Source of the DNA: Fusobacteriia bacterium 4572_74
GTDB lineage: Bacteria; Fusobacteriota; Fusobacteriia; Fusobacteriales; Fusobacteriaceae
Assembly: GCA_002084825.1 (NCBI GenBank)
Contig: NBMF01000011.1
Coordinates: forward strand, 1-46,548
Reading direction: 5' to 3'
DNA length: 46,548 bases
Of this stretch, positions 1 to 46,548 are shown piece by piece (positions within the stretch are counted from its first letter, which is position 1; every line of letters begins with the position of its first letter). The notes beneath the pieces were generated by a model. That model ran no database searches. It had not been told where the DNA came from and saw nothing but the letters and a program-made list of their open reading frames with translations. The translations under genes were made by a program, and so were the position numbers.

Positions 1-552
1 CCTTTCAGGTTGATCTCCATAGAGGTGAACCTTTCCTGCTTCAGGAACCTTTTTTAAAATTTGAGTTCTTAAATTTTCTCCTATCACAGCTAGATCATGG
101 TAGTTGTATCCATCTCCTGTGACCATTATTATAGAACCAAATACATCTCCAAACTCATCATTAACATTTGGAATACTAGCTCCTTTAGGAAGATAAGGTT
201 CTACATTATATTTTATTTTTTTCCTTAACTTCTCCCATATAGGGGGAAGATTCCTATATTCAGGTTTTATGTTTACATAGGTAGTAGATAGACCTTTGGA
301 GTTTTTAGTCTCTACAAAATCTAGTTCTTCCATATCTTGAATTACTTCTTCTATCTTATCACCTATTAGTTCTGACATCTCATTGGCACTGGCTCCGGGC
401 CAACGGGTAGTTATTGTAGCTACTTTTATTGTGAAGGGAGGATCTTCCCCTTTTTGCATATTTTGAAATGCTTTTATTCCTGCAAAAATAATAATGACAT
501 ATAATATTATTGTAGTTACTTTGTTTTTTATAGAAAAATTAGTAATATCCAT
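1..552 (-). CDS. RND efflux transporter, N-terminal part (runs off window)
   Basis: Inner-membrane pump of the AcrB/MexB (HAE1/RND) family, expected to export drugs or other amphiphiles by proton antiport. Only the first 184 residues are here; the reading frame is open to base 1. The protein starts MDITNFSIKNK, has one membrane helix (about residues 11-30), and continues into a porter domain with the family signature TRWPGASANEMSELIGDKIEE. The ATG follows directly on the TAG of the upstream membrane-fusion gene, so the two are translationally coupled, and a GAGGT inside the end of that gene serves as ribosome binding site. It is the third gene of a TolC-MFP-RND operon read leftwards. The substrate cannot be told from this fragment. 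Confidence 0.9.
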   Translation of the reverse strand, partial: MDITNFSIKNKVTTIILYVIIIFAGIKAFQNMQKGEDPPFTIKVATITTRWPGASANEMSELIGDKIEEVIQDMEELDFVETKNSKGLSTTYVNIKPEYRNLPPIWEKLRKKIKYNVEPYLPKGASIPNVNDEFGDVFGSIIMVTGDGYNYHDLAVIGENLRTQILKKVPEAGKVHLYGDQPER

Positions 553-1737
553 CTACCTCACCTCTTTTGAAGGAATAGCTACCTTTTGTCCATCAGCTAT
601 CTGAGAAACTCCTGAAGATACGATATAATCACCTGTTTTAATTCCATCCATTACAGCGACTCCTTCAGAGTATGTTTTTCCTAGGGTAATAACAGTTTTT
701 TTAGCTGCGGCAACTCCCTCTGCTATATTTGTAAGAATATATACAAATTTGTTTCCTGCTGCGTCCTGCTCTATAGCACTTAGGGGAATGATTATTTGAC
801 TGTCCTTTTTATGGGAAAGGTCAAAGGTTATTTTTGTAGACATTCCAGGTTTTATCTGACTGTCATTTTCAAGAAGAGTGATTTTCAAAGGAAAGCTGTT
901 CCCATATCCTGTAGATGATGATCCAATTTCCTTTACTATTCCCCTATAAATTTTTCCAGGAAGAGCATTTACTTCTATTGCTACTTCCTGCCCTCTATTT
1001 AGGTTTACTACAAGATTTTCAGGTATAAAAGTCTCTGTTTCTAGAGTATCTCCAAGACTTACTGTATATATAGGTGTCCCCGCTGTAATAGTTTCGTTTA
1101 TTTCTCTGTCTTCGGATACTATGAAACCATTTTGAGGAGCAATAAGCTTTGTGTATCCAAGGTTTAGCTTGTTTTGAGCTAGCTGCATGTTGCTTGCTTT
1201 CAGGCTCGCTATAGCTGAATTTTTACTGGCTTTTGATTCAGTTAGCTGGGCTTCAGTCACATCTTTATTAGCCTTGGCATTATCATAGTCACTTTTTGAG
1301 ACATTGTCATCATAATAAAGTTTTTCCATACGAGAAAATTCATTTTTTGAATTTACAAAGGAAGCCTCAGCACTTTTTAGCCTAGCCTCAGCCTGGGCTA
1401 CTCCTGCAAGGGAATGTTCATATTGGGCAAGAGAATTTTCTACACTAAGTTTATAATTTTCCTCGTCTAACTGAGCAAGAATCTGTCCCTTTTTCACAGA
1501 ATCTCCTAATTTGAAATATTTATTTTCAATTGTTCCAGCTACTCTAAAACTTAATTTTGATTCTATTTCAGAGATAATATTTCCAGAAAAAGTTCTGCTA
1601 TATTCCACTCCTTTATCAGCTGCTATCACATATCGAACTGATCTTGGTTTTTTTTCTATTTGAACACTTTCCTCTTTGTCTTTGCCACAAGCTCCTAGAG
1701 CAAAAATGACAAGTATAGCAATTAAAATCTTTTTCAT
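553..1737 (-). CDS. Efflux RND periplasmic adaptor (HlyD/AcrA family lipoprotein)
   Basis: Membrane-fusion protein of 394 residues that bridges the RND pump and the outer-membrane channel. It has a lipoprotein signal with lipobox LGAC (Cys17), so it should be anchored to the inner membrane. A lipoyl/barrel-sandwich half-motif follows (LGDSVKKGQILAQLDEENY, about residues 77-95), then an alanine-rich alpha-hairpin (about 100-190), the second lipoyl half (IAPQNGFIVSEDREINETI) and a beta-barrel/MP domain. Length is normal for the family. It sits 11 bp after the TolC-like gene and directly abuts the RND gene. The upstream AGGAGG gives a confident ATG start. Confidence 0.93.
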   Translation of the reverse strand: MKKILIAILVIFALGACGKDKEESVQIEKKPRSVRYVIAADKGVEYSRTFSGNIISEIESKLSFRVAGTIENKYFKLGDSVKKGQILAQLDEENYKLSVENSLAQYEHSLAGVAQAEARLKSAEASFVNSKNEFSRMEKLYYDDNVSKSDYDNAKANKDVTEAQLTESKASKNSAIASLKASNMQLAQNKLNLGYTKLIAPQNGFIVSEDREINETITAGTPIYTVSLGDTLETETFIPENLVVNLNRGQEVAIEVNALPGKIYRGIVKEIGSSSTGYGNSFPLKITLLENDSQIKPGMSTKITFDLSHKKDSQIIIPLSAIEQDAAGNKFVYILTNIAEGVAAAKKTVITLGKTYSEGVAVMDGIKTGDYIVSSGVSQIADGQKVAIPSKEVR

Positions 1738-1748
1738 TATCTATCCTC

Positions 1749-4028
1749 CTAATCTAAACTGGTTAAATTTCTCAATAAAACTTCAGTTTGCTCTTTTTCA
1801 GTATCGTTGTATTCAAAATAATATTTTCCACATAATTTTTCCATATCTACCATGGATATATAGTAATTAAATTTTATAGAAGCAGCTGTCTGTTCAGCTT
1901 TTATAAGGTTATTTCTAGCATCTATTATATCTGTTATGGTTGTTTTTCCATTTATATACATATCTTCCTGTAATTTTAGGTTTTTTTTGGATGCTTCCAC
2001 TGACTTTTTAGCCAATTTTATTTTTCTGTAGTTTCCAAGGATCTTACCGTACTGGCTAGATATATTATTTGAAATACTAGCGACCTTTCCCTCTCTGTCT
2101 AGTTTTAGTTTTTTTAGCTCAGACTTTATCTGGTTTTTCGTATATTCTATCTCCCCACCACTGTAGATAGGAAGGGTAACACCAACTCCTGCTGTCCAGT
2201 ACTGGTCAGCTTTTGTATTACTAGAGCCTTCTCCCCAAGGGTCTTTAAGATCTTTATCATAGTTTACACTTGCTGTAATTTTAGGAAGATATCTTTTTCT
2301 TTTTGCAGTTTTTAATTTCCTTTTTTTTGCTTCTATTTGAAAATCAAGGCTTTTCAGTTCAGGAGAATTTTCTATGCCTTTTTGAATGAAATAGTTTTTT
2401 ATACCAGTCATTTTCCAGGGTTTGTTTAGCTCAACACCAAAATTTTGAAAAATAGAAAGATCCACGATCTCCCCTATACCCTTTTCATCGATGGAAAAGT
2501 AGTTGTCCATGGACGTATTTAATAGTCTATTAAGATCTGAGTTGCCAGAGAAGATATTACTTCTTAACTCCTCTAAATTAGTTGTAGAGGATGCTAGTTC
2601 GCTTTCAAAACGATAGATATCTTCCGGCCCTGAGCTTCCCACTGAATATTTAATCTTAGCAACATTCAAGTATCTTTTTATAAGATTGCTATTATACTCT
2701 TCTATTTCAAATCCTGCATATGACTTGAGAGTATTCAGATAAACTGTAAGAAGGTTCTGAATCTGAGCTATTTGCTCCTGTCTCAGTTCTTCTTTTGCAG
2801 CATTATATAGTTTTTTTTGTACATCGATATTGGAAAAGACCTCTTCATTATAGATCATCTGACTGAGGATGAATCCGCCCTTCAAAGAATTTTCTGCACT
2901 TGTAGAATCATTTTTAGCTCTAGTACCATCATTTTTTTGATAATCCATAGTTAGTGAAAGGTCAGGCCTTGTATCTGCTTTTGCTATTTTTACATCGTAG
3001 CTTCCTGATATTAACTCTTCTTTTTTAGATTTTATATCTGTATTCTTTCGAAGAAGCTTTGTTAAGGCATCTTTAATTGTTAGATCTATGTCTCCAAACT
3101 TACTTTCGTTGATGATTATTATTTTTTCAGATGAAAGATCTCTAATATAAAGATCTGCTGCTTTTGCTACCCTGTAATCTAATATTATATTTAGACTAGA
3201 TGAATCTAGTCTAGAAGTGAGTTCAGAGAACTCTCTTTTTTCATAATGTTTTAAAAGATTTGTTACTGCAACACGTATTCTTCTCTGGGCATCATCATGT
3301 TTAGAATAACCCATGAGAGTACCGGAATTATCTTCTTTCGAAAAGAAAAACGAGAAACTAGGTATTCCTTCTTTTGAGGCTTTTTCCATAGTTTTTTGAA
3401 GAGATTTATCATTGTTTGAAAGAACTATGAGAGCATCTGATTCAGATATGATCGATACATTTTTTCCTTCAAGGGGAATTAAGGTCACACTTTTATCTCC
3501 TAAAAGTTTTTTATCTATTATCTTCTTTTCATAAGTTTTTGCTGTCTCGGAAAATTCTTTAGAATAAAGTATTCCTATCTTTTTTGTTTCCCTTGTTTCA
3601 TTTAAGGTATCTACTACTTCTTGTAAATTGTAGTCAGTTGAAATGGTATTTAAATTTTCAATCTGTCCCTCATTATGAGCTCCATAAAAAAATGGTGCTA
3701 TCACAAGTTTTTTGAAGCTTCTAGTATTTTCGAGAAGTTTTGATGGATTTTCATTTAATACAATAATTACATCGATATCACTGTTATTTTCTAGCATGGA
3801 AACGGCTCTTTTAATATCTCCATTTTTGGCTGAAATTTCTTTTTTTATAAAGGGCTTAAAGGGAGTGTTTTCAAAATTTTTATCTAGCTCGGCCTTTAAG
3901 TTTTTATTTAGCTGGTTTTTTAATTTTTCAGATACTTCTCTCTGGACAATTCCTATATTTATATCTTTGGCAGAAGATACTAGAAATATCCCAAAAATCA
4001 AAAAAATCCCAAAAATCTTTCTTTTCAT
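1749..4028 (-). CDS. TolC-family outer-membrane channel with N-terminal substrate-binding-like domain
   Basis: This 759-residue protein is far longer than ordinary TolC channels (about 430-490). The C-terminal half (about 300-759) is a TolC repeat protein: two alpha-helical repeats with motifs such as YWTAGVGVTLPIYSGGE and DARNNLIKAEQTAA. After a signal peptide, residues about 20-290 resemble the ABC_sub_bind fold (PF04392): a series of Rossmann-like segments (KKIGILYSKEFSETA, SDALIVLSNNDKSLQ, GIPSFSF) ending in SLNIILDYRVAKAADLYI, which matches the usual C-terminal strand-helix of that family. The ATG at 4028 is preferred: AGGAGG lies nine bases upstream, whereas the TTG six bases earlier would be too close. 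First gene of the efflux operon, divergent from tetR. The domain assignment is from memory of the families. Confidence 0.85.
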   Translation of the reverse strand: MKRKIFGIFLIFGIFLVSSAKDINIGIVQREVSEKLKNQLNKNLKAELDKNFENTPFKPFIKKEISAKNGDIKRAVSMLENNSDIDVIIVLNENPSKLLENTRSFKKLVIAPFFYGAHNEGQIENLNTISTDYNLQEVVDTLNETRETKKIGILYSKEFSETAKTYEKKIIDKKLLGDKSVTLIPLEGKNVSIISESDALIVLSNNDKSLQKTMEKASKEGIPSFSFFFSKEDNSGTLMGYSKHDDAQRRIRVAVTNLLKHYEKREFSELTSRLDSSSLNIILDYRVAKAADLYIRDLSSEKIIIINESKFGDIDLTIKDALTKLLRKNTDIKSKKEELISGSYDVKIAKADTRPDLSLTMDYQKNDGTRAKNDSTSAENSLKGGFILSQMIYNEEVFSNIDVQKKLYNAAKEELRQEQIAQIQNLLTVYLNTLKSYAGFEIEEYNSNLIKRYLNVAKIKYSVGSSGPEDIYRFESELASSTTNLEELRSNIFSGNSDLNRLLNTSMDNYFSIDEKGIGEIVDLSIFQNFGVELNKPWKMTGIKNYFIQKGIENSPELKSLDFQIEAKKRKLKTAKRKRYLPKITASVNYDKDLKDPWGEGSSNTKADQYWTAGVGVTLPIYSGGEIEYTKNQIKSELKKLKLDREGKVASISNNISSQYGKILGNYRKIKLAKKSVEASKKNLKLQEDMYINGKTTITDIIDARNNLIKAEQTAASIKFNYYISMVDMEKLCGKYYFEYNDTEKEQTEVLLRNLTSLD

Positions 4029-4095
4029 GAACAAATTCCTCCTAATTTTATTTCTATAGTGTTGCTATTTTCTAATTAAAACTCTTTATCCCCCC

Positions 4096-4134
4096 TTGAT
4101 TCTATTTTTTACACATTTATAGAGAGTATACTCT
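4096..4134 (+). promoter_or_regulatory. Candidate tetR promoter and operator
   Basis: A TTGATT hexamer (4096-4101) and TATAGA (4118-4123), 16 bp apart, are followed at once by the perfect 12-bp palindrome AGAGTATACTCT (4123-4134). This lies between the divergent efflux operon and the TetR gene, where a TetR dimer would bind. A second inverted repeat, AACAGAG-N6-CTCTGTT, lies at 4181-4200 in the tetR leader and shares the AGAG/CTCT core. The assignment is inference from position and symmetry. Confidence 0.5.
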
Positions 4135-4233
4135 TTAAAAATGTATCTATTTAGTATAAAAAAGTGTATAATGATAAAAAAACAGAGAATTCACTCTGTT
4201 ATCTATCTAAGATACCTTATGGAGGGTAAAAAA

Positions 4234-4806
4234 ATGAAAGAAAATATAAAGTGTAAGGAAAAAATTATCAATGGTGCTCTTGAATTGTTTGTAGAAATGG
4301 GCTTTGATGGAACATCTATAGCTTCAATTGTGAAATATTCCGGGGTATCAAACGGTGCTATGTATCATCATTTTAGTTCCAAAGAGGAACTCATAAATGA
4401 GGTTTTTTTTTCAATACACAAAGTGGTGAAAGAGGATATGCTCGGCTCTCTGAAAGGTTGCATAGATATTAGAGAAAAATTTTATGCTCTCTGGTCCACA
4501 AGAATTAGATGGAGCCTTGCAAACCCTAAAAAAAAGATGTTTATGGAGATGTTTTCTAACTCCCCGTATATGGAAAAGCTCTGGACGCAATCAGTTACAG
4601 ATCAGTTTAACTTTTTATGTGATATTTTTGATGAAGCTAATAGAAGTGATATTATTATGGATATGGATGCTGATTATCTCCTATGCCATATGAAATCTTC
4701 TAGTAATGGAATGGCTCTGTATTTAAGATTACACCCAAAAAAATATTCAGAAGATTTTCTAAAGAACTCCTTTAAGATGTTCTGGAGATCTATTATTAAT
4801 ATTTAA
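4234..4806 (+). CDS. TetR/AcrR-family transcriptional repressor
   Basis: Regulator of 190 residues, normal for the family. The N-terminal helix-turn-helix is clear: TSIASIVKYSGVSNGAMYHH followed by FSSKEELINEVF (about residues 27-60). The rest is an all-helical ligand-binding and dimerisation domain. The ATG at 4234 is chosen because GGAGGG lies seven bases before it; an in-frame ATG at 4141 would add 31 unlikely residues and overlap the operator region. It is divergent from the TolC-MFP-RND operon and most likely represses that operon and itself, as such pairs usually do. Confidence 0.9.
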   Translation: MKENIKCKEKIINGALELFVEMGFDGTSIASIVKYSGVSNGAMYHHFSSKEELINEVFFSIHKVVKEDMLGSLKGCIDIREKFYALWSTRIRWSLANPKKKMFMEMFSNSPYMEKLWTQSVTDQFNFLCDIFDEANRSDIIMDMDADYLLCHMKSSSNGMALYLRLHPKKYSEDFLKNSFKMFWRSIINI

Positions 4807-4949
4807 TATATTTACCTAGAGGGATAGGTTTCGTATATAATCTCCTATAACACTCTTTATCTTAGATAGAGTATATTATAGAAGTATAAAAGAAATCATA
4901 GTTTTTGAGCTTTAATTATATATTTCAAGTATAAAAAAACCTCCAGAAA

Positions 4950-4970
4950 AATGTAATATAATTTTACATT
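4950..4970. other. Short inverted repeat between tetR and the GGDEF remnant
   Basis: AATGTAA and TTACATT face each other across seven bases in the 228-bp gap between two convergent genes. A further ACTCT...AGAGT symmetry (4852-4872) echoes the tetR upstream palindromes. It could be a weak terminator or an operator relic; no T-run follows on either strand. Confidence 0.3.
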
Positions 4971-5034
4971 AATTTAAAGGCTTCAGTAGACTTTTGAATA
5001 ATTTCTTAAATTCATAGTCAATTTTGTTATAAAT

Positions 5035-5731
5035 TTATTCTGTAGTAATACAATTTCTGCCTTTATTTTTACTTGCATAAAGAAAGTCATCGGCTCTTTT
5101 TATAAGGCTATTAATGGTATCATTTGAATTTATTAATGTAGCACCGACAGATATAGTGACATTGATTTTTTTATCTTTTAATTCTATATAAGTTTTTTCT
5201 ACAAGGACTTTTAATTTTTCAGCTATTTTTTTAAGTTCTGCTTTATTAATTTCAGGGAATATTCCTATAAACTCATCTCCTCCCAATCTTCCTATTGTAT
5301 CACCACTTCTAAGATTATTTGAAAAAGTTTTTGATACAGTTTTTAGAATTAAATCACCTATATCGTGACCATAGTGATCATTAAATTCTTTAAAATGGTC
5401 AACATCTAAAAAAATAATTCCAAATTCTATTTCATTTAACAAAAATTCATTAAATCTTAGATTTATTGAATTTTCAATATATCTTCTATTTGGAATCTGA
5501 GTGAGTTCATCCAACATGGCTAATTTTTCAAGACTTTTGGAGGAAAACCTCAATCTGTGTAATTTCATCATTTGTAATTGTATTAGATAAAGGACATCCT
5601 AGTTTACATAGGGGATTTCCCTCTAAATCTATATGTTGGAGAATGTTGTCAAAACAATGACTTCCAACAACTTCTGAAGATTTGAATCCACTAAGATCTT
5701 CTGCTCCATCATCAGCTTTAATTCCCTCCAT
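5035..5731 (-). pseudogene. PAS-GGDEF diguanylate cyclase, frameshifted and internally deleted
   Basis: Two pieces of one gene lie in different frames. The upstream piece (5731-5528) reads GAEDLSGFKSSEVVGSHCF...GNPLCKLGCPLSNTI, the core of the PAS domain common in sensor cyclases. It breaks off after QIEVFL, where the rest of the PAS domain should follow. The second piece (5571-5035) enters at SKSLEKLAMLDELTQIPNRR and is a complete GGDEF domain with intact GGDEF active site and an RSGD inhibitory site five residues upstream. The PAS start (MEGIKADDGAEDLSGF) also looks shortened. At least one deletion plus a frame change has occurred. The GGDEF piece might still be made from an internal start at 5571, but no good ribosome binding site was seen. 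Confidence 0.8.
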
Positions 5732-6043
5732 CCTAAAATATTTTATGTGATTTTATAATTATAATTTTACTACAAAACTATAAATAATGGAATGATAATA
5801 ATTTTTTAGATAACTTTTTACGCCCAAAGAAGGTTTGATATCAAAACTATCTATCCTCTTTTAATTAGTTGATTTTTGAATTTATTATCTCTATATGTAT
5901 GAAAAAAATACTTTTAAAAATAAAAATTATAACTAACTAAATAATTAATTAAATAACTATCTATTTATTAAGTTGCAAGTAACTTTTAAAAAGAAGTATA
6001 CTTAAATTATAAAAATAAAATCATAATAATTTAGGGGGACGTT
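5732..6043. other. AT-rich intergenic region upstream of the HD-GYP gene
   Basis: About 310 bases with no plausible ORF. It must contain the promoter of the HD-GYP gene, but many AT-rich matches make a choice arbitrary. I looked for a cyclic-di-GMP riboswitch, since both neighbours handle this messenger, and did not recognise one. The only clear signal is AGGGGG six bases before the ATG at 6044. Confidence 0.4.
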
Positions 6044-7366
6044 ATGAATAGACAATCAAAAAATGCTTTTAAAATTGTGGCATATTATATATTATTTGGA
6101 GTATCATGGATAGTATTTTCCGATAAACTCATCGATTTAATAACCAACAGCATATCTCTTCGCTCTACTGTGCAAACATATAAAGGGTTAATTTATATAT
6201 TATTTACCTCAATTTTATTATTTAAAATGATTAAAAAAAATTTAAAAGATGGACAGTATAACAAAAAAGCACTTTTGGAAAAAGAATTGAGATTAGATGA
6301 AATAAACAAAAATATAAATCATTTATTTGATCTATCTATAAAAATGTTGAGCCCAATTGAATATAGTGATGAATCCTTTATAAAAGAAATATTTAGAATT
6401 GCATCTACTCTATCTGATATAAATGATTTAGGGAGTGCATATATTGTCAAAGATGATAAAATAGAATTTATAGATTCCATAGGTTTTGATTTAGAGGAAT
6501 TAAAAAAAATGGATAAGGATCTAAATCTTTATAAAATCCCTTTTAATAAAATAGTTGTAAATAGAGATTATAAAAACGAAATAAATAAAAAATTAAAATA
6601 TGGAAACTCATCATTAAAAAATATTAAGGAATCTATTTATGCAGGAGTTTATAAAAATAAAAAATTCATTGGTGGTTTTAATTTAGATATAAGCGAAGGT
6701 TCAAGTAAAAGCTATTCGGATGATTTAATCAATAGAGTGCAATTAATTCAAGATCTATCAAATGGATTTTATAGAGTGAAAAAATATAGTGATTATAAAT
6801 CTATGCTGCAAAATGATATTGTCCAATCTTTTATAGCCACTTTAGAATTTCATGATGATTATACAAAGGGACATTCTGTTCTTGTGGCGAAACATTCTAT
6901 GAAAATAGGTGAAGCATTAGGCTTGGATAAAAATAAACTTGAGGACTTATACTGGGCTGCTATTATGCACGACATTGGGAAAATAATAATTCCTGCTGAA
7001 ATATTGAATAAATCAGGAAAGCTAAGTGATTCAGAATTTAATCTGATAAAAAAACATCCAGAGATAGGATGTAAAATAATATCAAAAAGTGAAACATTAC
7101 AGACTGTATCTAAATATGTTTTATATCATCATGAACGTTGGGATGGTAAAGGCTATCCAAGTGGTTTAAAAGGTGATGAAATCCCACTATTATCTCAAAT
7201 TATATCTGTAGCTGATTCTTGGCATGCTATGACATCAGATAGAGCCTATAAGAAAAAATTAAATAATTGGGAAGGCTTAGAAGAATTAATAAAAAATAGA
7301 GGAACACAATTTTCTCCTATAATTGTAGATATATTTATAAAAAACAAATGTTATTTAGTTGATTAA
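6044..7366 (+). CDS. Membrane-anchored HD-GYP cyclic-di-GMP phosphodiesterase
   Basis: Protein of 440 residues. Two membrane helices at the N-terminus (about 12-34 and 45-62) belong to the short module often found ahead of PAS or GGDEF domains (FGVSWIVFSDKLI...YKGLIYILFTSILLF). A GAF-like sensor region follows (about 90-245). The C-terminus is a canonical HD-GYP domain: HDDYTKGHS, MHDIGK, HHERWDGKGYPSGL and ADSWHAMTSDRAY are all present, so metal and substrate residues look intact. It should hydrolyse cyclic-di-GMP at the inner membrane. It lies between a broken and an intact GGDEF gene on the same theme. ATG start with AGGGGG upstream. Confidence 0.92.
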   Translation: MNRQSKNAFKIVAYYILFGVSWIVFSDKLIDLITNSISLRSTVQTYKGLIYILFTSILLFKMIKKNLKDGQYNKKALLEKELRLDEINKNINHLFDLSIKMLSPIEYSDESFIKEIFRIASTLSDINDLGSAYIVKDDKIEFIDSIGFDLEELKKMDKDLNLYKIPFNKIVVNRDYKNEINKKLKYGNSSLKNIKESIYAGVYKNKKFIGGFNLDISEGSSKSYSDDLINRVQLIQDLSNGFYRVKKYSDYKSMLQNDIVQSFIATLEFHDDYTKGHSVLVAKHSMKIGEALGLDKNKLEDLYWAAIMHDIGKIIIPAEILNKSGKLSDSEFNLIKKHPEIGCKIISKSETLQTVSKYVLYHHERWDGKGYPSGLKGDEIPLLSQIISVADSWHAMTSDRAYKKKLNNWEGLEELIKNRGTQFSPIIVDIFIKNKCYLVD

Positions 7367-7456
7367 TCTAACTTTAAATTTAAAATTGTTTATCATATTA
7401 CTTAGAAAAAAATATTAACAATTTCTTATCATAAATTATAATAATGGGGGATTTAA

Positions 7457-9028
7457 ATGAAAAAAAAAATAATAAATACTACAAAAAATTTTTTCTTCTC
7501 TCTTTTATTTATTATGGTTGTCACCTATATAGGTTCATATGCATTAATTGTTATACCGACATTAAAAAAAGTTAAAAATGAAAGACACAAACAAAACATA
7601 AATAAACTTATTTCAATGACATCACAAGAATTTGATAGCCTTACTGCGATACTGCAAGATAATGCTCAATGGGGAACACTATATCAGAAAATGGATGGAT
7701 CTTCGAGTAAGGAAGAGAATCAAATTTTTTTTAAAGACCTATTTACAGAAAATTCATTAAATCTCTTTGGTTTAGATTATATAGGAATCTACGATACTAA
7801 ACAAAATGAAATAATTAATTATTCTATTTCTGGAAAAAATGTAAAAAATGCTATATCATTGAAAGGTAAAAAATACTTTTTTAGTAGTCAGACAAAAGGA
7901 AAAAATCGTGCCAAAATAGTCTCTGGATATATAGATATAAATAAAAAAGCCTATATGTTTTTTTCTCATATGATTTTGCGAAATGATGGTTCTGGAGACT
8001 TTGTTGGATATCTTTTATTTTTTGAAGAAATAGATAAAAATTATATATCTGATTTAGAAATAAAAAATAATTTATCATTAGAGCTTTATATTCCAAATGA
8101 AAATGATGGTGAATTTATAAAAAAAATTATTACTTATAGAGAAAATTCAGATTTTTATTCTGAAAAAAAAATAAATGGGAAAAGAGTTTATTATGTACCT
8201 TATATGAAAAATGTTCATGAAATAGCCTATATTATAAAGGTGATAATTGATGATAACATTTATGATGAATATCTATTAAGTTTTTTAATTGGGTTGATTC
8301 CCATTATAATTTTAGTTTTATTTATTATTTTTATGAAAAATAGATTAAATGAAAAATTAGTTGATCCTATTATGTCACTTTATAAACATATTGTTTCTGT
8401 GAAAAAAAATAAAAAATATGAATTGTTGAAATATCCCAGTGTAGAAAATGAAATAGATGAAGTTATAGAAGTATTTAACAATCTTATGATTCAAATAGAA
8501 GAACAAAAAATTGCTTTAGAAAAACTAGCTTATATAGATCATTTAACAGGGTTAGCTACAAGGAGATTCTTAGATGAAAAATATGAACTCTTATTTCAAA
8601 GTGCAAAAAGAACGGAAAATATATTAACTCTCATAATGATGGATATAGATTTTTTTAAAAAATATAACGATAAATATGGTCATCTTAAAGGTGATGACGT
8701 TTTAAAAATCATAGGAAAGCTTTTAAATGAAACTTTTAAAAGAGAAGGAGATGTAATAGGGCGATACGGTGGTGAAGAATTTTTGGTTATTTTATATCAA
8801 ACACCTTTAGAGGAAACTTTACGTCTAGCAAATGAGTTTCAAAAAAAACTAGTATCTTGTAATATAAAACATGAAGATTCTCATTTAAAAAAAATAACAG
8901 TTAGTATGGGAATAAAATGTTCTACGATTCTCAAAGATCAAAATTCTTATTTATTTTTGGAAGAAGTTGATAAAGCCCTTTATAAAGCAAAAGAAAGTGG
9001 GAGAAATAAATATATACTTGAATTATAA
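7457..9028 (+). CDS. CHASE4-type sensor diguanylate cyclase (GGEEF)
   Basis: Protein of 523 residues that should make cyclic-di-GMP in response to an extracytoplasmic signal. An N-terminal membrane helix (about 10-33) is followed by a periplasmic domain of about 230 residues with the DNAQWGTLYQKMDG pattern typical of CHASE4. A second membrane helix (about 270-292) and a HAMP-like stretch follow. The GGDEF domain starts at LAYIDHLTGLATRRFLDEKY and has active site GGEEF and an I-site REGD five residues before it, so product inhibition is likely. Same strand as the HD-GYP gene, 90 bp apart with its own GGGGG ribosome binding site. A strong terminator follows. Confidence 0.92.
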   Translation: MKKKIINTTKNFFFSLLFIMVVTYIGSYALIVIPTLKKVKNERHKQNINKLISMTSQEFDSLTAILQDNAQWGTLYQKMDGSSSKEENQIFFKDLFTENSLNLFGLDYIGIYDTKQNEIINYSISGKNVKNAISLKGKKYFFSSQTKGKNRAKIVSGYIDINKKAYMFFSHMILRNDGSGDFVGYLLFFEEIDKNYISDLEIKNNLSLELYIPNENDGEFIKKIITYRENSDFYSEKKINGKRVYYVPYMKNVHEIAYIIKVIIDDNIYDEYLLSFLIGLIPIIILVLFIIFMKNRLNEKLVDPIMSLYKHIVSVKKNKKYELLKYPSVENEIDEVIEVFNNLMIQIEEQKIALEKLAYIDHLTGLATRRFLDEKYELLFQSAKRTENILTLIMMDIDFFKKYNDKYGHLKGDDVLKIIGKLLNETFKREGDVIGRYGGEEFLVILYQTPLEETLRLANEFQKKLVSCNIKHEDSHLKKITVSMGIKCSTILKDQNSYLFLEEVDKALYKAKESGRNKYILEL

Positions 9029-9060
9029 TTATAGATAATAAAATTTATAATTTTGATATA

Positions 9061-9093
9061 AAAAGAGCTTAGGAAATGATCCTAAGCTCTTTT
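9061..9093. terminator. Bidirectional intrinsic terminator
   Basis: A perfect 14-bp stem (AAAAGAGCTTAGGA / TCCTAAGCTCTTTT) with a five-base loop lies between the convergent cyclase gene and nagE. T-rich sequence follows on the plus strand and TTTT is built into the stem on both strands, so it can serve both genes. Confidence 0.9.
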
Positions 9094-9198
9094 AGTTTTT
9101 ATTCCTATTTATTTTCTACCTTTATTTGATTATCTATAATTATTTTAATAAGTTTAATTTTAAAATTAGATTAAGGTTGTAAAGATGAATTGAATATC

Positions 9199-10632
9199 TT
9201 ATTTAGCTATTCTCTTTAATTCATCACAAACAAATTCTACATGTGGTCCAACTATAACTTGGACAGATGTTTTTCCTGGTGTTAATACTCCAGAAGTGAT
9301 TTTTTTAATCTTTTCTTTTTGAACTAAACTTTGATCTTTAACTTCTAATCTAAGTCTAGTAGCACAATTATCTATCTCAACTAAGTTATCGGCACCACCA
9401 AGATATTCTAACAATGCTTCAGCAGTGGCTGTGTGAGTTGTAGGAGAAGAAATGACTTCATTGTCATCTTCTTCAGCGTCTTCTCTACCTGGAGTTTTCA
9501 GATTGAATTTAGTAATCACAGCAACAAATACGAAATAATAAATAAACATAAATGCTAAACCTTGAACAAGAAGCATATAAGGTTTATTTGCTAACTTTGT
9601 ACCAGATGATAAGACAAAGTCAACTAATCCTCCTGAAAATGCAAATCCAGCAACCCAGTGCATACTAGCTGCAATAAATAGTGATATTCCAGTAAGAACA
9701 GCATGTATTAAGTATAAACCAGGAGCTAAGAACATAAATGAAAATTCTATAGGTTCAGTAACCCCAGTAAAAAATGTTGTGAATCCAGCAGCTATCATTA
9801 TAGAAGCAACTTTATTTCTATTTTCAGGTTTTGAAGTTTTAACAAATGCAGCAGCAGCTCCTACTAATCCAAACATCATGATAGGGAAAAATCCTGCCAT
9901 ATACATTCCTGTAACACCTTTAGTTCCTGTTCCAGCCCAGAAATTTCCGAGGTCATTGATTCCAGCAATATCAAACCAGAAAACTGCATTTAATGCATGG
10001 TGTAACCCGACAGGAATTAATAATCTATTTAAGAACCCATAGATTCCAGCACCGATAGGTCCCATTGCAGAAATAGTAGTTCCAAAAGAAATTAATCCAC
10101 CAAAGACTACTGGCCAAACAAACATCAATATAAATGCAACTGGAATCATAATAGCAGCGGTTAAGATTGGAACTAATCTTCTACCTGAGAAGAAAGATAA
10201 TGCCTTATGTAATTCAACCTTGCTAAACTTGTTATATAATATCGATGAAATAACCCCGACTAAGATACCTATAAATGGATTATTGATCTTTCCAAATGCA
10301 ATTGAGACATCTTCAGGATTGATATGTTGTATTTGAGCAACGGCTCCTGGAGATAATAGGGTAGTGATAACTTCAAAACCTACTAAACCAGCTAATGCAG
10401 CAGCACCATTTTTATCTTTAGACATACCATAAGCAATACCTACAGCAAATAAAATAGGGATGTTATCAATAATTGAAGCACCTGCTTTTATTAAGAGTGC
10501 AGCAGTAGAACTATTGGCTCCCCATCCAGAAGGGTCTAACCAATAACCAATACCCATTAATATTGCTGCTGCAGGTAGTACTGCTACAGGAACCATAATG
10601 GCTTTACCAATTTTTTGTAAAAATTTAAACAT
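9199..10632 (-). CDS. nagE: PTS N-acetylglucosamine-specific EIICB component
   Basis: Sugar permease-phosphotransferase of 477 residues that imports N-acetylglucosamine as its 6-phosphate. The EIIC membrane domain (about 1-375) shows the glucose-family motif NRLLIPVGLHHALNAVFWF and the GVTEPIEFSFMFLAP loop. A charged linker follows, then an EIIB domain with the phosphorylated cysteine in DNCATRLRLEV (Cys423). There is no EIIA domain, so an EIIA encoded elsewhere is needed. It is divergent from nagB, which fixes the substrate as an amino sugar rather than glucose. ATG with AGGAGG-like ribosome binding site. Confidence 0.92.
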   Translation of the reverse strand: MFKFLQKIGKAIMVPVAVLPAAAILMGIGYWLDPSGWGANSSTAALLIKAGASIIDNIPILFAVGIAYGMSKDKNGAAALAGLVGFEVITTLLSPGAVAQIQHINPEDVSIAFGKINNPFIGILVGVISSILYNKFSKVELHKALSFFSGRRLVPILTAAIMIPVAFILMFVWPVVFGGLISFGTTISAMGPIGAGIYGFLNRLLIPVGLHHALNAVFWFDIAGINDLGNFWAGTGTKGVTGMYMAGFFPIMMFGLVGAAAAFVKTSKPENRNKVASIMIAAGFTTFFTGVTEPIEFSFMFLAPGLYLIHAVLTGISLFIAASMHWVAGFAFSGGLVDFVLSSGTKLANKPYMLLVQGLAFMFIYYFVFVAVITKFNLKTPGREDAEEDDNEVISSPTTHTATAEALLEYLGGADNLVEIDNCATRLRLEVKDQSLVQKEKIKKITSGVLTPGKTSVQVIVGPHVEFVCDELKRIAK

Positions 10633-10964
10633 ATTATTCCTCCTAAAAACTAAATGATTATAAAAGTTTTATCAATTTAAAATTTGTTGCTTAAATTAAA
10701 ATACTCGATAGATTCTTGATTTTCTACTAAATATTTTTTAATTTATACCTTTTAAAAAAGTATAAATTGATGCAATATGATGCAATATCCTTTATTAAAC
10801 AACACTCTTTGATAACATAATACAATATAACTATATTAAAAATCAAGTTTTTTGTAAAAAAAATTCAATTTTTTCAAAAAAATGTGTTTTTTATTCAAAA
10901 AAATTGACAAAGGTAAAAAAAAAAACTATAATTTGATAAATAAAATAATTTGGAGGGAATAATT
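10633..10964. promoter_or_regulatory. nagE-nagB divergent control region
   Basis: The 332-bp gap contains a symmetric element: AATTTATAC (10740-10748) and GTATAAATT (10760-10768) around an 11-base spacer that is itself partly symmetric (TTTT/AAAA). Right after it is a perfect tandem direct repeat, GATGCAATAT twice (10769-10778, 10779-10788). Both lie between the divergent start codons and are candidate operators for a GntR- or ROK-type nag regulator. No copy of the standard NagR/DasR-type site was recognised. The nagB side ends in TGGAGGG. Confidence 0.55.
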
Positions 10965-11792
10965 ATGAGGGTTATAATTATTGAAAAAAATATTGGTGAC
11001 TGGGCAGCCTGTTATGTAGCAAATAAAATATTGGATGCAAAACCTACTGCAGAGAAACCATTTATATTGGGATTACCAACAGGATCAACACCCTTGGGGA
11101 TGTATAAAAGACTTATTGAATTTAATAAGGATGGAGTAATCAATTTTGAAAATATAATAACATTTAATATGGATGAATATGTAGGTTTAGATAAAAAACA
11201 TCCACAGAGTTATCATTATTTTATGTATGAAAATTTTTTTAACCATGTAAATATAAAGGAAGAAAATATAAATATTTTAGATGGGATGGCTTTAGATTGT
11301 AAGGCTGAGTGTGTAAGATATGAAGAAAAGATGAAAGCTGTAGGTGGAATAGATCTATTTGTAGGAGGTATTGGTCCAGATGGTCATATTGCATTTAATG
11401 AACCTGGATCATCACTTACTTCTAGAACAAGGGATAAAGAATTAACAACAGATACTATCATAGCTAACTCAAGATTCTTTGATGGTGATATAAATAAAGT
11501 CCCTAAGCTGTCGTTAACTGTAGGAGTAGGAACTCTACTAGATGCTAAAGAAGTTTTGATCATGGTAAATGGTCATCATAAAGCTAGAGCACTGCATCAA
11601 GCTGTAGAAGAAGGAATAAATCATATGTGGACAATTTCAGCTCTTCAAATGCATAAAAAAGGTATTATAGTATCGGATGAAGAAGCTACAGTAGAATTAA
11701 AAGTCGGAACTTATAGATATTTTAAAGAGATCGAAAGTGCAAATTTAGACTCAGAAAAATTAATTGCCGATTTATATAATAGAGTGAGATAA
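10965..11792 (+). CDS. nagB: Glucosamine-6-phosphate deaminase
   Basis: Converts glucosamine 6-phosphate to fructose 6-phosphate and ammonia. At 275 residues it has the normal length. Signature residues are present: [14 protein letters not shown] (phosphate loop), FNMDEYVGL (catalytic base Asp) and [17 protein letters not shown] (Asp-His-Glu relay). The ATG at 10965 follows GGAGGG by seven bases; an in-frame TTG at 10950 overlaps that site and is unlikely. First gene of the nagB-nagA unit, divergent from nagE. Confidence 0.96.
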
Positions 11793-11919
11793 GGTTATTT
11801 TTGATATAGATAACACAAATAAGAAAATAGGATTGTTATAGAAAAATATTTCAATCTGTGAAAATTAGTTTCTAAAATCAGCGGAATCTGTATCAAACTT
11901 TTATAGGGAGATGAAATAT

Positions 11920-13056
11920 ATGTATGCATTGATAAAGGGCAGAATATTTACTGGAGAAAAAACTATCTTTAACAGAGCGGTTATTATAGATGGGAAAAAA
12001 ATAAAAGAGATAGTAAAATTAGAGGACTTAGATAATCTATATCCAGATATAGAAAAAAAAGATATAGATGGAAACCTTATAGCACCAGCATTTATAGATC
12101 TACAACTGAATGGCTGTGGCGGAGTCTTGGTAAATGATGATGTATCAGTCAAAACATTTAAAATAATGAATGAAACTAATATAAAATATGGGTGTACATT
12201 ATATACTCCTACCCTTATTACCTGTGAGGATGAAAAGATAGAGAATGCTATTCGAGTGATGGAAGAAATTGAAGATTTGGAAAGTTTAGGAGTTTTGGGG
12301 CTTCATATAGAGGGACCGTATATATCTGTAGATAAAAAAGGTACCCATAGGGAAGATTTGATAAGGGTATTATCGGATGAAATTATAAAAAAAATATCTA
12401 AATCAAAGACAACTATCCTTACTCTTGCACCTGAAAATGCAAAAGCTGAACATATAAAAACTCTAAAAGAAGGTGGGATAAATATATCTCTTGGACATAC
12501 CAATGCTACCTATGAAGAGGTAATGGAAAAGAAGCCCTACGGGATAACCTTAGGAACCCATTTATATAATGCCATGAGCCCATTTACACACAGAGAGCCT
12601 GGAGTTGTAGGAGCTGTACTTGATTCTAAAGATATAAAAGCGGGAATAATAGTGGATGGATTTCATTGTCATTATGCCAGTGTGAGAATTGCTAAAGAAT
12701 TGATGGGAGAAAGATTATACCTTGTTACAGATGCCGCATCTCCTGCAGGTACTGATATGACTGAATTTATGTTTGAAGGTAAAAGATGTTTTCATAAAGA
12801 TGGTCAACTCCGAAATGAAGATGGAGTGTTAGCTGGATCGGTGCTCACCATGGATCAAGGAGTTAGAAATTTAGTGGAACATGTAGGAGTATCTTTAGAA
12901 GAAGCTTTGAGGATGGCATCTTTATACCCTGCAAAAGCAGTTAATGTAGATAATAGATATGGAAGAATAGCTGCTGGATATACAGCAGATTTAGTTATTT
13001 TAGACGAAAAAATAGAATTAAAAGATGTAATAGTAAAGGGAAAAAGTAGGAGATAG
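11920..13056 (+). CDS. nagA: N-acetylglucosamine-6-phosphate deacetylase
   Basis: Removes acetate from GlcNAc-6-phosphate, giving the substrate of NagB. This 378-residue amidohydrolase shows HIEGPYIS, SLGHTNATYEEV, GTHLYNAMSPFTHR, DGFHCHYASV and the catalytic VTDAASPAG. The ATG at 11920 is preferred because GGGAG sits nine bases before it; the ATG at 11911 touches that site. It follows nagB by 127 bp, so it may be on the same transcript. The gap itself holds no gene; its end contains a phrase that resembles other intergenic sequences of this window. Confidence 0.95.
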   Translation: MYALIKGRIFTGEKTIFNRAVIIDGKKIKEIVKLEDLDNLYPDIEKKDIDGNLIAPAFIDLQLNGCGGVLVNDDVSVKTFKIMNETNIKYGCTLYTPTLITCEDEKIENAIRVMEEIEDLESLGVLGLHIEGPYISVDKKGTHREDLIRVLSDEIIKKISKSKTTILTLAPENAKAEHIKTLKEGGINISLGHTNATYEEVMEKKPYGITLGTHLYNAMSPFTHREPGVVGAVLDSKDIKAGIIVDGFHCHYASVRIAKELMGERLYLVTDAASPAGTDMTEFMFEGKRCFHKDGQLRNEDGVLAGSVLTMDQGVRNLVEHVGVSLEEALRMASLYPAKAVNVDNRYGRIAAGYTADLVILDEKIELKDVIVKGKSRR

Positions 13057-13114
13057 AAAAATACTATCAACGCAAAAGACACGGGGATCTTTGGTCTCAC
13101 TTTATATCATCATT

Positions 13115-13131
13115 TAAGGGCGACACCCTTA
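13115..13131 (+). terminator. nagA terminator-like hairpin
   Basis: TAAGGG-CGACA-CCCTTA is enclosed by a second pairing, GGATCT (13085-13090) with AGATCC (13131-13136), and followed by TTCTTTTTG. It probably ends nagBA transcription. The nested arrangement is more elaborate than a simple terminator. Confidence 0.6.
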
Positions 13132-13145
13132 GATCCTTCTTTTTG

Positions 13146-13400
13146 TTACAGATTCCAACAGATTATACAGATTAAATTTTTTTTCCTTTTAATTATCCAT
13201 TCCCCATTTTTTTTACTATTCTTAAATTTTCCTTTATATATAATTTTTCCACCTTTACAATAGGCAATAACTTTTGTATTTTTAAATTTGTTTTTAAAAT
13301 AGTTTTTAAGTTTAATGTTTCTCTTATGTAATTGGTTTTGATTAATTGATTTCCTATAACTTATTAAACTTAGGCTAATTATTAATGTTATTTTTTTCAT
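13146..13400 (-). CDS. Small secreted protein with one MORN-like repeat
   Basis: An 84-residue ORF with a convincing ribosome binding site (AGGAGAG) before an ATG and a hydrophobic start MKKITLIISLSLIS that could be a signal peptide without a clear cleavage site. The middle is very basic. Residues about 50-72 (GGKIIYKGKFKNSKKNGEWI) match the pattern of MORN/YwqK-type repeats (NGKI..EG.FKNGKKDGEW). Proteins of that type normally have several repeats, so this may be a shortened remnant. Its function is unknown. Confidence 0.5.
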   Translation of the reverse strand: MKKITLIISLSLISYRKSINQNQLHKRNIKLKNYFKNKFKNTKVIAYCKGGKIIYKGKFKNSKKNGEWIIKRKKNLICIICWNL

Positions 13401-13611
13401 CTCCACTCTCCTTTTGATTATTTTAAGATTGTTAGCTACTATTTAAGTTTGCATTAAAATGATAATAAAGTTAACTAAAAAATTATATTTATTTAGTTGC
13501 TATTATACTAGTTTGATTATTTCCAGTAATTCTTATAGATAATTTATAAAAAGAGGAAAATAGTTATATTTTTAGTAAATTATAGACAGAATAAAAAAGG
13601 GAGGAGAGTGG

Positions 13612-13968
13612 ATGAACTATTATTTAAAGGTATTAAGCCAATATAAAGATTTTTATGGTAGAGCTGACAGAAGGGAATATTGGATGTTTGTGTTGATCAA
13701 TTTTACAATAAATATAGCCTTGGCTACAGTAGAACAAATTTTTTCACCAAATAGTGGGGTTCTTTCGGGAATGTACGCATTGTTTGTATTGATCCCGGGA
13801 TTAGCAGTAACCATAAGACGATTACACGATATAGGAAAGAGTGGGTGGATGCAGCTAGTGATATTGATCCCGTTAGTAGGCTGGATATGGTTTTTGATTT
13901 TGATGACTAGAGAGGGTGAAAATGGCAGAAATCAATATGGGAAAGACTTAAGGCAAACAAGATTTTAA
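13612..13968 (+). CDS. DUF805 family small membrane protein
   Basis: A 118-residue inner-membrane protein with the family hallmarks: YGRADRREYWMFVLINF at the start, then LIPGLAVTIRRLHDIGKSGWMQL, and WFLILMTREGENGRNQYG near the end. Three to four membrane helices are predicted by eye. The biochemical role of DUF805 is not established. Start ATG with AGGAGAG upstream. It may be co-transcribed with the dGTPase and ComEC genes that follow closely. Confidence 0.88.
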   Translation: MNYYLKVLSQYKDFYGRADRREYWMFVLINFTINIALATVEQIFSPNSGVLSGMYALFVLIPGLAVTIRRLHDIGKSGWMQLVILIPLVGWIWFLILMTREGENGRNQYGKDLRQTRF

Positions 13969-13998
13969 TAAAATAGATTTTATAAAAGGATGGATACT

Positions 13999-15381
13999 AT
14001 GAAGTGGGATAAATTACTGGATGTACAATATTTTAGAAATAAAAATATAGAAAATCAATTGGAGGAATTAAAGAAAGATTCCTCTAAGATCATCTTTAGT
14101 TCGGCTTTTAGAAGATTACAGAAAAAAACTCAGATATACCCTTTGGATAGTAATGATTTTGTTAGAACAAGGCTGACTCATTCCATAGAGGTGTCTACAA
14201 TAGCACAAATAATTGGAAATAAAGTGGAAAAAAAAATCATAGAGATGGATGAGTTGCCCGAAGAAAAGAAAGGGATGATAGAGAGTATTTTAAGGACAGC
14301 ATCTCTTGTACACGATATAGGGAATCCTCCTTTTGGTCATTATGGAGAGTTTGTTATTCATGATTTTTATACTAAATATTTTGCAGAAAAATTTAAAAAT
14401 AATGTTGATTTTTATGGATATCCTTGGTCATTGGAGGAACGGCATGATTTTGAAAAATTTGAAGGGAATGCCCAAGCTTTTAGACTTTTAAAAAAACTTC
14501 AATATTTAAGGGATGAAAATGGACTTAATCTTTCATTTCAAACTTTGGCGACAATAATAAAATATCCAAGATCTTCTTCAGAGGGGTGGAAAAAAAATAA
14601 AGATTCTAGTTATAAAAAATTTGGATATTTTTCTAGTGAGAAAGAATCATTTAAAAAAATATTTGATAGTTTGGGGATAAAAAATAAAAATAATGAAGTA
14701 GTTCGTTATCCCTTAGTTTATCTATTAGAAGCAGCAGATGATATTGCATATACTGTAGCTGATATCGAGGATGGATGTAAAAAAGGTGTTTTAGGATTAG
14801 AAATTATCAAGGAGAAATTATTTAAATATTGTGATATAACGAGCGAAAAAGAAAGAGAAATATTGAAGAGTTTAGAGGTTATAGAGGTTGATTTTGAGTA
14901 TCCTAAACCCTTTGAGATAGCCATACAAGTGACCAGGAAAAAATTACAAGATTTTATGATGGATTCGGTTGTAGATACTTTTATAGAATATTATGATGAA
15001 ATTATGGAGGGGAGTTATAAAGGTGAACTCCTAAAAAACTCAAAGGCCTGCTGGGTAGAACATGCTTTTCGTGAACTTTTAGAAATATTGATAAGTGAAA
15101 AAGAAGTAATAAAATTAGAGGTTGCAGGAGATGCAATAATTAGGGTTTTACTGAAGGAGTTTACTGATGCAGTATCCTCACCTAACAGGGAAATAGTTGG
15201 AACCAAGGAACAAAAATTATTTCGATTAATATCTAGTAATTATAGATTTTTAATGAAAAAATATCCAGATACCAAAAATAAATTATACAATGAATTACAT
15301 CTGGTGACAGATTTTGTCTGTGGGATGACTGACACCTATGCTCTGGATCTATATCAGGCTATTACAGCCGTAAAATATTAG
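13999..15381 (+). CDS. dgt: dGTPase-like HD triphosphohydrolase
   Basis: Expected to split dGTP (or related dNTPs) into deoxynucleoside and tripolyphosphate. At 460 residues it carries the metal-binding HD set: RLTHSIEVSTIA, SLVHDIGNPPFGHYGE and EAADDIAYTVADIEDG, plus the N-terminal SSAFRRLQKKTQIYPL signature. The ATG at 13999 lies eight bases after AAAGGA; the ATG at 13990 touches that site and is less likely. It is 30 bp after DUF805 and 17 bp before comEC. Confidence 0.92.
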   Translation: MKWDKLLDVQYFRNKNIENQLEELKKDSSKIIFSSAFRRLQKKTQIYPLDSNDFVRTRLTHSIEVSTIAQIIGNKVEKKIIEMDELPEEKKGMIESILRTASLVHDIGNPPFGHYGEFVIHDFYTKYFAEKFKNNVDFYGYPWSLEERHDFEKFEGNAQAFRLLKKLQYLRDENGLNLSFQTLATIIKYPRSSSEGWKKNKDSSYKKFGYFSSEKESFKKIFDSLGIKNKNNEVVRYPLVYLLEAADDIAYTVADIEDGCKKGVLGLEIIKEKLFKYCDITSEKEREILKSLEVIEVDFEYPKPFEIAIQVTRKKLQDFMMDSVVDTFIEYYDEIMEGSYKGELLKNSKACWVEHAFRELLEILISEKEVIKLEVAGDAIIRVLLKEFTDAVSSPNREIVGTKEQKLFRLISSNYRFLMKKYPDTKNKLYNELHLVTDFVCGMTDTYALDLYQAITAVKY

Positions 15382-15398
15382 AATAAGGGGGAAATCTT

Positions 15399-17057
15399 AT
15401 GGATATAAATATGATATTTTTCTTGAATGCAATATTTATATCTATGGTCAATTTTTTAGGAGGGGAGGAAGCATTGCTTTGTTCCCTTTTATTTATCTTA
15501 GGAGTTTACTTTAAGAGAAGAGAAAAGAATTTAACACTTATTTTGATTGGAATAACCATATTTTTGTATATAAATTATAGTTTGAGAACTATGGAAAAAC
15601 TTAAGGCAAATAAAACTTATGAATTTCAAATAGAGGTAATCTCCGATAAAGCTAAGATAATAAGGGTGGATGAAAAATATTTAAAAGTCAGCTATTATCC
15701 TATTTTGGATAAGTTTTTAGAAGATGGCTCCTACATAACTCTAGGAAGAATTGGTAAAATAGAAGAAAACAGGGTAGAGTTAGTTATTTTGAAAGAGGAA
15801 AAGATAGAAACTAGGATCAAAGATTTTCTAAATAATAAAGTAGATAAATCGGTATCTACATTTCCATATGAGTTTCAAAATTTTACCAAGGCAGTTTTAT
15901 TAGGGAGAAAAGATGTAATCTCCGAAGAGATAAGAAAAAAATTTAACTATACAGGAACTTCACACATCCTTGTAATATCGGGATTGCATATAGGAATAAT
16001 AATATTTACCATACTCTTTTTACTAAAAAGTTTACCTTATCAGATTAGATATGGACTGGCTGGAATAATCCTTACAGCTTATTGTTATGGGGTAGGGTTT
16101 ACTCCCTCTGTTCAGCGTGCGTATATCATGGGAATAATATATTTAGCTGCTAAAATTTTTTATGAGGAGAGGGAGATGATAAAAGCATTGATGATAGCTT
16201 TTGTGGTTTCTCATTTTATAAATCCCTATGCTATTAGGAGTATCTCCTACCAAATGTCCTATCTAGCACTTGTAGGAATATTATTTTTATATCCTAAAGT
16301 CAAGGAATATTTAGGAGAGGTTTTACCTAAAAAATTGATAAAATATAAGTTTATTAATTTTCTTATATTAAGTTTTTCCATTCAAATAATTTTGATACCT
16401 ATATTTTTATATTATTTTAGAGTTTTGCCACTATTTACCTTTATACCAAATTTAATAGTCATTCCCCTGGGCTCAATCACAGTTCAGATCTTATTTATAA
16501 CTCTTTTATTATCTTTTTTAGGATTGGAAAAAGTGTTGATTACAGTTGGGTATTTTTTATATAAAATTTTAATTTTTTTAATAGATATGTTTTCTAAAAT
16601 TCCCTTTTTAACTTTGACATTTTATGTTAAAATTTCTTTATTATTATATATTTTCTTATATGTTATAATATTATTATTCATCGTCTTTCAAAAAGAAAAG
16701 ATAAGAAGATATTGGTATATACCTCTAGGGATAATTCCGTTAATATTTTTAGTGCCACCTCAGAGAACAAAAAAACTAGATTTAAAATGGATGAACTATA
16801 GAAGTATTCCCGATAAAGTATTATTTTTGAATAAAAAACCAGAAAGAAGAGATGTTCTTTTGTTGAAGGACAGTAGAATAAATAGGTTAGATTATATAGT
16901 CACTTCTTATGAGATGAAAAATGATGAATTAAAGGAAGCTTACCCCAATGCAGAAAATACTATATTGAATAAGGGTGAGGGAATAAAAATAGAAAATGAA
17001 TATTTTATAAATGAAAAAGGAAAGATAAAAATTCGGAAATTAGAATTCAAAAATTAG
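15399..17057 (+). CDS. comEC: ComEC/Rec2-family DNA uptake protein, short form
   Basis: Polytopic inner-membrane protein of 552 residues, related to the channel that carries transforming DNA. After two or three helices there is an OB-like region (about 75-150), then the competence domain with FTKAVLLGRKDVISEEIRKK and TGTSHILVISGLHIGI and about eight helices. The C-terminal metallo-beta-lactamase-like domain of long ComEC proteins is reduced to about 90 residues; a DYIVTSYEMKNDELKE stretch may be its relic, without the metal-binding histidines. ATG with AGGGGG upstream. Whether DNA uptake works here is unknown. Confidence 0.85.
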   Translation: MDINMIFFLNAIFISMVNFLGGEEALLCSLLFILGVYFKRREKNLTLILIGITIFLYINYSLRTMEKLKANKTYEFQIEVISDKAKIIRVDEKYLKVSYYPILDKFLEDGSYITLGRIGKIEENRVELVILKEEKIETRIKDFLNNKVDKSVSTFPYEFQNFTKAVLLGRKDVISEEIRKKFNYTGTSHILVISGLHIGIIIFTILFLLKSLPYQIRYGLAGIILTAYCYGVGFTPSVQRAYIMGIIYLAAKIFYEEREMIKALMIAFVVSHFINPYAIRSISYQMSYLALVGILFLYPKVKEYLGEVLPKKLIKYKFINFLILSFSIQIILIPIFLYYFRVLPLFTFIPNLIVIPLGSITVQILFITLLLSFLGLEKVLITVGYFLYKILIFLIDMFSKIPFLTLTFYVKISLLLYIFLYVIILLFIVFQKEKIRRYWYIPLGIIPLIFLVPPQRTKKLDLKWMNYRSIPDKVLFLNKKPERRDVLLLKDSRINRLDYIVTSYEMKNDELKEAYPNAENTILNKGEGIKIENEYFINEKGKIKIRKLEFKN

Positions 17058-17228
17058 AACCGAAAAACTTTAGTTATAGATTACACAGATTTACTTCAAA
17101 ATACAGATAATAGAGTATAAAAAAATATATAATATATAGTTAACAATAGAAAAGCTCTGTGAAACTCTAGTTAAAAAATTTAGCGAATCTCTATGTTAGG
17201 AGAGTTTGAATTTAATTGATAATTATTT

Positions 17229-17244
17229 GTGCAATTCGTGACTA
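17229..17244. repeat. Dispersed intergenic phrase GTGCAATTCGTGACTA, copy 1
   Basis: This 16-mer occurs again at 31590-31605, also just upstream of a gene. Here it lies in a 227-bp gene-free gap before the M50 protease. Similar wording (for example GTGTAATTCGG at 45632, TGTGTAATCTGT near 45553) recurs between genes, which suggests a family of degenerate intergenic repeats. Confidence 0.5.
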
Positions 17245-17284
17245 AAAAAAAAATAAAATCTATGGTAAAGAAGAGAGGTAAAGG

Positions 17285-18025
17285 ATGAAAGAATTTTTTG
17301 AAAATTTTAAATATGTAAATAGAGATATGCCTAGGTCTACCAAAATTATCTATGGAGGGATAGCAGGGTTACTAGCTGTGTCTATGATGGGACGTTTGAT
17401 AAAAACACCAACGATCCTTATTATGATTGGGATCCTTATGATATCTATAATATTACATGAATTAGGGCATGGAGTGACAGCCTATTTAAATGGAGATTCC
17501 ACAGCTAAAGTCATGGGACGTTTGACATTAAATCCGATAAAGCATATAGATCCTCTAGGGATGTTACTACCGATTGGGCTTATCTTGATGGGATCTTCTT
17601 TTGTTATAGGATGGGCAAAGCCTGTCCCTGTAAATTATCGAAACTTAAAAAGTGGAGAATTTAGTGTTTTTATGGTATCTATAGCTGGAGTACTAGTGAA
17701 TTTTACCTTAGCTTTTTTAGGTGCTACTATAATTAAATTTTTCCCAGAAATATATGTGAGCAGTGATATAATTCATATGGCAATAGGTTATTTGATTAGG
17801 ATAAATTTAGTTTTAGGAATATTTAACCTTCTGCCTATCCCACCTCTAGATGGGTCAAAAATCCTATGGAGTTTAGGGGGAGATGGGGTAAAAAATATGG
17901 TAGAAAGTTCAGAAAGATATGGTTTTTTTATAATAATTGCCTTGAGTTATTTAGGTATATTATGGAAGATAATAGATCCAGTATATGGTTTTTTAGTGAA
18001 AATTTTAAATATGTATATCAGATAG
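17285..18025 (+). CDS. Site-2-type membrane metalloprotease (M50 family)
   Basis: A 246-residue membrane protein with the zinc motif HELGH (IILHELGHGVTAYL, about residues 57-70) and the second metal site LLPIPPLDGSKI (about 183-194). About five to six membrane helices surround these motifs. It belongs to the short S2P subgroup without a PDZ domain; the natural substrate is unknown. ATG preceded by GAGAGG. The next gene starts 12 bp downstream. Confidence 0.88.
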   Translation: MKEFFENFKYVNRDMPRSTKIIYGGIAGLLAVSMMGRLIKTPTILIMIGILMISIILHELGHGVTAYLNGDSTAKVMGRLTLNPIKHIDPLGMLLPIGLILMGSSFVIGWAKPVPVNYRNLKSGEFSVFMVSIAGVLVNFTLAFLGATIIKFFPEIYVSSDIIHMAIGYLIRINLVLGIFNLLPIPPLDGSKILWSLGGDGVKNMVESSERYGFFIIIALSYLGILWKIIDPVYGFLVKILNMYIR

Positions 18026-18037
18026 GGAGATTAGAAT

Positions 18038-18610
18038 TTGAAAACAATAAAAAATGAAAGTGTGATAGAATTTGAGATTAAAAAGTCTAAATTTATAGGA
18101 TATATCAAGCCTATTTTTACAAAGAGTGAAGCAGAAGATTTTATAAAAATGATAAAATTAAAACATTCCGATGCAAGGCATAATTGCAGTGCATATAAGG
18201 TTTTAGAAAATGGTCAGGAATATTATAAGGTAGATGATGATGGAGAGCCTAGTGGAACAGCAGGAAAACCTATGGGGGAGATCTTAAATATATTGAATCT
18301 AGATAATTTAGTAGTAGTAGCTACGAGATATTTTGGTGGGATAAAATTAGGAGCTGGAGGACTTATTCGAAATTATGCTAAAACTGCAAAATTAGCTGTG
18401 GAGGAAGCCGGAATAGTGGAATGGAATCCTAAAATAAATGTAATAATAGAATTTTCTTATGACAGGTCTGTTCAGATAGATAGGTTATTGGAGGGGGAAG
18501 AGAAATTTTCCAAGGAATATGGGGAACAAATTCTCTACAGAGGAAGAGTTTCAGAAGAAGTTCTCTTAAAGTTAAAAGAAATGAGGGGGATTATATTGAT
18601 AGAAAACTAA
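18038..18610 (+). CDS. YigZ/IMPACT family protein
   Basis: A 190-residue member of UPF0029/IMPACT, recognised by KKSKFIGYIKPI, DDDGEPSGTAGKPM and VVVATRYFGGIKLGAGGLIR. Bacterial members are thought to bind RNA or ribosomal partners, but a defined activity is not settled. It starts with TTG, supported by GGGAGA nine bases upstream; the next ATG lies too far inside the fold. Probably co-transcribed with the M50 gene. Confidence 0.9.
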   Translation: MKTIKNESVIEFEIKKSKFIGYIKPIFTKSEAEDFIKMIKLKHSDARHNCSAYKVLENGQEYYKVDDDGEPSGTAGKPMGEILNILNLDNLVVVATRYFGGIKLGAGGLIRNYAKTAKLAVEEAGIVEWNPKINVIIEFSYDRSVQIDRLLEGEEKFSKEYGEQILYRGRVSEEVLLKLKEMRGIILIEN

Positions 18611-18739
18611 GGTTGATTTATTCAATCTTTTTTTTGAATTAATAACTTGGATATATTCAAGTTTAAAATCTGACTTGAAAAAAAGACATAAAAAAAGTAT
18701 TATCTATTAGAAGCAAAAATTAAAATCGGAGGGGAAACT

Positions 18740-20374
18740 ATGAAAGATTATATGAAACAATATGAAATATGGTTGAATTCACCATACATAGATAAAGAAG
18801 ATAGGGAAGAATTGGCGTCAATAAAGGGTGATGAAAAAGAGATAGAGGAAAGATTTTATACTGAATTAGCATTTGGTACAGGTGGATTAAGAGGAATCAG
18901 AGGAAACGGAATCAATAGAATGAATAAATATATGATCAGGAAAGCAACTCAAGGATTTGCAAACTATTTATTAGAAGTAGATGCAGAGGCTGTAAGAAAA
19001 AAAGGTGTTGTAATAGCCTATGACTGTAGAATAGGATCGGTAGAATACTCATTGAATACAGCTTTGGTTTTAGCTGCCAATGGAATCCCGGCATATTTAT
19101 TTGAATCACTTAGATCTACTCCAGAACTATCATTTGCAGTAAGAGAATTAGGAACCCAGGCAGGAGTGGTAGTGACTGCATCTCATAATCCAGTGGAATA
19201 TAATGGATATAAAGTTTATTGGAATGATGGAGCTCAATGTGTAGAACCTCATGCCAGCGGGATAGTAAATGGTGTTGCTGATGTCAAAGATTTAGGAGAT
19301 ATTCAACTTATTTCTGAAGAGGAAGCTAAATCTAAGGGATTATTGATTATGGTAGGGAAAGATTTAGATGATAAATATATGGAAGCGGTAAAGAAACAGC
19401 AGATTATAACAGATATCCCGAATAAAGCAGATTATAAGATAGTATATACTCCGCTGCATGGAACAGGAAGAGTACCTGTACAAAGAGTATTGGATGAATG
19501 TGGATTTAAATCGGTATATACAGTACCTAGTCAAGAGATGCCAGATGGGACATTTCCTACAGTGGGATATGCAAATCCTGAGGATCCGGCAGTATATAAA
19601 TTAGGAGTTGAATTAGCTGATAAAAAAGGTTCGTCGATTGTTATGGCAAATGACCCAGATGCAGATAGATTGGGGATAGCGGTAAAGGATAAAAAAGGTA
19701 ACTGGTCATATCCAAATGGAAATCAAGTTGGATTATTATTGATGGAATATATCTTGAAATTTAAAAAGGATATTCCTTCTAATGGTGCAATAATTTCCAC
19801 AGTGGTGTCGACGCCGATGCTTGATGCAGTGGCAAAAGCTCATGGAGTAAAGATGTATAGAACATTGACTGGATTTAAATTTATAGGGGAAAAAATAAAA
19901 CAATTTGAAGATGGCGTCTTAGATGGAACTTATGTCTTTGGATTTGAAGAATCTTATGGATATCTAATAGGAACCCATGCTAGAGATAAAGATGCTGTTG
20001 TAACTACTATGGTATTATCTGAGATGGCAGCTTATTATGAGTCTATTGGGACGGATATCCCAACAGAATTAGATAAAACTTTGAGAGAAAATACTCCTAA
20101 ACAACTATTAGGTCAAGATGTAGTAGTAGTAAGAGATTTTGAATTACAGATAGAGTGTGATAAGACAGCTTGTACAGAGATCAAATTAAATTTACCAAAA
20201 TCTAATGTGCTTCAATTTGTTTTAGCTGATGGAACATATATAACGGCTAGACCATCTGGAACTGAACCAAAAATAAAATATTATTTTGCTGTAAAATCAG
20301 ATAGTAAGGCAGAGGCAGAAAAGAAATTAAATAGTACTATGGTGGAATTTGGAGAGTTTATAAAAGGATTATAA
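18740..20374 (+). CDS. Phosphohexomutase (phosphoglucomutase/phosphomannomutase)
   Basis: A 544-residue alpha-D-phosphohexomutase that interconverts 6- and 1-phosphates of hexoses. Catalytic serine loop VTASHNPVEYNGYKVYW (about 151-167), metal loop ANDPDADRLGI, sugar loop GFEESYGYLIG and phosphate loop ARPSGTEPKIKYYF are all present in order. The length and the start region (GTGGLRGIRGNGINRMNKY) match the PgcA/Pgm2-like subgroup. ATG after GGAGGGG. It links the amino-sugar and nucleoside loci with central metabolism, since ribose- or deoxyribose-1-phosphates are also substrates of this subgroup in some species (inference). Confidence 0.93.
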   Translation: MKDYMKQYEIWLNSPYIDKEDREELASIKGDEKEIEERFYTELAFGTGGLRGIRGNGINRMNKYMIRKATQGFANYLLEVDAEAVRKKGVVIAYDCRIGSVEYSLNTALVLAANGIPAYLFESLRSTPELSFAVRELGTQAGVVVTASHNPVEYNGYKVYWNDGAQCVEPHASGIVNGVADVKDLGDIQLISEEEAKSKGLLIMVGKDLDDKYMEAVKKQQIITDIPNKADYKIVYTPLHGTGRVPVQRVLDECGFKSVYTVPSQEMPDGTFPTVGYANPEDPAVYKLGVELADKKGSSIVMANDPDADRLGIAVKDKKGNWSYPNGNQVGLLLMEYILKFKKDIPSNGAIISTVVSTPMLDAVAKAHGVKMYRTLTGFKFIGEKIKQFEDGVLDGTYVFGFEESYGYLIGTHARDKDAVVTTMVLSEMAAYYESIGTDIPTELDKTLRENTPKQLLGQDVVVVRDFELQIECDKTACTEIKLNLPKSNVLQFVLADGTYITARPSGTEPKIKYYFAVKSDSKAEAEKKLNSTMVEFGEFIKGL

Positions 20375-20376
20375 AT

Positions 20377-20463
20377 CCTTTCTCTTATTATCTCCTGTGG
20401 TGACGATTTTTAGAAATAACTTGTAAATAAAAAGTGATTTCTAAATGTCGACAGGGAGAAAGG
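20377..20463 (+). other. Long structured hairpin downstream of the phosphohexomutase gene
   Basis: Starting three bases after the stop codon, CCTTTCTC (20377-20384) pairs with GAGAAAGG (20456-20463). Inside, CTCCTGT pairs with ACAGGGAG (one bulge), GAC with GTC, and AGAAAT (20412-20417) with ATTTCT (20437-20442). The result is an 87-nt multi-part stem without a T-run; a separate classic terminator follows at 20498. It might be a 3'-UTR element, a processed small RNA or a repeat unit. Confidence 0.5.
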
Positions 20464-20497
20464 GTGTAGGAGTGTTAAAGAAAAAATATAATCATTA

Positions 20498-20525
20498 AAA
20501 AAGGTCGAAAAAATTCGACCTTTTT
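20498..20525. terminator. Bidirectional intrinsic terminator
   Basis: A 12-bp stem AAAAAGGTCGAA / TTCGACCTTTTT with a four-base loop lies between two convergent genes (phosphohexomutase and beta-barrel protein). T-runs are present on both strands. Confidence 0.92.
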
Positions 20526-20541
20526 ATATTTATTGATTTTA

Positions 20542-21171
20542 TTATAGATTGAATCTATAACCTGCAGAAAGAACAACTCTTCCATAGTCATTATCTTTTT
20601 CATCATCTTCATCTTTAGGTTTTGATTCCGCTGTAGTAACTGCATACATTAAATCGACTGTGAAGTTATTATATTCTAATCCTCCACCTAGAGCCCAGTA
20701 TAAACCATTATTTACTTCCATTTCAGCTTTTTCACTATGAGAGCCATCTGATGCTTCAAAATCTGAAGGATTAAAGTTAAAAGAATAACCTAAATCAGCT
20801 TTTAGATATGGTTTGATTTCAGAATTTAGATTAAAGTTATATTTAGCAGTTAAATACACTGGGATTGAATCATACTCTACACCTGATATTTTGAATTTAT
20901 CTCCATCATCATATATATTTTCAGTATCCCTATCTGCATGGAATTGATAAGCCAAACCTAGACCTAGATCAAAATTATCGGTTATACTTTTATATCCTTC
21001 CAATGCTATTTCTCCACCAAGTCCATCTGTTTTATCAGTTAATCCTCCCTCTGAAATTTTGTCGTATTTAGCTCCTAAATCCATACCGATTCTTGTGTTT
21101 AAATACATATCTCCTTGAGCAGCAAATGATACTGCTGATAATGCCACTAAACCTAATAATATTTTTTTCAT
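20542..21171 (-). CDS. Small outer-membrane beta-barrel protein
   Basis: A 209-residue protein with a clear signal peptide (MKKILLGLVALSAVSFAAQG) and alternating amphipathic strands separated by acidic loops, ending VLSAGYRFNL. The size and pattern suit an eight-stranded barrel of the OmpA/OmpW type, common in Fusobacteria. No enzymatic motif is visible, so the role could be adhesion, porin or structural. Single gene with its own AGGAGG-type site and terminator. Confidence 0.82.
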   Translation of the reverse strand: MKKILLGLVALSAVSFAAQGDMYLNTRIGMDLGAKYDKISEGGLTDKTDGLGGEIALEGYKSITDNFDLGLGLAYQFHADRDTENIYDDGDKFKISGVEYDSIPVYLTAKYNFNLNSEIKPYLKADLGYSFNFNPSDFEASDGSHSEKAEMEVNNGLYWALGGGLEYNNFTVDLMYAVTTAESKPKDEDDEKDNDYGRVVLSAGYRFNL

Positions 21172-21346
21172 TTAATCCTCCTTAAAAAAAGTAAAAAATA
21201 ATTAAGATAACAAAATAAAACCTAACCTAACTATACTTAATCTTACCTTATTTTTTTTAGAAAAACAATTTTTTAATTGTATTTATTTAGAAGATTTAAT
21301 ATTTATAATTTTTTAGATATCTAGATTGTCAAATTAAAAGCAACAC

Positions 21347-23779
21347 TTGGTTCTCCCCAGAATTCTTCATGTAGAAATAACAGAGTTAGAGAATCAAATA
21401 AAACATGGGGAAAGATTTATAATTGTCACAAATTTCAAAGAACTTTTGGCTATCGATACTAAAACAAAGGATAAATTAGATATAAAATTTAAAGATTTGA
21501 TAAAACACTATGATTTTTTTCTACCCTGGGCAGGGATGGAAAAAGCAGAATATCATGCAGAGAATCCAGCAGATGTAAAAGCAGCAGAAAAAATGGCTAA
21601 ACTTTTTGATGAGATAAAAAAGGATAACCCAGATGAAACACCAAAGTTTATTCATGGGTTAAATATCTTTCTTTCAAGATTACTCTTTTGTTTTTTCGCT
21701 GAAGATACGGCTATATTTACAAATAGTCAATTTACAAAGGCAATAAGTTCTCATACTCAAGCAGATGGAAGTGACTTAGATAAATATTTAGAAAATCTTT
21801 TCAAAGTAATGGATACAAATGATATAGATAGAAAAGATCTACCTAAATATTTAGAAGATTTTCCATATGTAAATGGGGGGTTATTTAAAGAAATTATAGA
21901 GATACCTAAATTTACTAAACATTCAAGGCAGGCGATAATTGATAGTGGGGAACTAGATTGGTCGGCTATTAATCCTGATATATTTGGTTCAATGTTTCAA
22001 GGCGTTATCTTAGCAGATAAAAGAGGTAGTCTAGGGATGCACTATACCTCTGTCCCAAATATTATGAAGGTAATAAATCCGCTATTTTTAGATGAATTAA
22101 ATGAAGAATTTGAAGATTCAAAGGGAGATAATAAAAAATTAAATAAATTACTCATAAGAATAAGAAATATCAAGATTTTTGATCCAGCATGTGGAAGTGG
22201 AAATTTTTTGATTGTTGCATATAAAGAGCTTAGAAAGTTAGAGATGAGAATTTTTAAAGAAGCAAAGATGTTGAATATGTCAAATATTTCATTATCTAAT
22301 TTTTATGGTATTAAGATAGATGATTTTGCACATGAGATAGCAAAATTAGCTCTATGGTTATCAGAACATCAAATGAATGTAGAGTTCCTTAAAGAATTTG
22401 GAAGAACTAATCCAACCTTACCATTGAAAGAAGCAGGTGAAATAGTATGCGGAAATGCTACAAGATTAGATTGGGAAGAGGTTTGTCCTAAAAAAGAGGG
22501 AGATGAAATTTATATCTTAGGGAATCCACCGTATATTGGCGGTAAATCTCAGTCAAAAGAGCAAAAAGAGGATATGAAATTTGTATTTATAGGAATAAAA
22601 AAATTTAAAGAATTAGATTATATAGCATGTTGGTTTTTATTGGCTTCAAAATATCTTAAAGAAAAAAGTAAATTTTCTTTTGTAACAACAAGTTCGTTAA
22701 ATGAGGGAGCCCAAGTAGAGCAAATTTGGCCATTAATTATATCTAACAATAATGAAATATTTTTTGCTTATAAACCGTTTAATTGGACTAATAATGCTAA
22801 ATCAAAAGCTGGAGTTACAGTATCAATTGTAGGTGTTTCAAAGAATTATGGAAACAAAATAAAATATATATATACAAATTCTTTAAAACAGATAGTCGGA
22901 AAAATTAATGGATATTTAATTCCTGGAAATGATATATGTATATCTAAAAAAAATAAATCAATTTCAAAACTTCCAACGATGATAACAGGTAATAGTCCGT
23001 ATGAAGGTGGAAATTTAATGTTAAATCTAGAAGAAAAAAATGATTTAATACAAAGATACCCAAATTCAACAGAATTAATAAGGAAAACGTATGGAGCTAA
23101 AGAATTTATAAACAACATTGATCGTTGGTGTTTATGGATAAAAAATGAACAACTAGAAATAGCAGAAAAAATTCTACCGATAAAAGATCGAATAGAAAAT
23201 ATAATAAAATTAAGAAAAAATGGTGGTGAAGTAGCTAGAGGATTAGTGAAAAGACCACATCAATTTAGGTATACACATACAGGGGAAACATCAATACTTA
23301 TAGTTCCTATTGTCTCATCAAGTAGAAGAAATTATATTCCGATGGGAATACTCCCAAAAGAAACAATAATATTAAGTTCAGCGGCAGCAATATATGATAC
23401 AGAAGCATATGTTTTTTCTATTATTAGTTCTAAATTACATATGCAATGGGTAAAATTAACTGCTGGAAGATTAAGAGGTGATATTAGGTACTTATCAGGA
23501 TTGAGTTACAACACTTTCCCATTTCCAAACATAACAAAAAAACAAAAAGAAGAACTCACAGAATGTGTATTCAAAATTTTAGAAGAAAGGGAAAAACATA
23601 GTGAAAAAACTCTAGCTCAACTATATGATCCAGATAAGATGCCAGACGGTCTTAGAGAAGCTCATAGACTAAATGATTTGGCTATTGAAAAATGTTATAG
23701 GGAAAAACCTTTTGAGAGTGATGAGGAAAGGTTGGAATATTTATTTAAGATGTATGAGAAGATGGTGGAGAAGGAATAA
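21347..23779 (+). pseudogene. MmeI-like type IIG/IIL methyltransferase, 5'-truncated
   Basis: The frame encodes about 810 residues of a combined restriction-modification protein: a helical spacer (ENPADVKAAEKMAKLFDEIKK), SAM motif I DPACGSGNFL (about 278), catalytic motif GNPPYIGG (about 391), a target-recognition region and the conserved tail DPDKMPDGLREAHRLNDLAI. The N-terminal PD-(D/E)xK nuclease part (roughly 100-150 residues) is missing: the frame is closed by TAA at 21335-21337, the first possible codon is a TTG without ribosome binding site, and a divergent gene begins only 175 bp upstream. So the gene is probably silent; at best a nuclease-free methylase. It opens a decayed restriction locus. 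Confidence 0.8.
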
Positions 23780-23793
23780 GCCCTCTCTTTGTT

Positions 23794-23821
23794 TCTCTCC
23801 CTTTGAGAATAAAGGGAGAGA
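23794..23821 (+). terminator. Hairpin after the methyltransferase remnant
   Basis: TCTCTCCCTTT and AAAGGGAGAGA form a perfect 11-bp stem around GAGAAT, shortly after the stop codon. No T-run follows, so termination efficiency is uncertain. Confidence 0.5.
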
Positions 23822-23875
23822 AGGTAGAAATAGTGTTGTGAAACAAGGAAAAAATAAATCCTAATTTGTAAATAT

Positions 23876-23905
23876 AAAAAAAGGTCAGGGTAACTAATCC
23901 TGACC
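23876..23905 (-). terminator. Terminator of hydrophobic-peptide element 1
   Basis: Read leftwards, GGTCAGG-N9-CCTGACC is followed by seven Ts. The same stem and loop are conserved at 31058-31086 in element 2. Confidence 0.88.
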
Positions 23906-23928
23906 ATATGAGTGACTAAAAATAGTAG

Positions 23929-24033
23929 CTATACTCTAAAAAATAAAATCAAAGCTATTACTAACAGTGAAAATATATATTCTTTAGGAAGTAGCTTTAA
24001 TACTTTTAGTAAAAAGATGTAGAAATCTTGCAA
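23929..24033 (-). CDS. Hydrophobic 34-residue peptide, putative type I toxin, copy 1
   Basis: TTG-started mini-gene preceded by AGAGGTG. The peptide begins MQDFYIFLLKVLKLLPKEYI and ends FSLLVIALILFFRV: a short amphipathic segment, a Pro-Lys-Glu turn and a membrane-spanning stretch with a basic residue at the end. Copy 2 (31111-31215) differs at six of 34 positions, all conservative (Asp/Asn, Phe/Leu, Lys/Glu, Val/Ile, Arg/Lys, Val/Met), so the product itself seems selected. Size, hydrophobicity and the dedicated promoter, structured leader and terminator fit type I toxins. No homologue is recognised with certainty. It sits inside a decayed restriction locus. Confidence 0.72.
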   Translation of the reverse strand: MQDFYIFLLKVLKLLPKEYIFSLLVIALILFFRV

Positions 24034-24230
24034 ATCGTCACCTCTTTAGCCATTTAATAAAAGGCAAGAAGTTAAATAATGGTATGTCGAGTACCAATTA
24101 TTTACAGGCTATAAATAGCCACTCAGGATTAATTTTATCACATATATTAAAAAATTAATATAAAAAAGGAAACCAACTAGTTAGATTGGTTTCCTCTGCT
24201 CGACATTTTACAAAATTTCTACTTATGTAT
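24034..24230 (-). ncRNA. Structured leader of element 1 with start-codon-sequestering 5' end
   Basis: Minus-strand leader of about 195 nt. The 5' end (24222-24205) can pair with the peptide start (24019-24037) over 16 consecutive base pairs including two G-U. Next, ATGTCGAG (24206-24199) pairs with CTCGACAT (24091-24084). Inside lie a hairpin GGAAACCAA...TTGGTTTCC followed by six Ts, an ATTAATTTT/AAAATTAAT stem and GGCTATTTATAGCC. The internal hairpin plus T-run could end a short leader RNA of about 70-80 nt. Positions 24093-24125 are identical to 31261-31293 in element 2. Folding is by eye. Confidence 0.65.
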
Positions 24231-24236
24231 ACATAA

Positions 24237-24265
24237 AGTATATACAATAAGTCATTAAAAGTCAA
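24237..24265 (-). promoter_or_regulatory. Promoter of element 1
   Basis: TTGACT (24265-24260) and TATACT (24242-24237) separated by exactly 17 bp, reading leftwards. Element 2 has the same arrangement. The predicted RNA start is near 24230, only a few bases before the start-sequestering segment. Confidence 0.8.
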
Positions 24266-24327
24266 GAAAATCCAATAGAAATATGCTAATATTAAGTGTA
24301 AATTTGAAATAAAAAAGGGGGGCAAAG

Positions 24328-24684
24328 ATGCCAGACTTAGTAAGGGTAAATTATGAGAATACAGGGAAAAGTACTAGTATAAATAAGATGGGAATGAGAG
24401 ATATGCAATCTAGAGCTTATGAAGCAAGGGATGCTCAATATCTTTTATTAAAATCTCCTCCTGCATCAGGTAAATCTCGTGCATTAATGTTTTTAGCATT
24501 AGATAAATTATTTTATCAAGGGATAAAAAAAGTTATAGTTGCTGTTCCTGAACGATCTATTGGAGGATCATTTGCTAAAACAGACTTAGAATCTTATGGT
24601 TTTTTTGCTAATTGGGAGCCCAATAATAGGTATAATCTTTGCACTCCTGGAAGGATATGGTGGTCGGTTTTGTCAAACAATTAA
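24328..24684 (+). pseudogene. DEAD/DEAH-box helicase, truncated N-terminal stub
   Basis: The first about 108 residues match the start of a restriction-associated superfamily 2 helicase: MPDLVRVNYENTGKS, MRDMQSRAYEARDAQYLLLK, Walker A PPASGKSRAL and FFANWEPNNRYNLCTPG. The frame then runs into unrelated codons and stops; a full protein should continue for several hundred residues with DEAD-box and helicase motifs. A deletion has joined this stub to the GIY-YIG remnant that follows. Ribosome binding site GGGGGG before ATG is intact, so a useless 118-residue peptide could still be made. Confidence 0.82.
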
Positions 24685-24933
24685 AGAAATAGAAAATAAA
24701 ATGTTTACTAATATTGAGGATAGCGATAATGAAGTTGGTTATATCTATGTTCTTAGATCAAAAAGCACCGATGAAAGAATAATGTGATTGATAATACTGG
24801 AAAAAGATGTACTCCAAGGGAATGGTTTATAGTGCCATTTAAAATTATAGAACAGGCCATAGAATTAATAATCAGTGGAGAAGTTATTAAATATAGGTAT
24901 GATGAAGAACTTATGGTCATAGTTGAGAGATAA
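24656..24933 (+). pseudogene. GIY-YIG nuclease (T5orf172-like) remnants
   Basis: Two scraps in different frames. The first (ending 24787) reads RFCQTIKEIENKMFTNIEDS then NEVGYIYVLRSKSTDERI, the usual start of the GIY-YIG core. The second (24784-24933) reads IDNTGKRCTPREWFIVPFKI IEQAIELI with a short tail, the usual C-terminal end of this nuclease family. The catalytic middle is gone. With the helicase stub this looks like the relic of one defence or restriction operon. Confidence 0.7.
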
Positions 24934-25566
24934 ATCGAGGCAAGAAGTATCCCGAAAGATAAATAGTGTAATAACTATAATTTATTAGAATATTGGAAAA
25001 TTATTTCTATTAAAATAGAGCGTATACAGAATATACGGTCGTTATTGTAGAAACAGATATAAATATACTATAAATCACTGTAATTTTTATATAAAATAAG
25101 GCTACTTATGCTACCCTTAAGGCTCATAAATGACCCTTTTTAGTCTTCTCAGTGGACGTTTTGTCTAATGGTTAGACAAATTACAGGTGTTTTCTATTAA
25201 CCCTAGTAGTACCAACGATTTAAAGGCTTTTCAGTTTTACAAGGGGAACTTTTTAGAAAGGATTAGGAGGCAAATGAGAGAATAAAAATGAAAAAATAAA
25301 ATTACATAAATTTCAAAAGCATTTAAATTCATCTCAAAGTATGGCTTTAATTTTTTTTCCCCGTTTAAAATATAAAAATAGATTATTATAATAAGCTTAA
25401 TATTTATTATTGGGAAGATATAAACCAAGCTGCTTTGAAAATTTCAGAAAAATATCCAAATAAAAAATTAAGAGATCATTATGAAAGATTTCAAAAAATC
25501 TACTTAAATTTTTAATGAAACATATGGTAAAATGTAATATAAAAAATATTTAGGAGTTGAAAGACA
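24934..25566. other. Gene-poor region with a palindrome and an unrecognised C-terminal fragment
   Basis: No complete gene is visible. TTTGTCTAA-TGG-TTAGACAAA (25160-25180) is a perfect 9-bp inverted repeat. At 25391-25515 an open stretch without start codon reads YYWEDINQAALKISEKYP and ends KIYLNF; it looks like the tail of a lost gene that I do not recognise. The region borders the decayed restriction genes and may be a deletion scar. Confidence 0.45.
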
Positions 25567-25977
25567 ATGGAAAATGAAAATCACGTATTAAAGATAAAAG
25601 AAAAGGTAGCAGATCATATAGATGGAAGATTTATTTCTAATGTTATAGAAGGAGAATATATCTATACTTTAAAATATTGTAAGTTGGATAAAGCAAAATT
25701 TGGATATAAATTTATGTTGATGCTTTTTAAGACTAGTTTTGATGGGGAAAAATTTGTAAATGAAGGATGTGTAGATAATATCTTAATAGGGTTTGATAAG
25801 GTATATAAAACAGATCTTAGAAATAAAAAAGTTAGAGAGGTCTATTTATCACTATTTGAAAAAATTAACAGGATGAAAAAAGATTTTGCGGCAGAAAAAA
25901 AGGTTATTTGGAAAGAGATAGTTCCAGCTATTAAAGCAGACATTATAAATATGAAGCATGATTTAAAAAATATGTAA
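25567..25977 (+). CDS. Hypothetical protein, 136 residues
   Basis: Starts at ATG with AGGAG upstream and ends at a strong shared terminator, so it is probably expressed. The sequence is soluble, lysine-rich, with an alpha/beta N-terminal half (YTLKYCKLDKAKFGYKFMLM) and a helical C-terminal half (REVYLSLFEKINRMKKDF). No motif, signal peptide or membrane segment is visible and I do not recognise the family. It is convergent with the Crp/Fnr gene. Confidence 0.72.
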   Translation: MENENHVLKIKEKVADHIDGRFISNVIEGEYIYTLKYCKLDKAKFGYKFMLMLFKTSFDGEKFVNEGCVDNILIGFDKVYKTDLRNKKVREVYLSLFEKINRMKKDFAAEKKVIWKEIVPAIKADIINMKHDLKNM

Positions 25978-26003
25978 AAAAAAAGAGCGAAAGCTCTTTT
26001 TTT
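25978..26003. terminator. Bidirectional terminator
   Basis: An 11-bp stem (seven As plus GAGC / GCTC plus seven Ts) closed by a GAAA tetraloop, between convergent genes. It overlaps the stop codon of the Crp/Fnr gene. Confidence 0.92.
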
Positions 26004-26685
26004 AATATAGTTCTATATAATACTCACTTAATTTTTCATAATTTGTAATAACTATTCTTCTCTTATCTTTTTTTATCAGTCCCTGTTCAATGAATTTTTT
26101 CAAAACTCTGTTGAGGTGTCTATAACTAGTACCTAAAAGTTGGGATAGGTCATTAAAACTGGCGGACTCTATCAATATTTCATCTCCTTTTTCAATAGCA
26201 TGAGTGATGAGATAGTTGGCTAAAACATGCTCAAAACTGTAGGAGGAGGAGATAATATTAGAATTAACTGTAGTCTGTAATTTATTTAGGGTAGAGCTAT
26301 ATAGATATTTCCAAAATTTTGGATCATCGGCAATTAATTTTGAAAAAATACTCATACTGATACCTATTACAGTGGTATCCTCGGTAGCAATGATATCGTA
26401 TTTTGAATATGGATCGTTTATTATTTCCATCTCTCCTAACATCTCCAAGGGTTTACTATAATCAATTAAGAGAGATTTTCCATTCTCTAAATTTAAAACA
26501 ATTTTCGTCCCCCCAGCAACCAATAGATAAAAATAATTTACCTTTTCAGAGGAGGTAAAAAGATGTTCATTTTTTTTAAATTGGTAGAGAGACATATACT
26601 TTTCAAGGTTATTTGAAAATATAGAGCTGATATTGTATAATTCAATATATTTTTTTAATAAATTGGGACTGTTAATGATTTTCAT
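26002..26685 (-). CDS. Crp/Fnr-family regulator, YeiL-like, copy A
   Basis: A 227-residue regulator with a cyclic-nucleotide-binding-like beta-roll (about 20-130; KKNEHLFTSSEKVNYFYLLVAGG) and a C-terminal helix-turn-helix (SFNDLSQLLGTSYRHLNRVLKKF). The cAMP-contacting residues of Crp are not obvious and there is no Fnr-type cysteine cluster. ATG at 26685 follows AGAGGTG; the GTG nine bases earlier overlaps that site. It is divergent from the riboswitch-nucleoside lipoprotein gene and paralogous to the regulator at 28050-28706, so a role in nucleoside use is likely but inferred. Confidence 0.88.
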   Translation of the reverse strand: MKIINSPNLLKKYIELYNISSIFSNNLEKYMSLYQFKKNEHLFTSSEKVNYFYLLVAGGTKIVLNLENGKSLLIDYSKPLEMLGEMEIINDPYSKYDIIATEDTTVIGISMSIFSKLIADDPKFWKYLYSSTLNKLQTTVNSNIISSSYSFEHVLANYLITHAIEKGDEILIESASFNDLSQLLGTSYRHLNRVLKKFIEQGLIKKDKRRIVITNYEKLSEYYIELY

Positions 26686-26720
26686 AGATTTCACCTCTGT
26701 TTTTTATTGGTTATTTAGTT

Positions 26721-26733
26721 ACCAATTATTGGT
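26721..26733. promoter_or_regulatory. Perfect palindrome upstream of Crp/Fnr copy A
   Basis: ACCAATTATTGGT is symmetric about its central T and lies about 36 bp upstream of the regulator start, in the divergent gap. It is a candidate operator. Confidence 0.35.
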
Positions 26734-26853
26734 GTTGATTGGCGGCTTAATTTTATCCTTATTGATTTTTAGTCATTGGTTAATATTTAATAGAAAGGAA
26801 AAGTTGTCCTTTTTATTATTATACCCTAAAAAAGGACAAAAGACCTATTTTTA

Positions 26854-26882
26854 TTGTTGGTATTATACTATGATATTATCAT
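26854..26882 (+). promoter_or_regulatory. Candidate promoter ahead of the purine riboswitch
   Basis: TTGTTG (26854-26859) and TATCAT (26877-26882) are 17 bp apart and end 15 bases before the aptamer. Several other AT-rich options exist. Confidence 0.45.
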
Positions 26883-26896
26883 AAAAAAATAAATCA

Positions 26897-26960
26897 ACTC
26901 ATATAAATTTGTGATATGGACAAAAGTTTCTACGGCTAACCTAAATTAGCCACTATGAGT
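26897..26960 (+). ncRNA. Purine riboswitch, guanine-type
   Basis: All landmarks of the purine aptamer are present. P1 is ACTCATA/TATGAGT. P2 is TTTGT/ACAAA with loop GATATGG. J2/3 is GTTTCTAC. P3 is GGCTAA/TTAGCC with loop CCTAAA, ready for the loop-loop contact. J3/1 is ACT, where C (26953) is the base that selects guanine over adenine. The downstream gene is a purine-nucleoside-type lipoprotein, which fits. Unusually, no expression platform separates aptamer and gene: the AUG (26955-26957) lies inside the 3' strand of P1. Confidence 0.9.
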
Positions 26961-27956
26961 AAATTGCGAGCAGTTTACTTTTTCTTGATCTTATTGACTG
27001 CTTGCGGGAAAAAAGAGGATTCTAAAAATGCCATAAATGAAGGTGTGAAAAAAGTTGATTATAAAGTAGGAATAGTACTTGGTTTAGGTGGCTTAGGAGA
27101 TAAATCTTTCAGTGATTCAGCTTATGAAGGCCTTTTGAAAGCGGAAAAAGAATTAGGAATAAAAATTAAATATGTGGAGCCTACAACTCTTTCAGAATTT
27201 GATCAATTTTTAACTGAATTTGCAGAAGCAAATTATGATCTTATAATCGGTTTGAGTTTTGATGCTGAAAAAGGTATTGAAAAGGTAGCAAAAGAATATC
27301 CAGGAAGTAATTTTGTGATTATAGATTCGGTCGTAGATCTGCCAAATGTAAAGTCTATAATCTTTAATCAAAAAGAAGGATCTTTCTTAGCAGGAGCAGT
27401 AGGGCAGATGGTAAGTAAAAATAATTCATTGGGATTTATAGGAGCGATACAGGCTCCATTAATAAAGAATTTTTATGAGGGATATGAGCAGGGAGCACAC
27501 TATATGAATCCAAATGTTAAAGTAAAGGATATATATATTGGTGGGAGTAATCCTTTCAATGACCCTGCTAGAGCAAAAGAATTAGCTATATCAATGGCAG
27601 AAAATGGTGTGGATGTTATTTTTACAGTAGCAGGCGGATCTGGTAGAGGAGTTATGGAAGCTATAAAAGGTAGAGAAAATTTATATGGAATAGGTGTAGA
27701 TTCAAATCAGGATGGAGAAGTGAAGGGAAAAATTTTGACTTCGATCTTAAAAAGAGTGGATGTATCTGTATTTAATGCAGTTTCAGAAGGATTAGCTGGA
27801 AACTTTACGGCTGGAACCATTGTTTTAGGATTAAAAGAAAATGGAATGGGAACTACTGACTTTGAATTTTCTAAAGAACTTATCGGAGAGGAAAATTTAG
27901 CTAAATTAGAACAAATAAAGAAAGATTTAATCTCAGGAAAGATTGAAATCAAATAA
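26955..27956 (+). CDS. BMP-family nucleoside-binding lipoprotein (PnrA/TmpC-like)
   Basis: Substrate-binding lipoprotein of 333 residues for an ABC-type nucleoside importer. The signal is short with lipobox LLTAC (Cys17). Family motifs include VGIVLGLGGLGDKSFSDSAYEG, GAVGQMVSKNNSLGFIGAI and DVIFTVAGGSGRGVMEA. The start is odd: the only ATG lies within riboswitch P1 and no Shine-Dalgarno sequence precedes it; a TTG at 26964 is the alternative. No ATPase or permease genes follow, so the transporter partners are elsewhere or the gene is an orphan. A terminator follows directly. Regulation by guanine through the riboswitch is strongly suggested. Confidence 0.9.
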   Translation: MSKLRAVYFFLILLTACGKKEDSKNAINEGVKKVDYKVGIVLGLGGLGDKSFSDSAYEGLLKAEKELGIKIKYVEPTTLSEFDQFLTEFAEANYDLIIGLSFDAEKGIEKVAKEYPGSNFVIIDSVVDLPNVKSIIFNQKEGSFLAGAVGQMVSKNNSLGFIGAIQAPLIKNFYEGYEQGAHYMNPNVKVKDIYIGGSNPFNDPARAKELAISMAENGVDVIFTVAGGSGRGVMEAIKGRENLYGIGVDSNQDGEVKGKILTSILKRVDVSVFNAVSEGLAGNFTAGTIVLGLKENGMGTTDFEFSKELIGEENLAKLEQIKKDLISGKIEIK

Positions 27957-27962
27957 ATTTAG

Positions 27963-27992
27963 AATCCTCCAAATCTGGAGGATTTTTATTTT
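27963..27992 (+). terminator. Terminator of the nucleoside-binding lipoprotein gene
   Basis: AATCCTCCA-AATC-TGGAGGATT, a perfect 9-bp stem, followed by TTTATTTT. Confidence 0.9.
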
Positions 27993-28049
27993 GTATAGGG
28001 AATTACTGGGTTTAAATTTTGTTAGAGTTTTTAGAAAAGATATAAAGAT

Positions 28050-28706
28050 TTATATCTCTTTAGCATATTTTATTATAACATTTTTATCTAAGGTAATAAT
28101 ACTTTTTCGATCTTTTTTTATTATTCCTGAATCTGTAAAAAACTTTATGATCCTAGTCAAATTACGGTAGCTGACATTTAATTCTTTAGATAGTTCGTTT
28201 AAAGAGTTAAAATTGATAAGGTAATCATTTTTAACTAAATGAAGAGCTAAGATGTTTTTTAGATTAAATCCTTCTTTTAGGAGGATGGCACTGTTTGTTT
28301 TTAATAATTTTCGGGTAGAAGCTACTCCTAAAAATCTCCATAGCTGAGAATTATTCTTTAAATGCGTTTCAATAGCCTTAAATGAGATACTCATAATAAG
28401 GGTGTTATTAGAATTGGAAATCACATCAAATAACATGGGAGTTTCTCCCAAATATTCTACATCTCCAAATATTTCTGGAGGGGATAATTTATTTATGAAG
28501 ATACTTCTACCACTAGCTAAAAAAGAGTGAATATCAACTCCTCCAGACATAATAAAATATATACGTTTTACCTCATCTTTAGCATTGACTATATTTTCTC
28601 CCTTGGAATATTTTTTTAAATTAAATAAATTGATATTTTCCTTGGAAAACAAGTTATTCAGTTTATATGTATCTATAAATTTTTCTATGATTTGAGTATT
28701 TTTCAT
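28050..28706 (-). CDS. Crp/Fnr-family regulator, YeiL-like, copy B
   Basis: A 218-residue paralogue of the regulator at 26002-26685: the beta-roll (KYSKGENIVNAKDEVKRIYF) and the helix-turn-helix region (SYRNLTRIIKFFTDSGIIKKD compared with SYRHLNRVLKKFIEQGLIKKD) align. ATG with GGAG upstream. It is divergent from the pyrimidine phosphorylase/deoC unit, whose regulator it may be. The two copies flank the riboswitch-controlled lipoprotein gene, so a local duplication followed by divergence is plausible. Confidence 0.87.
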   Translation of the reverse strand: MKNTQIIEKFIDTYKLNNLFSKENINLFNLKKYSKGENIVNAKDEVKRIYFIMSGGVDIHSFLASGRSIFINKLSPPEIFGDVEYLGETPMLFDVISNSNNTLIMSISFKAIETHLKNNSQLWRFLGVASTRKLLKTNSAILLKEGFNLKNILALHLVKNDYLINFNSLNELSKELNVSYRNLTRIIKFFTDSGIIKKDRKSIITLDKNVIIKYAKEI

Positions 28707-28819
28707 CTATTCTCCTCTGTTTCTGCCACCTGTCCTATAATTAACTTATAAAATCTTATATCATATTTTAAGAAGAAAATCAAAATAATAATGATTAAAG
28801 AGGAAAAAAATAAAATATA

Positions 28820-28842
28820 AGTTATAATATATAGGTATAACT
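28820..28842. promoter_or_regulatory. Candidate operator of the deo unit
   Basis: AGTTATA and TATAACT face each other across nine bases, just upstream of the ribosome binding site (AAGGAGG) of the phosphorylase gene and near TATAAT-like sequences. It is a candidate target for the divergent Crp/Fnr regulator. Confidence 0.4.
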
Positions 28843-28864
28843 GTATTATATAAGGAGGCTAAAA

Positions 28865-30065
28865 ATGAGAATAGTTGATATTATCCAAAAGAAAAGAGAA
28901 AAAGAAATTTTAACCGATGAGGAGATAAGATTTTTATTAGAAAATTACCAGGCAGGAGAAGTGCCTGATTACCAGATCGCATCTTTTTTAATGGCTGTTT
29001 ATTTTAATGGAATGACTACAGAGGAATTGAAAGTATTTACAGAAACTATGATAGATTCAGGAGAAACAATAGATTTTCCTGGTGTGGAGAAATTTTTGAT
29101 AGATAAACATTCTACAGGAGGGGTAGGAGATAAAACAACTATCGCTTTAGCACCTATATTTGGTGCACTAGGAATGGGAACGGCAAAATTATCCGGGAAG
29201 GGACTAGGTCATACTGGTGGAACTATAGATAAATTTGAGTCGATCAAAGGTTTTAAATTTAGTAATTCAAAAGAAGAGTTAGTAAAAATAGTAAATGAAA
29301 CAGGAACAGGACTCATGGGACAGGCAGATACAATAGTTCCTTTGGATAAAAAACTTTATGCATTAAGAGATGTTACAGCTACTGTATCAAGTATCCCACT
29401 TATTGCCAGTTCTATAATGAGTAAAAAATTGGCAGTTCATGCAGATGCAATAATTTTAGATGTAAAGGTAGGATCTGGGGCATTTATGAAGAATCTGACT
29501 GAAGCACGTAAATTAGCTCAAACAATGTATGATTTGGGGAAGGCATTTGATAGAAATATTGTATGTATGCTGACTAATATGGATGAACCATTAGGGAATG
29601 CCGTAGGAAATTCACTCGAAATAGTAGAAGCTGTGGAAACTTTAAAGGGGAATGGACCAGAAGATTTCACTTATCTAGTAGAAGTATTAGGAGCACAAGC
29701 ACTCATTTTAAAAGGTGATGTAAAAACATTGGAAGAAGGAATTGAAAGAGTAAAGGAAGTTATAGAAATTTGAATTTAATGTGGATGAAAGTGGATATAT
29801 AAAACATATTGATGCTGAAAAAATAGGTAAGGCTGCAATGATGTTAGGAGCTGGAAGAGCGACAAAGGATGATGTAATAGATCATTCAGTTGGACTCATA
29901 ATGCATAAGAAGGTAGGAGATCAATTTGAATCAAGAGAAGCTATTTTAACTCTATATCATCAAAATAACATGAGAGATGAGATCATAGAAACTTTAAAAA
30001 GTGCTTTTGTATTCTCTAAAGAAAAAGTAGAAAAAATTCCAACAATACTAGGTATGATAGGGTAA
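28865..30065 (+). pseudogene. pdp: Pyrimidine-nucleoside (thymidine) phosphorylase, broken
   Basis: Would split uridine or thymidine into base and (deoxy)ribose 1-phosphate. The first frame (28865-29773, 302 residues) holds STGGVGDKTTIALAP, GKGLGHTGGTIDKFE and the phosphate and base sites. It ends abruptly after VKEVIEI. The tail (from 29773 to 30065) continues in another frame as FNVDESGYIKHIDAEKIGKA and VIDHSVGLIMHKKVGDQ. Together they give about 395 residues against the usual 430-440, so roughly 40 residues were deleted together with a frame change. The rest is well preserved, so the loss looks recent. It lies directly ahead of deoC. Confidence 0.88.
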
Positions 30066-30114
30066 CGAATTATATAAATTTGTGGCAAAAACAAAAAAAT
30101 GGAGGGATAAAATC

Positions 30115-30780
30115 ATGGAAATAAACAAGTATATAGATCACACAGTATTAAAGGCGACGACTACAGAGGCAGATATAATAAAATTATGTAAGGAAGCTCG
30201 TAAATATAACTTTTTTTCAGTATGTATAAATGGAGCTTATGTGCCTTTGGCTAAAAAAGAATTAGAGGGATCAGGTATAAAAATTGCAGCAGTAATAGGA
30301 TTTCCACTAGGAGCTATGTCTAAAGATGCAAAGATATTTGAAACTAAAAAATGTATCGAAGATGGAGCAGATGAGATCGATATGGTACTCAATATTGGAT
30401 TCTTAAAAGGTGGTAAGTTTGATGAAGTAGAATCTGAGATCAGAGAGATAAAGGAAGCTATAGGAACTCATATATTAAAAGTTATCCATGAAAATTGTTA
30501 TTTAACAGATGCAGAAAAAAGAAAAGCTTGTGAGCTTTCTGTCAGTGCAGGGGCAGACTTTGTAAAAACTTCTACAGGATTTGGAACAGGTGGATCTACA
30601 TTTGAAGATGTAGCTATTATGAAAGAAGTAGTAGGAGATAAAGCACAGATAAAGGCCGCTGGAGGAGTAAGAGATATAGAAACTGCTATGAAATATATTG
30701 AGATGGGAGTAACTAGATTAGGAACATCTTCTGGTGTTAGCTTAGTGAGTACAGGAAAAGCAAAAGAAGGAGAATACTAA
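30115..30780 (+). CDS. deoC: Deoxyribose-phosphate aldolase
   Basis: Cleaves 2-deoxyribose 5-phosphate to acetaldehyde and glyceraldehyde 3-phosphate. The 221-residue protein has the short bacterial length and the active-site set: EIDMVLNIGFLKGG, LKVIHENCYL and the Schiff-base lysine in FVKTSTGFGTGGST, with KAAGGVRDIETA following. The ATG at 30115 is chosen because GGAGGG lies eight bases upstream. It normally works with a nucleoside phosphorylase and a phosphopentomutase; the phosphorylase next door is broken, but the phosphohexomutase family gene at 18740 is intact. Confidence 0.95.
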   Translation: MEINKYIDHTVLKATTTEADIIKLCKEARKYNFFSVCINGAYVPLAKKELEGSGIKIAAVIGFPLGAMSKDAKIFETKKCIEDGADEIDMVLNIGFLKGGKFDEVESEIREIKEAIGTHILKVIHENCYLTDAEKRKACELSVSAGADFVKTSTGFGTGGSTFEDVAIMKEVVGDKAQIKAAGGVRDIETAMKYIEMGVTRLGTSSGVSLVSTGKAKEGEY

Positions 30781-30847
30781 GATATATTTAATTATATATT
30801 TTAAAATATAAAGAATAAAACCCTAAAAAGAATACTATTATATTATA

Positions 30848-30897
30848 ACCTGTGAATTAGACATTAGAAAAAAGTGTTTTATTTGCAGGTTTTTTTA
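30848..30897 (+). repeat. 43-bp imperfect palindromic repeat, copy 1 (possible deoC terminator)
   Basis: Begins ACCTGTGAATTAGA and ends ATTTGCAGGT, with self-complementary ends, and is followed by seven Ts, so it may end the deoC transcript. An inverted copy lies at 36996-37037 with about five changes and one fewer base. Confidence 0.6.
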
Positions 30898-31057
30898 AAT
30901 CTCTTTAGCACTAAGGAAAAACTAGAAAGATCAGTAAGAAATCCTTTTTTCTTAGTTAAAATCTACTTCTAAAGCTTTTATTTCCCTTCTTTTATTATAT
31001 TTAATGAAACAAATGAAGCGTTGTTTGTACAAAGGTGAATATTGAAAATTATCAAAC

Positions 31058-31086
31058 AAAAAAGGTCAGGGTAACTAATCCTGACC
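31058..31086 (-). terminator. Terminator of hydrophobic-peptide element 2
   Basis: Read leftwards, GGTCAGG-N9-CCTGACC then six Ts; the same stem as in element 1. Confidence 0.88.
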
Positions 31087-31110
31087 ACGCGAGTGGCTAA
31101 AAATATATTA

Positions 31111-31215
31111 CTACATTTTAAAGAATAAAATCAAAGCTATTACTAGCAATGAAAATATATATTCTTTAGGTAATAGTTTTAATATTTCTAGTAAAAATAT
31201 ATAGAGATTTTGCAA
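31111..31215 (-). CDS. Hydrophobic 34-residue peptide, putative type I toxin, copy 2
   Basis: TTG start with a full AAAGGAGGTG six bases upstream. The peptide begins MQNLYIFLLEILKLLPKEYI and ends FSLLVIALILFFKM; 28 of 34 residues equal copy 1. Topology is a short amphipathic N-terminal segment and one membrane helix. It lies alone between deoC and an HD-domain gene, on the opposite strand to both, which is typical of a self-contained module. The upstream CACCT can also pair with the AGGTG of the ribosome binding site, a second lock on translation. Confidence 0.74.
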   Translation of the reverse strand: MQNLYIFLLEILKLLPKEYIFSLLVIALILFFKM

Positions 31216-31403
31216 AAGTTCACCTCCTTTAAAAGGTGTTAAACAAAAGGTGTGTCTAAGACCAATTATTTACAGGCTATAAATAGCCACTCATATTAAT
31301 TTTATCATACGCAAGATAAAATTAATACAAAAAGAAAAAACCAACTAGTTAGGCTGGTTTTTTCATAGACACTTTCTTTTGCAAATCTCTATAATTTATG
31401 TAT
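31216..31403 (-). ncRNA. Structured leader of element 2 with start-codon-sequestering 5' end
   Basis: The RNA 5' end (31393-31376) pairs with the peptide start region (31218-31200) over 18 base pairs with a single bulged A. The next stem is GTGTCTA (31372-31366) with TAGACAC (31258-31252), at the same place as ATGTCGAG/CTCGACAT in element 1: different bases, same pairing. Inside are GAAAAAACCA...TGGTTTTTTC followed by T5, a perfect 12-bp stem ATTAATTTTATC/GATAAAATTAAT and GGCTATTTATAGCC. The apical loop of the first hairpin contains the self-complementary ACTAGT in both copies. Confidence 0.68.
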
Positions 31404-31409
31404 AGGTTA

Positions 31410-31438
31410 ATTATATATAAATATCTGTAAAAAGTCAA
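31410..31438 (-). promoter_or_regulatory. Promoter of element 2
   Basis: TTGACT (31438-31433), 17 bp, then a perfect TATAAT (31415-31410), reading leftwards. One of the best promoter matches in the window. Confidence 0.85.
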
Positions 31439-31589
31439 ATTAACCAAAATAATTAAGAATTTGTTTCTATTAATCAAGTTACTAAATCTAAATACTTGAG
31501 AAGGAATAAAAATATATTAATGACATATAAAAAAAGAATCAGGTTATTTTTCTTGGTCTTAACCTAAAAATAAATATTCGTGCCTATTC

Positions 31590-31605
31590 GTGCAATTCGT
31601 GACTA
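31590..31605. repeat. Dispersed intergenic phrase GTGCAATTCGTGACTA, copy 2
   Basis: Identical to 17229-17244. Both copies are a short distance upstream of a plus-strand gene and in AT-rich sequence. Confidence 0.5.
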
Positions 31606-31610
31606 GCTTT

Positions 31611-31640
31611 TGTTTTTTTAGATTTTTTTAGATTTTTTTA
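31611..31640. repeat. Tandem 10-mer GATTTTTTTA, about three units
   Basis: Two exact units (31621-31640) preceded by a near-copy TGTTTTTTTA. It lies in the gap 31439-31720, which otherwise contains no gene. Confidence 0.6.
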
Positions 31641-31720
31641 GATTTGTATTATTCTATTATGGGAATCAAATAAATATGTTAATATAAATATATATATAAT
31701 TATTTATGGGAGTGTTGAGA

Positions 31721-32377
31721 ATGAATAGAAAATTAATCATAAAAAAAACTAAAGAATTTGTAAAGAAAAAATTAGAAGGTGAAGGATCAGGGCATGATTG
31801 GTGGCATATTGTAAGAGTTTACAACAATGCACTGGATATAGCTAAGCAAGAAAAGAAACTTGATCTTTTAAAAGACGAGATCAATATAAATATCTTTGTG
31901 GTAGAACTAGGGGCTCTCCTACACGATATAGCAGACCATAAATTTGGATATAGTGATCAGGATAGGAAAAATATCATAAGTGATTTTTTGCTCGAATTAG
32001 GAGTAGAAAATGAAACAATAGATCATGTAGTTTATATAGCTAATAATATATCGTTTAAAGGTGGAAAAAATAAACATAAGATGGAAACTATCGAGGGTGA
32101 GATAGTGCAAGATGCAGATAGGCTAGATGCTATAGGAGCCATAGGGATAGGCAGAACTTTTGCATATGGTGGATATAAAAAAAGAGTTATGTATGACCCA
32201 GATTCTAAACACAGTCTAAAAAATAAGGAAGATACAATCAGTCATTTCTATGAAAAACTTCTCCTGTTAAAAGATAGGATGAATACTAAAACGGGATATG
32301 AAAAAGCCCAAAATAGACACAGGGTAATGGAAGAATTTTTGGAAAATTTTCACTCTGAATGGAACGGAGAAAAATAA
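31721..32377 (+). CDS. HD-superfamily phosphohydrolase (YedJ-like)
   Basis: A 218-residue metal-dependent hydrolase. The motifs are GSGHDWWHIVRVYNNAL, ELGALLHDIADHKFG (HD pair) and IVQDADRLDAIGAIGIGRTF, in the arrangement of the YedJ/YpgQ subgroup that acts on small phosphorylated nucleotides. The ATG at 31721 follows GGGAG by eight bases; the upstream ATG at 31706 overlaps that site. It stands alone, followed by a 168-bp gap before the cofactor genes. Confidence 0.9.
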   Translation: MNRKLIIKKTKEFVKKKLEGEGSGHDWWHIVRVYNNALDIAKQEKKLDLLKDEININIFVVELGALLHDIADHKFGYSDQDRKNIISDFLLELGVENETIDHVVYIANNISFKGGKNKHKMETIEGEIVQDADRLDAIGAIGIGRTFAYGGYKKRVMYDPDSKHSLKNKEDTISHFYEKLLLLKDRMNTKTGYEKAQNRHRVMEEFLENFHSEWNGEK

Positions 32378-32545
32378 AATGATTATTTTTGTGTCAATAT
32401 TTTTCTTTTTTTAACATTTATAGGGTTTCATGTCATATTTAATTACGCAAATTAGTAAAAAACTTGATTTATATAAAAATGAGGTATAATATGCTTAATA
32501 TAAGAAAAACAGAATGTGTTATCATTTACAATAAGAGGTGAAGTT

Positions 32546-33034
32546 ATGAGAGTTGGAATAGTTTGTATGAGTGATAAAGGATCTAAAGGAGAAAGGGAAG
32601 ACCTGAGTACAAAAGTGATGATAGAGTGTGTAGAAAATTTTGGATATGAAGTTGTTGTAACTGATCTCATTCCAGATGAAGAAAACCTTATTGAGAGGAA
32701 ATTGTTAGAAGTCGTAGAAAGAGGAGATATAGATTTAATTTTAACTACAGGTGGGACAGGATTTTCTCCCAGGGATGTGACACCAGAAGCAACTCTAAAA
32801 GTTATAGAAAGGTTGACACCTGGGATACCGGAGGCGATGAGAGCATTTAGTATGAAGATAACTAATCGTGGGATGCTATCCAGGGGTGTTGCAGGGATTA
32901 GAAAGAATACGCTAATAATTAATCTTCCTGGAAGCCCTAAGGCAGTAAGGGAAATATTAGAATATATGTTAGAACCAATACATCATGGGTTAGAAATTTT
33001 ATTAAAAAAAACAGGAGACTGTGCCAGAAAGTAG
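32546..33034 (+). CDS. mog: Molybdopterin adenylyltransferase-type protein (MogA/MoaB)
   Basis: A 162-residue protein that adenylylates molybdopterin before metal insertion. Motifs: ILTTGGTGFSPRDVTPEAT, PGIPEAMRAFSM and INLPGSPKAVREILEYML. ATG with AAGAGGTG upstream. A TATAAT sequence near 32487-32492 is a plausible promoter element. First gene of a molybdenum/tungsten cofactor cluster; 11 bp later the relics of a tungstate transporter begin. Confidence 0.93.
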   Translation: MRVGIVCMSDKGSKGEREDLSTKVMIECVENFGYEVVVTDLIPDEENLIERKLLEVVERGDIDLILTTGGTGFSPRDVTPEATLKVIERLTPGIPEAMRAFSMKITNRGMLSRGVAGIRKNTLIINLPGSPKAVREILEYMLEPIHHGLEILLKKTGDCARK

Positions 33035-33045
33035 AGGGAGGAAAT

Positions 33046-33114
33046 ATGGATTATATATTAAATGGATTTATAGAGGCATTTAAATTAATAATTTCATATA
33101 TGTTCATAAGATAG
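33046..33114 (+). pseudogene. tupB: Tungstate ABC permease TupB, N-terminal scrap
   Basis: A 22-codon ORF with a good ribosome binding site (AGGGAGG) reads MDYILNGFIEAFKLIIS, the usual start of TupB-type permeases, then YMFIR and stop. The other about 200 residues have been deleted. The identification rests on 17 residues plus the ATPase relic that follows, so it is only moderately sure. Confidence 0.6.
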
Positions 33115-33130
33115 AGGTGAATGATTAGTT

Positions 33131-33739
33131 ATGATAAAGGATATTAAGATTAGAAATTTAAAAAAATTTTAACAGGAAAAAAATTTTAAATATTTTGGAA
33201 CTAACTTTTAGAAATAGTGAAATTAGTTATTTAATTGGAGAAAATGGAGCGGGGAAATCTACCTTATTAAATATTTTAGCGAGGATAGATAAAAACTATC
33301 AGGGTGGAATAGATGATTCTTTTGCAGTAGATGAGATTTCATTGGTAGACGCAAACCCATACATGCTAAAAGGGGATGTTTATAAAAATATTGTATACCC
33401 CTTGAAAATCAGGAAAAGAGAGAATATAGAAGAGAGTATGACCACTCTTTTGGATATATTTAATTTAAATACCTTAAAAAATAAAGAGGCTTCCAAACTC
33501 TCAAGTGGGGAAACTCAAAAAGTTGCAATTGTAAGAGCACTTTCATTTTCTCCTAAATTACTGATGTTAGATGAACCTACGGCAAATATATATATATATT
33601 AGCTAAACTCGAACTTATAAATATTTTGAAAAAATATAATGATCAAGGTAATACAATAATTATTGTAACTCATGATTATAATTTTTTTGAAAATTTAAAG
33701 GGAGAAAAAATAATTTTGGAGAAATTAGGAATGGAATAA
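33131..33739 (+). pseudogene. tupC: Tungstate-type ABC transporter ATPase TupC, two frameshifts
   Basis: Three frames together rebuild one ABC ATPase of about 200 residues. Piece 1 (33131-33172) starts MIKDIKIRNLKKF and stops after an A7T4 run. Piece 2 (to 33602) has Walker A GENGAGKSTL, signature LSSGETQKVAIVRAL and Walker B LLMLDEP, and stops in an (AT)7 run. Piece 3 (to 33739) reads LAKLELINILKKYND, IIIVTHDYNFF with the switch histidine, and ends EKLGME. Both breaks lie in simple repeats, so slippage is the likely cause. Apart from these two indels the motifs are intact. Confidence 0.85.
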
Positions 33740-33754
33740 AAGGGGAGTTAAAAT

Positions 33755-34975
33755 ATGAATTTTTTAAAAGTAACTGATATAGATGAGATAGAGGAATTAA
33801 TTTTAAAAAAAATGCCATCTCTTAAAGGGGAAAAAGAAATCTGTAAATTAGAGGATTCACTGGGTAGGATACTGTGTGAAAACGTTACAGCTAGTCTAAA
33901 TGTCCCTGAATTTAATAGATCCATAGTGGATGGGTATGCTATAAAATCCAAGGAGTCTTTGGGAGCTTCACAGGGAATTCCTGCATTTTTCACCATAAAA
34001 GGTGAAGTTTTGATAGGGGAAGATACTTCTAAAAAATTGGAAAGTGGGGAAGCTATATATGTCCCGACAGGTGCTATGATTCCGATAGGTGCTGACTCTA
34101 TGATCATGGTAGAGTACTGTGAAATATTAGAAGATACTTTACTCGTGCATAAACCAGTAAGTAATTTTGAAAATATAATGCTTATGGGAGAAGATGTAAA
34201 AGCAGATGATATTATTTTAAAAAAAGGATCGACTATAACTCCAGAAAATGTAGGAGTTTTGGCATCTTTAGGGATATATGAACTACCTGTATTTAAAAAA
34301 TTCAGATTTTCTATAATCTCTACAGGAAATGAAATTATAGGTGAGGATGAAGAGTATAAGATGGGGAAAATTAGAGATATAAACTCCTACACCCTATCTC
34401 TAGCTATCCAGAAATTTGGAGTTGTTATAGAAAAAAAAATAGTTAAAGATAATTTTGAAGCTATATTGGAAGAGGTAAAAAAATCAACTGAAAATTCAGA
34501 TATAGTACTCATATCAGGTGGAAGTTCTGCCGGTAACTATGACTATACTAGCAAGGTAATCTCCACATTGGATGGAGGAGAGGTCTTTATTCATGGAATA
34601 TCTATAAAACCAGGGAAACCTACTATTATTGGAAAATCTAACAATAAACTTATTTTTGGTCTGCCTGGACATCCGATCTCATCGATGGTTGTTTTTAATA
34701 TTGTTGTAAAAAAACTTATTGAAAACTTATATTTTTGTGAGGATAAGGATGATTATTATTATGGAATTTTATCTCACAATCTTCATTCTACACCTGGACG
34801 AACGACATATCAGATGATTGCTAAAACTATTGAAAATAATGAGATAATTATTAATCCTATCTTTGGAAAATCAGGGATGACCACTCTTATGACTAAATCT
34901 AACGGATATATAATATTAGAGAGTAATATAGAGGGGTTAGATAAGGGAAGCCGGGTAAGGGTATATAGATTTTAG
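33755..34975 (+). CDS. moeA: Molybdopterin molybdenumtransferase MoeA, copy 1
   Basis: Inserts molybdate or tungstate into adenylylated molybdopterin. This 406-residue protein has the full MoeA layout: NVPEFNRSIVDGYAIKS, the GAMIPIGADSMIMVE region, STGNEIIG, LISGGSSAGNYDYTSKVI, and [13 protein letters not shown] with LPGHPISSMVVFNIVV. ATG after GGGGAG. Its stop codon overlaps the ribosome binding site of the second moeA. The two moeA genes plus mog suggest use of molybdenum- or tungsten-bis-pterin enzymes. Confidence 0.94.
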   Translation: MNFLKVTDIDEIEELILKKMPSLKGEKEICKLEDSLGRILCENVTASLNVPEFNRSIVDGYAIKSKESLGASQGIPAFFTIKGEVLIGEDTSKKLESGEAIYVPTGAMIPIGADSMIMVEYCEILEDTLLVHKPVSNFENIMLMGEDVKADDIILKKGSTITPENVGVLASLGIYELPVFKKFRFSIISTGNEIIGEDEEYKMGKIRDINSYTLSLAIQKFGVVIEKKIVKDNFEAILEEVKKSTENSDIVLISGGSSAGNYDYTSKVISTLDGGEVFIHGISIKPGKPTIIGKSNNKLIFGLPGHPISSMVVFNIVVKKLIENLYFCEDKDDYYYGILSHNLHSTPGRTTYQMIAKTIENNEIIINPIFGKSGMTTLMTKSNGYIILESNIEGLDKGSRVRVYRF

Positions 34976-34986
34976 GAGGTAGAAAT

Positions 34987-36674
34987 TTGAGAAATACATT
35001 TATAGATAATATCAGCTTAGAAGAAACTAAACCACTGTTTTTTAACAGGATAGAAAAATATAGTAAAAAAGAGATCATTTCAACGGAGAAATCTTTGGGA
35101 AGAATAACATCATCATCTGTTTTTGCCAATGTATCATCTCTTAATTTCAATGCTTCGGCTATGGATGGAATCTTAGTAAAATCTAAAGATACAGAGATGG
35201 CGAGTGAAACCAATCCTATAATCTTAAAAAAAGAGAAAGATTTTATTTATGTAAATACAGGGAATCCTATCAAAACTAAATTTGATGCTGTTATTATGAT
35301 CGAAGAAGTAGTGGAAATGCAAAATGGAGATGTGAGGATAATAAAATCAGCATATCCCTATCAACATATAAGAAATGTCGGTGAAGATATTATAAAAAAT
35401 GATATGATCTTACCGTCATTTCATGAGATTAGGCCAGAGGATATAGGGGCTTTATTTGCTGGAGGGATATTTGAGATAGAGGTGATAAAAAAACCAAAAG
35501 TTGCAATTATTCCAACAGGGAGTGAGATTGTAGAAGATTATAAAAACTTAAAAGTAGGAGATATCATAGATTCTAACTCTAGGATGTTTGAGGCTATGAT
35601 TACTGTATCAGGAGGAGAGCCACATAGATATTCACCTATTCGAGATGAAAAGGAATTATTGAAGAAAAATATATTAGATGCAGTAAAGAAAAATGATGTG
35701 GTAATTATTAATGCAGGATCATCAGCAGGAACCCATGATTATACCAAATCTTTGATAGAAGAATTAGGAGAAGTTATAATCCACGGTATAGCTATAAAAC
35801 CAGGAAAACCAACTATTTTGGGATTTATTAAGGGGAAACCTGTGATAGGAATACCAGGATATCCAGTATCAGCATATTTTGTCTACCAGCAATTTGTGAA
35901 ATCACTCCTTGAAAAGATGCTATGTAAAGAGGATGAAAAAGAAAATATAGTTAAGGCAAGGTTATCAAAACGAGTATATTCTTCGTTGAAACATAAGGAG
36001 TTTATTCGTATGACTTTAGGTTATGTAGGAGGTGAATTAGTCGCTACGCCTCTAGATAGAGGAGCGGGAGCAAGTATGAGTCTTGTGAAAGCTGATGGAA
36101 TCCTAGTGATATCTAAAAATAACGAGGGACATGATATAGGAGAAGAGGTGGAAATAGAATTATTAAAATCTTTATCGACTATAAAAAAATCTATAGTAGT
36201 AATTGGAAGTAATGATCCTATAATGGATAGAATTTCTGATAGTATAAAACTTTCATTATCTCATGTTGGAAGTTTTGGTGGGGTACTGGCATTAAAGAAA
36301 AATGAAACCACCATAGCCCCTATCCATATATTAGATAGTAAAAGTGGGGACTACAATATAGATGTTTTAAATAAATATTTTCCCTCTGGAGATGTGGTTT
36401 TAATAAAGGGGATAAAAAGGGAACAGGGGCTGATAATACCCAAAGGAAATCCAAAAAACTGACTTTAGGAGTTAAATCTGCAGCAGATATATTAGATCTT
36501 GATTTTATCCTTGTAGATTATGAAGATTATGATTTTGCAATTTTAAAGGATAGTCTAGAGGATAAAAGAGTTTTGAAATTTATTGAATATTTAAAATCAG
36601 AAAAATTTTCTGAGGAAATAGAAAATATACCTGGATATAAATTATTAAATCCGGGTGAGATAATTGAGATTTAA
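34987..36674 (+). pseudogene. moeA: MoeA fused to a periplasmic-binding-like domain, frameshifted
   Basis: The TTG start follows TAGGAGGT. Residues 1-400 are a second MoeA ([49 protein letters not shown]). From about 400 a PBP-like domain begins (SIVVIGSNDPIMDRISDSI) and reaches LIIPKGNPKN, where the frame stops at 36462. The remainder is found in another frame up to 36674: LGVKSAADILDLDFILVDYE, DFAILKDSLED and NIPGYKLLNPG. The segment normally containing the NRQRGAGTR-type motif is absent, so a deletion of about 60 residues plus a frame change hit the PBP domain. The MoeA part may still function. Confidence 0.82.
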
Positions 36675-36751
36675 TTAGGCCTCACTTTCCCTTCTATTCT
36701 AAATTAGGAGAGAATATGTAGTATTAAAAGTTTAGTAAAACTTTAATTAGA

Positions 36752-36880
36752 GTAATTCGGAGCGTCAAGCTAAACTTTTATATGCTAGTTGGTGAAAGTC
36801 TCACGCACGGTGTGGAGCAGGGGAAAAGACGGAGATAACCTCAAAATCTTACCTATTGCTATTTCACTCAGAAACCAAGA
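36752..36880 (+). ncRNA. Group II intron relic with large internal deletion
   Basis: GTAATTCGGAGCGTCAAGCT and the following bases to GTTGGTGAAAGT match the intron copy at 45633 almost exactly (one change). Here the sequence then jumps to CTCACGCACGGTGTGGAGC, the right-hand side of domain V, followed by a domain VI-like stretch and ACCTATTGCTAT at the expected 3' end. Everything between domain I and domain V is missing, so it cannot splice. Confidence 0.7.
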
Positions 36881-36995
36881 AAAGAAAAATAAGATTCTAA
36901 CCTAGAAAAAGATTTCTTTGTGCACCTCTTTATCTCCTTTCTTTGTGATGAATTTTTTTGATTTAATACATTTAATACATTTAATTATATATATA

Positions 36996-37037
36996 ACCTG
37001 CAAATTAAACATTTTTTCTAGTATCTAATTCACAGGT
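36996..37037 (-). repeat. Imperfect palindromic repeat, copy 2 (inverted)
   Basis: Reverse complement of the element at 30848-30890: starts ACCTGTGAATTAGA and ends ATTTGCAGGT when read leftwards. The 36881-37083 gap holds no gene. It may terminate the DUF234 ATPase transcript, although only T-poor sequence follows. Confidence 0.58.
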
Positions 37038-37083
37038 CATAGTTTAAAACAACCCACCTTTTTATATTCCTCTAAACTATATA

Positions 37084-38451
37084 CTAAAACTTACTCAATA
37101 TAATTCTGGAGTCTTTCTTAGCTGCTTTTATTAAATCAGAGCTGAAGCCAGATTTAGAAAATAATATAAAATATTCTTCCCTGCTGGTATTTTTCCATTT
37201 AATTTTTTTTGCTTTTTCTTTCAGTGCAAATAATACACTTAATCCCACATGTTTTTTAGACCATTTGCACTCCCCGAAGATAATTTCTTTCTTTCCCAAT
37301 CCCACTACATCTATCTCTTCATTCTTACTCCACCATCTCCCCACCTTGCTTATGGGGAAACCTATCTCTTCATGAGTTATGAGACTTTCCAGGCATAACC
37401 TTTCATATGCTTTAGAAACCCATAGATCAAAGGTTGAAGATATTTTTTCTAGGGGATATTTCAGGTTTTCTATCTCCAGATAACTCTGGTAAGGGTATAC
37501 ATAATTAAACCAAAATGCTAAATAATTATCTTTTATATAATAGAGACTTTTCTTACTGTTATCTATATTTTCAGTTACAGGCACTTCCCTTTCCAGTATA
37601 TCTAGATCTATCAATTTTGACAGATAGGGACTCAGGCTGCTAGAATTGAGCCCCAATCTAGTTGCTATGGCTGCCATTTTTGTATCACCGTTGGCTATAG
37701 ACTGAATTATAGAAAAATATCTGGAAAGATCATTTATTTCCTCTTGCAGTAAAAATTTAGGTTCCGAATAAAGAAAATTATTATTATCAAAGATGTTATT
37801 CTCTATATTCCATATAGGGGATCTATTTTTATTAAATTCCTGAATATATTTCGGTATCCCTCCGGTAATCGAATAAAATTCAATCAACTCCTTATGGGAT
37901 TTATCTGTAAAAAACTCATTGTAATAATCAAACTTAATTGGTTTCAATCTTATCTGGGCAGTTCTCCTTCCATATAGAGGACTGTCATAAGCTAGAACCT
38001 CTGAATACATCATAGATATCAATGATCCACACAAGATCAGCATTATATTGCTGTCCTTTAATTTTTCATCGTATATCCTCTGAAATATTGAAGAAAAGTT
38101 TTTATTTACCATACAGAGATATTGAAATTCATCTATTATTAGGACAAATTTCTCATCCTTAGGTAGTTTTGATATTAAATAACTAAATAAAGTATCCCAG
38201 TTCTTTATTTCTATCTTATCCAATAAGTCATCATTAAAATAAATTGCCAGTTGTTTTTTAAATCTTTCTATCTGTATCATTTCATTTTGCTTATCAGCAA
38301 AAAAGTAAAATGATTCTTTAGTTTTTATAAATTCTTTAATCAGGGTTGTTTTCCCTGTTCTTCTTCTCCCATAGATCACTGTAAAACTATATTCTCTTGT
38401 AAATTCTTTTTCCAAAGTTTTCATTTCATTTTTTCTATTTATAAATTTCAT
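37084..38451 (-). CDS. AAA-type ATPase with C-terminal DUF234 nuclease-like domain
   Basis: A 455-residue protein of the archaeal-type ATPase (PF01637) plus DUF234 architecture. Walker A is YGRRRTGKTTLIKEF, Walker B FVLIIDEFQYL, and the sensor region LILCGSLISMMYSE. A winged-helix segment follows (KMAAIATRLGLNSSSLSPYLSKLIDL). The C-terminus has EEIDVVGLGKKEIIFGECKW, the PD-(D/E)xK-like core. Such proteins are widespread in anaerobes and thought to act on DNA or in mobile/defence settings; the role is not established. The ATG at 38451 has AGGTG upstream and is preferred to the ATG 18 bases earlier. Confidence 0.87.
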   Translation of the reverse strand: MKFINRKNEMKTLEKEFTREYSFTVIYGRRRTGKTTLIKEFIKTKESFYFFADKQNEMIQIERFKKQLAIYFNDDLLDKIEIKNWDTLFSYLISKLPKDEKFVLIIDEFQYLCMVNKNFSSIFQRIYDEKLKDSNIMLILCGSLISMMYSEVLAYDSPLYGRRTAQIRLKPIKFDYYNEFFTDKSHKELIEFYSITGGIPKYIQEFNKNRSPIWNIENNIFDNNNFLYSEPKFLLQEEINDLSRYFSIIQSIANGDTKMAAIATRLGLNSSSLSPYLSKLIDLDILEREVPVTENIDNSKKSLYYIKDNYLAFWFNYVYPYQSYLEIENLKYPLEKISSTFDLWVSKAYERLCLESLITHEEIGFPISKVGRWWSKNEEIDVVGLGKKEIIFGECKWSKKHVGLSVLFALKEKAKKIKWKNTSREEYFILFSKSGFSSDLIKAAKKDSRIILSKF

Positions 38452-38776
38452 ATTAAACACCTCGATCAATTATATAATATAAATTATTATAATTCAAATT
38501 ATTATAATTTTATTTATGTTTCATAAATTAATCTTTCTCTAAAATAATAAAAAAGGAAAATACTTGTATTGAATCACTTCATTCAGTTTTAAAAAAAGAA
38601 TTGATACATCAGCGAGAATAATTTGTCGTATTTCGATTATAGGGGTATAATTTATTCCTAATTATAAATATTTTTTGAAGAAAGATTAAATTAAGTGAGA
38701 ATCTAAAATATACCTTTTAAAGAGACTAATTTTAGGCTCTGCTATTGACATACAAAAAATAAAGTTCTAATATATT
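38452..38776. other. Intergenic region between ATPase gene and truncated regulator
   Basis: About 325 AT-rich bases with no ORF or recognised RNA. It contains the promoter of the leftward ATPase gene and a TATAAT-like sequence near 38646 on the plus strand without any gene behind it. Confidence 0.4.
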
Positions 38777-38814
38777 AAAAACGAGAAGCAATAATTAAAG
38801 AATTATTACTCCTC
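38777..38814 (-). terminator. Terminator of the truncated Crp/Fnr gene
   Basis: Read leftwards, GAGGAGTAATAATT pairs with AATTATTGCTTCTC (two G-U pairs), followed by G and five Ts. Confidence 0.8.
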
Positions 38815-38843
38815 ATTTTATATGCCTTTTCTTATCACATATA

Positions 38844-39278
38844 TTATTTCATAAACTCTTTTTCAAGGGAAGGAATGTCTAATATCTCAATTTGCATAGT
38901 TGCCCCAGTCCTTATTATACCTTGATTTTCAAGACTTTTAAAAACTCGAGAGACAACTTCTCTTACACTTCCCAACTCTTTAGCTATAAAAGTTTTACTT
39001 TTTACTATCTTTATTGTGTTGCTTCCTTGTATTTCCATCTCCTTAAAAAGATATCTTGCAACTCTTGATTTTATAGAAGTATGTGCGAGTACCTCTATAA
39101 TATCCGAGAGGCTGACTATTTTTTGGCTCATCTCCTTAAGAAAAAAAAGTAGAAACTCTTTATTGGTAAATAATTGAAAAATAACTTCCTTGGATATCTC
39201 CAAAATAGTAGATTTCTCTTGAGCAATAAAATAAGCTGGATATTTATCTTCATTAAAAATAAGTACCCCCCTAATCAT
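38844..39278 (-). pseudogene. Crp/Fnr-family regulator lacking most of the sensor domain
   Basis: The 144 residues begin within the last strands of the cyclic-nucleotide-binding-like domain (KYPAYFIAQEKSTILEISKE), then show the dimerisation helix and a complete helix-turn-helix (SKTFIAKELGSVREVVSRVFKSLENQG). About 75 N-terminal residues of a normal Crp/Fnr protein are missing. Yet AAGGAG lies seven bases before an ATG, so a DNA-binding fragment without sensor may still be made and could act constitutively. It lies downstream of an efflux operon whose promoter region has a Crp-like palindrome. Confidence 0.7.
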
Positions 39279-39423
39279 AAAATTTCTCCTTAAATAATTT
39301 AAGTTTAACCTTTAAAGATTAAAACTAAAACTCTACTTATTTTTTATTTTAAATTTATATCTCAAACTATATCATAATATAATGAATTTTATCTGATTTT
39401 TTTATAAAAAAAATCACATAGAG

Positions 39424-39456
39424 TAAAAAAGATAACCTTTTTTAAAAGGTTATCTT
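39424..39456 (-). terminator. Terminator of the second efflux operon
   Basis: AAGATAACCTTTT and AAAAGGTTATCTT form a 12-13 bp stem just after the RND gene, followed leftwards by a T6 run. Confidence 0.9.
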
Positions 39457-39467
39457 AATCAAATAAT

Positions 39468-42400
39468 CTATATGGTAATTTCAATTTTTTTCTTTACCTT
39501 TTTTTTATCTTTTATATCTTCAAAGAGTGTATATACAACGGGGACAATGAATAAAAGGAGGAGTGTTGATGAAATAAGCCCACCTATAACAGCAATAGCA
39601 AGGGAAGAATATTTTTCTGCACCTACTGCTAGTTCTAAAGCTAGAGGAAGCATTCCTGCTATTGTAGAAACTGTTGTCATTATTATTGCTCTATAACGAA
39701 GGTGTGCTGCTTCTAAAATTGATTCTTTAGCACCTTTTCCTTTTTTCTTTTCTTCTATGGCAAAATCAAGAAGATGAATAGAGTCATTGACTACAATTCC
39801 AGTGAGGAGAATTATTCCCAACATGGTGGGCATAGAAAGATATTTTCCTCCTATGAGTAATCCTATTACAACTCCTATAATTTCTAAAGGTATTGCAAGC
39901 ATTATGGTGAATGGATGCAAAAATGATCTGAATTGAGAAACTAAGATTAGATAGACAAAAACTATAGCTATTGTTAAACCTATCAATAATTTTCCTAAGG
40001 ATTCTTTCATATCGTCTTTTTCTCCAGATAGGATAACTGAATAACCTTGAGGAGTTTGATAATTTTTTAAGATTTCACCAATATCTCCAGTAACTTTATT
40101 AAATGCTCTACCTCTTGTATAACCTAAAATTTCTAAAACATTTGTCAGATTTTCCCTTGTTACAAGGTTTGGTCCCTTTGCCATCTTTACAACTGCAAAT
40201 TCACGTAATGGGAATCTGTTCCCATTACTATTGACTATCTGTATATCTTCAATATTTTCAAAGGTAATTCTACTATCTTGTTTATATCGTATATTTATGG
40301 CTACATCTTTTTTGTTGGAAACTTTCATATCTTTTGATAATTCTGTCCCCTCTACTGCTGCTACAACTTGTCTAGCAACTTCCTCAGTAGAAAGACCTGA
40401 ACTGGCAATTTTTATCCGATCCATCTCTAGATGTAGTTCAGGATTTTCAATTGTCCAAGATGTGGTTATATTTTCCTTTTGCCATGTATTCCAAGACTTT
40501 AGAATTTTTTCCTGAAAGTTTTATTACCAGAGGAGCCTTTGTTGTGGATATAGCTGTAGAACCTAATTCTCGGACTACAAAGGATCTTAATCCAGGGATT
40601 TTATTTATATTTCTTCTTATCTCTTCTTCTATATCCCATATGGATCTTTTTCTTTTATTTCTGTTACTCAAGATTACAGAAATATATGATTGTTGGACAC
40701 CATTTGCTCCTGTAATACTTGAAGTGTTACTTCCAGTATCAGTTCCAATTTGGCTAGAATATATTTCTATCTCACTGATATTATCAAGATTTTTTTCTAC
40801 CTGTTTTGTTATCCATGCTGTTTTTTTCAGGGAAGAACCTGGCTCTGCTTCCATGGATATATATATTTGTCCACTGTCCATTACAGGAACCATTTCCATT
40901 CCTATAAGTGGAATCATATTTAATGATATTATAAGTAGTCCTATCCCCAAAGCAATCACAACAGCTCTATGTTCTAAAGCTATTTTGAGATATCTGAGAT
41001 ATCTATCTCTGGAATTTTCTAAAAATTTAATAAAAGTTTTCCCTATCCAGTTTATCCCCTTTAATATTTTAAACTCTTTTTTTCTGATATTAGATTTTAA
41101 AATTAAAGACATCACAATAGGTATAATGGTTAGAGATGCTATCAAAGACCCAGTCCATGCAAAAAAAAGTGTCATAGATATTGGTCTAAATAGTTTTTCA
41201 ACAAATCCACCTGCAAACATTACTGGGAAAACTACAATCATAGAGGTAAGAGATCCACTGAAATTTGATAAACCAACTTCATTTGCTCCTTCTATGGCAG
41301 CTTTTAAGGATGATTTTCCTAACTCTTCATAGTGTCTGGTAATATTTTCTATAACCAAAATAGAATCATCTACTAACATTCCTATAGATAGGAGAAGAGC
41401 AGCCATAGTTGTGGAATTTAAAGTTAGTCCTGAAAATTTCATAAGAGTCAGGATAAAAACAAAAGTAATAGGGATTGATATACATACTGCTAGAGTATTT
41501 CGCCACTTGTTTAAAAAAAGAAAAATAACAAAAATAGTCAAAATTATCCCTTGGAATATACTTAGGGCCAGGTTATTTACAACAAGTTCTATCAAGGTTG
41601 ATTGATCATCGACAATGACAAAATTAACCTCGGGATATTGTTTTTTTAAATATTTTAATGTAGTTTTTACTTTTTTTACTACTTCGATGGTATTGGCATC
41701 ACGCTGTTTTATTATATTGACAGCTACCCCTTCTTTTTTACCCATGGTATAAAAGGAACCTCTCTGATCCTCATAATAATCTTTGATTTCGGCTACGTCA
41801 TCGAGATATATAAGTCCTTCTGAAGACCCACCTATAACTATTTTTTCTAGTGGTTGTAGAGAATCATATTGAGCCGGAGTTCTTATCAATAATTCACTGT
41901 TTGATCTTGTGGTCTTTCCTCCTGGAATAACTACATTTTCACCATTAACTTTTGAAACTACATCAGACATAGACATATTAAATGCTGCGAGTTTATCTTT
42001 GTCTATACTTATTTCTACTTCACGTTTTTTCCCACCAAAAACATCTACAGAAGCGACACCTTTTACCAATTGTAGTCTGTCACTTATCTCGTTGTCGGCA
42101 AGAGTTCTTATTTCCTCTAAAGGGAAGGATCCACTTACTGCAATTGTTAGTATAGGTTTATCCTCTGAACTTATTTTTTTGATTTGAGGTTCATCTATAT
42201 CTGAAGGGAGTTGATTTCTCACCAGATTGACAACATTTTGTACTTCTACAGCAGCCACATCTAGATCTTTATCATAGTCAAATTCAGCAGTAACTATTGA
42301 TTTACCTTCCATAGCTTTTGAGGTTATCTTCTTAACTCCTTCTACAATTCCTAGTTTTTCTTCTAAAGGTTCATTTATAAGTGAACCTATATCTGAGGCC

Positions 42401-42564
42401 GACACCCCTTGATAGGTTGTAAATATACTTACTACCACTGGATCTATATTTGGGTTAAGCTCTGTTTTCATTGAAAAAAAAGAACTTACTCCTAAAAGAA
42501 TAATTGCGGCAGTAATGGCGAAAGTTGTATAGAGATGTTTTACTGAAAGATCAGTTAATGTCAT
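39468..42564 (-). pseudogene. RND efflux transporter, frameshifted
   Basis: A full-length RND pump is split in two frames. The first (42564-40447, 705 residues) has the N-terminal helix, porter domain and the first helix bundle with SIGMLVDDSILVIENITRHY (proton-relay aspartates present). It is lost after KLSGKNSKVLEYMAKG. The second part (to 39468) resumes at about NITTSWTIENPELHLEMDR and contains the second docking region and helices 8-12 (ILLTGIVVNDSIHLLDFAIEE). The break near 40480-40500 looks like a small deletion with a frame change. The total, about 1,023 residues, is otherwise normal. Confidence 0.87.
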
Positions 42565-43876
42565 TTCCCTCTCCTCCTTTAATATCGTTCCAAATATTAT
42601 TCCAAATCAAGACTTTATTGCCATCTTTGAGATGACTTAGATTGCCAGAAGCTACGAGATCATTTTCATTTATACCAGAACTAATTTCAATCATAGCATC
42701 GGATTCTATTCCTGTTTTAACAATGGTTTTTAAAACTGTTTCATTTTTTACAACATATAGATATTTATTATTATTATTATTGATATTAATAAATTCTTTA
42801 GGGACTACCAAAACTCTCTCAGCCTTATCGACGACAAGTTTTATTCTAGCAAACATATCTTCCGTGAAAAAATGTTTGTTATTATCTAGGTTTACCTCTA
42901 TAAGGGTAAGCCCTGAATCACTTACAGATGGCATTATTTTATTGATTTTACCTTTATACACTTCTCCTGGAATAGAATCTATCGAAATTTTAGTTCCCAT
43001 TCCCTCTACTATGTAGGGAAGATCTTTGTTTCCAACACCTAAAGTTATTTTTACAATATCATCGACTCCAAGTTTAACAAGTTTCTGTCCCAATGAAGCT
43101 ACCTCCCCAGATTCAGAAAATATATTCAGTATAATCCCGTCTTCTTTGGCTTTTATTTTTGTGTATTCCAATTGGTTCTTTGAATTATTAAGGTTATTTA
43201 AAGCTGTTTTAAGATACGTCTGTACCTGGTTCAGATTTTTTTGAGCAAGTTTATTCTGGAGTTTTGATTGATCCAATTCAAGTTTTGATCTTTCTACATC
43301 GATATTTATACTTTCTTCCTGTGTCTCGACCTGCCAAAGAGTCTTATCTCTATAATAATTTGCTTTTTGAGTCTCAAAAGTTGATTTTTCTTCAAGGTCT
43401 TTATAGTGTAGTTCTTTTTTTTTGACAATTAAATTTTTTAGATTCAAAGATGATATTTTAATTTTATTTTTGGTATCTTCAAGGTTAAGTTTTGCCTGTT
43501 CAACTTTTATTTCTGCATCCTTTTTTTCATTTTGTGATATATTAAATTTTATTTGATAATCTTCTGGGTCGAGGGTTACAAGGAGATCTCCTTTTTTCAC
43601 CCTGTCACCTTCATCTACATATATTTTACTTATTAAGCCCTTTACTCTAGGAGAAACTATAATTTCTTTATCAAGTTTTACAAGACCTGTATAATCTAAA
43701 CTTTTGATCAAAGTTTTTTTTTTCACTTCAAAGACCTCTATAGGAACCCTTTGATTTAATTTTTCACTGGAAATTTTAGGAGGAGTATTTTTTATTTTCC
43801 TTATTATGGTTGTGCTGACCATTGTAATCATTAGTATCGGTAAAATAAGAAATAATTTTCCCTTACTTTTTTTCAT
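42551..43876 (-). CDS. Efflux RND periplasmic adaptor (HlyD family)
   Basis: A 441-residue membrane-fusion protein anchored by an N-terminal helix (LFLILPILMITMVSTTII) instead of a lipid. Lipoyl halves: VDEGDRVKKGDLLVTLDPEDY and IKAKEDGIILNIFSESGEVASLGQKL. Between them lies a long coiled coil (about 115-235), longer than in the first operon. Its end overlaps the RND start by 14 bp and its start overlaps the TolC stop by 4 bp, so the three are translated as a unit. If the RND gene is dead, this adaptor may be left without partner or serve another pump. Confidence 0.92.
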   Translation of the reverse strand: MKKSKGKLFLILPILMITMVSTTIIRKIKNTPPKISSEKLNQRVPIEVFEVKKKTLIKSLDYTGLVKLDKEIIVSPRVKGLISKIYVDEGDRVKKGDLLVTLDPEDYQIKFNISQNEKKDAEIKVEQAKLNLEDTKNKIKISSLNLKNLIVKKKELHYKDLEEKSTFETQKANYYRDKTLWQVETQEESINIDVERSKLELDQSKLQNKLAQKNLNQVQTYLKTALNNLNNSKNQLEYTKIKAKEDGIILNIFSESGEVASLGQKLVKLGVDDIVKITLGVGNKDLPYIVEGMGTKISIDSIPGEVYKGKINKIMPSVSDSGLTLIEVNLDNNKHFFTEDMFARIKLVVDKAERVLVVPKEFININNNNNKYLYVVKNETVLKTIVKTGIESDAMIEISSGINENDLVASGNLSHLKDGNKVLIWNNIWNDIKGGEGNDIN

Positions 43877-45210
43877 ATTAAATCCCCCTTTAAAATATAC
43901 TCTATATCCCCAGAGGCTTTTTTCATCTTAACCTCTGACATTTTATACTGGTAAATAGCCTTATAATAATCTGTTTTTACATCCAAAAGAAGATTTTGAG
44001 CATCTATAATATCTATAATTCTATTTTTTTTAGCTTCATATTTTATTTTTTCTATTCTCAGATTTTCTTCGGCGTAACCTATATTTTTTTCAGCTCTTTT
44101 TATATTTATTAGAGCGGCAGTCATATCAAAGTATGCACCACGAACTTCTAAATTTATACGCGACCTAAGTTCTTCAATCTTTTCCTCTACTATATCCTCT
44201 TTTATATGAGCCTGTTTTACTTTAGATCGGGCTGTTCCCCCTTGAAATAAATAATATTTAAACTGAACTCCTGCATTCCAGTCATTATATGTATCTAGAT
44301 TACTGTCTCCTTCTATAGTATAATTTGCAACGAAATCTATCTCAGGTTTCATACTACCTTTATATACCTCTATCATATATTTCATCTGAGATTTTTCTCT
44401 TTTCAAACTTAGGTAATCTTTACGATTAGTGAAGGCCTTAGATAAAATATTTTCAAGGTTATAGTCTTCAAATTTTTCTTTATTTATCTCACTAACAGTT
44501 ACAGCACTTTCAGCGGGCATACCTGCTAGATGAAAAAGAAGCAAATAACTACTCTTTAAGTCACTTTTAATAAACTCTATTTCTTGTTCGGTTGTAAGTA
44601 TTTCTACTTCTTCTTTTATTCCATCTATTTTTATGGCTTTTCCTACATGAATATATTCTTCTACTATTCTTTTTTGTTCGACTAATTCATTGAGATGTTC
44701 ATTATTTGCTATTATTAATTTTTCAATTTCAAGTATTTGATAATATGTCTGAGCTACATCATATATAAGTTTATCTTCTTCCCAGCTAAAATTTAATTTT
44801 TCAGATTCGAGTGCTTCAAAGGTTGCTTTTTGATTCATCCTAAGGCTTCCACCTTTATATAATGGGATTTCCATGCTAATTACACCTGAATATTCTTCGT
44901 CATCTTTTATATAATCCCCATTTACAGTGTTTCCTACTGCGATGTCTTTATCATAATTTTTATATGACATATTGAGCCCTAGTTTTCCTAATCTTTCTCC
45001 CTTGGCTATATCTAGATCTTTTTCTTTTATCTGTATCTCTTTTTTTCTAGATCTTAAATCATGATTATTTTTCAGAGCCTCCCCTATGAACTGCTTGAGA
45101 TTCATACTGTTTTTAGAAACTTCCTCTCGAGCAAAAACAGTAGATCCAATTATTATAAATAATATGTTTATCCCTACATACATCAATAGAGATTTTTTCA
45201 ATTTTTTCAA
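43873..45210 (-). CDS. TolC-family outer-membrane channel
   Basis: A 445-residue TolC-type protein of ordinary length with an N-terminal signal segment (MYVGINILFIIIGSTVFA). Both repeats of the outer-membrane efflux fold are visible: NNHDLRSRKKEIQIKEKDL with YSGVISMEIPLYKGGSLR, and YNDWNAGVQFKYYLFQGGT followed by the helical hairpin ending in IDAQNLLLDVKTDYYKA. The TTG at 45210 is chosen because GGGAGG lies seven bases before it; the ORF extends further upstream without a better start. Second gene of the operon after a small ORF. Confidence 0.9.
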   Translation of the reverse strand: MKKLKKSLLMYVGINILFIIIGSTVFAREEVSKNSMNLKQFIGEALKNNHDLRSRKKEIQIKEKDLDIAKGERLGKLGLNMSYKNYDKDIAVGNTVNGDYIKDDEEYSGVISMEIPLYKGGSLRMNQKATFEALESEKLNFSWEEDKLIYDVAQTYYQILEIEKLIIANNEHLNELVEQKRIVEEYIHVGKAIKIDGIKEEVEILTTEQEIEFIKSDLKSSYLLLFHLAGMPAESAVTVSEINKEKFEDYNLENILSKAFTNRKDYLSLKREKSQMKYMIEVYKGSMKPEIDFVANYTIEGDSNLDTYNDWNAGVQFKYYLFQGGTARSKVKQAHIKEDIVEEKIEELRSRINLEVRGAYFDMTAALINIKRAEKNIGYAEENLRIEKIKYEAKKNRIIDIIDAQNLLLDVKTDYYKAIYQYKMSEVKMKKASGDIEYILKGDLI

Positions 45211-45297
45211 AATATTACCTCCCGTATAAATTAAAAACAAAAAATTGCCCCCATAGACCACACAATAAGAGTTATCTGAAAAATCTTATAAAGCTCT

Positions 45298-45408
45298 TTA
45301 AGCCATAAGTTTTATAACAAGGACAGAAAGTTCTGACGGTATTTTTTTAGCTACTCCTTTTTTTGCTCTTGAAAATCCTATTAATTCTTTTAAATTGATT
45401 ACATTCAT
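45298..45408 (-). CDS. Small ORF (36 residues) leading the second efflux operon
   Basis: ATG preceded by AAAGGAG at good distance. The peptide begins MNVINLKELIGFSRAKKGVA and ends SVLVIKLMA: basic, with a helix-forming N-terminus. I do not recognise it. It could be a small regulatory peptide or the relic of a regulator gene, since the other efflux operon has a TetR gene at the same place. It lies 87 bp upstream of tolC on the same strand and directly behind the candidate promoter. Confidence 0.5.
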   Translation of the reverse strand: MNVINLKELIGFSRAKKGVAKKIPSELSVLVIKLMA

Positions 45409-45457
45409 AATAAATCACTCCTTTTTTTTTAGTTATCAGTTCTCCTCGAATTTATAC

Positions 45458-45504
45458 TCTATAATATCATCTAGTCATCCAAAACAAGCGTGATAATAGT
45501 CACG
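45458..45504 (-). promoter_or_regulatory. Candidate promoter with Crp-like site for the second efflux operon
   Basis: CGTGA-TAATAG-TCACG (45489-45504) has the TGTGA-N6-TCACA spacing of Crp/Fnr operators. Reading leftwards it is followed at once by TTGTTT (45487-45482) and, 17-18 bp on, TTATAG/TATAGA. That puts the site centre about 45 bp before the likely RNA start, a usual activator position. Confidence 0.5.
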
Positions 45505-45631
45505 TTAAAAAATCCAATGGTGTGCGACTCTGTGTTGATAGTTTTTTAATTTGTGTAATCTGTACAATCTGCAACAGAAAAAAACTCCTGTGTTGTAGCA
45601 GTAGAATGTTTAAAAATTTGTATATCTTTCG

Positions 45632-46065
45632 TGTAATTCGGAGCGTCAAGCTAAACTTTTATATGTTAGTTGGTGAAAGTCCAACCTAAGTAATTTACCA
45701 TTCAATTAGAAGACAATAGGACAACATATTTAGTGATGAATATGTTGAAGCTCCCTGCGTCAGTAAGTAAGCTGTAACGGAAGTGAACAGAGCGAGCCTC
45801 GTTAAACTATTTGCAGTTGACCAACTACTCGGATTAAGTGAAGTCTGTTATTTTAAGGGGGGCTCTATCGCAAAGGGGCGTATAAAATATTAGTTTCTAA
45901 ATATGGACTAATAGAACCGACAAACTACTGATACTAGTGAATGCTTGAGAAGAAATTTAAAGGGAAAGCCGTATGAGGGAATGAGGGAAAACCTCACGTA
46001 CGGTTTGATGAGGATTGTCAGGTGACTCTAAAAGAGCACCTGCTCTTACTCTACTGACTGAAGAA
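45632..46065 (+). ncRNA. ORF-less group II intron
   Basis: The 5' part carries GGAGCGTCAAGCTAAAC and TTAGTTGGTGAAAGTCCAAC, then further domain I segments (GAAGCTCCCTGCGTCAG, TGTAACGGAAGTGAACAGAG). Domain V is at about 45966-46006: AAGCCGTATGAGG...CCTCACGTACGGTTT. A domain VI-like hairpin (AGAGCACCTGCTCTTACTCT) follows. No reverse-transcriptase ORF is present, so it could only move with help in trans. The domain V tip contains a duplicated GAGGGAAT, an 8-nt insertion compared with the usual hairpin. The exact 5' and 3' ends are uncertain. Confidence 0.75.
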
Positions 46066-46161
46066 AAGGTTTTGAATTTATCTTTTTTAGTTTCGTTGAT
46101 TAGTCTGCGTTAAAAAAATTTAGTTAATAGTTTAAAGAATGTTTTGATTAGAGGAGAAAAA

Positions 46162-46548
46162 GTGGAAAAGAAAGAAAAAGTAAATTTATTTAAAGAATTT
46201 AAAATAAAAGGAATAAGCCTGAAAAACAGGGTTGTTTTACCTCCTATGGTAAGATTCAGCCTTATAGGTAAGGATGGACATGTTACCGATGGATTGGTGG
46301 ACTGGTATGAGAAAATAGCTCTGGAAGGAGTTGGGATGATAATTCTAGAGGCTGCCTGTGTGACCGAAGATGGTAAGCTGAGGGAGAATCAGATTGGTAT
46401 ATGGGATGATACCTTTATACCCGGGTTGACAAAAATAGCAGATGTCTGCAGGAAACATAAGACTCCTGCCCTTATCCAGCTTCATCACGCCGGGTTTAAA
46501 GAGGAAATTTCTGTGGTATCTGAGGAAAAATTGGATGGAATATTAGAG
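46162..46548 (+). CDS. Old Yellow Enzyme family NADH:flavin oxidoreductase, N-terminal part
   Basis: The first 129 residues of an FMN-dependent TIM-barrel reductase; the gene runs off the window. Typical signatures are LKNRVVLPPMVRFS (FMN-binding start), HVTDGLVDWYEKIALEGVGM, LEAACVTEDGKLRENQIGIW and ALIQLHHAGF. The start is GTG at 46162 with GAGGAG five bases upstream. The subtype (enoate reductase-like or xenobiotic reductase) cannot be decided without the C-terminus. Confidence 0.9.
   Translation, partial: MEKKEKVNLFKEFKIKGISLKNRVVLPPMVRFSLIGKDGHVTDGLVDWYEKIALEGVGMIILEAACVTEDGKLRENQIGIWDDTFIPGLTKIADVCRKHKTPALIQLHHAGFKEEISVVSEEKLDGILE

Follow-up and report, generated by a model that had tools for sequence, protein, structure and literature searches.

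A two-copy small-membrane-peptide gene from Fusobacteriota with an mRNA predicted to be silenced by long-range folding

Membrane-acting type I toxins are peptides of less than 60 amino acids with one hydrophobic helix and a cationic C terminus (PMC8309996), and according to a 2025 study, type I toxin-antitoxin loci had been described solely in Proteobacteria, Firmicutes, and Tenericutes before its own cyanobacterial report (PMC12390103). In the aapA/IsoA modules of Helicobacter pylori, a tiny membrane peptide is encoded by a full-length mRNA held inert by a long-distance interaction between its 5' and 3' ends, with hairpins that sequester the Shine-Dalgarno sequence and with module-specific pairing among several chromosomal loci (PMC6733600). 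The hok/sok systems of plasmids R1 and F produce a stable, highly folded, long-leader mRNA with joined 5' and 3' parts that is processed before translation, and the full-length tisB mRNA is inactive until 5' processing yields a translatable form (PMC4147584). In tisB/istR-1, dinQ/agrB, zorO/orzO, and shoB/ohsC, the antitoxins are separate, divergent RNA genes whose products pair in the leader. We found no described type I locus from Fusobacteriota in the literature searched, which consisted mostly of papers outside subscription; a type I-like element in this group would add a phylum.

Within a window of 46,548 nucleotides (the whole stretch of DNA analyzed), we identified a small gene present in two copies, as in the duplicated zor/orz locus. 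Copy 1 is a stand-alone unit on the minus strand (24265-23876) made up of a promoter, a leader, an open reading frame (ORF), and a terminator. The first-pass annotation of this DNA had described this arrangement correctly. The parts are a TTGACT-17-TATACT promoter (24237-24265), a 34-residue ORF with a TTG start and a TAG stop (24033-23929), and a final terminator (23876-23905, loop ATTAGTTAC). In a promoter scan, the copy 1 promoter was the sole promoter-like match on either strand within 23800-24350. With the +1 position placed by inference near 24230, the leader spans about 197 nt up to the TTG at 24033, in agreement with an earlier estimate of about 195 nt. Copy 2 (31438-31058, minus strand) is 76% identical to copy 1, shares with it an identical block near 24093-24125 that had been singled out for homology searches, and has a TTGACT-17-TATAAT promoter (31410-31438), a peptide ORF encoding MQNLYIFLLEILKLLPKEYIFSLLVIALILFFKM (31111-31215), and a final terminator (31058-31086). 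The limits of both units were set by homology among all copies found, which runs from the -35 hexamer to the terminator T-run between unlike flanks.

The copy 1 ORF encodes MQDFYIFLLKVLKLLPKEYIFSLLVIALILFFRV, and only this frame is open. The peptides of the two window copies are 34 amino acids long with a hydropathy of 1.49, a net charge of +1 to +2, a single predicted membrane helix, and a cationic C terminus, in line with the general criteria for type I toxins (PMC8309996). Differences between copies 1 and 2 at codon positions 1, 2, and 3 number 8/1/6 and introduce no stops, a purifying pattern. The peptide changes, once described as only conservative, are mostly but not wholly so. Neither Pfam nor NCBIfam matched the peptide, even at loose E-values, and Rfam gave no match to the element at the gathering threshold and only noise within it at a loose threshold.

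DNA, protein, and covariance-model searches revealed three more full-length copies, for a total of five in three species of one genus. These additional copies are L003 (G006:C1:955299-955681), L038 (G005:C100:8801-9182, from Fusobacteriaceae bacterium UBA2433), and the very divergent L041 (G005:C157, minus strand; covariance-model match at 8492-8636), and they answer the objection, anticipated in the first-pass annotation, that related genomes might lack homologues. The peptide sequence is conserved in four copies. L041 retains the RNA architecture described below and, of the peptide, only its hydrophobicity: the hydrophobic stretch that follows a good Shine-Dalgarno sequence is shorter (IDLLTFILKLILVIIEYIVTK) and lacks an ATG, GTG, or TTG start (minus strand near 1485), and this copy may start at AUA or AUU or may be dead. 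Frequent nonsense changes had likewise been named as potential counterevidence; none separates copies 1 and 2, although L041 lacks a standard start codon. A sixth site, L042 (G005:C122, minus strand, about 1624-1515), is a deletion derivative that keeps only the promoter to the leader hairpin H1 and then joins a downstream flank shared with L041, with the deletion ending in two T-runs. Because its -35 hexamer is weakened to TTGATT, L042 may be a relic, but this orphan remnant could still make a short leader RNA.

Elsewhere among the 98 Fusobacteriota genomes searched, nothing convincing turned up, plasmids and phages contained no match by DNA or protein, and viral contigs contained no match to two exact patterns. 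When a terminator pattern was run against 85,000 species, the matches were the two UBA2433 copies and two others in unrelated organisms, the latter taken as chance. Weak covariance-model matches in other Fusobacteriota (L046-L079) and in the same genus (L102-L111) were also obtained, and the top-scoring ones were individually rejected; these had nothing in common with the element beyond a terminator-like or AT-rich hairpin, or they belonged to a different multicopy structured repeat, GGTTTCTCTTTGACATCGTAATTTTCTTATAACTATAAGAAAATTTCGTACTCGTCAATCGAGAAACC, that occurs in several species of the genus (G000:C77:3305-3428 [L077], L049, L102, L105, L106, and L110). Protein matches with E values of about 0.3 in G006 and G007 had stops in the matched frame and lay in unrelated sequence.

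In all five full-length copies, the RNA 5' end can pair with its own start-codon region over 16-19 bp (P1). The silencing arm of copy 1, GTAGAAATTTTGTAAA (24207-24222), is complementary to TTTGCAAGATTTCTAC (24019-24034), which lies across the TTG start, and the corresponding strands of copy 2 are TATAGAGATTTGCAAAAG (31376-31393) and a segment across its start codon (31200-31218). The 16-bp copy 1 duplex that had been proposed at the translation start held up well, with an energy of -24.1 kcal/mol compared to -7.5 ± 2.4 kcal/mol after shuffling of the 5' segment and with none of 2,000 shuffles as good. Across the five copies, energies lay between -19.3 and -24.1 kcal/mol, compared to null means close to -7, and at most 1 of 2,000 shuffles was as good. 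In a matrix of self and cross duplex energies, four copies had their minimum on the diagonal, and the fifth tied with its near-twin, copy 2. Copies 1 and 2 paired with each other's start regions at -12.6 and -15.2 kcal/mol versus -21.5 and -24.1 kcal/mol for self-pairing, suggesting at least partial insulation between the two modules, a specificity that resembles that of the aapA loci.

Three further long-range contacts were found. P2 joins a second 5' segment to the loop of the leader hairpin H4 (24073-24104 in copy 1 and 31240-31272 in copy 2), creating a pseudoknot, and exists in three versions: ATGTCGAG (24199-24206) with CTCGACAT (24084-24091) in copy 1, GTGTCTA with TAGACAC in three copies (31366-31372 and 31252-31258 in copy 2), and GTATCTAG with CTAGATAC in L041. 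P4 connects the leader to the 3' untranslated region (3'UTR) over 10 bp, with TGAGTGGCTA in the leader (24116-24125 in copy 1) facing TAGYCRCTCR in the 3'UTR (TAGTCACTCA, 23909-23918); the copy 2 strands lie at 31284-31293 and 31090-31099 (TAGCCACTCG), and L041 pairs CGAATGGCTA with TAGCCATTCG through compensatory changes. In copy 1, the 5' strand of P4 overlaps a local hairpin, H3 (24107-24120), and the two are mutually exclusive. The third, K, is a kissing contact between the H1 loop UAACUA (24178-24183 in copy 1) and the terminator loop UAGUUA (23896-23891; also contained in the copy 2 terminator), which in L041 becomes UAACCA with UGGUUA, again by compensatory changes. P4 and K were first spotted on the four closer copies and afterwards held in L041. 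Together, P1, P2, P4, and K bind both RNA ends into one pseudoknotted body.

Whole-transcript folding gave z-scores of -7.3 for copy 1 and -9.8 for copy 2, with none of 100 shuffles as good. A covariation count detected two-sided changes in 11 of 53 pairs from six helices, compared to a shuffled mean of 3.5 (0 of 500 as high) and to 0-2 when the partner strands of the same pairs were slid. Over the six helices and five copies, 95.5% of the cells were paired, with a covariation score of 0.211 versus 0.126. The alignment behind these counts was assembled by hand from the five copies, and all of its segments occur in this order in the actual sequences. Assembly by hand leans towards the proposed structure. 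P1 was left out of the 53 pairs because of a bulge and was evaluated by energies instead. Since the five copies are related by descent within one genus, independent covariation events are few, and much of the signal comes from copy 1 and L041. As the pairing sites co-change in every intact copy found, comparative evidence indicates that the folding is real and the RNA structure unusual. An RNA with four co-evolving long-range contacts joining both ends would offer a compact model of toxin-mRNA silencing, and compensatory mutation of the predicted pairs could probe the mechanism directly.

Accessibility predictions indicated how this fold might control translation. The start codon had a predicted unpaired probability of 0.00 in the full-length RNA of all five copies, 0.61-0.84 after removal of the 5' segment or of the leader through H1, and 0.59-0.86 when the 3' end was removed as well. 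Removal of the 3' end alone left the start codon paired, in a nested model that cannot represent P4 or K. In the same predictions the Shine-Dalgarno sequence was largely paired in a local hairpin, which in copy 1 encloses AGAGGTG (24040-24072); because of this local hairpin and because the start codon lies under the RNA 5' end, the AapA type of Shine-Dalgarno sequestration by the 3' end does not apply here. Since loss of the 5' segment frees the start codon in these predictions, activation is expected to come from 5' processing, which matches tisB, and by analogy to hok and AapA (PMC6733600), the 3' contacts P4 and K perhaps guard the fold. An untranslatable full-length RNA, as had been claimed, agrees with the predicted accessibility and with the cognate P1 of the five copies, evidence that is computational and comparative. 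A full-length mRNA whose fold blocks initiation is a frequent, though not general, trait of type I systems. Silencing by RNA structure is thereby well supported by sequence comparison and modeling.

From these data, we infer the following order of events. In the full-length RNA, P1 would cover the start codon, P2 would bind the leader-hairpin loop, and P4 and K would tie the 3'UTR to the leader and the H1 loop to the terminator loop, leaving the transcript inert and stable. The start codon would be exposed once processing cut away the 5' segment or undid the 3' lock, and the peptide would then enter the membrane and harm the cell. More tentatively, part of transcription may end at H1 to yield a leader RNA of about 67-79 nt with the same three pairing segments, which could silence processed mRNA in trans as an antitoxin made from the toxin's own promoter. 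Each copy is probably a self-contained small-membrane-peptide gene that, like type I toxin-antitoxin loci, keeps its own mRNA untranslatable through folding. A type I toxin-like function is, on balance, the most likely reading by analogy, considering the 34-amino-acid cationic hydrophobic peptide, the stand-alone and multicopy unit, and prophage-like or restriction-modification surroundings. Of the first interpretation of this locus, the silencing by RNA structure stands, and the toxin part is proposed by analogy.

By the tests made, the element is outside the hok, aapA, tisB, and Fst families. It shares with aapA the tiny membrane peptide, a predicted inert mRNA with contacts between its 5' and 3' parts, and the sequestered Shine-Dalgarno sequence. 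In this element, however, it is the 5' end that covers the start codon, P4 and K bring the 3'UTR and terminator to the interior of the leader, the leader of about 197 nt contains a terminator-like hairpin, no conserved antisense promoter was found, and the peptide is unrelated. The long, folded leader and joined ends recall hok/sok, but there is no Hok Pfam match, the contacts differ, and no mok-like ORF of at least 20 amino acids starts on the sense strand of the copy 1 leader. Unlike tisB/istR-1, dinQ/agrB, zorO/orzO, and shoB/ohsC, the element has an unrelated peptide and shows no divergent RNA gene. Peptide size, hydrophobicity, and cationic C terminus resemble those of Fst/Ldr and TxpA/BsrG, from which the absence of any Pfam or NCBIfam match separates it. 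The resemblance to hok and aapA noted in the first-pass annotation, which also applies to TisB, extends to the logic of the lock and not to peptide family or architecture.

H1 (hairpin at 24197-24165), absent from the first-pass annotation as were the three further long-range pairings, resembles an intrinsic terminator: a 10- to 13-bp hairpin followed by a T-run (24162-24197 with loop CTAACTA in copy 1; 31329-31363 in copy 2) that a terminator scan called in four of the five copies and that is visible with two stem mismatches in the fifth. RNA ending at H1 would be 67-79 nt long (about 67 nt in copy 1) and would hold the segments for P1, P2, and K; its predicted cofolding with the remaining mRNA was favorable by 7-17 kcal/mol, as expected given that the same pairs form in cis. 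Type I loci normally have a partner antisense RNA gene, and none is conserved in the five copies: the promoter scan that recovered the sense promoter in all five found no conserved, sok-like antisense promoter and none at all in copy 1. The leader RNA is therefore the best available antitoxin candidate, as a hypothesis. Its three segments match the start codon, the leader loop, and the terminator loop, and thus one promoter and one strand would encode both toxin mRNA and silencer. We regard it as conceivable, although on the unlikely side, that early termination at H1 lets the toxin gene make its own antitoxin, a leader RNA of about 70 nt that silences the full-length mRNA; such action in trans is hypothetical, as in the intact mRNA the arms already pair in cis. 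If confirmed, this self-contained one-promoter design would be one not described in the literature searched. It is similarly doubtful, and slightly more so, that the locus is a classical one, with an antisense or divergent RNA, hidden from the promoter consensus, that acts on the processed mRNA and with the folded transcript as its ordinary inert precursor. Hok, AapA, and tisB do pair inert full-length mRNAs with separate antisense RNAs (PMC6733600, PMC4147584), the consensus used may not fit Fusobacteriota promoters, and single copies carry antisense promoter-like sites (in copy 2, TAGACA-18-TATAAT at 31366-31395 on the plus strand), but the counts of these sites are not clearly above those in shuffles, and no site is common to the five copies. 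That the short leader RNA is itself the main product, with the peptide mRNA as a read-through form, seems very improbable: a hairpin with a T-run stands at H1 in every copy and the truncated L042 keeps just this part, but the ORF, Shine-Dalgarno sequence, and 3'UTR are conserved under selection, and the leader is complementary, as far as is known, to its own downstream mRNA.

The peptide itself might instead be a nontoxic regulator, such as a stress or respiratory accessory protein, with translation gated by a thermosensor or a processing switch. Membrane proteins of less than 50 amino acids are often not toxins, the mutually exclusive H3 and P4 are switch-like, and sequence conservation in four copies goes beyond the needs of bulk hydrophobicity alone. 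We nevertheless find this explanation improbable, since the retention in L041 of only hydrophobicity and RNA architecture is more easily explained by a membrane-perturbing peptide and since scattered multicopy units in varied contexts, one of them on a prophage-like contig, are typical of addiction modules. A degenerate nonautonomous mobile element, structured for transposition and not for gene control, has the least to commend it and is highly improbable. The homology does have sharp ends, and an 18-bp palindrome that occurs in close pairs in the genus, AACAAATAAKAATTTGTT, brackets the G006 unit in two inverted copies (G006:C1 955273-955290 and 955691-955708; L112). However, the unit ends are a promoter and a terminator, compensatory changes preserve pairing at the start region, the ORF is under purifying selection, and copy 2 has no more than a degenerate trace of the palindrome, which is not seen at copy 1.

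For the favored type I toxin-like reading, the genomic surroundings fit a mobile addiction-type module without proving one. Copy 1 lies a short distance downstream of a type IIG (MmeI-like) restriction-modification gene (21347-23779), to which it is convergent, the L041 contig carries an S24-type phage repressor and is prophage-like, and a phage-integrase-family gene is located about 2 kb from the G006 unit. A broken helicase-like ORF at 24328-24684 also lies beside the MmeI-like restriction-methyltransferase gene, and a decayed defense island around copy 1 is possible. The palindrome AACAAATAAKAATTTGTT, with few occurrences per genome in the genus, was additionally found in G005:C157, G005:C122, G006:C2, and G007:C3, frequently in inverted pairs that enclose small segments at a spacing of 290-1116 bp, once exactly this element, and is possibly a recombination site or the end of a small mobile cassette. 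Elsewhere in the window, Rfam matched only a purine riboswitch (26879-26975, plus strand), just upstream of a lipoprotein/BMP-family-like gene assigned by eye (26955-27956), and, near the window end, a group II intron (45667-46054, plus strand; RF02003 and RF00029).

Follow-up and report, generated by a model that had tools for sequence, protein, structure and literature searches.

A putative same-strand antitoxin RNA gene upstream of a small hydrophobic peptide gene in Fusobacteriota

A terminator hairpin located inside the leader of a peptide gene may either lower the expression of one transcript or mark the end of a short RNA with a role of its own. This question is raised by two loci in the window, i.e. 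the whole stretch of 46,548 nucleotides analysed here (contig NBMF01000011.1 of Fusobacteriia bacterium 4572_74). The first-pass annotation of this DNA had proposed that termination in the leader would release a same-strand antitoxin or attenuator RNA directed against the peptide mRNA.

Two copies of the module are found on the minus strand, about 7 kb apart, each laid out as one transcription unit from promoter to terminator: copy A from 24265 to 23876 and copy B from 31438 to 31058. Their homology starts near the -35 and stops at the 3' terminator. The order of elements is the same in both, namely a strong promoter (P1), a tail, a hairpin with its U-run (P3), a short AT-rich stretch, a conserved block beginning GAGTGGCTATTTATAGCCTG, a hairpin hiding the Shine-Dalgarno, the ORF and the 3' terminator. 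The features, all on the minus strand, are as follows.

24237-24265, minus: copy A P1, short-RNA promoter, TTGACT-17-TATACT (P1 occurs in all homologues)
24162-24230, minus: copy A predicted antitoxin RNA, 69 nt (5' tail, terminator hairpin and U6; start placed from the -10)
24205-24222, minus: copy A E1, complement in the leader of the region around the toxin start codon (partner 24034-24019; duplex energies, covariation)
24199-24205, minus: copy A E2, TGTCGAG, complementary to CTCGACA at 24091-24085 (fold, sequence)
24162-24194, minus: copy A P3, terminator hairpin 24194-24168 plus T6, with loop UAACUAG 24183-24177 complementary to 23897-23891 (terminator scan; covariation with G056b)
24132-24140, minus: copy A P2, extended -10 TGATAAAAT, proposed toxin promoter (motif search)
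24116-24124, minus: copy A H5a GAGUGGCUA, where the toxin mRNA is predicted to begin, pairing with H5b (fold, covariation)
24040-24072, minus: copy A P6, hairpin hiding the Shine-Dalgarno, GAGGTG 24044-24039 (predicted fold)
23929-24033, minus: copy A peptide ORF, 34 aa, TTG start, MQDFYIFLLKVLKLLPKEYIFSLLVIALILFFRV (sequence, conservation)
23910-23918, minus: copy A H5b UAGUCACUC, pairing with the mRNA 5' end (predicted fold, covariation)
23876-23905, minus: copy A P8, predicted toxin mRNA 3' terminator, loop UUAGUUA 23897-23891 (sequence)
31410-31438, minus: copy B P1, TTGACT-17-TATAAT (promoter search)
31329-31403, minus: copy B predicted antitoxin RNA, 75 nt (start placed from the -10)
31376-31392, minus: copy B E1 (partner 31218-31201, start codon included; duplex energies, covariation)
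31366-31372, minus: copy B E2, GTGTCTA (partner TAGACAC 31258-31252; duplex, sequence)
31329-31364, minus: copy B P3, terminator hairpin 31364-31334 plus U-run, loop UAACUAG 31351-31345 (terminator scan)
31299-31307, minus: copy B P2, extended -10 TGATAAAAT, proposed (motif search)
31284-31292, minus: copy B H5a, predicted mRNA 5' end, pairing with 31099-31091 (fold, covariation)
31221-31238, minus: copy B P6, Shine-Dalgarno hairpin (predicted fold)
31111-31215, minus: copy B peptide ORF, 34 aa, MQNLYIFLLEILKLLPKEYIFSLLVIALILFFKM (sequence, conservation)
31091-31099, minus: copy B H5b UAGCCACUC (sequence, covariation)
31058-31086, minus: copy B P8, 3' terminator, loop UUAGUUA 31078-31072 (sequence)

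Within 21347-24684 of the window, copy A has on one side a gene for a type IIG restriction-methyltransferase (PADLOC E 8e-289) and on the other an ORF remnant (24328-24684), helicase-like by eye and without a PADLOC match, beyond which no long ORF follows. Elsewhere, the window contains a purine riboswitch aptamer (26879-26975) and parts of a group II intron (45667-46054).

The hairpin of copy A, GGAAACCAAucuaacuagTTGGTTTCC (24194-24168, minus strand), is followed by six T (24167-24162) and that of copy B (31364-31334, minus strand) by TTTTT, as the first-pass annotation had observed. These are the sole terminator-like sites returned by the scanner in each region, against an average of 0.1 in shuffled sequences; the 3' terminator P8 is plain by sequence, but its loop exceeds the limit of that scan. 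With the predicted +1 set right after the P1 -10, six bases apart, termination at P3 would yield RNAs of 69 nt (A) and 75 nt (B), close to the 70-80 nt estimated earlier. The U-run is retained in every copy, and the full transcripts fold better than their shuffles, with z of -7.9 (A) and -9.8 (B). A terminator inside a structured leader is typical of many attenuators and riboswitches, and the locus might then sense a ligand or a stress ahead of a peptide that is not a toxin. We consider this reading very improbable: in Rfam the element has no match at gathering score and only sub-threshold matches with E above 1, no upstream segment was seen that could serve as an antiterminator against P3, and the leader consists of start-codon complementarity that is specific to each copy.

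Comparison with relatives shows which parts of the module are maintained. Among 98 Fusobacteriota genomes, peptide matches at convincing E-values occur in the same genus only, in G056 (Fusobacteriaceae UBA2433, contig DDQV01000127, a metagenome assembly) and in G058. The first family thus comprises five full copies in three genomes: A and B of the window, two in G056 (G056a and G056b) and one in G058. The second G056 copy, detected by DNA search, has a shorter and differing peptide, (M)DLLTFILKLILVIIEYIVTK, probably with an ATA start, and its contig carries phage-like genes, coding for a transcriptional repressor and for a replication protein.

Complementarity between the leader and the peptide start, also claimed by the first-pass annotation, is borne out by the duplex energies. 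For the duplex of each tail with the start region of the same copy, the energy is -25.3 kcal/mol in A and -24.6 kcal/mol in B, with z about -5.4 relative to dinucleotide shuffles. In the matrix of own versus other duplexes, own pairs range from -23.2 to -25.5 kcal/mol (z about -5 against shuffles) and are the lowest in every column, with one tie in row and column (G056a with B). When the five full copies are anchored on the start codon, both sides of the E1:start pairing are found changed at 14 of 22 positions. Compensatory changes extend to two long-distance contacts in G056b, where the loop-loop pair UAACUAG:UUAGUUA becomes UAACCAG:CUGGUUA, and the 5'-3' helix GAGUGGCUA:UAGCCACUC, whose second arm stands just before the 3' terminator, becomes GAAUGGCUA:UAGCCAUUC, both partners having changed in each case. 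The Shine-Dalgarno hairpin is kept in A and B with differing sequences. The self-complementary loop hexamer ACTAGT, suggested earlier as a possible seed of kissing contacts, is present in both window copies; since it lies partly in the stem and reads ACCAGT in G056b, self-kissing lacks conservation and is rejected. Conservation is seen instead in the complementarity of the leader loop UAACUAG to UUAGUUA in the loop of the 3' terminator.

The strand to which these helices belong can be read from their wobble pairs. The helix arms were chosen by hand, so that counts of unpaired cells are uninformative there. Read as sense-strand RNA, they contain 23 G-U pairs and not a single A-C pair, and the helices are for this reason assigned to a sense-strand RNA. 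This bias weighs against a classic type I arrangement, in which an unseen plus-strand RNA would be the antitoxin and the leader a folded 5' UTR. Such an arrangement has the usual layout in its favour, as well as a weak plus-strand promoter-like match, TTTACA-17-CATATT, in B and G058; yet no opposite-strand promoter-like site is common to the copies. Plus-strand matches are absent from A, G056b and the second-family locus G003 and lie mostly at differing places in the other copies, and no conserved opposite-strand promoter was found in nine full loci. We consider this arrangement very improbable.

A second promoter on the sense strand appears likely. An extended -10 is located between P3 and the conserved block, TGATAAAAT in A, B, G056a and G058 and TGCTATTAT in G056b. 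With the extended -10 defined as TGn plus at least five of six hexamer positions, exactly one is found on the sense strand of each of the nine full loci examined in both families, always in the corresponding position, while the opposite strand has none. Transcription from this P2 would be expected to start at the G of GAGUGG/GAAUGG, that is, at the 5' arm of the 5'-3' helix. For any one locus, the chance that an extended -10 lies at this distance (4-8 nt) ahead of H5a is about 2-3%. The case for P2 was made post hoc, after the sequence had been seen; P2 has no -35 and in the first family fits five of six positions of the -10 hexamer. A P2 without a -35 is plausible given that Fusobacterium promoters combine a pronounced -10 with a weak -35 (PMC11005410).

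The main competitor of two tandem genes is a single transcript from P1, in which a partly efficient internal terminator lowers expression, the 5' segment folds onto its own start and the short RNA is a by-product. One promoter would suffice for this, a purely cis-acting E1 within one long leader would give rise to the E1 covariation equally well, and each of the five copies, folded as P1 read-through RNA, has its start codon completely paired (unpaired probability 0.00). Within one RNA, however, the E1:start pairing would be pseudoknotted with the 5'-3' helix and likewise with the loop-loop contact, although these two also covary, whereas all pairings become compatible when the peptide mRNA and the short RNA are made as two molecules. 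A P2 mRNA folded by itself adopts the 5'-3' helix, with the Shine-Dalgarno paired and the start codon mostly open (0.61-0.95 unpaired). Retention of the U-run, the existence of a leader-only copy (see below) and the like placement of the extended -10 in both families, perfect (TGATATAAT) in four of five second-family copies, also speak against a single transcript, which we regard as unlikely. Because a conserved extended -10 follows the terminator in nine of nine full loci examined, two tandem genes are preferred over one attenuated transcript. The earlier interpretation is therefore upheld in part: its core, a short same-strand RNA that would be released at the leader terminator and act on the peptide mRNA, finds strong comparative support in the covarying leader:start pairing of two families without detected sequence similarity and in the leader-only copy, while the attenuated transcript that it offered as an option is disfavoured by the extended -10.

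A palindrome, ATTAATTTTATC...GATAAAATTAAT (31294-31327 and 24128-24159), covers part of the -10 proposed for P2 in four copies (A, B, G056a and G058) and is absent from G056b. It could be the operator of a regulator instead of an RNA hairpin.

The leader-only copy was found in G056 by a promoter-pattern search, on a phage-like contig related to that of the second G056 copy. This third locus consists of P1, leader and terminator only. Its U-tract runs straight into the flank that normally comes after the 3' terminator of a full copy, about 208 bases between the T-tracts being missing, and the leader is about 96% identical to that of the full copy. The flanks are just as alike, so that the copy is taken to be recent and not as proof of selection. 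As far as its sequence goes, it shows that the proposed short-RNA unit, encoded exactly, can stand alone, and it might be an antitoxin carried against the toxin of a relative.

The G056 contigs concerned, C157 and C122, are related phage-like elements with a common repressor and neighbours, one having the full module and the other the leader only. The module had no match in plasmids, and scans of viral contigs with three patterns gave none either. Another viral-contig pattern gave six matches, all in an unrelated context, and one further pattern gave 24 matches; blastn of the G056b module against phages returned three short partial matches.

A covariance model built from P1 and leader gave weak matches outside the genus, and one of them, G003:C5:76889, proved to share the layout of the first family, its module body being without detected sequence similarity. 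Further members of this second family occur in G006 (three copies) and G010, in a genus different from that of the first. Their elements follow in the order P1 (TTGAYTTTTT...TATAAT), tail, P3 with U-run, extended -10 (TGATATAAT, or TGCTATACT in G003) and 5' arm GUGGUUACUU, then the Shine-Dalgarno AAAGGGGGUG (absent from G003, whose leader is shorter), a 19-aa hydrophobic peptide (e.g. MQRIIIVIALFLLLAKKGY), the 3' arm AAGUAACCAC and a terminator. E1 duplexes reach -22.5 to -33 within allele groups versus -6.6 to -15.6 between groups, and the loop pairs are AGUCGG:CCGACU, GAGUGAG:CUCACUC and GGUGAGA:UCUCACC. Promoter order, terminator, tail-to-start pairing, loop-loop contact and 5'-3' helix are thus common to both families, each with its own compensatory changes. 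What computation shows is the elements, their complementarity with its covariation, and the recurrence of the layout in another family without detected sequence similarity.

In an architecture scan of 0.49 Mb (the window, 400 kb of G058 and some loci), the known modules came out on top, the background scored -22.8 or weaker, and no further family emerged; the G058 copy scores -21.2 owing to the bounding of its hairpin. Two other weak covariance-model loci deserve mention. At G029:C2:9914-10041 and downstream, a leader hairpin is complementary to a segment just before the Shine-Dalgarno of MYYFTELVVQIMAGIIVKIVCDWLDKK, a weakly Fst/Ldr-like peptide; this locus may be a variant of the module design in which the lower stem of the hairpin extends past the T-run. 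At G019:C3:1455126-1455178 and downstream, a similar leader precedes MNIFIQNIHFDGRLVLLLVVIIIVLLYRK, its segment GTTAAGAATATTTGT being complementary to ACAAATATTCTTAAC beside the Shine-Dalgarno, and this locus also looks like a variant. Among the other weak matches listed, none had the module layout.

The window peptide, with 34 aa, a TTG start and a hydrophobic core YIFSLLVIALILFF, is conserved in four copies; of the 13 codons that differ between A and B, seven are synonymous. It had no match in Pfam, NCBIfam or the phage and plasmid collections, and peptide matches from distant phyla, once translated, were not convincingly related. From its hydrophobicity, we infer that the peptide is toxic. 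The 19-aa peptides of the second family (MQRIIIVIALFLLLAKKGY-type) may resemble the Ibs toxins of E. coli.

Taken together, these data lead to a model of two genes on one strand, to which we assign a probability of about three in four. Transcription from P1 would give a 69-81 nt RNA that ends at the leader hairpin P3 and acts as antitoxin, and P2, just past P3, would give the mRNA of the small hydrophobic peptide, the toxin. This mRNA would close upon itself, its 5' end pairing with the segment before the 3' terminator and its Shine-Dalgarno being held in a hairpin. The antitoxin would make contact through the loops of the two terminator hairpins (UAACUAG with UUAGUUA), after which its 5' tail would pair at length with the start-codon region and block translation. 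If the antitoxin were lost and the mRNA opened, for example through 3' trimming, synthesis of the peptide would follow and the membrane would presumably be damaged; read-through transcripts from P1 would carry the antitoxin in cis and stay locked. The RNAs as drawn, their pairing in trans and the route of mRNA activation are what we infer from these comparisons. The claim is structural and comparative, with transcription, toxicity and trans-action as predictions and the initial observation confirmed.

Complementarity of a predicted RNA to the predicted toxin mRNA at the translation start and a small hydrophobic product would place the module with type I systems by mechanism. Closure of the hok mRNA by a 5'-3' long-distance helix is a familiar feature of such systems. 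The aapA mRNA shows 5'-3' long-distance closure as well, consistent with activation by 3' trimming (PMC6733600). A helix of this type is predicted in the module mRNA, as in hok/sok and aapA/IsoA, whose antitoxins, however, are antisense RNAs from the opposite strand, where the module has no conserved promoter. In par of pAD1 (Fst; RNA I/RNA II), the antitoxin meets the toxin RNA at the terminator loop first and then at start-codon repeats (PMC7472228). A terminator-loop contact as in Fst/Ldr is predicted here from complementarity and compensatory change in both families. The module further resembles par in its hydrophobic non-ATG peptide of 33-34 aa, the Shine-Dalgarno in a hairpin, the paired 5' end of the toxin RNA and a leader loop carrying a YUNR-like CUAA. 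It differs in having tandem same-strand genes, inverted repeat copies and two terminators, where the par RNAs are convergent, complementary through direct repeats and ended by one shared bidirectional terminator. The peptide is not Fst-like either: neither window peptide gave an Fst/Ldr match, and PXXXG does not occur in the sequence.

In tisB/istR-1, zorO/orzO, shoB/ohsC and dinQ/agrB, a non-overlapping antitoxin gene adjoins the toxin gene and a discrete stretch is complementary (PMC4147584). Those gene pairs diverge, and their RNAs interact within the 5' UTR at a long distance upstream of the start codon, unlike the tandem module with pairing over the start codon. The leader-only copy recalls the orz antitoxin-only loci (PMC11264685). 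Type III systems (toxIN/AbiQ/cptIN) share the gene order of antitoxin RNA gene, terminator hairpin and toxin gene on one strand (PMC4147584). Their tandem-repeat antitoxin RNA binds an RNase protein, whereas no tandem repeat was seen in the 69-75 nt RNA, which would pair with an mRNA for a hydrophobic peptide of 19-34 aa. For TADB 3.0, type I is defined by a toxin gene and an antitoxin RNA on opposite strands (PMC10767807), while both RNAs of the module are predicted on the same strand. The reviews consulted describe type I antitoxins as overlapping antisense, as convergent or as divergent (PMC7472228, PMC4147584), and no same-strand or tandem type I antitoxin was found in our search of the open-access literature.

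As at least two families without detected similarity have this arrangement, it would represent a design rather than one locus. It is probably a toxin-antitoxin class of Fusobacteriota for which no description was found, characterized by a same-strand upstream antitoxin gene with its own terminator, inverted complementary segments and a terminator-loop contact. Before a cyanobacterial case in 2025, type I systems had been reported from Proteobacteria, Firmicutes and Tenericutes only (PMC12390103). A same-strand layout in Fusobacteriota would be missed by rules that look to the opposite strand, which could help to explain this apparently narrow range. The paralogues (A and B in the window, a and b in G056, three in G006) would provide natural collections of partner-specific RNA pairs, and the module a clean test of how two RNAs encoded on one strand stay separate and yet pair.
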